Shown piece by piece: positions 1 through 29,352 of a DNA stretch of 29,352 bases (position 1 is the stretch's first letter; every line of letters begins with the position of its first letter). The stretch lies in IMG/VR virus record IMGVR_UViG_3300035661_000268, positions 1 through 29,352 of that record. The stretch is one strand, 5' to 3'. The DNA comes from a virus. Both the position numbers and the translations under genes were made by a program. The notes beneath the pieces were generated by a model, which was given only the letters and a program-made list of their open reading frames with translations, ran no database searches and had not been told where the DNA came from.

Positions 1-457
1 CCACATAATCCCCCATATCAGCAATCCTGATACGAGTAATGTTGTTCAATGCATAGCCTCTTGCTTTAAATGATTCTACGACAGATTCGAATTTTTCATA
101 AAGTTCTCGAATCTCCAAAAATAAAGAGGTAGCATCAATAAATGCCTTTTCATTATTAATATATTGGTCCTTATCTTTTGGTGATAATTCTCGTGAATAA
201 TTTTCTGTATAATCGCGCCATAATTTTCCACGAACTTTTTCTACATACATTTCCATGTAGCGCACAATAGCATGCAACTCGACTCTACGTTCGTCATAAT
301 AACTCATCCAGGTTGCTTGTTCGTAATTAGCTAATTCCAGTCGCTTGCCTTTAATAATTAGATTTTTTTGAAAATCTGACAGATAACCCTCGTATGTTTC
401 TACAATCTTTGGTATATTGGTTATGCTATCTCTAACAGAGTTAAGAGCATCACTCAT
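1..457 (-). CDS. uvsY: UvsY-like recombination mediator (partial, C-terminus beyond window)
   Basis: I translated this open frame by eye from an ATG at 457 to the window edge; at least 152 residues are present and no stop is reached. T4 UvsY is 137 residues and loads UvsX recombinase onto gp32-coated single-stranded DNA. The stretch ending ESFKARGYALNNITRIRIAD closely resembles the conserved UvsY C-terminal helix (in T4 ...KSRGFAIKHIQDMRAFEAG). The rest is predicted to be charged alpha-helix with many aromatic residues, as in UvsY. The ATG follows directly after the stop codon of the upstream 176-aa gene (TAA then ATG, no gap), with an AAGGAC ribosome-binding site inside that gene's end, so the two are translationally coupled. 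Its position downstream of gp32 and uvsX fits a recombination operon. The family call rests on the C-terminal similarity and the context. Confidence 0.72.
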   Translation of the reverse strand, partial: MSDALNSVRDSITNIPKIVETYEGYLSDFQKNLIIKGKRLELANYEQATWMSYYDERRVELHAIVRYMEMYVEKVRGKLWRDYTENYSRELSPKDKDQYINNEKAFIDATSLFLEIRELYEKFESVVESFKARGYALNNITRIRIADMGDYV

Positions 458-988
458 TTAATGCAATGTCCTTTTTTTATACAGTATATCGTTAACTTCA
501 TCAGTATCTATACCTTCGTCGCGCAACATATCCAGTAGCCGTTGATTAATTTGTTCGTTTTCACCAAATACGATATCCAAATCATCACCGATTTGAACGC
601 TATCAGCTAAATCGGATAAAGTTTTGTTTAACGCGGATACAGAATTCTTGGAGGTTGATTTTCTGATTTGGTCCATTCTATGTAAGAAATGGACCACAGT
701 TTCTTTTGATTCGCTGTCAATAATTTCAAACGGTATACCAATTGTCAACAATCGTGTTGAGGGTGTATCATGATCGTTTATATCTGATGAGTCTAATATA
801 TGAGCGATAATTACAATCATGTCCTTGGAATTAGCGTCAATGCTATCCCACAAAATGTTCTCTATAGGCTCATCAAGAAATTCTATAATAGCTTCATATA
901 CGAAATCTATTCTAGATGAAATTATATCAGTTGCTTGATTGAAGGCTTGATCGCGTTGATCAATAAGTTTGAGTAATTCGGTTATCAC
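458..988 (-). CDS. Unknown 176-aa protein in the recombination operon
   Basis: I do not recognise this family. The protein is acidic and mostly alpha-helical in appearance, without membrane segments, signal peptide, cysteine clusters or nucleotide-binding motifs. The start is GTG at 988, chosen because AAAGGAT lies 5-6 nt upstream and no suitable in-frame ATG is near. It lies between uvsX and the uvsY-like gene, a place where a recombination or replication accessory protein would be expected, but that is inference from position only. The next gene begins directly at its stop codon. A sigma70-like promoter (TTGATT-17-TAAAAT, 1030-1058) precedes it, so it and uvsY may be expressed separately from uvsX, which ends at a hairpin terminator just upstream. 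Confidence 0.6.
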   Translation of the reverse strand: MITELLKLIDQRDQAFNQATDIISSRIDFVYEAIIEFLDEPIENILWDSIDANSKDMIVIIAHILDSSDINDHDTPSTRLLTIGIPFEIIDSESKETVVHFLHRMDQIRKSTSKNSVSALNKTLSDLADSVQIGDDLDIVFGENEQINQRLLDMLRDEGIDTDEVNDILYKKRTLH

Positions 989-1029
989 AGCTATCCTTTT
1001 TTATTATTATGTTATTAACCTGTTTAATA

Positions 1030-1058
1030 ATTTTACATTAAACTTGGATAGTAATCAA
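1030..1058 (-). promoter_or_regulatory. sigma70-like promoter for the 176-aa gene and uvsY-like gene
   Basis: On the minus strand, TTGATT (1058-1053) and TAAAAT (1035-1030) are separated by 17 bases. This is a fair match to a host sigma70 promoter, about 40 nt upstream of the GTG start and just downstream of the uvsX terminator hairpin. No T4 late box is seen here. Confidence 0.4.
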
Positions 1059-1080
1059 CATGGCCGCGGAACTATAAATC

Positions 1081-1113
1081 AAATAAATGGCGAGGGGGGC
1101 TCGCCATTTATTT
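1081..1113. terminator. Strong hairpin terminator after uvsX, possibly bidirectional
   Basis: A perfect 14-bp inverted repeat (1081-1094 and 1100-1113) encloses a GGGGG/CCCCC loop. The uvsX stop codon is directly next to it at 1114-1116. Arms contain GGCGAG/CTCGCC with A/T-rich bases, giving a U-rich 3' side on either strand (ATTTATTTTTATT on plus, ATTTATTTGATTTAT on minus). It should end the gp32-uvsX transcript. Confidence 0.75.
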
Positions 1114-2202
1114 TTATTCAGATGCAGAATCTACCAACGATTTGCGTTTAGCCTTCATAGAGACTTTATCCACTTGATCTTTATCAATTTCATCTGGATC
1201 GACTTTAGTACTTAGATACACGTTACTTAATGCTTCAGCTCTAGTTAAAATTTCTTTAGCATCCATATCTTTTTCGTACCAAGTTTTTTCATCTCCAACG
1301 TATGCATATCGACTGCCACGTTTTTCAACTACACCCAAATTTACGGCTGCTTCTAGCAATCCTGATAGTGGATCCATACCTGTATCATAAGGAACTTCTA
1401 CGGTCACTGTTTGGAAAGGTTTAGTGAATCGTGTTTTGAATCCTTCAACTTTCATGCGGATACCTGTCACTTCCTTTTTATCGTCTTTTAATTTGAGTTT
1501 AGTTAGTAGAATGATCTGCGATAATGCATAGCGAATAGCTTGGTTAACCACCCATACACCTTCTCCTGCAAGAATTTGCTGCGCAGTGGCTTGATACACC
1601 TGAGCTGTGACTGCCATCGCAATGTTTTTACCTTTGATAGCTTGAACAAATTGCCGTAGCATTTGTTTTAATTGTTTAGCACGCAACCCCTGGTCGCTAG
1701 ACGAGTCACCTTTAGCAAAGTGTTCAGCTTCAGATTCAGTTGATAACATATCCAAACTATCGATAGCTATGAATATAGGAGGTGCGTCATCAGCATCTCC
1801 ATATTCTGCGGTATACCCCTTTATGAATGATGATACTACTTTGATAACTTGTGGTATAGTCGTTACTGACTTGTACATATAGTTATCATGTACATTAACA
1901 CCAATCTTACTCATATAATCATCATCTAGTGCATTTTCTGAGTCGATTACTAGAATAAAGGCACCTGCATCTTGAGCACTTTTAACAGCATTTCCTATTA
2001 TAAAGCTCTTACCAGACCCGGAAGGACCAACAATCCCAGTCAATCTACCTTGAGGAATACCTCGCATAAAGCTACCTGATAGGATTCTATTTAAGCAATA
2101 ATTACCAATGGGATACCAGTATCGTGGTGGTTCAGCAGATCCACCAATACCTTCTTCTTTATCCATTATTTTTTCAAAATCTTTAAGAAAGTTCATTGTC
2201 AT
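1114..2202 (-). CDS. uvsX: UvsX-like RecA-family recombinase
   Basis: This is a RecA/UvsX strand-exchange ATPase of 362 residues (T4 UvsX is 391). It polymerises on single-stranded DNA and drives strand invasion for recombination-dependent replication. The Walker A motif GPSGSGKS is at residues 59-66, a second conserved stretch LVIDSEN at about 84-90, and Walker B IFIAID at about 143-148. The acidic/basic C-terminal tail ends in KAKRKSLVDSASE. I start at the ATG at 2202 (MTMNFLKDF) because AAAGGAAA precedes it at good spacing. A longer in-frame start at 2259 would lie inside a 13-bp hairpin and lacks a ribosome-binding site. It follows gp32 (gap 75 bases) and precedes the unknown 176-aa gene and the UvsY-like gene, the expected partners. 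Confidence 0.93.
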   Translation of the reverse strand: MTMNFLKDFEKIMDKEEGIGGSAEPPRYWYPIGNYCLNRILSGSFMRGIPQGRLTGIVGPSGSGKSFIIGNAVKSAQDAGAFILVIDSENALDDDYMSKIGVNVHDNYMYKSVTTIPQVIKVVSSFIKGYTAEYGDADDAPPIFIAIDSLDMLSTESEAEHFAKGDSSSDQGLRAKQLKQMLRQFVQAIKGKNIAMAVTAQVYQATAQQILAGEGVWVVNQAIRYALSQIILLTKLKLKDDKKEVTGIRMKVEGFKTRFTKPFQTVTVEVPYDTGMDPLSGLLEAAVNLGVVEKRGSRYAYVGDEKTWYEKDMDAKEILTRAEALSNVYLSTKVDPDEIDKDQVDKVSMKAKRKSLVDSASE

Positions 2203-2231
2203 ATTTATTTCCTTTATTGTTTTATTATGAG

Positions 2232-2262
2232 AATATGTGCCATCACGGCGATGGCACATATT
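2232..2262 (-). terminator. Intergenic hairpin between gp32 and uvsX
   Basis: A perfect 13-bp inverted repeat (2232-2244 and 2250-2262) with a 5-base loop lies between the gp32 stop and the uvsX ribosome-binding site. It has no clear U-run on the minus-strand 3' side, so it may act as a partial terminator, an RNA-processing site or an mRNA stabiliser that sets gp32 above uvsX. Its function is not decided by sequence. Confidence 0.5.
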
Positions 2263-2277
2263 TAAAAATGAACTTAT

Positions 2278-3171
2278 TTAATTTGATTTGGCACGACGTT
2301 TACGAATTTCTTCAAGGATACGTTCAGCGTCCTCATCATCTTCATCATCGTTGTTAGTGTCTTCCGCCATTGATGGTTTAGCAATTTTGTTTGGAACTGG
2401 TTTTGTTACTAGGATATCATCATTCTCATCTTCTTTGGTAGCTTTACGGTCAGATGTTTTGTACTCAGTGCCATTCATCGCTGCCTCCAACATAGCTTCA
2501 ACCTTCTCAATACCTGGATTTTTAGGTAACAACGTAGATAAAGTTGCTAGTTGACTTTTGACATTTGCGATAGTTTCCTCATCTAGTGCACTTGAGTGTT
2601 TTACAAATTTACTCGTCGCATATGATGCATATTCACCCTGTTCCTTTTTCTTGATAACAAAGTTTGTACCTAACTCATAATCAAATGGGATATCTTCAAG
2701 GTCACCATCTTCAAATGCTGCTTTGATTAAATCGTATATCTGACTACCAAGAGCCACGAATCGTACTTTTCCTTCGTGATTCTCACCGGTTTCTTTATCA
2801 ACTGGAAGAGGATCCTCCATAACCAAAACTTGACCGATGTATTGACGTTTCTTCCAATATTTTTTACCATTTTCTTTGTCTTCGGCTTTGTAGTATGCTG
2901 CAGATACTTTACAGATTGGACAATCTTCGTCATACATTTTCATACATGGTACAGATTTTTTCTCACCATTGATTGTTAATGTATGCATCTGTTTTTCTAC
3001 AAGGAATCCCATGGGGTTGTCGGTGTCAGCATCAGGCAGAAAGCGAACCACAGCCTGTTCACCGAGTTTCATATTCCAAAATGGGTAGTAATTATTCTTT
3101 AGTCCCTCACCGTCGTTCGTGTCAGGTTTTTTGAATTGTGCTTTGAGTGCATCTAATGTAAGTTTAGCCAT
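2278..3171 (-). CDS. 32: Single-stranded DNA-binding protein, gp32-like
   Basis: The protein (297 residues; T4 gp32 is 301) coats single-stranded DNA during replication, recombination and repair. The core matches gp32: W32...GEQAVVRFLPD (37-47) resembles T4 GQAVIRFLP. The zinc site is conserved as H63, C76, C84 and C87 (C-x7-C-x2-C), as in T4 H64/C77/C87/C90. YWKKRQYIGQVLVMEDP continues the OB fold. The C-terminal region is acidic (EDTNNDDEDDEDAER), as needed for partner binding. Unlike T4 it ends in a basic helix (EEIRKRRAKSN) after the acidic stretch. Start at ATG 3171. The leader carries a hairpin and four AAGAGAA heptamers, suggesting autogenous translational control as known for T4 gp32. 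uvsX follows. Confidence 0.93.
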   Translation of the reverse strand: MAKLTLDALKAQFKKPDTNDGEGLKNNYYPFWNMKLGEQAVVRFLPDADTDNPMGFLVEKQMHTLTINGEKKSVPCMKMYDEDCPICKVSAAYYKAEDKENGKKYWKKRQYIGQVLVMEDPLPVDKETGENHEGKVRFVALGSQIYDLIKAAFEDGDLEDIPFDYELGTNFVIKKKEQGEYASYATSKFVKHSSALDEETIANVKSQLATLSTLLPKNPGIEKVEAMLEAAMNGTEYKTSDRKATKEDENDDILVTKPVPNKIAKPSMAEDTNNDDEDDEDAERILEEIRKRRAKSN

Positions 3172-3176
3172 ATTAT

Positions 3177-3259
3177 TTCTCTTTTCTCTTTTCTCTTATG
3201 ATTGTTTTTGTGAGAGATGTGACCCTGTGTCACTTTGATTTTAAGTTGGCGATTCTCTT
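3177..3259 (-). promoter_or_regulatory. gp32 mRNA leader: hairpin plus repeated AAGAGAA elements
   Basis: Three perfect tandem heptamers AAGAGAA (plus-strand TTCTCTT at 3177-3183, 3184-3190, 3191-3197) form the ribosome-binding region of gp32. A fourth copy (3253-3259) lies mostly in the 6-base loop of a perfect 9-bp hairpin (stem 3244-3252 with 3259-3267). A small GTGAC/GTCAC hairpin (3219-3233) and a TCTCTC stretch (minus strand of 3212-3217), which could pair with either AAGAGAA site, lie between. T4 gp32 represses its own translation through a leader pseudoknot and an unstructured A/U-rich operator. This arrangement looks like a different version of the same logic; that is inference. Confidence 0.5.
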
Positions 3260-3274
3260 CGCCAACTATTATCG

Positions 3275-3303
3275 ATATTAATACATATTGATAATCTAGT
3301 CAA
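3275..3303 (-). promoter_or_regulatory. sigma70-like promoter of gp32
   Basis: The minus strand reads TTGACT (3303-3298), 17 bases, then TAATAT (3280-3275). Expected transcription start is near 3268, exactly where the 9-bp leader hairpin begins, so the mRNA would carry that hairpin at its 5' end. A GATAAATA late-like box (3340-3333) lies further upstream and could add late transcription. Confidence 0.5.
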
Positions 3304-3320
3304 CAATTTAATAAATCAAA

Positions 3321-3348
3321 TTGTCATGATAGTATTTATCATTAAAAT
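3321..3348 (+). promoter_or_regulatory. Weak sigma70-like promoter for the glycosyltransferase
   Basis: TTGTCA (3321-3326), 16 bases, TAAAAT (3343-3348). It is divergent from the gp32 promoter. A 9-bp inverted repeat (3369-3377/3382-3390) containing TATAAT sits between it and the GAGG ribosome-binding site and could be an alternative -10 or a leader hairpin. No T4 late box precedes this gene. Confidence 0.3.
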
Positions 3349-3400
3349 ATTAAAGGTATACAATATTTTACTATATAATACTATATAGTAAGAGGCTGAT

Positions 3401-4048
3401 ATGAATGAAATTGATGTACATATATTAATTCCAAACATTTATTACAGAATGGATTGGTACGATCAATGTATCAGTAGTTTATCCAATCATCCAATTAATA
3501 TACACCACACAAAGAGTGTAGATGGTGATATTAGACAGGCAAGGTTACATGGTTTTACTACTGGGTCTGCTCCGTATGTGTCGTTTGTAGATGTAGATGA
3601 TTACATTAATGAAGGGTCTTACGAAGCCTGTTTAGATGTGTTAGATCACAATCCGGATATATGTGGAGTATATACTACATCCACTCACATCAAAGTTGAC
3701 AGTATTGGAGGAGAATATAACAAAGGACTTATCCATCCATATAGACCATGGTCCATAGATGCTGGGCAAACTAACATTGCTGAAATCCACCAACTCGTAG
3801 TAATGAGACGCAATTTACTTACAGATCTATACAAAATAGTATATAATGATATACCAAAAATGGTATATTCGGAATTATACTTATACTGGGCTTTAGCACA
3901 TATAGCCCCTTGGAAAGCTGTTGATTTTGTTGGTTATAACTGGAGAGATCATAGTGCTGGAGCTCATCACCACAGAATAGATGAAATGGAATTAAGGCGA
4001 TGTGTCGGGTTTATTCGACAGAACCATCGCCCATATTTACAGTATTAA
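3401..4048 (+). CDS. GT-A type glycosyltransferase (family 2-like)
   Basis: The 215-residue protein has the layout of a nucleotide-sugar glycosyltransferase. An N-terminal beta strand is followed by an IP dipeptide (HILIPNIYYR, 8-17). YVSFVDVDDYI at 59-69 supplies the DxD metal/nucleotide-binding motif (D64-x-D66-D67). It has no signal peptide or membrane segment, so it should act in the cytoplasm. The acceptor is unknown: DNA bases, a virion glycoprotein or a host surface sugar are all possible. Start at ATG 3401 follows AAGAGG. It is the only plus-strand gene between the recombination operon and the fibre locus, and it ends 4 bases before the convergent fibre gene's stop, with no obvious terminator between. 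Confidence 0.75.
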   Translation: MNEIDVHILIPNIYYRMDWYDQCISSLSNHPINIHHTKSVDGDIRQARLHGFTTGSAPYVSFVDVDDYINEGSYEACLDVLDHNPDICGVYTTSTHIKVDSIGGEYNKGLIHPYRPWSIDAGQTNIAEIHQLVVMRRNLLTDLYKIVYNDIPKMVYSELYLYWALAHIAPWKAVDFVGYNWRDHSAGAHHHRIDEMELRRCVGFIRQNHRPYLQY

Positions 4049-4052
4049 CATA

Positions 4053-7000
4053 TTATCCTGTTAGAGAACTACCAGTTAATATTATGGTAACATCTTTAAT
4101 ATTAGATTCTATCACACTGGGCGTATACAAGTCTAGTACATCCCCTCTATGCATCGTGAATGGTGCCGGTATGTTATATGTCATAGTACTGACGCCAGCA
4201 TTAAAACTAACTGTGCCTACACTAACATTATTTAATTTTATTGTGTATGTTACACTAGTGACCGGAGCCACTTTGCATACCCCAAGTGGAGGGTTAGTTA
4301 TTGGGTCAATAACTATAGTTCTAGGCGAAAGGAATGATCCCACATCTGATGAACCGTAAATCATATTACCAGCAACAAAAAATGATATATCATAAGGAAT
4401 TGTGTACACATGATTGTCTACATATTGCTTGGTTGCTGCTTGTAAAGGGGATTGTGGATCCCCATACAGTTGCAGTAATCCAGACATAGTATCCCCAGAT
4501 TTTGATACTACACCAGATAGATCTACTGGACTCCATATAGGTGGATTATCAGCACCTTGGGATGTCAATAATTCTCCAGCCTGTCCCACATTACCAGATA
4601 AACTCCACTCTCCAAGCGCTGTTATACGCAACCTTTCCCAGATACCATATATACCAGGATCTACGCCTGTCCTAAAACTAATATAACCTGAGTCCGAATT
4701 AAAACCAGCCCCACTATTAGTACCCGCATTTATAAAAACAGATCCTGGGTTTCCGAGTTGATCTATACCTTCACCAGCTTGAATAGTAATATCTCCAGCA
4801 GCATAGTTACCTGCCTGTGAGGGACCTGCGTACAAAGCTATCGATCCACCCATACCACCAGCTGCGCCGCCTGCACCAGCAGTGACATTGACATTACCAC
4901 CATCTCCGTGGTTACCACCCTCTTTAGCATCAACGTATATGGATCCACCGAATCCGCCATTGAATCCAAACCCTGATTCTATCGTCACGTCTCCACCATT
5001 TGCGGGAACTCCTGTTGGTGTCACTTGTACCATTGTAGCACCTACTGGTGCTAAAACAGAGGCACTTCCTGCTGATAGTGTTAATTTTCCACCGTTCCCG
5101 CCCGTTATTCCTCCAGTACCAGCTTGTATCAATACTAAGCCACCATTACTACCAAAGCCGTCGTTTGATGATGCATCTGGACCTCCAGCACCGGCTAATA
5201 TATTAATTTCTCCACCGAAGCTACCGCCACTGGCATCACCAGAAACAAGATGTATACTACCACCATTATAGTTGTTTGTTGGATCATTGATATCAGCTGA
5301 TGCTGCTTGGATTTGTATGGCAGATGGTGTAACTGTTGCTAATGGAATAAAATTAAACATACCAGTAGACACATCTACAGAAAACTCGGGTGCACTAGTT
5401 ACTGATGTACCGGATCCATATACTACTTGTCCAATTGGTTGTGCTATATCGCCCAATAAATTATCTACATATTGTTTTGTGACTGCATCTAATGCATCAA
5501 CAGGGTCAGCAAATAGAGTCAACATACCGGTCATGATACCACCAGCAATTTTAAGATATTCGCTGTGTGTGTGATTAACCAGAGCAAATGCTGTAGAATC
5601 AAGACCATCGATTGTGTCTGCATCCAAATGACTTCCACTTCCGCCTACCACATTTAATATATTTGCAGATAAACTTAGGTTAGCTCCTGGTACAATTGAC
5701 ATTTGCCCACCAAACTCTATCCATTTTACTGCGGCTGCATTAAATGCATATTGGTGGAAACTATGAAGGGATAGCACATTGTTGACATACACAGCATTAT
5801 TATTAACTGGAACATAGAATGTCCACGATGGTGAATTCCATATAGCTACATTGTTTTTCTGATTAAGGAATGATCCAGTTGGTACTGTAGATGATTCTAT
5901 AGCAACACCAATGCGCATACCTGCTGTCGGTACACCTAAATCAGTCCAACCCACAGTGGAACCATCCCAGCGCATCATATGCCCATCTTTGCCTGCCCAT
6001 ACGCCATTTCCGCCTGAGGCAACAACGTATATGTCTGTATAGCTTGGATTGTTTGGTGGTGAGTTTAAGTTATCGGATACTAAATTTACATACGAAATTG
6101 GATCTATCCAGATTAATCCCATTACTCTAGAATCTACATACTGTTTAGTGGCAGCCTGTAGTGTTGTTGTTGGATTACCTGATAAAGTTAACAATCCAGT
6201 CATCGTACCACCGGATAAATTCAATTTATTAGTATCTAATAAATCGATGGTGTTTTGTAAGTTATCAGATGGTAATCCCGTATGTCCAATATAAGTCACA
6301 TCTGTAGCTGGGTGAGTATGGGGTTTTGGTGTTCTAGCATCGGTAAGTCTAGGATCATTATCTCCCACTACCAAAGGATTGTTAACATCTGCTGGTACAG
6401 TAACCATCTTAACTATACCAAATGCAGTTGTTGTAGCAACACCTACCGTTGCTACATTACCATTGATTCCTGGCGCACCGGGACCACCTAAACCTTGTTC
6501 TATGAATATTGTGTTTGGTGATATAACCCGGGCTATTGGTACTGCTTTTGGGCGTAGAGAATTTGTTACATGAGGGTCTATATCTGTCAGAACACCATTT
6601 GTATCTACCCATAACGGAGTATTAACATTACTCCAATTCCAATTTGGGTTAGTAACAATACCTTGTAATACGAGATTTGTTACATCTCCATATAGTTTAC
6701 CGTCTGTAACGATGGCTATGATTGCATTCCCTATATCTTCATATGAGGCCAGGCCAATTCGGTCAAATGATTTATAGGTAACTATGCTATAATCCGGTAT
6801 ATTCTCAGCAGCAAAAGCTGTAATTACAGCTGGCTCTAGCTTCGATGTTTTTATATTTGCCCCATCCACGAAGAATTGATCTTCAGTGGTCATAAACATA
6901 CCGTTGGATTGTGTTATAACTTTACCAAAACCATCAAATAATATGCGACCGGAGTCGTACGATACTGCTGTACCTACCTGTGTTCCTAAATTATTATATA

Positions 7001-7415
7001 CAAATGTATCAGTACCAGTGATTTTTGCAATGAACACGCGTATATACTCGACCCAAACGGATCCTGTCCATACTTTTGTAGTATTACTATTTGTGTCAAA
7101 CCAATGTTGATCTACGGTGGGATTGTTTACAGGTATGGTGCCACTTATGGGTGCTACTAAAGTTTGACCAAAAGTGCGCATACCTGTTAATTTATTGATA
7201 TCTATGTACAACCAATAATCAGTTGCAGGTGTTAAATTAGTCCAGGCAGTGTATTGATTTATGTTTTGTGGTTCTGTGTGATAATATTCTGCAGAATGAT
7301 AAGAAAGCGTGAGTACAATTGGGCCATTGGCAGTAGATATGGCTATATCATTTGCTATTTTCTGTAAGCAGCTAGATGGTCGTTGTACTACACCTTGTCG
7401 AAATGGTAATCTCAT
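4053..7415 (-). CDS. Large tail fibre / adhesin with glycine-rich repeats
   Basis: This 1120-residue virion protein is modular. It has an N-terminal beta-rich region, then three copies of a fibre repeat reading MTG/MSG-L-x8-14-TKQYVD (near residues 400, 627 and 978) that is common in phage tail fibres. Between the first two is a segment with VWAGKDGHMMRWDGS resembling DUF2793-type fibre proteins, and a DADTIDGLDSTAFA motif. Residues about 715-900 hold many GG-containing beta repeats. The last 120 residues look like the beta-sandwich end domain of DUF2793-type phage proteins (IKLNNVSVGTVSFNAG...). Start ATG 7415 has an AGGAAA site and a late box CATAAATA (7455-7448). It probably contacts the host surface; its exact place in the tail is unknown. 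Confidence 0.8.
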   Translation of the reverse strand: MRLPFRQGVVQRPSSCLQKIANDIAISTANGPIVLTLSYHSAEYYHTEPQNINQYTAWTNLTPATDYWLYIDINKLTGMRTFGQTLVAPISGTIPVNNPTVDQHWFDTNSNTTKVWTGSVWVEYIRVFIAKITGTDTFVYNNLGTQVGTAVSYDSGRILFDGFGKVITQSNGMFMTTEDQFFVDGANIKTSKLEPAVITAFAAENIPDYSIVTYKSFDRIGLASYEDIGNAIIAIVTDGKLYGDVTNLVLQGIVTNPNWNWSNVNTPLWVDTNGVLTDIDPHVTNSLRPKAVPIARVISPNTIFIEQGLGGPGAPGINGNVATVGVATTTAFGIVKMVTVPADVNNPLVVGDNDPRLTDARTPKPHTHPATDVTYIGHTGLPSDNLQNTIDLLDTNKLNLSGGTMTGLLTLSGNPTTTLQAATKQYVDSRVMGLIWIDPISYVNLVSDNLNSPPNNPSYTDIYVVASGGNGVWAGKDGHMMRWDGSTVGWTDLGVPTAGMRIGVAIESSTVPTGSFLNQKNNVAIWNSPSWTFYVPVNNNAVYVNNVLSLHSFHQYAFNAAAVKWIEFGGQMSIVPGANLSLSANILNVVGGSGSHLDADTIDGLDSTAFALVNHTHSEYLKIAGGIMTGMLTLFADPVDALDAVTKQYVDNLLGDIAQPIGQVVYGSGTSVTSAPEFSVDVSTGMFNFIPLATVTPSAIQIQAASADINDPTNNYNGGSIHLVSGDASGGSFGGEINILAGAGGPDASSNDGFGSNGGLVLIQAGTGGITGGNGGKLTLSAGSASVLAPVGATMVQVTPTGVPANGGDVTIESGFGFNGGFGGSIYVDAKEGGNHGDGGNVNVTAGAGGAAGGMGGSIALYAGPSQAGNYAAGDITIQAGEGIDQLGNPGSVFINAGTNSGAGFNSDSGYISFRTGVDPGIYGIWERLRITALGEWSLSGNVGQAGELLTSQGADNPPIWSPVDLSGVVSKSGDTMSGLLQLYGDPQSPLQAATKQYVDNHVYTIPYDISFFVAGNMIYGSSDVGSFLSPRTIVIDPITNPPLGVCKVAPVTSVTYTIKLNNVSVGTVSFNAGVSTMTYNIPAPFTMHRGDVLDLYTPSVIESNIKDVTIILTGSSLTG

Positions 7416-7447
7416 AATATTTTCCTATATAAACTATACTTTTTATA

Positions 7448-7455
7448 TATTTATG
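7448..7455 (-). promoter_or_regulatory. T4-type late promoter box for the large fibre gene
   Basis: CATAAATA on the minus strand, 33 nt upstream of the ATG at 7415. Confidence 0.6.
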
Positions 7456-7499
7456 TACAGTCTCTATAACATATATGGATATTACCATTATAATTTTAA

Positions 7500-8123
7500 T
7501 TAATGTCTGAATTCGTAGACGATTTCAAAATCCGGACATTCATAAAACATTTGTGGATCTAAGTTTTTAGACTTTACTATCATAGATTCGAAATTAGCAA
7601 AGTCGGTAGCATAATTTGGCTCCTTTTGTAGCGCTACTCTAACCAACTCTACGCAACTTAATGCTCGATCATTAGATAAATCAAATAAGGTATCGTAAGG
7701 TTTACCTAGTTCTGTTTTCGCCCTATCCAAAACCGTTGTCCAATATTCTAGTGACATAGATTTTGGTTTTAGTAAAGCAACAGAACTGCATTGATTATCA
7801 AATACCCGATTAAATGGTGAATAAGTCACACCGGTACCAATCGCCTCAATCAGTCGAAAATCATCATCATTATCGACAGTATCTTCAAGGTTCATCAATA
7901 CATGTCCGTAATATCCCCAACGCCCAGTCAAAAGGAAATGAGCCAGGGATATCGCATATGTTGATAAATGGCCGTTGTGTCTGGTCATAATAATATAATA
8001 ATTAGATATTAATTTATCGTGAACAGTTTTCAATTCTTCAGCTGTAGCAACTTTCTTAGAAGTCCAGTTAATTTTACCAATAGTTAGTGATATTAGATTT
8101 TCAACTTTTTGTATAATATTCAT
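7500..8123 (-). CDS. YiiX/YebB-like permuted papain-fold (NlpC/P60-type) hydrolase
   Basis: The 207-residue protein has the circularly permuted papain/NlpC order: catalytic His first, Cys later. GYYGHVLMNLE (70-80) supplies H74, LIEAIGTGV (91-99) supplies the conserved acidic residue E93, and PYDTLFDLSNDRALSCVELV (142-161) supplies C157. The P-Y-D-x-x-F-D...S-C-x-E-L-V block is typical of the YiiX family (permuted NlpC/P60, orthopoxvirus G6R group). Members hydrolyse amide or ester bonds in peptidoglycan or lipids. The absence of a signal peptide and the place in the fibre operon suggest a virion-associated or lysis-related enzyme, but the substrate is unknown. Start ATG 8123 has AAGGAT upstream. 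It lies between the large fibre and a small tail protein. Confidence 0.7.
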   Translation of the reverse strand: MNIIQKVENLISLTIGKINWTSKKVATAEELKTVHDKLISNYYIIMTRHNGHLSTYAISLAHFLLTGRWGYYGHVLMNLEDTVDNDDDFRLIEAIGTGVTYSPFNRVFDNQCSSVALLKPKSMSLEYWTTVLDRAKTELGKPYDTLFDLSNDRALSCVELVRVALQKEPNYATDFANFESMIVKSKNLDPQMFYECPDFEIVYEFRH

Positions 8124-8143
8124 GATAATTCATATCCTTATTT

Positions 8144-8572
8144 TTAGTTTGGTGGTAAATTTGATAATATTCTAGCACTACGACCTGCTCCAATTAAACC
8201 GAGTTGTTCTAATAATTGTACACCAGATATAACATCAGGGTTTGATAGATCTACTGATGCTGATAATTCCATATCTTTTGCCATAGTAAGTAGTATCGCT
8301 TTGTAATTAGCTGGGATATTCGTATTCGATTGTACATTATCAACAGCAACTCGTTCATTTAGGGTAAATAACTTACGAAATTCGTATTTGGTTATGGTAT
8401 TATTAATGCCTATATTCGGATTTGCCATAATCCAATTATCTAATTCATTTTGTGTGGGTAATGGGGATCCGGCATCCCAAACTATATTGGAATAAATTGA
8501 ACCATCTCCAACAGCATGACATTGCACGCCCGGATAACCAATACCTATTGCATCCATATATGTTAAACTCAT
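8144..8572 (-). CDS. Small tail-fibre-associated protein
   Basis: The protein is 142 residues from the ATG at 8572. A TTG six bases earlier is also in frame, but it lies only 3 bases from the AGGAG site, whereas the ATG lies 9 bases away. It contains SPLPTQNELDNWI and ITKYEFRKLFTLNERVAVDN. The ITK-x-x-F-x-x-x-F-x-x-x-E form is a short helical motif common in small phage proteins coded next to tail fibres. No enzyme motif is seen. A structural or assembly role is inferred from the motif and from its position between two fibre-locus genes. Confidence 0.55.
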   Translation of the reverse strand: MSLTYMDAIGIGYPGVQCHAVGDGSIYSNIVWDAGSPLPTQNELDNWIMANPNIGINNTITKYEFRKLFTLNERVAVDNVQSNTNIPANYKAILLTMAKDMELSASVDLSNPDVISGVQLLEQLGLIGAGRSARILSNLPPN

Positions 8573-8587
8573 AACCAAATACTCCTA

Positions 8588-9235
8588 TTATATAAACTCA
8601 AAGATTGTAAAACTGCTGGCAGCAGATCCACCTAAGGTTGCAGTAGCACCTTGGTTCACATACACCGTACCGCTACCATTTGCCCCAACTCGTGCTGAGT
8701 ATGTAATAGTTGACGCAGATCCCGGATTATGTGTACGAATAATGGATGTATTAACTGGTTTACTAGCAGTTGTTAAATATACTGATGTAGACCCCAGTAA
8801 CGTGGAATTACTAAATACAGTTGTGGTTATTTGCCTTCCACTAGTATTGTCATCTACTATCAAATTAAACATAATCAAGATTGTAGATGTTGATGATATT
8901 GGCGTAAACGAAGTCGACCATATCTGAAATCCTTGACTTATTGTTGGGGCGGTGTTACCATATGGAGTTTGTGTTGTACCAGTCTGTGCTGGTATATTAC
9001 CAAACACCTGCTGTAGTATATGTCCCGTACTTAACTGGTTCCATTGGGTACCACCATCTCTATACATCACGTTTGTATCTGTTGATATGAATAAATTCCC
9101 AATATTTCCTGGTACTGGACGGTTGGCTAATACATCAGATTGTACGACTGGTGTGTTGATTCCCAATAACACAGGTATACCATTAACATCTGGTGTTATT
9201 GAGTAACTCTGTGAACCTAAAACTGGTGTAGACAT
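8588..9235 (-). CDS. Tail fibre-like protein with C-terminal beta-sandwich
   Basis: The 215-residue protein begins with a short region and a phage fibre motif NRPVPGNIGNLFISTDTNVMYRDG (about 38-61), the G-x-L-(F/Y)...Y-x-x-x-G-x-x-W module also seen in its neighbours. The C-terminal 130 residues are Ser/Thr/Val-rich beta structure (ISSTSTILIMFNLIVDD...), like the trimeric receptor-binding beta domains of fibre tips. It starts at ATG 9235 with GGAG upstream and a CATAAATA late box at 9264-9257. The gene ends 15 bases before the next ATG, within the same transcript. The role in host binding is inferred. Confidence 0.65.
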   Translation of the reverse strand: MSTPVLGSQSYSITPDVNGIPVLLGINTPVVQSDVLANRPVPGNIGNLFISTDTNVMYRDGGTQWNQLSTGHILQQVFGNIPAQTGTTQTPYGNTAPTISQGFQIWSTSFTPISSTSTILIMFNLIVDDNTSGRQITTTVFSNSTLLGSTSVYLTTASKPVNTSIIRTHNPGSASTITYSARVGANGSGTVYVNQGATATLGGSAASSFTIFEFI

Positions 9236-9256
9236 TAAATATTCTCCTGATAATAC

Positions 9257-9264
9257 TATTTATG
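9257..9264 (-). promoter_or_regulatory. T4-type late promoter box
   Basis: CATAAATA on the minus strand, 22 nt upstream of the ATG at 9235, in the 30-bp gap after the lectin-like gene. Confidence 0.55.
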
Positions 9265-9265
9265 A

Positions 9266-9958
9266 TTAACCGAATACCATACGCTCATCATTAGCTACAT
9301 ATGTTGCTACATATGATATTGGAGTGCCTGATCCAGATGGTGTTAACACGTTGCCATTGCCACTATAATCAGTAATAGTAGTCACAGTATCACCTGGTGC
9401 TGATTCATCGTACCTATATCTAGCATTCAATCCATAAGCAATACCATCTCTGGTACCTGCACAATTATATATGGTATTAATCTCATATAACCCAAGTACT
9501 CTATTAAATAACAACGTATCATCAATCATTACTGTACTCGTTTCGTTGGTTGATCCAGTTGGATATCCATTAATGTACATTGTTGTTAACACTCCAGCGA
9601 CTTGTGTTGCTGTGGATGTTGTGATCAATACCCCATTAATATATAGGGTGTGATTGATACCATCGTAAGTATATGCAACATGAATCCATTGGTTATTAGT
9701 TGGAGTATATAACCCAACGGCGTTAATTAATTCACCACCACCCCACGTCCATATATTTATAGTACCCGAATTAGTTTTAGTTCCTATTTGTATAGCAGTC
9801 GTTCCTGGTAGATATACTCCTACCATACTAGCAGTTACCCCAGCAGACCAATTTGCATAGTTTATCCAGGACATAAACGTAAGTGGCCCAACAGCATTTG
9901 GAAAATTACTAGATGTTGATGTTAAGTGGATGTCTGTTGCTGATAATTGGATTGCCAT
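9266..9958 (-). CDS. LamG / concanavalin A-like lectin-domain virion protein
   Basis: The 230-residue protein is almost entirely one LamG-type (laminin G_3, concanavalin A-like) jelly roll: FMSWINYANWS (28-38), then NNQWIHVAYTYDG...LYINGVLI (about 87-112), and VMIDDTLLFNRVL (about 143-155). Q-W-I-H-V-A-Y-T-Y-D-G followed by L-Y-I-N-G is diagnostic. Such domains bind glycans or serve as structural decoration. Its ATG at 9958 begins just after the stop of the preceding gene (stop 9961-9963) with only a weak ribosome-binding site (GAG upstream), so translation is probably coupled. It sits among fibre genes, consistent with glycan binding at the tail or head surface. Confidence 0.82.
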   Translation of the reverse strand: MAIQLSATDIHLTSTSSNFPNAVGPLTFMSWINYANWSAGVTASMVGVYLPGTTAIQIGTKTNSGTINIWTWGGGELINAVGLYTPTNNQWIHVAYTYDGINHTLYINGVLITTSTATQVAGVLTTMYINGYPTGSTNETSTVMIDDTLLFNRVLGLYEINTIYNCAGTRDGIAYGLNARYRYDESAPGDTVTTITDYSGNGNVLTPSGSGTPISYVATYVANDERMVFG

Positions 9959-9960
9959 AT

Positions 9961-12042
9961 TTAATTAAACTCAACGGTAAATTCAGCCAACAACCAGTTT
10001 CCGGATAAGTTAGTTCCACCCACTAATCCTGATACTCTACGTGTTAGCTCAAATTGATACAATCCACCCGGCGACAAACTCAATGTAGGCAATGTGATTG
10101 TCTGAGAATTATATACGAAAAACGCATTTGTTGGAATACTGATATTTGTCATTTCATATGCAGTTGACCAAGTCGTTAATGCAGCACCATTAGGAATACT
10201 GCGAATATATAACCTAGGTTGCACTATGGCAGTAGCTGTTGGTGCAACTTGAGCCCTACCTTTAAATCTAATCGTCATTGATGTTGCGCCAGTAGGTACA
10301 GTAAATATGCCACCAACACCTTGTTCAACCGTACCACTAAACTGACGCACCACTAATGCGTTATTAGTTGGGTCAGCAACAGCGGCAGACAATGCGTTAA
10401 TAGTCCAATCCGAGTTATTAGGTGAATCCAGACTAGATGCATAATATGTTAATGTCCGTAATGGTATACCAAGATCACTTGGTGCTAATACTACCGATCC
10501 AGTTTTCCCTTGCACAGAGGACACTGCACCAGAGCCTACAACAGTGAATCCATTAGCTATTACAACAATTCTCACTGCTCTGGAATTACCAGCAACAGTT
10601 ACTCTTGTTGTATTAGTATTTGTAAGTGTGATACTATCTGCCTGCACCAAGACATTTGTTGTGTTATCAAACAACGATACCACAACGTTAGTAGTACCTA
10701 AGTTGTGCACAAAATCTTGGTAGTATAAATTCCCTGATAATAAAGTCCAGGTATTAAGTACCGTACTAGCCGAAGTTACTAATGTGCTCTTAGGAACCCA
10801 TTTGGTACCATTATACGAGAGCACATTATTAGCAGCTGGCGCTATAGTGGCAGTATCCACATCAGACATTTCTCCAATGAATAGTTGTCTAAATGTTGGA
10901 GCAGCAGTTCCTGTAGTTGGTCCAGCTAATACTGTATGTGCAGCCTGATTTGCTAATGTTAGTGTTAATGTGCCAGTGGATGTTACTGGGGAATTAGTAA
11001 CAGTTAAGAATGATGGTGCAGCTAATCCAACGGATGTTACCATATTTCCAGATGTTACCATATTCTGCCAAATTCCAGCTTGGTAAAATTCAAATAATGT
11101 AGTAGTTGTATTATATCTCATCATTCCAGCAACTGGAGAAGGTCTATCAGCAGTGGCACCTGACGGAACAGTAACGGCGGCTAAACCTGGTAGTATGGGA
11201 TTATTAGCAATGCTTATTGTAGGGTTATTTAATATACCTGCACCATCGGCGACTGTAATTTGATTAAGGGTGCCAGTAATCTGTCTTGGAGTTAATATAC
11301 CAGGTGCAATTTTAGTGACTATACCAGTGCCAAGAGTTGCTAATGAATTGATAGTAGCATCATATGCCTGAACTCCCGATACACTACCTGGCGCAGCATT
11401 GACCCATTTACCAATGCCTGTATTAAAAAATAAAATATTTCCTTGAGTGACACTACCAATTGTAGTATCGATTAATGTACTTAATGCTGTGTGATGTGGA
11501 TTGGATGTTGAGTTAATATGGGCATCGATCTGCGCATGGGTATACGTTCCGATATTTTGTATTAATGTATGATCTATGGATGATTTCGTAAAATGTATAG
11601 TATTATCCGCAATATGACTATCTTGTGTACTACCATCAATAGCTATATTACGACTATTCACTGTACCGGTAGTAATTATATTACCGACAGAGTCAATAGA
11701 TGTTAATGTATTGTGTGAGTTATTTGTTATTTGGAATAATGAGCCTGTTACTCCCGCACCTTGCTGTATATTAACAGCCCCTTGTGATTGGTTTATTGTT
11801 ATGGTCGGAGGTATAGAATTGTCATAAGATTGTTGTAATGTGCTTAAAGATAGCAGGTGCCAATCCGTTGTACTAGTTCCTATCTTATTGTACAGATGTC
11901 CATTAGTACTTTCTAAAAACAAAGATCCTACAGGGGCATCTTCACCAGCCCCTGTACTAGGATCAGCAGAACCTTGAAATATAGCTACCATGTCCTGAAT
12001 ACTTAGGACATCTACTCTAAATGCATCATCGATTATAGCCAA
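9961..12042 (-). CDS. Long tail-fibre-like virion protein (TTG start)
   Basis: This 693-residue protein is rich in Thr, Ser, Asn and beta structure. Its N-terminal 65 residues (FRVDVLSIQDMVAIFQGSAD...) match the N-terminus of the upstream 351-aa protein, suggesting a shared virion-attachment domain. The middle holds fibre repeats (ADRPSPVAGMMRYNTTTTLFEFY; SSVQGKTGSVVLAPSDLGI), and the C-terminus looks like a beta-sandwich. The start is TTG at 12042: AGGAG lies 7 bases upstream and the protein begins MAIIDDAF like a true N-terminus, while no ATG fits. No clear late box precedes it, so it is probably read through from 13174. Confidence 0.75.
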   Translation of the reverse strand: MAIIDDAFRVDVLSIQDMVAIFQGSADPSTGAGEDAPVGSLFLESTNGHLYNKIGTSTTDWHLLSLSTLQQSYDNSIPPTITINQSQGAVNIQQGAGVTGSLFQITNNSHNTLTSIDSVGNIITTGTVNSRNIAIDGSTQDSHIADNTIHFTKSSIDHTLIQNIGTYTHAQIDAHINSTSNPHHTALSTLIDTTIGSVTQGNILFFNTGIGKWVNAAPGSVSGVQAYDATINSLATLGTGIVTKIAPGILTPRQITGTLNQITVADGAGILNNPTISIANNPILPGLAAVTVPSGATADRPSPVAGMMRYNTTTTLFEFYQAGIWQNMVTSGNMVTSVGLAAPSFLTVTNSPVTSTGTLTLTLANQAAHTVLAGPTTGTAAPTFRQLFIGEMSDVDTATIAPAANNVLSYNGTKWVPKSTLVTSASTVLNTWTLLSGNLYYQDFVHNLGTTNVVVSLFDNTTNVLVQADSITLTNTNTTRVTVAGNSRAVRIVVIANGFTVVGSGAVSSVQGKTGSVVLAPSDLGIPLRTLTYYASSLDSPNNSDWTINALSAAVADPTNNALVVRQFSGTVEQGVGGIFTVPTGATSMTIRFKGRAQVAPTATAIVQPRLYIRSIPNGAALTTWSTAYEMTNISIPTNAFFVYNSQTITLPTLSLSPGGLYQFELTRRVSGLVGGTNLSGNWLLAEFTVEFN

Positions 12043-12083
12043 AACAAAGCTCCTGTGGTATTATATTATATAGTAACTACTAA

Positions 12084-13139
12084 TTACAAAACTGTAACAC
12101 GTTTTGCTGTTACATTAACTGCTGTTGTTGATGATACTACCAAATTCAGAGTACCACCCACTGATAAAGTAACATCAAATGTTAAACCAGCTATAGATGT
12201 ACCCATTTTTAATACAGCATAACGAGTCATATCTACTGAGACGCCATTGTGGGTTGCAAAAATTTCCATCGCCATAACATTAGTAGAATCAGCAGCATTA
12301 ACTGCACGTACCACCCATTTAGCTCCAACAGAAACTACTGCATCTAATGTCACAACCGTCGTTACGTTAGTCGAATTAGATTCTTTATTGTTAGTAGTAA
12401 CAGCAGTATCTAACGCTTGTATGTTAGCATTGATCTTATTTGAAGATAATACATAGCCACCATTTGTAACATTAGCTCCTAATTCGGTATCTAATGCACC
12501 AATAGCTGTTTCCAATGATGTAGCATTAACAACGAAGTTTGTTGATGAATAAGTTGGAGTTTCCGATCCAGCACCTGTTTTACCAATAAACGTACGGACG
12601 TAACCGAGTTCTGTCAATTCTGATTGATTTGCAAGTACCCAAGAACCACCATTGAATGCATATTGTTTACCAGCAGCAGTACCTGAATCTACAAATACCA
12701 TATCACCATTAGTAGCCAGATTCGTGTCCTGTACAAATACACCATTTGTCTTGTTGTAAATATAAACGTTTGGTGCACTTAACAAATCTGAAAACAATAC
12801 ACGACCACCATCGTTAATAGTTTGACCATCGATTGTAATAGTAGCACCTGCAGTCCCAACAGGGAGTGTCGTAATTCCTCCAGCATCTACAATAACTGGC
12901 TCTCTCCATGATATTTGGGAAGCAATATCAGCTTTTGATGCTAATTGAACCCATTTATCCGTGCCGACACCAGCTGTTATTTTGGTCCATAATGAACCAT
13001 CGGTTGTGTTCATGTATTGTGAAGCTACTGGTGCTAGTGATGAATCACCTGCAGTGCCTGGTGCACCTGCACCTTCCAACAATTGAACGGTTTCATTTAA
13101 TTCTAAACCACGGTATATACGAAAGAAATCTTGAGCCAT
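12084..13139 (-). CDS. Virion structural protein with shared fibre domains
   Basis: The 351-residue protein has an N-terminal domain (about 1-68, FRIYRGLELNETVQLLEGAG and ...YMNTTDGSLWTKI) shared with the downstream 693-aa protein. The middle region has a G-x-x-V-L-F-S-D...W-V-L-A pattern also seen in the plus-strand fibre at 26679. The C-terminal 80 residues (KWVVRAVNAADSTNVMAMEI..., ending VTAKRVTVL) resemble the 121-aa protein coded just upstream. ATG 13139 is preceded by AGGAG and a late box CATAAATA at 13174-13167. It is probably a fibre or neck-associated structural protein; the precise site in the virion is unknown. Confidence 0.72.
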   Translation of the reverse strand: MAQDFFRIYRGLELNETVQLLEGAGAPGTAGDSSLAPVASQYMNTTDGSLWTKITAGVGTDKWVQLASKADIASQISWREPVIVDAGGITTLPVGTAGATITIDGQTINDGGRVLFSDLLSAPNVYIYNKTNGVFVQDTNLATNGDMVFVDSGTAAGKQYAFNGGSWVLANQSELTELGYVRTFIGKTGAGSETPTYSSTNFVVNATSLETAIGALDTELGANVTNGGYVLSSNKINANIQALDTAVTTNNKESNSTNVTTVVTLDAVVSVGAKWVVRAVNAADSTNVMAMEIFATHNGVSVDMTRYAVLKMGTSIAGLTFDVTLSVGGTLNLVVSSTTAVNVTAKRVTVL

Positions 13140-13166
13140 TTTAATTCTCCTAAATTAATATATTAA

Positions 13167-13174
13167 TATTTATG
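13167..13174 (-). promoter_or_regulatory. T4-type late promoter box
   Basis: CATAAATA on the minus strand, 28 nt upstream of the ATG at 13139. It overlaps the stop codon of the 121-aa gene. Confidence 0.6.
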
Positions 13175-13535
13175 TCGTTGTTTGTATTCTTACTATATGA
13201 GCATGTAAGTTAATATCTTCGTTATTTTGAATCATTAGTTGTAACTGGTCACTACTAATGGTTACATCTATATTATGATTTATTTCATCGCCAATTGTAG
13301 CATACCGAGTAAATCTCGGATATGTCCCATTTTTATGATGTGCTAGAATTTCGTATGATGTTATTAATGCATTATCATCTGTTGATAACGTCACAATCCA
13401 CTTTACTGCAATGTTGTACTGCCACAAAACAGAGTCTACTGATGATGAGGTTCCTATAGGAATAGTTATATTCGATGATGAGGTTCCAGGAATGCTTGAC
13501 GTAGCCCCATGTGGTGTTGTTAAGATAAATGCCAT
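13170..13535 (-). CDS. Small virion protein, stand-alone copy of a fibre C-terminal domain
   Basis: The 121-residue protein has a Ser/Thr/Gly-rich N-terminus (SSIPGTSSSNITIPIGTSS) followed by a domain, KWIVTLSTDDNALITSYEIL...FTRYATIGDEINHNIDV. This aligns along about 80 residues with the C-terminus of the neighbouring 351-aa protein (KW-hydrophobic-V..., EI-x-A-x-H, TRYA, DVT). It looks like a duplicated domain coded as a free gene. Start ATG 13535 has AGGAT upstream and late boxes at 13579-13572 and 13592-13585. It is the first gene of the minus-strand fibre transcript and is divergent from the 13633 operon. Confidence 0.65.
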   Translation of the reverse strand: MAFILTTPHGATSSIPGTSSSNITIPIGTSSSVDSVLWQYNIAVKWIVTLSTDDNALITSYEILAHHKNGTYPRFTRYATIGDEINHNIDVTISSDQLQLMIQNNEDINLHAHIVRIQTTT

Positions 13536-13571
13536 TGATAAATATCCTGGTTACAATTCATTAGTTTATTT

Positions 13572-13592
13572 TATTTATACTTCTTATTTATA
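13572..13592 (-). promoter_or_regulatory. Tandem T4-type late promoter boxes, minus strand
   Basis: Two perfect TATAAATA boxes on the minus strand (13579-13572 and 13592-13585), 13 bases apart. The nearer is 37 nt from the ATG at 13535. They share the spacer with a plus-strand box, making a divergent late promoter region. Confidence 0.65.
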
Positions 13593-13594
13593 AA

Positions 13595-13602
13595 GATAAA
13601 TA
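13595..13602 (+). promoter_or_regulatory. T4-type late promoter box, plus strand
   Basis: GATAAATA (13595-13602), one base from consensus, 31 nt upstream of the ATG at 13633. Confidence 0.5.
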
Positions 13603-13632
13603 AACGAAAGAGTACTATTCGGAGACAGTTAG

Positions 13633-14226
13633 ATGATCATTAACTCATATTTTTCAATCAGTGGTGTACCAGCGACGACATTAACACCTACTATAACAGT
13701 GTGGGAAGTTGCTTCTACCCCATCTATTATCTACACTTTGGTTGTTGATAATGATCCTGTATTAGGTAACAACAATGATGGGTTTTATTCGTACAACTTC
13801 ACTGGATATGATAACGCTAAAAATTATTTAGTTAGAGTCGATGGTGGGTCTCAATTACCACCGAATGAACGGTATAGTATAGCTACCGTTGAGGCTGCTG
13901 CAGGTACAGGATCGTATACAGTACAAGATATTGTGGATGGTATATGGGACGAACCTACAATTAATCACCTATCATCAGGAACTATGGGTGCTTATCAAAA
14001 CGAAACGCACGCAGATGTTCAACAACTACGTATAGACATGATTACTGCTACTAGTTTAATAGGGACATTACTCAAGTATGAGACGAATAGAACAAAAATA
14101 GACAAAAATGCAATGACTTTAACCATATACGATGATGATGGAATTACAGCACTCAAAGTATTCAATCTGAAAGATAGTTTAGGTAATCCATCGATCACCG
14201 AAGTGTGTGAACGAGTACCCACATAA
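13633..14226 (+). CDS. Virion structural protein, first of a three-gene plus-strand operon
   Basis: The 197-residue protein has an N-terminal beta domain. It then carries IVDGIWDEPTINHLSSGTMG (about 100-119), a form of the V/I-W-(D/N)-E-x-x-x-x-H-x-x-x-G-T-(M/F)-G motif common in phage tail or neck structural proteins, a short helix, and a C-terminal strand LTIYDDDGITALKVFNL that often ends such proteins. No catalytic motif. ATG 13633 follows GGAG. Its stop overlaps the next start (TAATG at 14224-14228), so the two are translationally coupled. A structural role is inferred from the motif and the late promoter. Confidence 0.6.
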   Translation: MIINSYFSISGVPATTLTPTITVWEVASTPSIIYTLVVDNDPVLGNNNDGFYSYNFTGYDNAKNYLVRVDGGSQLPPNERYSIATVEAAAGTGSYTVQDIVDGIWDEPTINHLSSGTMGAYQNETHADVQQLRIDMITATSLIGTLLKYETNRTKIDKNAMTLTIYDDDGITALKVFNLKDSLGNPSITEVCERVPT

Positions 14227-14732
14227 TGGATGTAATGGGTGGGTTAGTTACAAAAGGGCTTGGAGGTCCTGCGTGCTGTACACTAATTGTGGGTTTAGCA
14301 CAACTCAAACTAGAGTGTAATACTACTCCGCTCCGTCAAACAATACAGTACGATGGTGGGTCTCGTCCATATGCACCTGGGGAAATAGCCAATTTGTACA
14401 AACCAGTAGCAAGTAATTTACAACCATTGAATAAAGGTGCCTTATCATTATGGAGACCATATAATCCTCCAGTACCATTAGATAAGATTACTGTGAAGGT
14501 CGTATTTAAAAAAGATAAGATTGATGTTATGGGTGAAGATTTATCAGAATTTGAACAGGTGGACAATGTGTATACTAGGGAATTTATGGTTCCTAGAAGT
14601 AGGACTAAAATTATAGCAACAGTCAATAATATGATGAATACATCTCACCAAACCATTAAGGTTACGGCTAATAATTTACGTAGTTTAGCTACGAAAATTA
14701 AAGTTAATATTACTAGATTTAGAAAAAAATAG
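14226..14732 (+). CDS. Virion-associated protein with MGGLVTKGLGG motif
   Basis: The 168-residue protein starts MDVMGGLVTKGLGG. The short M-G-G-L-x-T-x-G-L-G-G motif is often found in small phage proteins coded after W-D-E-type structural proteins, as here. The rest has Pro/Gly-rich and beta segments and ends in a strongly basic tail (TKIKVNITRFRKK). No enzyme motif is visible. It is translationally coupled to the preceding gene by a one-base overlap and followed after 27 bases by the next operon gene. A role in the virion is inferred; no closer function can be given. Confidence 0.55.
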   Translation: MDVMGGLVTKGLGGPACCTLIVGLAQLKLECNTTPLRQTIQYDGGSRPYAPGEIANLYKPVASNLQPLNKGALSLWRPYNPPVPLDKITVKVVFKKDKIDVMGEDLSEFEQVDNVYTREFMVPRSRTKIIATVNNMMNTSHQTIKVTANNLRSLATKIKVNITRFRKK

Positions 14733-14759
14733 CAATTATGTTTAACAGAGGGATTAAAA

Positions 14760-15449
14760 ATGGATGACCATATAGTATCAATTAACCAACAAAAAGAAAA
14801 TACTTTACAATTCGATGTGACTATAGATGGAACTGACGCTAGTGACGCTACAGTTCGATTGACTATAGATCTCAATGATGGATCTTTGTTATCGTTTGTA
14901 TGCATTAGACTAGAGGGTGATAGATATGAGGCTAGAATTCCTGTATTGTCCCATATAGCTAGGACAGCATATCCTTGCTACATCGAAGTTATTACGAATG
15001 GATATTATTTTAAAGCAATGAAGGGTGTAGTTAATGTTACAGGAAGTGCTACAATAACAGCTCAACCAACAACGACTGTGTCTAAAACAAATGATACTAA
15101 ATTAACCAACGTTGATGATAGTGACGAAGATGTTGATAAGGAAACAAAACAGGAAAGTCTCCGAAATATATTTAATACGGCAGCGACACAGCCATCATTA
15201 GGGGTACGAGGTATAAAGGATGCTGCAGATAAGGTAATATCAGAATCATCCAAAGCAAAAAAATCCGCATCTAGTAAAAAATCAACAAATGACCCAGTTA
15301 GCAATATTGAAAATTTGGCTGAAGATACATATATGAGTCAACAGGATATTAACGATGCCCGAGTGAAACAAGTGTTAGAGTCTGTTGGTATTCAAGTTAA
15401 AGCAAAGCGTAGTATACCAAAACTACGTATTAATCGATCAACAGATTGA
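14760..15449 (+). CDS. Unknown protein: N-terminal beta domain, charged disordered C-terminus
   Basis: The 229-residue protein opens with a beta domain of about 100 residues (LQFDVTIDGTDASDATVRLTI...YEARIPVLSHIA...CYIEVITNGYYF). This reads like an immunoglobulin-type structural domain. A linker rich in Thr, Lys, Asp and Ser follows, then a helical basic end (SQQDINDARVKQVLESVGIQVKAKRS). I do not recognise the family; a capsid scaffold, decoration or structural role is possible. ATG 14760 follows AGAGGGAT. It is the last gene of the operon and its stop lies in a terminator hairpin shared with the convergent SWIM gene. Confidence 0.55.
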   Translation: MDDHIVSINQQKENTLQFDVTIDGTDASDATVRLTIDLNDGSLLSFVCIRLEGDRYEARIPVLSHIARTAYPCYIEVITNGYYFKAMKGVVNVTGSATITAQPTTTVSKTNDTKLTNVDDSDEDVDKETKQESLRNIFNTAATQPSLGVRGIKDAADKVISESSKAKKSASSKKSTNDPVSNIENLAEDTYMSQQDINDARVKQVLESVGIQVKAKRSIPKLRINRSTD

Positions 15450-15463
15450 TAATATCAATCTGT
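15441..15463. terminator. Bidirectional hairpin between convergent genes
   Basis: A perfect 10-bp inverted repeat (15441-15450 and 15454-15463) with a 3-base loop contains both stop codons of the convergent genes ending at 15449 (plus) and 15455 (minus). There is no long U-run, but the position argues for a two-way terminator. Confidence 0.55.
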
Positions 15464-15988
15464 CAAAACTTTCATATCTTTCAATACATCCGACAGTTTA
15501 ATTAGATGTTTACACATCCCAATAGCATCTGTCGGATTCGCAGCTGGTCTAGTAGTTGTTTTACGGTGGTACGTAGGAGGGGCTGCCCCAAATAAACTTC
15601 CACTCTGATAATCCTGATCAGCAAATCTATAATAAAAATCCAAACACGTACATCTTACTTGAGCGTCGTTCAATACGGCTGATACTGAGTGTATATGATG
15701 TTCTTGATTGTCCACACCTTTAAATGATGTAACATCCGGTGAATCATTTGGTTCATATTGAACATCAGAAAACATCATATTCATTTGATAATTATGTCCG
15801 GAGCTATTAGCTCTAGCATTTATTTGTAAGGTATTGGATTGTTCATATGGAATAAATTGTATGGTATTAATTGTCACTGTACTTGTTACATTTTGACGTT
15901 TTTTGGTATTTGGGAATCCTCCGATAGTACTAGCCGTCAAATCATCAACAGAATCCTCGTAAATATCTTTCAATCTTCTAATAGTCAT
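15455..15988 (-). CDS. SWIM-type zinc-finger protein
   Basis: The 177-residue protein has no closely recognised family. Its C-terminal part carries VRCTCLDFYYRF (C113, C115) and GMCKHLIKL (C159, H161). The C-x-C...C-x-H order with a hydrophobic-acidic-F after the first pair and K-H-L at the end is the SWIM zinc finger pattern, used for nucleic-acid or protein contacts. The spacer (43 residues) is longer than usual. The N-terminal 100 residues are beta-rich without known motifs. Start ATG 15988 has AGGAT 6 bases upstream. Both lie within the 3' arm of a 19-bp inverted repeat whose 5' arm holds a TATAAATA box, suggesting late-only translation. Confidence 0.55.
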   Translation of the reverse strand: MTIRRLKDIYEDSVDDLTASTIGGFPNTKKRQNVTSTVTINTIQFIPYEQSNTLQINARANSSGHNYQMNMMFSDVQYEPNDSPDVTSFKGVDNQEHHIHSVSAVLNDAQVRCTCLDFYYRFADQDYQSGSLFGAAPPTYHRKTTTRPAANPTDAIGMCKHLIKLSDVLKDMKVLTD

Positions 15989-16032
15989 AAAATTATCCTA
16001 TAAATGTTACTTTATTTATAGGATAATTTTAT
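15987..16032 (-). promoter_or_regulatory. Late promoter nested in a start-codon-sequestering hairpin
   Basis: A perfect 19-bp inverted repeat (15987-16005 and 16014-16032, 8-base loop) spans the ribosome-binding site and the first bases of the start codon of the SWIM gene. The minus-strand late box TATAAATA (16020-16013) lies at the inner end of the upstream arm, so transcription from it should start near 16007, in the loop. Late RNA would lack the upstream arm and stay translatable. RNA reading through from HD-Pnk would form the full hairpin and hide the start. T4 genes such as e and soc are known to use this logic. Confidence 0.7.
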
Positions 16033-16034
16033 TA

Positions 16035-17192
16035 TTACCCCAGAGTAATCGGATTGTTTGTTTCTATTTCATCAAACTCACCGTAAGATGGCATTTGTAT
16101 TGACATAAACATCTGTTCTACAGTACCCCAAGGCACATGTTTATCCAGCCGATTTGTATGACGTACATACAACTCATCAATAGATATGGGAAATAATACA
16201 GCTACCACTTTATATCCTTTGTGTTTAGCAGCATCAATAAAAAAGTGGCGGCGCTTTGTGCTAATATTAGTATTATCTACAAATACATCAACCTTTTTAA
16301 CCAACAACTCAAGAAAAGCCTTTTGTGAGTTTGTGTTAAATGTTGAATCTTCCGTCGATGCTAAAAATGCAGCTTGATAATATTCTTTAGGATCTTCAAT
16401 ACTATCATCACCATACCAACGCAATCGTAAGGTATCCCACGAATATACAGCACTAGATTCGGTTCGATATTTAGGATTATTCAAGAATGTTGATTTCCCA
16501 CTACCTGATGCCCCTATTAAAATGAAACATGTAGGGGCATCATCTGATATATGTCGTGTTATTTGGAATTCTTCACACTTTTTATTAAAATCTGATGTCC
16601 AATCAACTACATGTTGACGATTTACTTCCATATTGTCAGATATCCGCCCAAATTGATCAGCTAGTAATACGTTCGTTAACACACGGTATCCCTGATGTAT
16701 ATCAGGAAACATATTTACAGCTGTTTCTACAAGGCGGCTAATCTTATCAGTTTTTGACGTACCATAAGGTAAATGATGTTCAATCATCCAGCTTATCTTC
16801 CAGAAATCAGCCGTGGTAATTCCTACCCGTATTAATAAATCAGTATTTTGCACAGCCCAGTCTTCCCATAGACGAGCAGATATTTGCTCATGCCCTGGAT
16901 AAGAGAAATATACCCCACGTTCTTCGTTATGTCGTTCAGTACGTGCCGCTGGTTTACCTACGTCATGAAACAACGCAGCAAAATAACCACACCAATCCCC
17001 AATAGTCCATTGATCAGAATTGACAAACTTAATATATTCTTTAATTACCATTTCGGTATGAACTAACACGTTATCTTCTCTATGCCATAGAGAATTTTCT
17101 ACCGTATCACGCATTGCAGTAAATAACGGATTATGCAATACGGTTGCGTGAAATAATTCAATAGTGTTAATAGTGTTAATAGGGGTGTGCAT
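16035..17192 (-). CDS. HD-Pnk-type bifunctional polynucleotide kinase/phosphatase
   Basis: The 385-residue protein fuses an N-terminal HD phosphohydrolase to a C-terminal P-loop kinase. HD residues are H45 (VHTE), H76-D77 in LFHDVGK, H101, H139/H140 and D179 (LADQFG). The kinase part begins near 220 with FILIGASGSGKST (P-loop 227-235), then SWDTLR (251-256) and VDNTNISTKRR (305-315), typical of the polynucleotide kinase family. This order is that of the bacterial HD-Pnk group (Runella enzyme), which phosphorylates 5'-OH ends and removes 2',3'-phosphates. T4 Pnk uses a HAD phosphatase at the other end instead. Likely role: healing RNA or tRNA cut by host defence nucleases. It is driven by a strong sigma70-like promoter, consistent with early expression. 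Weak ribosome-binding site. Confidence 0.82.
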   Translation of the reverse strand: MHTPINTINTIELFHATVLHNPLFTAMRDTVENSLWHREDNVLVHTEMVIKEYIKFVNSDQWTIGDWCGYFAALFHDVGKPAARTERHNEERGVYFSYPGHEQISARLWEDWAVQNTDLLIRVGITTADFWKISWMIEHHLPYGTSKTDKISRLVETAVNMFPDIHQGYRVLTNVLLADQFGRISDNMEVNRQHVVDWTSDFNKKCEEFQITRHISDDAPTCFILIGASGSGKSTFLNNPKYRTESSAVYSWDTLRLRWYGDDSIEDPKEYYQAAFLASTEDSTFNTNSQKAFLELLVKKVDVFVDNTNISTKRRHFFIDAAKHKGYKVVAVLFPISIDELYVRHTNRLDKHVPWGTVEQMFMSIQMPSYGEFDEIETNNPITLG

Positions 17193-17224
17193 GTCATTAT
17201 ACCGAGTAATTGTTAATAGTTATT

Positions 17225-17252
17225 ATTATACATTAAAATATATTTTAGTCAA
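17225..17252 (-). promoter_or_regulatory. sigma70-like promoter of HD-Pnk
   Basis: Minus strand TTGACT (17252-17247), 16 bases, TATAAT (17230-17225), 33 nt upstream of the ATG at 17192. It has a consensus -10 and no late box. This is the best sigma70 match in the window. Confidence 0.6.
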
Positions 17253-17256
17253 CCTG

Positions 17257-17285
17257 TTGACTTTTTATATGACCCTAGAGATAAT
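17257..17285 (+). promoter_or_regulatory. Divergent sigma70-like promoter facing the terminase gene
   Basis: TTGACT (17257-17262), 17 bases, GATAAT (17280-17285) on plus. Its -35 forms a 7-bp inverted repeat (AGTCAAC-CT-GTTGACT, 17247-17262) with the HD-Pnk -35. No plus-strand gene follows for several kilobases, so if it is active it makes a non-coding RNA antisense to terminase. Confidence 0.35.
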
Positions 17286-17337
17286 AGTTTTTGTCACAAA
17301 GGTTAAGGATAGAACCCTATATTATTATAATAGTCTT

Positions 17338-17374
17338 AATAGTTATAACTATTGGGATGGCACAACGGCACAAC
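17338..17374. repeat. 16-bp palindrome and tandem octamer downstream of terminase
   Basis: A perfect 16-bp palindrome AATAGTTATAACTATT (17338-17353) is followed by two tandem GGCACAAC octamers (17359-17366, 17367-17374) directly next to the terminase stop codon (17376-17378). No U-run follows on the minus strand, so a terminator call is weak; a protein-binding site is possible. Confidence 0.4.
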
Positions 17375-17375
17375 T

Positions 17376-18524
17376 CTACGCAAATGGATCAAAAGAGTTT
17401 GGATCATTGGGATCTGTGAATCCACCAGCTCCTCCATATCCTCCAGCACTATCGCCCATTGACATTGCTAAGCCAACATCACTTTCATCATATTCACCAA
17501 AATACTCCTCTTCGCTAACTGAATATAGCGTATCATAAGCATCTTGTTCGTATGTAGATATCTCTTCAAGTAATCGAAGAACTATGAGAACCGCTGATAT
17601 TGAGTCATCAGTTGAACCAATCTGAGCTTCATAACTTCCATTCTTACGAGCATAGTTTTTCATCTCACCTAATAAAGACTTAGATCTGATACCCAATTTA
17701 CTACGTTCTACTAATTGTTTGAAGTTTAAGCAAGCCCGAATTTTAGATTTCCCTGTTGTAGTCATTCCTAATCTACCTTTACCTTCTTCTGAAACAAATT
17801 CCCCTACATGAGGAGGATTTTCGTCAGCTTGGTATAGTGATATTATACCTTCACCTACACCATTATTTTCAACAGAGAAGTACACATTAGATCCTGCCAT
17901 ACTAGCCTTTTTCAGTATCCAAACTAGTGTTAAGTATAATACAGGGGATGATGTGGTGTTTGACCTAAACTCTGCAACTTGCTGCAAATCAGGAAATGAG
18001 AATACCTCAATCGAACTAAAGTCATTACCACTACCTGTAGCTGGGTCTACACCGATTAAGTACGTTTTTCCTTTTTCGAAGTTGCACCACCAATTAATAC
18101 CTCGGGCATCAGGCTCCGTCATATTTACCTGATCGTTTAATGTATGTAGAAGTATCGAACTAATCAATAATGCATCCGAAGATAAGAAGATGCAATTATG
18201 ACATAATAACCCATTTGCGAAGTAGGTGTGTGTCTCGGTATTTATTATATCATATGTTGTCTCTTCGCCTACATATGATATGGATGTAATGGTTTTGTTT
18301 GGTATACCTATCAAAACCAACCCTATCATCAACTCCTTTGTTCGTATCTCACGTCCATCTTCTGTAAAAAATACATGATTATTTGAAGCATCTATGTCCG
18401 TACCATCATCGAATAATACTTTCCATATGTGTTTTATACCCTGATCGGAGATCCCTTGAAAGTCTACATATCCCTCTTGGGTTTGTACTTTCCAACCTCG
18501 GTTATTAACTGCCATTTGGTTCAT
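17376..18524 (-). CDS. 17: Intein C-half fused to the nuclease half of terminase large subunit
   Basis: The 382-residue product starts with a 110-residue intein C-fragment (block B-like DASNNH, 45-50; block F YDIINTETHTYFANGLLCHN, 91-110) and then the C-extein from C111. The extein (272 residues) is the RNase H-like nuclease of gp17. GVDPATGSGNDFS carries the first catalytic Asp (extein D50), YFSVENNGVGEG the Glu (E109), and GSTDDSISA the last Asp (about D197), matching T4 D401/E458/D542. It cuts concatemeric DNA during packaging. ATG 18524 has AAAGGG about 8 bases upstream. Function should require trans-splicing to the ATPase half coded at 18657-19550. No own promoter is evident. Confidence 0.9.
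   Translation of the reverse strand: MNQMAVNNRGWKVQTQEGYVDFQGISDQGIKHIWKVLFDDGTDIDASNNHVFFTEDGREIRTKELMIGLVLIGIPNKTITSISYVGEETTYDIINTETHTYFANGLLCHNCIFLSSDALLISSILLHTLNDQVNMTEPDARGINWWCNFEKGKTYLIGVDPATGSGNDFSSIEVFSFPDLQQVAEFRSNTTSSPVLYLTLVWILKKASMAGSNVYFSVENNGVGEGIISLYQADENPPHVGEFVSEEGKGRLGMTTTGKSKIRACLNFKQLVERSKLGIRSKSLLGEMKNYARKNGSYEAQIGSTDDSISAVLIVLRLLEEISTYEQDAYDTLYSVSEEEYFGEYDESDVGLAMSMGDSAGGYGGAGGFTDPNDPNSFDPFA
18195..18524 (-). other. Split intein C-fragment (IntC, 110 aa)
   Basis: This is the coding span of the intein C-half, from M1 to the terminal Asn (C-H-N), followed by Cys as the +1 extein residue. Both C-terminal splicing residues (His-Asn) and the +1 nucleophile are present. 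There is no endonuclease domain. Its long length beside a short N-half matches the AceL-TerL arrangement. Confidence 0.85.
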
Positions 18525-18648
18525 ATTTTTTGCCCTTTATCCGATTTTCTGTCATCGACAGCATTTGTAAATTATCAACGGATGCAATCAGTTCTACAGG
18601 AATACCATTTCGAAACCCATAAAACAGCGGCACGATTAATACATCCAT
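18505..18648 (-). CDS. 47-codon reading frame between the intein halves
   Basis: I found this frame by reading the 132-base gap. The 47-codon frame starts ATG 18648, 11 bases after the stop of the upstream half, and ends inside the first codons of the IntC gene in another frame. The predicted peptide begins MDVLIVPLFYGFRNGIPVEL and ends GKKYEPNGS. No recognised domain. It may be a real small gene, the decayed linker of a once-continuous intein, or chance. No good ribosome-binding site is seen. A 5-bp CTGTC/GACAG hairpin (18549-18561) lies within it. Confidence 0.3.
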   Translation of the reverse strand: MDVLIVPLFYGFRNGIPVELIASVDNLQMLSMTENRIKGKKYEPNGS

Positions 18649-18656
18649 CTATTCAT

Positions 18657-19550
18657 TTACACCAAACTATCATTATTTTCTAATTTATAATATAACTCTT
18701 TCATTGTTAACATTTTTTTGTTACCAAATTCATCCATTATGGTCACAAAAGTATATCCGGGGCAGCACTCATATTCCTGTTGCCATTTCTCTTCACCAAT
18801 TTTTGCAATTTCAGCCCGTTTGAATGATTCGTCACGACCAGGTGGTTCATCCCATTTAACCCACGTAGATTTAAAATCACTAATACCTAATTCCGCACTT
18901 CTCCACAATTGGGCGAATAAATTAGAGTCTCCATTTGGTGTAGATGCAATAATACACGATCCACCCGTAGCCAATGTTGGTGATATCGATGTCCAAAATT
19001 CTTCTTGTATACCAGGTCTAACAAAAGCAAACTCGTCGCAAAATAGTAAAGATATTGACATACCACGACCGGAGTTTTCTGATGTTGCAGCTGATACAAT
19101 ACGACTCATGTTATCAAAACCAACACCGTGTTTATTCCAACCGTCATCTGCAACACCTGGTTTGAGCCACGCTGGCAAATATTCATACGCATATCTAATA
19201 CGCGAAATCATTTCCATTGCGTTAGAATTTTTATTTGCTGCTATGAGGACAGTTTTATCTTCATTAAAAATAGCATACCACAATAAGAATGCTGCTGATG
19301 TGGTAGATTTACCAGTCTGTCTGGCGGATAGTACGATATTGTATCGGTTGTGTTGATAATTATAGATTAACGTTCGTTGATAATCATACAATTCAAATTT
19401 GATAGCCCCTTTTATAGGGTGTTGAATCATCACATAGGTTTCGATGAAATATACCGGATCTTGTGAACATTTGAGTAATTCTCTTACCTGTTCGGGGGTA
19501 TATTCCATTTCTTCATGGGCACGCTTGATGCGTGGATTTCTAACCGCCAT
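18657..19550 (-). CDS. 17: ATPase half of terminase large subunit with intein N-half
   Basis: The 297-residue product is the N-extein (1-261) plus a 36-residue intein N-fragment. The N-extein is the packaging ATPase: ELYDYQRTLI (53-62, adenine-binding Q motif), Walker A SARQTGKST (75-83), Walker B LLFCDEF (168-174) and coupling motif IIASTPNG (200-207). It ends EKWQQEYE, the point where T4-type terminases continue directly with Cys. The next residues C-C-P-G-Y-T-F-V match the intein block A pattern C1-x-x-G-x-T-x-V. A stop follows 36 residues later. ATG 19550 has AGGAG; late box at 19583-19576. After splicing, terminase would be 533 residues (T4 gp17 is 610). Confidence 0.92.
   Translation of the reverse strand: MAVRNPRIKRAHEEMEYTPEQVRELLKCSQDPVYFIETYVMIQHPIKGAIKFELYDYQRTLIYNYQHNRYNIVLSARQTGKSTTSAAFLLWYAIFNEDKTVLIAANKNSNAMEMISRIRYAYEYLPAWLKPGVADDGWNKHGVGFDNMSRIVSAATSENSGRGMSISLLFCDEFAFVRPGIQEEFWTSISPTLATGGSCIIASTPNGDSNLFAQLWRSAELGISDFKSTWVKWDEPPGRDESFKRAEIAKIGEEKWQQEYECCPGYTFVTIMDEFGNKKMLTMKELYYKLENNDSLV
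18660..18767 (-). other. Split intein N-fragment (IntN, 36 aa)
   Basis: The coding span for the intein N-half begins at Cys262 of the N-terminal terminase product. Block A residues Cys1, Gly4, Thr6 and Val8 are present. The fragment contains one further helix-like region (MKELYYKLE). Such a short N-half is unlike canonical split inteins (about 100 residues) and like AceL-TerL (about 25 residues). Confidence 0.85.
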
Positions 19551-19575
19551 AGTATTACTCCTTGTTCAATGCGGT

Positions 19576-19583
19576 TATTTATA
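19576..19583 (-). promoter_or_regulatory. T4-type late promoter box for terminase
   Basis: TATAAATA on the minus strand, 26 nt upstream of the ATG at 19550. Confidence 0.65.
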
Positions 19584-19605
19584 CTACATATTTTTTGTCA
19601 TACCT

Positions 19606-20028
19606 TTAGTTGCTCTGTTCCTTAATCATTTTTAATAATACATTACGATCCATAATCAAGTTGTTATTGACTGTCTTTGGCCCATCAACCTTCCTCATTT
19701 TGTCTTTATGTTGTTTGGAATTGGATTTAGCACTCACTGCTGCCAACGCTGTACTTAGAAATGCATTGGCTACTTCCATATTACGGGCACTGAATTTTGG
19801 ATCATTAGTAAGTAACAACCCAGCCTGATCCGCAAATGCAGTCATAGCAGCATCGTATACAGCTTGGAGCTGATTATCAATTTCAGTATCCTTAGTATCA
19901 TAATCATCAGGTGCAATAATTTCCGTAGTTTGAAATTCTTCTCGGGTAATAATTGTTGTACCAGGCTCGATATCAAAAATATTCTCCATGGGGTGTTCTA
20001 TGCAATCTTCTGATGAAATGATTTTCAT
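19606..20028 (-). CDS. 16: Terminase small subunit, gp16-like
   Basis: The 140-residue protein (T4 gp16 is 164) has an acidic N-terminus, a central helical coiled region and a C-terminal tail. The segment SARNMEVANAFLSTALAAVS...KQHKDKMRKVDG lines up with T4 gp16 PRHMEVFATLMGQM...KLHKDMKDI, the central oligomerisation domain. gp16 forms rings that recognise DNA and stimulate gp17 ATPase activity at the start of packaging. Its position directly upstream of gp17 in the same direction supports the call. ATG 20028 has a late box TATAAATA at 20071-20064 and only a modest GAGGAT ribosome-binding site. Confidence 0.82.
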   Translation of the reverse strand: MKIISSEDCIEHPMENIFDIEPGTTIITREEFQTTEIIAPDDYDTKDTEIDNQLQAVYDAAMTAFADQAGLLLTNDPKFSARNMEVANAFLSTALAAVSAKSNSKQHKDKMRKVDGPKTVNNNLIMDRNVLLKMIKEQSN

Positions 20029-20063
20029 TTTTTGTTATCCTCAATGAATATGGTAAGTGTGCT

Positions 20064-20071
20064 TATTTATA
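20064..20071 (-). promoter_or_regulatory. T4-type late promoter box for gp16
   Basis: TATAAATA on the minus strand, 36 nt upstream of the ATG at 20028, in a 148-base gap after gp4. The same gap holds a small 7-bp hairpin (20128-20134 with 20142-20148) and nothing else I recognise. Confidence 0.65.
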
Positions 20072-20176
20072 CACTTTAATCAACACATATACCAAAGGCT
20101 CAAACTTATCTACATCTGTGTAAGGAACTCATAACATTGTTTTATGAGGCACAAACAGGATATACATACGGTGGTT

Positions 20177-20611
20177 TTACTTAAACAATTGGTGTTCAGT
20201 GATAATACGGAATGTCCATCCTCGTTGTTCAGCAAATTGTTTAGCACTTTCCCATTTTGATTGGTTGATAGCATATGTTATATTTTCATATAATCTAGTA
20301 TTGGAATTTCGTGATTTAGATGGTGTAGTTTGTGCCGCCGGCTTAATCTCAACTAACTCGGTTTTAATTTCGCCCTTACATGTCTTATACTTAATATAGT
20401 AATCTACATAGTATTTGTGTATTTTCCCATCAGTGGGTTTAATATATGGTATAGCAATCTCCTCACTAGCCCACTCCAATATATTTGGGTTATTATCCAG
20501 AAATATGTTAAATCGAAATTCCCATGAAGACATATATCGTATTTTTGTGATATCACCATTGTATTTTTCAGGGTGTTTTGGTGTGTATAACCCTTGTTTA
20601 AAATTAGCCAT
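20177..20611 (-). CDS. 4: Head completion protein, gp4-like
   Basis: The 144-residue protein matches T4 gp4 (150 residues) along most of its length: YTPKHPEKYNGDITKIRYMSSWEF resembles T4 WVPKNISKYRGDPKKITYRSNWEK. YYVDYYI followed by ELVEIKPAAQT has the E/D...E-x-K layout of a small nuclease fold, and KWESAKQFAEQRGWTFRIITEHQL matches the gp4 C-terminus. gp4 acts after packaging to complete heads before tail joining. Its ATG overlaps the stop of the upstream gene (TAATG at 20613-20609), so it is translationally coupled to that gene. Confidence 0.9.
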   Translation of the reverse strand: MANFKQGLYTPKHPEKYNGDITKIRYMSSWEFRFNIFLDNNPNILEWASEEIAIPYIKPTDGKIHKYYVDYYIKYKTCKGEIKTELVEIKPAAQTTPSKSRNSNTRLYENITYAINQSKWESAKQFAEQRGWTFRIITEHQLFK

Positions 20612-22071
20612 TAGTGTTTGAATATACTTGGTAGTGTTCCAGTCACCACTGAATTCCCTCCAGTTGTAGTCGGTATAGTTTTATAATCCGTCAGTTGTGT
20701 ACCAGACACAGTAGTAGGTATTAACTGAGTAGATGGTGATGGAACCCCAGTAATTGATACTGGATTAGGGGTAAATGTACTAGTTGTATTGCTAGAGGAT
20801 TCGCCATGCGATTCATTATCTTTATGTTGTACCTCGCCGTTTGCATTTAATCCCTCTAGATGCGTATTCAGAGTTACATCTTCGTATATGTCTGGCACTT
20901 TCCCTTTAGCAGATACACCAGTATCTATAAACACTGTATCATAAGCTAACTGTAACGTAATACTGCTCAATCCAGCATCTTCCATTGATAATGCATCTAG
21001 AGACATTTGCATCACTTTGGGGTTTTTGAATTCATATATATTCATAAATTTACCATAATCATATACATGATACAAATTAATAGAACTTAAAATAGTCATC
21101 GAATCTTCGGTGCTAGATGTACCTTGAGGAGTTTGTAATGTACCAAATGAGCCTGCATAGTTATTAGTTGCTAATGTACCATGATGGCCTGTAAGATCAT
21201 ATTGCATACTAATTTGTTGGTAGGACAGTGGGTCAGTGGATCCCTGTACGTTGGCAATCGGACTAACTGCTCGTAAGTATGATGCGAAAAAATTCATCGA
21301 TTTATTGTGGATATCATCATGAATTTGTATTGTTATGGGTTCATATGTGGTAGACTTTGGTATTTTTGTACGGTATCCATACATATTGACGTCATCATGC
21401 TGAATGGATATATTGGGTCTATCAAATTGTTTAATCAGAAATGCAAAATCGTTTTTGAATTCCTTTCCCGACATACCACCATTAAATTTGAACTCAACCA
21501 CATACAAAAATTTGTATTTTGGGGCATGTAGAAATAAATCATCAGCATAAGCCTTAACCGGTTTAATTTTTTCTGCCTGACCATTAGCACCAGTCGTTGA
21601 ACCAGATACACTAGCTCCATATACACTAGCTATTGAACCAGTCCCCTGTAATTGTGATACATTAACCAAGCTCCCTAACGATAGCATCTGACTAGCGGTT
21701 GCGTTGTTGTTTAATGCAGCAGCCTTGGTCACATCTAATGATGATAGTGAATTAACACTCTTTTGTGTTACATCCCCACTCAAAATACCTTGAAATATTT
21801 TATTAGCGGCATCTACTCCAGCACTAACAATGGCACCGCTAATATTACTTAATTCTGGTAATGAACTCGCTGGAATACCCAACGCGCTTAATATTTGTTG
21901 ACTGCCTTTACTAACAAATCTAGACAATCCTGATTGTATCGAATTATTGTATTTTCCGGTTACAGCATGCACTCCTCTGCTAACAATACCATGAACCTGC
22001 CTATCAACAGAGTTGCTTATCGTGCTTTGAGCGCCTTGTGCAGCACTTCCAAATAAATCTTCTAGCGACAT
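20611..22071 (-). CDS. Tail-tube-fold baseplate protein (gp54/gp48-like)
   Basis: The 486-residue protein has a Ser/Ala-rich helical N-terminus (1-160). The central domain (about 175-370) has features of the tail tube/gp54 fold: KYKFLYVVEFKF, DRPNISIQHDDVNMYGYRTKIPKSTTYEPITIQIHDD and ...MNFFASYLRAV, comparable to T4 gp54 RLSYETDWNYN...ITGRELDPLVISF. A Thr/Ser/Pro-rich flexible tail of about 100 residues follows. It is probably the tube initiator or an inner baseplate-tube junction protein; gp48 is an alternative. ATG 22071 has GGGAG and a late box at 22110-22103. It lies just downstream of gp19, whose fold it shares. Confidence 0.6.
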   Translation of the reverse strand: MSLEDLFGSAAQGAQSTISNSVDRQVHGIVSRGVHAVTGKYNNSIQSGLSRFVSKGSQQILSALGIPASSLPELSNISGAIVSAGVDAANKIFQGILSGDVTQKSVNSLSSLDVTKAAALNNNATASQMLSLGSLVNVSQLQGTGSIASVYGASVSGSTTGANGQAEKIKPVKAYADDLFLHAPKYKFLYVVEFKFNGGMSGKEFKNDFAFLIKQFDRPNISIQHDDVNMYGYRTKIPKSTTYEPITIQIHDDIHNKSMNFFASYLRAVSPIANVQGSTDPLSYQQISMQYDLTGHHGTLATNNYAGSFGTLQTPQGTSSTEDSMTILSSINLYHVYDYGKFMNIYEFKNPKVMQMSLDALSMEDAGLSSITLQLAYDTVFIDTGVSAKGKVPDIYEDVTLNTHLEGLNANGEVQHKDNESHGESSSNTTSTFTPNPVSITGVPSPSTQLIPTTVSGTQLTDYKTIPTTTGGNSVVTGTLPSIFKH

Positions 22072-22102
22072 ATAACCACTCCCATTAATTGCATGTATTT
22101 AA

Positions 22103-22110
22103 TATTTATA
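22103..22110 (-). promoter_or_regulatory. T4-type late promoter box
   Basis: TATAAATA on the minus strand (within TATAAATATT), 32 nt upstream of the ATG at 22071. Confidence 0.65.
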
Positions 22111-22127
22111 TTTATGTTTACTCTGGT

Positions 22128-22160
22128 CAAACAAAAAGGCCATGAAGGCCCCTTTGTTTG
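22128..22160 (-). terminator. Rho-independent terminator after gp19
   Basis: A 14-base arm pair (22128-22141 and 22147-22160) with a 5-base loop. On the minus-strand RNA all 14 positions pair if two G-U wobbles are allowed, whereas the plus-strand RNA would have two A-C mismatches, so it is directed to the minus strand. The U-rich 3' arm reads GGCCUUUUUGUUUG. It lies between gp19 and the next late promoter. Confidence 0.6.
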
Positions 22161-22185
22161 ATGGATACTGTATACTTGTATTTTA

Positions 22186-22797
22186 TTAAACACTACCACC
22201 AGATGTTGCATAACCATTACCATTATCACCAGGACGTCCACCACCATATGGGTGAATAACTTGTCGAGCGTGATCAAATCTGATTGATATATTAATTTTC
22301 ATAGATTCGTTGTCAGCATATGCCATTTCATTCCAGTTTGTTTGCTTTAACCAACAACCTTCTAGAGTCCATGTCTCGAGTGGCTGTGTATTACCATCCA
22401 AAGTCTCAATGATTGTCTGGAATTTATACACAGCACCATTTCCAGCTGTAGCTAAATATAGCTGAGCAGCAGGATCGCTACCAATCAACCATTGTTGCTT
22501 TTGTAGTTGTTGTTGTATAATTGTTGCTGCTTGTCCTGTAATATCATCTTCGAATACTATAGCACATTCTTCCCAGTTGTGTTTACCAGCAACCCAAGCC
22601 CTTGAGTTATAACGATGCAATTCAACTTCTTCGAAGGAGAGACTAGGCCGCGCAACTTGTATAGCTTGGATGGATAATCCTTGACTAGCAGGAACATATC
22701 CGATGCTATTGAACATCACCCGATATTTGTTTTTTAGTTTTGGTTGTAATATTCCGGTTCCAATATCCGGTATTCCAAAGTCGTTAATTGTCGCCAT
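22186..22797 (-). CDS. 19: Tail tube protein, gp19-like
   Basis: The 203-residue protein (T4 gp19 is 163) has the tube monomer pattern. An N-terminal KNKYRVMFNSIGYVP...IQAIQVARPSLSFEEVELHRYNSR resembles T4 gp19 RPNLFQVEISYL...CKATALPAGIVEKI. A mid region HNWEECAIVFEDD and a C-terminal WTLEGCWLKQTNWNEMAY..MKINISIRFDHA are like T4 IKGLWPTNVGELQLDW...FEVTLALDYW. It adds a Gly/Asn-rich 20-residue tail. Hexameric rings stack to make the inner tube through which DNA passes. ATG 22797 has GGAG. Its late box (22852-22845) lies 48 nt upstream. The gene is separated from gp18 by a plus-strand homing endonuclease gene. Confidence 0.85.
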   Translation of the reverse strand: MATINDFGIPDIGTGILQPKLKNKYRVMFNSIGYVPASQGLSIQAIQVARPSLSFEEVELHRYNSRAWVAGKHNWEECAIVFEDDITGQAATIIQQQLQKQQWLIGSDPAAQLYLATAGNGAVYKFQTIIETLDGNTQPLETWTLEGCWLKQTNWNEMAYADNESMKINISIRFDHARQVIHPYGGGRPGDNGNGYATSGGSV

Positions 22798-22844
22798 GTT
22801 ATATATACTCCTATATAATAATAATATATTGTGTTCGTTTGAAG

Positions 22845-22852
22845 TATTTATG
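22845..22852 (-). promoter_or_regulatory. T4-type late promoter box for gp19
   Basis: CATAAATA on the minus strand, 48 nt upstream of the gp19 ATG. It sits just in front of the plus-strand endonuclease start, so that insertion left the gp19 promoter intact. Confidence 0.5.
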
Positions 22853-22866
22853 GAAGGTTTGTAAAA

Positions 22867-24489
22867 ATGAATGAAAAATTGAAATCGCTAATAGATCGAA
22901 GTAATACACTTAAAAAGTGTGGTAAGTTAAAAACACATCCCGGATACCCAGAACTGTTGGAATTGACACAGTTTCTCCCTTTAACAGCTTTTGTTTCTAC
23001 CAGGATATGGCATGTAACCAATAATATACTATATATTCCATTATGTAAAATGTGCACCAACCAAACCAAATGGCGCAAGGAGACAAATACATATAACATA
23101 TATTGTGGTTCCAAGTGTGCACATTCTGATGCCTCTGTAATAGAGAAAACCAAAAAAACTAATCAAGCAAAATATGGAGCCGATACTGCAATGCAGAATG
23201 TAGATATTCGGGAAAGAATTATTCAATTGTGGGTGGATAATATGGGTGTTGATAACCCATCTAAATCTACCACCGTTAAATATAAAAAACAAAACACCAG
23301 CCAACTAACTTATGGGGTGCCACACTCTTTGAGTAGCCCTATTGTTATTAGAGCTAGACAACAAAGCAATTTGTTAAAATATGGACATACGAATGTATTA
23401 GCGTCTACCTACGGCAAGGAAACATCTCATAAATCCATGCTAGATAGATATGGAAAATCCTATCCTAATCAACAACATATTAGTGATGACACGTTCGCGT
23501 TACTTAATAACAAAGATTGGTTATACGATCAACATTATGTATTACAAAAAACGCTTACTACAATCGCATCTGATATCGGGGTAGATGGAGTTACTGTCAG
23601 TAAATATTTACATAACCATGGACTGATAACCAAATATCACCAATGTTCAACTGGGGAACGAGCTGTGGGGGATTTTATTGAACAGTTAGGGGTAAATATC
23701 ACCCGTAATGATAGGAGTATTATACCTCCATTGGAAATTGATATTTTTATACCTGAACATAATTTAGCTATTGAATATTGTGGATTGTATTGGCACAGTG
23801 ATCAATTGGGAAAACACAAAAACTATCACAAATCTAAATACGAAGAGTGCAAAAAAAGAGGTATTCATCTATTGACTATATTTGAGGATGAATGGCTACA
23901 AAAGACTGAAATATTTCATAAAAAGATAGTATATCTCTTGAACAAATCACCAAACCGGGTATATGCCAGGCACTGTGACATTCAAACATTAACTGCTAAT
24001 CAGAAGCGCTTGTTTCTGCAAGAAAATCATATTCAGGGCAATGGTGCAGGGTCAATTAATTATGGATTAATATATGATGGTATAATAGTAGCTTGTATAA
24101 CATTCCAACAAACATCACCTGGAGTCTATCTATTGAATAGATATGCAACATCGGTTAATGTAGTTGGTGGATTTAGTAAATTATTGAACCACTTCAAAAG
24201 AAATATAAAATGGACTAAAATTACAACATTTGCAGATCAGCGATTTAGTAATGGAGATTTATATAATATTAATGGTTTTACTTGTGATAAAATAATTCCA
24301 CCAGATTACTATTATTCCCCTGATGGGATAAACAGATTCCATAAATCAAATTACCGCCGAAAGAATTTACCACATTTATTAAAACAGTTTGACCCAGCAT
24401 TAAGTGAAGTAGAAAATTGTTTGAATAATAATATATTAAGAATATGGGATTGTGGAAAACTTCGTTATGTATTAACTAATTATACATAA
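22867..24489 (+). CDS. Free-standing Vsr-like homing endonuclease with zinc and NUMOD-like repeats
   Basis: The 540-residue protein has several parts. First is a zinc-binding site CKMC...CGSKC (C60, C63, C80, C84). Next comes a run of short repeats of the form K/R-Y-G-x (near 103, 149, 172, 195), which resemble DNA-contacting repeats of phage homing endonucleases. A helix-turn-helix TTIASDIGVDGVTVSKYL (231-248) follows. The catalytic core is LEIDIFIPEHNLAIEYCGLYWHS (289-311), HKSKYEECKKRGIHLLTIFEDEW (321-343). The E-x-D...E-Y-x-G-x-Y-W-H and I-F-E-D-E-W blocks place it in the Vsr-like, I-Bth0305I-type family. It lies between gp19 and gp18 on the opposite strand, as expected for an inserted mobile gene. 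ATG 22867 follows GGAAGG. A shared terminator lies at 24551. Confidence 0.82.
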   Translation: MNEKLKSLIDRSNTLKKCGKLKTHPGYPELLELTQFLPLTAFVSTRIWHVTNNILYIPLCKMCTNQTKWRKETNTYNIYCGSKCAHSDASVIEKTKKTNQAKYGADTAMQNVDIRERIIQLWVDNMGVDNPSKSTTVKYKKQNTSQLTYGVPHSLSSPIVIRARQQSNLLKYGHTNVLASTYGKETSHKSMLDRYGKSYPNQQHISDDTFALLNNKDWLYDQHYVLQKTLTTIASDIGVDGVTVSKYLHNHGLITKYHQCSTGERAVGDFIEQLGVNITRNDRSIIPPLEIDIFIPEHNLAIEYCGLYWHSDQLGKHKNYHKSKYEECKKRGIHLLTIFEDEWLQKTEIFHKKIVYLLNKSPNRVYARHCDIQTLTANQKRLFLQENHIQGNGAGSINYGLIYDGIIVACITFQQTSPGVYLLNRYATSVNVVGGFSKLLNHFKRNIKWTKITTFADQRFSNGDLYNINGFTCDKIIPPDYYYSPDGINRFHKSNYRRKNLPHLLKQFDPALSEVENCLNNNILRIWDCGKLRYVLTNYT

Positions 24490-24550
24490 CCCATAGTTCT
24501 GTATATGTTACATACTATTAAGACAAATAGTTGGATAACTTCTAGACAAA

Positions 24551-24575
24551 AAAATCCTCGCTAAGCGAGGATTTT
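24551..24575. terminator. Bidirectional terminator between the endonuclease and tail sheath genes
   Basis: A perfect 11-bp inverted repeat (24551-24561 and 24565-24575), loop TAA, with AAAA/TTTT at both ends and a TCCTCGC/GCGAGGA core. It serves the plus gene ending at 24489 and the minus tail sheath gene ending at 24603. Confidence 0.8.
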
Positions 24576-24602
24576 CAATGAGTCTAAAAATAGTATGGAT
24601 TA

Positions 24603-26384
24603 CTAACCCATAGAAGCGCCGGTTGATAATATACGAATAGGAACATATATAAATTCCACAGCTTTCGTTGGTTTAAGAGCTATATCAAGGTACAATTCAT
24701 TACGATCGATTCTATCTGGAGTGTTGTTAGAATCATCACAGATGGTCGCGAAGTCATACAGACCACGCTTGTGCATAATACCACCCAGATAACTATCAAC
24801 AACAGCTTTCAAGTTATTTCGTGTTAATTGGTCATTCGGCTCAAATAAGAAGCTAACAACATTTTTACGAATTTGACGTTTAATCATTTTAATCAAACGG
24901 GATACGTTAACACGATCCATTGCACTTGCGTCCATAGCAGATGTTTTTTGACCCATAACAACAATACCACGCCCTGGCAAATTAGCAATCGGGTTAAGGT
25001 TCGTTGTATACTTGTACATATTATCTTTCTGACCAATTGTCAACGGCGCAGGAACAAAAGTAGTTGCTGTTCCTAGTGTGCCAGTAATATAACCCATCTG
25101 AGACATTCCAGTCACAACACCACGACGGGTACCAGCAGGTGCCCAAAATACATCAGCCTGATTATCGCTGTATACATAGGTTCGTAATGCAACGCCACTA
25201 GCTGCAACTACTATATTTTCGCCAGTGAATGGATGAGGTGTTAATCCGTGTGGATAGTAATATGCAACATGCTCACTATGTATGCGGGTGCTTGTACTAG
25301 AATCAGCCCATTCAACTACTTGATCAGGGTCAAGATTCATTGGTGTATCTCCAATTACCAAGGCTTCTTCCATAATATCAACACTTAAAACATTAAGCTC
25401 ATTTACTAACTCATGATATCCAGGACATACTATCAGGTTGTATTCAAAGTTTTCAGCTCTAACTGATTGGTTGCTTCCAACAGTAGCTTGTAATGCAGTT
25501 GTAATAGCTAATCTACGAGCAGCATCATTAGCACCAAGACTTGTGATATTTAGAAATTCAACCGTGTATCGGAAATCTGTAGCTGCATCAACTAGCAATT
25601 GAGCTGCTTCAGCTGGAGTCCACTCAGTTGCTACTACAGAACCCATACTAGTGCTAACCCACTCAGCAGTCATACCAGCAATACCGATAAACGAACCTGA
25701 TGATGGTTGATCATATCCATTTGCATACACAAGTTGTGGAATTGCAGTAAAATCATACTCAAACCAATTATTAGTAATTATGCCTGAGTTATCACGAACA
25801 ACTATTCTAGCAAATGAATACATATCATATACCATCTGCATTGCTGTATTGACATCCGATTTTAATTCAGAGTCTGTCACCGTTACTTTATACAATGGAT
25901 TGCTTGGAATGTATTGATTTGCTGTATTGTATTCTGCAATTCGATTTGCAGTAATTTGCTCTACCAATGCTCCAGCCCCTGAAATAGCATCGATAGTTTT
26001 GCGATTCCATAAAGCTAGGATACTATTACGGTCATCATCCAAATTCACATTCGCTCTAACAACAAATGCCCGATTACCAATACCCAAAAATTCAAACATT
26101 GCCGCAAGACCATACTCATTTCGAGCATCACCATGTTGTGGGTTACCTTGATAATCTTTCCAGAAAATCGGCGACCCATAAAGACTATACAACTGATTCG
26201 CTGATGTGATCGTACGGATTACATCATGTTCGGTAGTTCCTTCATAAGGAAGCCCAGTTGTGATGTTTATTTTTTCGTCAGCTGTTGCAATAAAAAATAG
26301 TGGTACGGTGGTTGCGCTGGCTGGAATAAAAAATGATTCGTCAGTGACCGTAACACTAACTCCGGGGGATACCAATGTAGCCAT
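24603..26384 (-). CDS. 18: Contractile tail sheath protein, gp18-like
   Basis: The 593-residue protein (T4 gp18 is 659) begins MATLVSPGVSVTVTDESFF, the sheath N-terminus, and has the sheath C-terminal domain: ARGIVVMGQKT-like text (LPGRGIVVMGQKTSAM), RVNVSRLIKMIKRQIRKNVVSFLFEPND, and EFIYVPIRI near the end. Sheath subunits surround the tail tube and contract to drive it through the cell envelope. ATG 26384 follows GGAG, with a perfect late box TATAAATA at 26430-26423. It is the first gene of the minus-strand tail/packaging block. Confidence 0.93.
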   Translation of the reverse strand: MATLVSPGVSVTVTDESFFIPASATTVPLFFIATADEKINITTGLPYEGTTEHDVIRTITSANQLYSLYGSPIFWKDYQGNPQHGDARNEYGLAAMFEFLGIGNRAFVVRANVNLDDDRNSILALWNRKTIDAISGAGALVEQITANRIAEYNTANQYIPSNPLYKVTVTDSELKSDVNTAMQMVYDMYSFARIVVRDNSGIITNNWFEYDFTAIPQLVYANGYDQPSSGSFIGIAGMTAEWVSTSMGSVVATEWTPAEAAQLLVDAATDFRYTVEFLNITSLGANDAARRLAITTALQATVGSNQSVRAENFEYNLIVCPGYHELVNELNVLSVDIMEEALVIGDTPMNLDPDQVVEWADSSTSTRIHSEHVAYYYPHGLTPHPFTGENIVVAASGVALRTYVYSDNQADVFWAPAGTRRGVVTGMSQMGYITGTLGTATTFVPAPLTIGQKDNMYKYTTNLNPIANLPGRGIVVMGQKTSAMDASAMDRVNVSRLIKMIKRQIRKNVVSFLFEPNDQLTRNNLKAVVDSYLGGIMHKRGLYDFATICDDSNNTPDRIDRNELYLDIALKPTKAVEFIYVPIRILSTGASMG

Positions 26385-26422
26385 GAATATTACTCCTTTA
26401 ATAGGTTGACTTAATTATAAAG

Positions 26423-26430
26423 TATTTATA
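26423..26430 (-). promoter_or_regulatory. T4-type late promoter box for tail sheath
   Basis: TATAAATA followed by C on the minus strand, 39 nt upstream of the sheath ATG at 26384. Confidence 0.7.
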
Positions 26431-26545
26431 ACAAAGTGTTTATTTTAGTTAATAAATATGGTGTTTTACAAAACCCACAAAATTAACCAACTTCACCGAG
26501 TCAAATTTTAGCAAATATCTGTAGATAATATCAATAATTACACCA

Positions 26546-26647
26546 ATGGCAACAATAATAGAAATCCAATCTGTTGTAGTTTCATGCTTTATTATTTTTA
26601 TTGTTATTTTGTGGTCATATTATAACTATATCAATACACTTACATAA
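26546..26647 (+). CDS. Possible 33-aa single-span membrane peptide
   Basis: A short frame in the 294-base divergent spacer codes for 33 residues. These comprise a short polar start (MATIIEIQS), one hydrophobic segment (VVVSCFIIFIVILWSYY) and a polar end. It would be a one-pass membrane peptide. No good ribosome-binding site is seen, and its end overlaps the late promoter of the fibre gene at 26643-26650. A late-like AATAAATA occurs about 90 bases upstream. AT-rich sequence can give such frames by chance. Confidence 0.25.
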   Translation: MATIIEIQSVVVSCFIIFIVILWSYYNYINTLT

Positions 26648-26650
26648 ATA
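26643..26650 (+). promoter_or_regulatory. T4-type late promoter box for the second fibre gene
   Basis: CATAAATA on plus, 29 nt upstream of the ATG at 26679, which has a strong TTAGGAGAG ribosome-binding site. Confidence 0.65.
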
Positions 26651-26678
26651 TAAGTAAAGAAATTATTAGGAGAGTACG

Positions 26679-29352
26679 ATGCTTGCAGATGGCTTATCAT
26701 TATCGAACACCAGGTCACTATTGAATTTAAATATAGAGTTGGGGCCCACATTTCCAACAACCCCAAACCAAGGTAGGGTTTTTTATCTTAATGCAGTATC
26801 TGGGTCACTGGCTATAGGGTTATATGTATTTGATGGTACAGCATGGCAATCAGGTGATATTACTAGTGTCATCGCTGGAAATGGATTACTGGGTGGTGGT
26901 ACCATAGGTGATATTACATTATCACTCGATCCTTCTGTCGTATCGACTGTATCATCATTAAATGCAGAAATTACTAGAGCAGAAGCTGCTGAAACCACAT
27001 TAACAACTAATTTAGCAGCAGAAGTAACAAATAGAACTGCTGCAGATGCATTAAAAGTTAATATAGCTGGTGATACTATGACTGGGTTATTGGTATTATC
27101 TGGCGATCCTACACTAGCATTAGGCGCAGCTACTAAACAGTATGTTGACTCTACGGAAGCAACAATAGTAACTAGCGTATCTAATGAAGCCTCGGCGCGA
27201 ACAGCAGCCGACGCACTAAAAGTAAATAAGGCCGGTGATTCGATGACCGGCAACTTAGTAATGGGCGGCTCACAAATACAAAGTGTTGGTTCTCCTGTTA
27301 ATGCGACAGACGTAGCAACAAAAAATTATGTTGATTCATTAGTGTCGGGTTTGAGTTGGTTGAGTCCAGTCGATGCAGTATTAGCGAATCATACTACATT
27401 TCCATCTCCGGTTAGTGGAAACAGAGTATTAGATACAACTGACAACAAAATATATACATACTCCGGGACAGCATACGACTCAGGTTATACTCCCGTAGAT
27501 GGCAATGCAGTTTTTAATAAAGCTGACGAAACCGGCTATGTATTTTCTGGTCTTACATGGGTACAATTCACCGGTACCGGTCAAATAACAGCAGGTATTG
27601 GTCTATCTAAAACCGGCAATCAGATTGACGTCAATTTAGGTGCAGGTATAGCTCAATTACCGACTGATGAAGTTGGTGTTGATGTTTATGTGACTGGTGG
27701 TTTGATGAATACCGTAGATGGAGTTAATTCATCTACATTAACAAATGCTCAGCTTTCATTAACTAATTTAGGCACAGCCGGAACTTATAAATCAGTAACC
27801 ACAGACAGTTATGGTAGAATAACTGCCGGTACAAATCCAACGACTTTAGCTGGTTATGGCATCACTGATGCACAATCTGCGTTAGGTTATACTCCAGTTA
27901 ATAAAGCTGGTGATACCATGACTGGCGTGCTCAACTTTGATACTACGGGAAGTTCATATATAAGCAAAACAACCGCTAATGGTAATGCTACTTGGTTGCA
28001 ACAAGATGGAACTGGACGTCAAAACTGGTATTGGAACACAACCGGCGGATCAGCACCAACTTTTTATTCTGCATCAGAAGATGCTTCTAATCTGACTATG
28101 CATGTTAGCAATAATGGCGCCGGTGGATCATTCTTCCATCGATCATCTAGTGGAGTCGGTAAAGCCGCAGGAGATCCGATAACATGGACAACTACTATAT
28201 ACACCGATTTGAATACGTTTACTTACAAAGGTCAAACGGTATATCACTCGGGTAACTTAACAAATCTGAGTCAGTTGACAAACGGGCCAGGATATATTAC
28301 TGCAAACCAAACCATTACTTTAACTGGCGATGTTACTGGTTCTGGTTCATCAAGTATAGCAGCAACATTATCAAATTCAGGTATTACGGCTGGAACATAT
28401 ACTAAATTGACAGTTGATGCTAAAGGTAGAGCTACTGTCGGCGCAACTTTGGCCTCTAGTGATATACCTGCTTTGGATTGGACTAAAATAACAACTGGTA
28501 AACCTACAACATTATCTGGTTATGGCATTACCGATGCACAATCTGCGCTTGGTTATACTCCAGTAAACAAAGCCGGTGATACTATGACTGGTGCTCTTAC
28601 TAGCAACGGTGGTTTTTACGGTCCTTTGATAGAACTTGGGATAACTACTGCTGCATCTACACCATTCGTCGATTTCCACTCATCTGGTAATAACATAGAT
28701 TATGACTCACGAATAATAGCTAATGGCGGTAATACAACAGTAGGCCAAGGCGCCTTGACTTATAATGCTGCGGCGGGACATAATTTTTACGGTCCAATGA
28801 TAGTAAACGGGACAACTGGATCTACTGCCGACGTTACTATTAATAACACTGGTGCTAACGGCGCAAATTTGAAATTAACTGGTGATGGAGCAACTACACC
28901 TAGCAAAACAATACGAGTTCATTCTGGCACATTAGAAGTTATCAACAATGCATATACCACATCGGTATTATCTTTAACTGACGCCGGTAATTTGAGCATA
29001 TCAGGAACTTATAGCGGTAATGGATCTTCATTAACTAGTTTAACTGCCGCTAATCTAACGGGAACTATTTCGTCTACCGTGTTAGGTAATAGTACTCTAT
29101 ATATAGGTACCACATCGATACCTTTAAATAGAGCTAGTGCAGTGCAGACATTAACTGGTGTTAATTTAGACACTACTACAATATCTGGTACGTTAGAAAC
29201 TACTGGTGCCGTTATAATAGACGCCAATGATTTCCGCTTTAAGCCTGGTACCTCTGGAACTTCTGGTATAAGCGTTATAGCTAGAAATGATGGTGCTAAT
29301 TTTTACCTTTTGACAACAGCAAATAATGACGCACTAGGCACATACAATACAT
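26679..29352 (+). CDS. Long tail fibre protein (partial, C-terminus beyond window)
   Basis: I translated this frame from ATG 26679; it stays open for at least 891 codons to the window edge. The N-terminal region contains GRVFYLNAVSGSLAIGLYVFDG...W, the G-x-x-(F/Y)...Y-x-x-G-x-x-W module of the minus-strand fibre genes. It then has repeated fibre units: IAGDTMTG...AATKQYVD, KAGDSMTG...ATKNYVD, and two long copies of GYGITDAQSALGYTPVNKAG (27850-27925 and 28516-28591). VYHSGNLTNLSQLT and VDAKGRAT are typical phage fibre text. Later parts are Gly/Thr/Asn-rich beta repeats. It probably forms a trimeric fibre for host recognition; the tip and any chaperone domain lie outside the window. Confidence 0.85.
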   Translation, partial: MLADGLSLSNTRSLLNLNIELGPTFPTTPNQGRVFYLNAVSGSLAIGLYVFDGTAWQSGDITSVIAGNGLLGGGTIGDITLSLDPSVVSTVSSLNAEITRAEAAETTLTTNLAAEVTNRTAADALKVNIAGDTMTGLLVLSGDPTLALGAATKQYVDSTEATIVTSVSNEASARTAADALKVNKAGDSMTGNLVMGGSQIQSVGSPVNATDVATKNYVDSLVSGLSWLSPVDAVLANHTTFPSPVSGNRVLDTTDNKIYTYSGTAYDSGYTPVDGNAVFNKADETGYVFSGLTWVQFTGTGQITAGIGLSKTGNQIDVNLGAGIAQLPTDEVGVDVYVTGGLMNTVDGVNSSTLTNAQLSLTNLGTAGTYKSVTTDSYGRITAGTNPTTLAGYGITDAQSALGYTPVNKAGDTMTGVLNFDTTGSSYISKTTANGNATWLQQDGTGRQNWYWNTTGGSAPTFYSASEDASNLTMHVSNNGAGGSFFHRSSSGVGKAAGDPITWTTTIYTDLNTFTYKGQTVYHSGNLTNLSQLTNGPGYITANQTITLTGDVTGSGSSSIAATLSNSGITAGTYTKLTVDAKGRATVGATLASSDIPALDWTKITTGKPTTLSGYGITDAQSALGYTPVNKAGDTMTGALTSNGGFYGPLIELGITTAASTPFVDFHSSGNNIDYDSRIIANGGNTTVGQGALTYNAAAGHNFYGPMIVNGTTGSTADVTINNTGANGANLKLTGDGATTPSKTIRVHSGTLEVINNAYTTSVLSLTDAGNLSISGTYSGNGSSLTSLTAANLTGTISSTVLGNSTLYIGTTSIPLNRASAVQTLTGVNLDTTTISGTLETTGAVIIDANDFRFKPGTSGTSGISVIARNDGANFYLLTTANNDALGTYNT
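27850..28591 (+). repeat. Two 76-bp direct repeats inside the fibre gene
   Basis: The copies are 27850-27925 and 28516-28591, 590 bases apart. By my count they differ at 8 positions, all silent, and encode the same peptide (GYGITDAQSALGYTPVNKAG and on to MTG). This points to an old duplication kept by selection on the protein. Confidence 0.75.

Follow-up and report, generated by a model that had tools for sequence, protein, structure and literature searches.

In bacteriophage T4, the single-stranded DNA binding protein gp32 first binds a pseudoknot in its own mRNA and then extends across a region of unstructured repeats and the ribosome-binding site (PMC535899, PMC3014915). Autogenous repression through this pseudoknot has been demonstrated for T4 and RB69, and the gene 32 operator of T4, T2, and RB69 combines a 5' pseudoknot with UUAAA repeats (PMC535899, PMC3014915). 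In 2010 the T4-type pseudoknot was called possibly the sole viral pseudoknot in translational autoregulation; it was reported missing in RB49, and a broader survey of T4 relatives was urged (PMC3014915). The E. coli ribosomal protein S15 (rpsO) likewise represses its own synthesis via a leader pseudoknot, a parallel drawn in the same paper (PMC3014915). It differs in that the protein is another one and there is no repeat lattice. S15 acts by ribosome entrapment, unlike the gp32 operator. The manA and wcaG motifs of cyanophages are also structured leaders in T4-like phages and metagenomes, but they belong to other genes and have other folds (PMC2864571). A wider gp32-leader family was not described in the literature we searched; it may have been described in journals beyond that search.

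The window analyzed here is the complete 29,352-base record IMGVR_UViG_3300035661_000268 of a T4-like virus. Homologues of gp32, UvsX, and UvsY lie in one row on its minus strand. Gene 32 (2278–3171, minus strand) encodes a gp32 of 297 residues (PF08804, E 1e-14; phrog_1192, E 6e-40), and a uvsX-like recombinase gene (1114–2259, minus strand; phrog_97, E 5e-59) adjoins it downstream. The leader, at 3172–3267, sits directly upstream of gene 32, as an operator of this gene would. A megablast search with 24 kb of the window, including the leader, matched no phage record and no close isolate, and a plasmid search gave no match to gp32. No Rfam family matched the leader or eight other loci. An exact search of viral contigs for the core of the window's hairpin gave 29 matches, none near a gp32 gene, which by our own estimate is about the chance expectation for a 16-mer.

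Elsewhere in the window, the terminase large subunit is encoded in two open reading frames on the minus strand (18657–19550 and 17376–18524). The frame of the N-terminal half closes, after ...QEYEC, with CPGYTFVTI, which resembles the start of an intein, and about 35 residues, and the C-terminal half starts with about 110 residues ending in ...LLCHN|C, an intein C-terminal splicing region. From these sequences the pair looks like an atypically split intein, which we take to be similar to AceL-TerL. A free-standing HNH-type homing endonuclease gene is found on the opposite strand among structural genes (22867–24489, plus strand; phrog_3339, phrog_559).

On the minus strand, the leader starts with a hairpin, AGTTGGCGA-AGAGAA-TCGCCAACT in the DNA (3267–3244), with 9 perfect pairs. 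Its 5' arm (AGUUGGCGA, 3259–3267) and 3' arm (UCGCCAACU, 3244–3252) form stem 1, as indicated by sequence, folding, and the leaders of relatives, and they enclose the loop AGAGAA (3253–3258). A 10-nt A-rich linker, a second hairpin, a single A, and the stretch UCUCUC (3217–3212) follow. After a further 14 nt come three exact tandem copies of AAGAGAA (3197–3191, 3190–3184, and 3183–3177), a short AU-rich spacer, and the AUG. A fourth copy of the heptamer (3259–3253) consists of the 6-nt loop and the final base of the 5' arm. The sequence-only reading had pointed out the heptamers, the perfect hairpin, and the pyrimidine stretch, and all are present as described; it had said nothing of the second hairpin. 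It had also placed the hairpin at the very 5' end of the mRNA. A sigma70-type promoter, TTGACT-17-TAATAT (3275–3303, minus strand), ends 7 nt before the hairpin and has a predicted start at about 3268/3267, which agrees with that placement; it is a consensus match at 9 of 12 positions, and such matches are common.

The 144-nt segment that contains the leader folds better than all 200 shuffled versions (z -4.4). The first five bases of the loop can pair with UCUCU (3213–3217), which would form stem 2 of an H-type pseudoknot, and the score of these five AGAGA/UCUCU pairs together with stem 1 was matched by none of 1000 shuffles. A 5-nt complement to the loop within 45 nt downstream, however, arises in about 5% of shuffled downstream sequences of the window, so that the case for the pseudoknot in the window rests mainly on its relatives. 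The window's own loop is slightly non-canonical, with an A-U closing pair and 6 nt.

Related loci were collected from viral contigs with the window's gp32 (40 loci), by gp32 alignment (80), by alignment of the closest gp32 sequences (19), and from genome contigs (1), with overlap among the sets. After selection, 62 distinct metagenomic leaders of at least 110 nt were kept, including that of the window. The single locus from genome contigs (L125), on a phage-like contig filed under an archaeal MAG, has a canonical pseudoknot. When the leaders are read side by side, they share a layout that opens with a late promoter NATAAATA and a sigma70 promoter. Hairpin 1 follows, often joined by hairpin 2, and then a short pyrimidine-rich stretch that is complementary to loop 1; repeats rich in A and G, a Shine-Dalgarno sequence, and the AUG complete it. 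Judged from these leaders, this layout is a family trait of gp32 leaders, not a one-off. Tight H-type pseudoknots were searched for with our own stacking-energy heuristic, whose energies are approximate. A score of -18 or lower was reached by 31 of the 62 gp32 leaders. Of the dinucleotide shuffles 0.8% reach it, and of 149 leaders that belong to other genes on the same contigs 8% do; about half of the gp32 leaders do not reach this strict score.

To assess the loop pairing itself, hairpins were picked by stem energy alone, so that there was no selection on the pairing being tested, and the 40 nt downstream were scored against the loop. Loops pair with their own downstream sequence at a mean of -6.96, compared with -4.21 when the partners are swapped, and none of 20000 permutations was as good (z -8.7). 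Among 36 canonical hairpins of the form G-N5-C, 29 have a perfect Watson-Crick partner downstream for the whole loop, compared with 2.5% for swapped partners taken from leaders with a different loop. A first version of this comparison had 38 hairpins and allowed G-U pairs; L019 and L089 were set aside from it, as the hairpins picked there were an upstream one and hairpin 2, respectively, and not hairpin 1. Because identical or related phages are not independent, distinct loops and changes on a tree are reported as well. The 36 hairpins carry 18 distinct loops, and at least 23 loop changes occurred on the gp32 protein tree of 44 loci. The second pair of stem 2 is A-U, C-G, U-A, or G-C in different phages, and sister pairs on the tree show compensated changes (AAGAG/CUCUU and AAGGG/CCCUU; AGAAG/CUUCU and AGAGG/CCUCU). 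The leader-specific pairing and the many loop changes indicate that the conserved element is an H-type pseudoknot, and the fold is thus supported by covariation. The covariation check in related leaders that had been proposed for the window therefore speaks for its T4-like pseudoknot through UCUCU.

The pseudoknot is not uniform across the phages surveyed. Among close gp32 relatives, L002, L010, and L048 have no clear canonical pseudoknot, and in L175 and L189 it is, by our own reading, apparently present with irregular stems. The same finder recovered the classic T4-type gene 32 pseudoknot in T4, T2, KpV477, and CHI14, and it found none in RaK2, SCTP-2, DLP6, CC31, Atu_ph07, and Phosso. In the cultured jumbo phage PA5oct (L045), a hairpin AGTTTTGC-AGCTAACCCGA-GCAAAACT at about 820–950 with GGGTTTAG downstream is a possible gp32-leader pseudoknot. 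In the cyanophages S-PM2 (L131) and S-H9-2 (L139), the place of the pseudoknot is taken by two hairpins, one of them long, G+C-rich, and terminator-like.

Hairpin 2 of the window (GUGAC-ACAGG-GUCAC, 3219–3233, minus strand) lies in loop 3 of the pseudoknot and abuts stem 2; none of 200 shuffles was as stable. A hairpin that ends 0–2 nt before stem 2 is present in all 19 leaders with a loop 3 of at least 18 nt, including the window, with quite different sequences, and leaders with a loop 3 of 5–14 nt have no such hairpin. For 12 of the 19 hairpins, stability exceeds that of 95% of shuffles; the sequences shuffled are very short. Hairpin 2 likely draws the ends of loop 3 together. A terminator at this position was considered and rejected, as gp32 is encoded on the minus strand and the terminator-like site lies on the plus strand.

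The sequence-only reading had gone further and proposed two alternative partners for UCUCUC, the loop and the AAGAGAA repeats, between which the leader could switch by itself, leaving its ribosome-binding site open in one state and masked in the other. In the window, the two pairings are built from the same five base pairs (AGAGA/UCUCU, stacking energy -8.0 kcal/mol), and it is the masking helix that appears in the nested minimum-energy fold. Such a toggle is possible there physically, the stacking energies being equal, but selection for it is not seen. When 36 leaders are compared, the 3' strand of stem 2 matches its own ribosome-binding region no better than that of other leaders (-5.62 and -5.60), with 9447 of 20000 permutations being as good. 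Across leaders it is the loop pairing that is conserved, unlike the masking pairing, and no conserved alternative pairing of the same strand that would mask the ribosome-binding site was found. The display of the ribosome-binding heptamer in the loop does not hold up either, since 5 of 36 leaders, against 3.4 expected, carry the 5-mer of their loop again in the ribosome-binding region. In relatives, the pseudoknot fold is retained, and the identity of the loop with the repeat is not. On these comparisons we reject the toggle pairing and the loop/repeat identity as family traits, and we consider a leader that works as such a switch very unlikely.

The triple AAGAGAA (3177–3197, minus strand) is unique in the window even when 3 mismatches are allowed. 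When the final 60 nt were shuffled 5000 times with dinucleotides preserved, three copies of AAGAGAA never arose, and some 7-mer or other occurred three times in 2% of the shuffles. Counted over the final 100 nt of 59 leaders, AAGNGAA is found 63 times, compared with 10 in shuffles, and GAAGNGAA 47 times, compared with 2.2. Per leader, gp32 leaders exceed those of other genes of the same phages for both AAGNGAA (1.03 and 0.05) and GAAGNGAA (0.77 and 0.02). According to these counts, the window's triple AAGAGAA is a local, perfectly tandem version of the family-wide purine repeat. Structure beyond chance was not found in the region next to the AUG in relatives (z 0.01). Thus, as in T4 and as had been suggested for the window, the ribosome-binding site lies in a stretch of unstructured repeats between the pseudoknot and the AUG. 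The T4 repeat (UUAAA/UAAA) is absent from the window and at chance level in relatives (16 occurrences and 17.3 expected); UUAAA occurs three times in T4 and twice in T2.

Runs of AATAATAA are enriched in gp32 leaders as well (0.50 per leader, compared with 0.027 in other leaders), for example in L004 and L005, and they resemble RNAs selected with RB69 RegA (PMC3014915). Another factor, such as RegA with its AAUAAUAAU-type sites or a host protein, might accordingly read the leader, with the pseudoknot as its ligand. RegA sites, however, are without RNA structure, and the gp43 operator of T4 lacks a pseudoknot (PMC3014915); a long AATAATAA run is also missing from the window. We regard this explanation as highly improbable, but RegA could act on gp32 leaders in addition.

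Upstream of the leader, the window has a late-promoter-like GATAAATA (3333–3340, minus strand), a match to the consensus in sequence only. Among relatives, 40 of 44 leaders have NATAAATA no more than 90 nt upstream of stem 1 or the pseudoknot, and it is present in 81% of gp32 leaders compared with 6% of other leaders. In many relatives a sigma70-type -10 element ends 4–9 nt before stem 1, which fits a predicted start at the stem's first base. In L016, L018, and L019 the -10 element abuts stem 1, so that a sigma70 transcript would start inside it. An imperfect inverted repeat spans the sigma70 promoter of the window (3268–3295, minus strand; p 0.045). In 23 of 34 leaders this promoter-spanning repeat folds better than 95% of shuffles (p ≤0.05; mean z -2.5), and the inverted repeat between the late promoter and stem 1 varies in sequence, for example in L016, L077, L118, and L119. 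Going by its sequence and position, the repeat might serve as a DNA operator, or else fold into a 5' hairpin in late-promoter transcripts only. A bolder and, in our view, doubtful proposal is that the leaders are a widespread uncatalogued RNA family with a two-promoter logic. Sigma70 transcripts would start from stem 1, and late transcripts would carry the promoter-spanning hairpin and the full pseudoknot, with autogenous repression on only later in infection. If so, the sigma70 transcripts of L016, L018, and L019, apparently begun inside stem 1, could not form the pseudoknot.

That 5' hairpins and the upstream promoter hairpin are common in gp32 leaders would also suit a more modest role, in which these hairpins and the pseudoknot merely protect the 5' end of the mRNA or place an RNase site. 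The repeats would then be a strong or redundant ribosome-binding site, for which their purine-rich sequence is suitable, and gp32 would not be involved. RNase E indeed processes the T4 gene 32 leader beside its pseudoknot (PMC3014915). A plain stabilizing hairpin, however, would need no covarying pairing between loop and downstream sequence, and the repeats reach well past the Shine-Dalgarno sequence and are nearly missing from the leaders of other genes. We consider this role unlikely.

Compared with the operator of T4, T2, and RB69 (PMC535899, PMC3014915), the new leaders match in gene, position, and H-type pseudoknot topology, but not in sequence, where there is no similarity. The linkers beside the stem-2 strand are likewise 0–1 nt, the 3' edge of the pseudoknot lies about 35–40 nt before the AUG in T4, T2, and the window alike, and unstructured repeats cover the ribosome-binding site. 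T2 also has TATAAATA just upstream. In contrast, stem 1 of the new leaders is longer (5–9 bp or more), stem 2 is usually 5–6 bp rather than 7 bp, and loop 3 has 5–29 nt rather than 5–7 nt and often holds a second hairpin, whose sequence varies. The repeats are GAAGNGAA/AAGAGAA instead of UUAAA, and the promoter is spanned by an inverted repeat.

We favor the reading that the leader is an autogenous translational operator of gp32, and probably a widespread new variant of the T4 kind. The mRNA would start at stem 1 or just before it, and the loop of stem 1 would pair with UCUCU 26 nt downstream to give the H-type pseudoknot, a pairing supported by the covariation in relatives. Hairpin 2 may be held in loop 3 against stem 2 in the three-dimensional arrangement. 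When there is more free gp32 than single-stranded DNA to cover, gp32 would bind the pseudoknot as a nucleation site, extend along the purine repeats, which are unstructured, to cover the ribosome-binding site, and block initiation, as in T4 and RB69. By the same analogy we infer that the gp32 of the window phage binds and represses its own leader. The tandem AAGAGAA would serve as binding lattice and Shine-Dalgarno region, not as a partner of the loop, and the pairing sequence would be free to drift while the fold is kept.

A long-standing question is what a sequence-nonspecific DNA-binding protein recognizes in its own mRNA, whether the fold, the repeat sequence, or both. Nature supplies many versions of the pairing, which the gp32 tree shows to have changed no fewer than 23 times, and this makes the question testable; the second hairpin and the different repeat reveal exchangeable parts of the operator. 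Because the two halves of the knot have changed together in dozens of uncultured T4-like phages, gp32 self-shutoff of the T4 type is probably much commoner, and more variable in build, than earlier accounts suggest.

What the first reader, a model, noticed from the sequence alone, without database searches (positions are those of the whole stretch)
17376..19550. Terminase large subunit coded in two genes by an atypically split (AceL-TerL-like) intein
The ATPase half (N-extein 261 aa) ends EKWQQEYE and runs into C-C-P-G-Y-T-F-V, an intein block A, then stops after 36 intein residues. The nuclease half starts with a 110-residue intein C-fragment ending C-H-N and continues with Cys-Ile-Phe-Leu, so the joined extein reads QQEYE-CIFLS as in T4-type gp17. 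All splice residues (Cys1, His-Asn, Cys+1) are present, and ATPase and nuclease catalytic residues are intact, so trans-splicing looks functional and packaging would depend on it. The very short N-half is of the rare AceL-TerL kind and could be a new, naturally orthogonal member.
Basis: partly seen in the sequence, partly recalled or inferred. Interest (0 to 1): 0.92.

Follow-up and report, generated by a model that had tools for sequence, protein, structure and literature searches.

The report
Phage packaging motor in two genes
A tailed phage makes the two halves of its DNA-packaging motor from separate genes, and a split self-splicing protein (intein) very probably stitches them together; this is a new member of a known but little-characterised kind, and the gap between the genes still holds the wreck of the DNA-cutting gene found there in its relatives.

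Summary
On the minus strand, terL is two genes: ATPase half plus a 36-residue intein N-fragment (IN, 18657-19550), and a 110-residue intein C-fragment (IC) plus nuclease half (17376-18524). All splice residues are present. Two relatives have an uninterrupted terL lacking exactly this 573-bp element, so the joined product (261+272=533 aa) is the native protein. IN and IC are predicted with high confidence to form one HINT domain; best structural match is VidaL, best sequence match Cat (AceL/GOS-TerL consensus). It is an AceL-TerL-type atypically split intein; trans-splicing itself is inferred.

The nearest relatives carry full endonuclease genes there. Two pairs of near-identical inteins elsewhere show the same event: endonuclease deleted, split kept. 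The same terL site also holds contiguous mini-inteins. In an IMG/VR sample, 34 of 44 typable distinct inteins of this family were split, so the layout is not rare among phages, only among characterised inteins. Orthogonality is untested. Ordinary in kind, well documented here, useful as a tool lead.

The parts
18768..19550 (-). TerL N-extein: ATPase domain, 261 aa, Walker A SARQTGKST and Walker B LLFCDEFAF
   Evidence: Pfam Terminase_6N E 8.5e-13; PHROG terminase E 5.6e-58; start preceded by AAGGAG
18660..18767 (-). Intein N-fragment (IN), 36 aa, Cys1 and block A (CCPGYTFV), followed by TAA 18659-18657
18525..18656 (-). 132-nt gap between the two genes; reading on in the IN frame gives five more stops after the IN stop before the IC start
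   Evidence: six stops in the 191-codon insert, the first being the IN stop; gap absent with the whole element in L002 and L003
18505..18648 (-). 47-codon ORF, truncated C-terminal remnant of an HNH-type homing endonuclease; overlaps the IC start by 20 nt; residues 5-46 (about 18511-18636) carry the homology
   Evidence: 46-54% identical to endonuclease-like proteins between phage genes 18 and 19, best E 3e-5 in a 2.3-Gb search; PHROG 5104 E 1.6e-6; 36% to the gap endonuclease of L019; alignment shows the upstream LDH motif lost
18195..18524 (-). Intein C-fragment (IC), 110 aa: block B NNH, block F YDIINTETHTYF, block G ANGLLCHN
   Evidence: PDB 6dsl CatC E 2.9e-7; Pfam Intein_splicing 22.6 bits, below cut-off; NCBIfam intein_Cterm 16.6 bits, above cut-off; AAAGGG upstream of ATG
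17376..18194 (-). TerL C-extein: Cys+1 and nuclease domain, 272 aa plus stop
   Evidence: Pfam Terminase_6C 19.2 bits, below cut-off; PHROG terminase E 2.3e-24; 89% aa identity to L002
22867..24489 (+). Free-standing homing endonuclease (DUF7487, CGLYWH motif) between tail-tube and sheath genes; homologous to endonucleases found inside the intein gap of the nearest relatives
   Evidence: PHROG homing endonuclease E 5e-117; 36% to L014 and 43% to L015 gap endonucleases

Best explanation
It is an AceL-TerL-type, atypically split class-1 intein in the terminase large subunit gene. The two genes are translated separately. The 36-aa IN on the ATPase half binds the 110-aa IC on the nuclease half and completes one HINT fold. 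Cys1 forms a thioester at Glu-261, Cys+1 attacks it, the terminal Asn of IC cyclises with help from the penultimate His, and a native peptide bond joins ...QQEYE to CIFLS..., giving a 533-aa TerL. The element arrived by homing into an intein-free terL. It once carried an endonuclease gene in the gap; a deletion removed all but its last ~43 codons. The tail was probably kept because it overlaps the start region of the second gene. Shown: gene layout, precise insertion, residues, family membership, endonuclease remnant, purifying selection on both exteins. Predicted: joint fold. Inferred: splicing in trans, and the reason the tail was kept.
For: Empty-site relatives. Identical split arrangement in two other assemblies. 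Invariant intein residues H50, D92, Y101, N104, H109, N110 shared across the family. Best PDB sequence match CatC 6dsl E 2.9e-7. AlphaFold2 model from a 19-row alignment: IN pLDDT 95-97, IC about 96, the gap read through as linker below 50; best structural match VidaL 6vgv, Z 19.8, rmsd 1.6 A over 134 residues, then other inteins. Both exteins under purifying selection against L002: dN/dS 0.018/0.34 and 0.058/0.89. Same site in relatives holds split inteins with a full endonuclease gene (L014, L015, L019, L040, L043, L087) and contiguous mini-inteins (L017, L073, L077, L080). Vibrio phage Va1, an isolated phage, has the same site split the same way.
Against: No splicing was seen. Block A is slightly off consensus (CCPGYT rather than CxxGDT), though L014 and L015 also start CC. 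dN/dS on the intein itself could not be estimated because the nearest relative is only about 50% identical and synonymous sites are saturated. The window is a 29-kb fragment, so another terL copy elsewhere in the genome cannot be excluded.
Confidence: 0.92

Rival explanations
1. Gene in pieces without splicing: the two halves assemble non-covalently into a working terminase, as reported for a ribonucleotide reductase split by a mobile endonuclease, and the intein remains are vestigial.
For: Such a functional split gene is described for the nrdA gene of a T4-type phage (cited in PMC10448857). An endonuclease remnant does lie in the gap.
Against: Every intein block and splice residue is intact in both fragments, and the two fragments are predicted to form a confident HINT fold. 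A vestige would be expected to lose these.
Confidence: 0.04
2. A recently broken contiguous intein, so that this terL is a dying allele or a defective phage.
For: IN and IC lie in the same reading frame and the insert is 573 nt (191 codons). Contiguous inteins occur at this same site in relatives.
Against: The break lies at the split point used by AceL-TerL, GOS-TerL and the split relatives, the gap is foreign endonuclease sequence, IC has its own ATG with an SD-like AAAGGG upstream, and the identical allele recurs in two other assemblies.
Confidence: 0.03
3. Assembly artefact: two phage genomes, or an intron-like insert, joined by mistake.
For: The source is a metagenome, and intein-free and intein-bearing alleles occur in the same metagenome, 3300036715.
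Against: Two contigs from other assemblies are identical across the whole element and both flanks (11,146 bp at 100%, 4,628 bp at 99.96%).
Confidence: 0.01

Closest known systems
AceL-TerL intein (Cys1/Cys+1, 25+104 aa)
   Same: Same host gene, same split region soon after block A, same nucleophiles, close fragment sizes (table in PMC11766414).
   Different: Longer IN (36 aa), CCPGY at block A, and no activity data. AceL letters were not fetched from a database.
GOS-TerL intein (Ser1/Cys+1, 37+115 aa) and the engineered Cat consensus (6dsl)
   Same: Nearly the same fragment lengths; Cat is the best PDB sequence match.
   Different: GOS-TerL uses Ser1; here it is Cys1.
VidaL intein (6vgv)
   Same: Best match by structure, Z 19.8.
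   Different: Only 19% identical in sequence over the aligned residues.
Vibrio phage Va1 terminase (MK387337)
   Same: terL split at the same site by an atypically split intein: IN 33 aa, IC 39% identical.
   Different: In Va1 a large endonuclease-like domain is fused in front of IC; here only a remnant of an HNH type is left.
Fractured genes: split inteins with an endonuclease gene in between (Dassa et al. 2009; a PolB example with an HNH endonuclease in phage MIJ3, PMC6892783)
   Same: The general arrangement of split intein halves around a homing endonuclease gene; nearest relatives L014 and L015 show it intact.
   Different: Here the endonuclease is reduced to about 43 codons. The 2009 paper itself is not held in the library; this rests on own knowledge and its citation.

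Membership tests
AceL-TerL-type atypically split intein | Natural split about 25-37 residues after Cys1, with the rest of the HINT domain on the second gene | tested here: met
   36-aa IN then stop; 110-aa IC on a separate ORF
AceL-TerL-type atypically split intein | Class-1 splice residues: Cys1, block B His, penultimate His, terminal Asn, Cys+1 | tested here: met
   C1; NNH at IC 48-50; H109-N110; next residue Cys; invariant or shared in the family alignments
AceL-TerL-type atypically split intein | The two fragments together form one HINT fold | tested here: met
   Predicted, not solved: pLDDT 95-97 for IN and about 96 for IC, Z 19.8 to VidaL. The model is of one chain with the gap read through, not of a two-chain complex
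AceL-TerL-type atypically split intein | Sequence kinship to AceL/GOS-TerL | tested here: met
   Best PDB match is CatC, E 2.9e-7, ahead of all other inteins
AceL-TerL-type atypically split intein | Inserted in terL between exteins that read as an intact protein once joined | tested here: met
   Intein-free relatives L002 and L003 read QQEYECIFLSS without interruption
AceL-TerL-type atypically split intein | Splices in trans | not testable with these tools
   needs co-expression
Fractured-gene arrangement (split intein around a homing endonuclease gene) | Complete endonuclease ORF between the halves | tested here: not met
   Only a 47-codon C-terminal remnant without the DH motif
Fractured-gene arrangement (split intein around a homing endonuclease gene) | Descent from such an arrangement | tested here: met
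   Remnant homologous to HNH-type endonucleases, including the gap gene of L019 at the same terL site

The most novel reading that the evidence does not exclude
The endonuclease-free split intein is mobilised in trans: the free-standing endonuclease at 22867-24489, whose homologues sit inside the intein gap of the nearest relatives (L014, L015), cuts intein-free terL and so drives homing of a split intein that no longer carries its own nuclease (collaborative homing).
Probability: 0.1. Interest if true: 0.7.

Novelty: new member of a known kind. Interest (0 to 1): 0.47.

Why it matters
If it splices, packaging in this phage depends on protein trans-splicing, and the pair adds a Cys1/Cys+1 tool with a 36-aa tag-sized N-fragment, distant enough from AceL-TerL to be worth testing for orthogonality. 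More generally, the comparison gives a natural series at one terL site: intein-free, contiguous mini-intein, split with endonuclease, split with the endonuclease deleted. Three separate endonuclease families show the last step with the split kept. This suggests that splitting follows from endonuclease occupancy and can outlast it, which makes the origin of atypically split inteins directly testable with existing contigs.

Tried and rejected
A hidden contiguous intein by frameshift or readthrough was considered: IN and IC are in one frame, but the IN frame meets several stops, and the 47-codon ORF opens only after a stop in its own frame (frame translations). Rejected.

Xanthomonas phage XacN1 and phage C48C1 looked intein-bearing because the N-half match ran past residue 262; translation shows intact TerLs without an intein.

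The 36-aa IN alone finds nothing in phages or the PDB that means anything; its kinship rests on alignment and on the joint fold. An attempt to scan viral contigs with the 47-aa remnant failed because the query is too short. The genome-contig scan with IC gave only two short stretches (29 query residues) in Planotetraspora, not relevant here.

L002 first looked like an empty site for the free-standing endonuclease; reading the junction shows it keeps both ends of the gene, so it is an internal deletion, not an empty site. No shared target sequence between that endonuclease's location and the terL site was found (local score below the shuffle mean), which weakens the trans-homing idea but does not exclude it; note that the site tested is that deletion scar.

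dN/dS on the intein could not be measured (saturated).

Full report
What is there. On the minus strand the terminase large subunit is encoded by two ORFs. 19550-18657 gives 261 residues of TerL ATPase domain ending EEKWQQEYE, then 36 residues beginning CCPGYTFV, then TAA. 18524-17376 gives 110 residues ending ANGLLCHN, then CIFLSSDALL and the nuclease domain. The two ORFs are 132 nt apart and in the same frame. Pfam supports ATPase, intein C-part and nuclease assignments, the last two below Pfam's gathering cut-off; PHROGs supports both terminase halves strongly.

It is a precise insertion. Two relatives from IMG/VR encode one uninterrupted TerL, L002 (534 aa) and L003 (536 aa), reading QQEYECIFLSS. 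Nucleotide alignment leaves exactly 573 nt of the window unmatched, from Cys1 to the terminal Asn. Two further contigs, L001 and L004, from separate metagenome assemblies, carry the identical split allele. L004 and the intein-free L002 come from the same metagenome, 3300036715, so both states coexist there.

It is an intein, and of the atypically split kind. The best PDB match is CatC, 6dsl, E 2.9e-7, the engineered consensus of AceL-TerL and GOS-TerL (PMC11766414). That review lists AceL-TerL as 25+104 aa with Cys1/Cys+1 and GOS-TerL as 37+115 aa with Ser1/Cys+1; the window pair, 36+110 with Cys1/Cys+1, sits between them.

Predicted fold. The insert was read through (stops as Gln/Trp) so that IN and IC were on one chain, and folded with 18 relatives in the alignment. 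IN scores pLDDT 95-97 and IC about 96, while residues 46-81, the gap, stay below 50. The best structural match is VidaL, an atypically split intein, Z 19.8, rmsd 1.6 A over 134 residues, followed by other inteins; Foldseek agrees and also lists Cat 6dsl.

The gap is the wreck of an endonuclease. A 47-codon ORF (18648-18505) in the gap matches the C-termini of endonuclease-like phage proteins, some annotated as homing endonucleases, that lie between tail genes 18 and 19 in Acinetobacter, Klebsiella, Raoultella and Citrobacter phages: 46-54% identity, E down to 3e-5 in 2.3 Gb; PHROG 5104 E 1.6e-6. Alignment shows that everything upstream, including the LDH motif, is lost, so it should be inactive. 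The remnant overlaps the IC start by 20 nt. A full endonuclease of the same C-terminal type sits in the gap of L019/L020, split inteins at the same terL site.

The neighbours at the same site. Taking ICs related to the window's, the EYE|C site of terL carries: split inteins with a gap endonuclease of the DUF7487 type (L014, L015), HNH-like (L019) or GIY-YIG type (L043, L087); split inteins with the endonuclease fused in front of IC (L039, Va1); and contiguous mini-inteins (L017, L073, L077, L080). Two pairs show endonuclease loss with the split kept. L085 is 99-100% identical to L087 except that 581 nt of the GIY-YIG gene are gone, with the stop of the first gene now overlapping the start of the second. 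At another terL site, L037 is 98-99% identical to L035 but has lost most of its endonuclease and keeps its last 38 residues. The window is a third case, with a third endonuclease type. A plausible reason that the tail survives is that it contains the start region of the second gene; this is inference.

How common. Across 65 distinct ICs, 34 had a recognisable IN on a separate ORF, 10 were contiguous and 21 could not be typed. Split gaps range from overlapping ORFs to about 2.5 kb. Insertion points include terL Walker A (GK|T), Walker B (DE|C) and the EYE|C site. So the layout is widespread in phages although few have been characterised. The sample was chosen by similarity to atypically split ICs and is capped at 80 loci, so the proportions are not population estimates.

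Selection and history. Against L002, both exteins are under purifying selection (dN/dS 0.018/0.34 and 0.058/0.89), so TerL is still needed after the split. Synonymous divergence is much higher on the C side, and identity falls to 79% next to the insertion and climbs back to 99% about 1.2 kb away, where the L002 contig ends; this fits co-conversion of flanking DNA from a more distant donor during homing, but other dips occur in the region, so it is suggestive only.

The free-standing endonuclease. An ORF at 22867-24489(+), between tail-tube and sheath genes, is homologous to the gap endonucleases of the nearest relatives (36% to L014, 43% to L015). In L002 the same gene is reduced to its two ends. 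Whether it can mobilise the split intein in trans is open; no shared target sequence was found.

Verdict. New here: the empty-site proof, the joint fold prediction, the endonuclease remnant and the comparative series. Splicing, the effect on packaging and orthogonality remain to be shown at the bench.

Noticed in passing
window 22867-24489 (+): Homing endonuclease (DUF7487, PHROG 3339) inserted antisense between tail-tube and sheath genes; the sister contig L002 keeps only its two ends (internal deletion).
   Followed up: partly
window 16968-18194: Identity to L002 drops to 79% right beside the intein on the C side and recovers to 99% about 1.2 kb away; possible co-conversion tract.
   Followed up: partly
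L012 (Campylobacter phage NCTC12673, GU296433) 2995-4323: The IC-bearing second half of terL is unannotated in this record; the intein sits at the Walker B site (VSHN|CAFID).
   Followed up: partly
L013 (E. coli phage phiS, PP449093) 1257-4368: terL of an isolated Krischvirus is in two overlapping genes, split by an atypically split intein at Walker B, with an endonuclease domain fused after IN.
   Followed up: partly
L085 60-456 versus L087 2475-3452; L037 948-1561 versus L035 2873-4312: Near-identical pairs in which the gap endonuclease has been deleted while the intein remains split.
   Followed up: yes
window 16035-17192 (-): Protein with an HD-like N-terminal region and a polynucleotide-kinase-like C-terminal P-loop domain, directly downstream of terL; also beside terL in L014.
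   Followed up: no
window 20611-22071 and 22186-22797 (-): Two neighbouring tail-tube-like genes (both PHROG 4542), the first much longer with low-complexity extensions.
   Followed up: no
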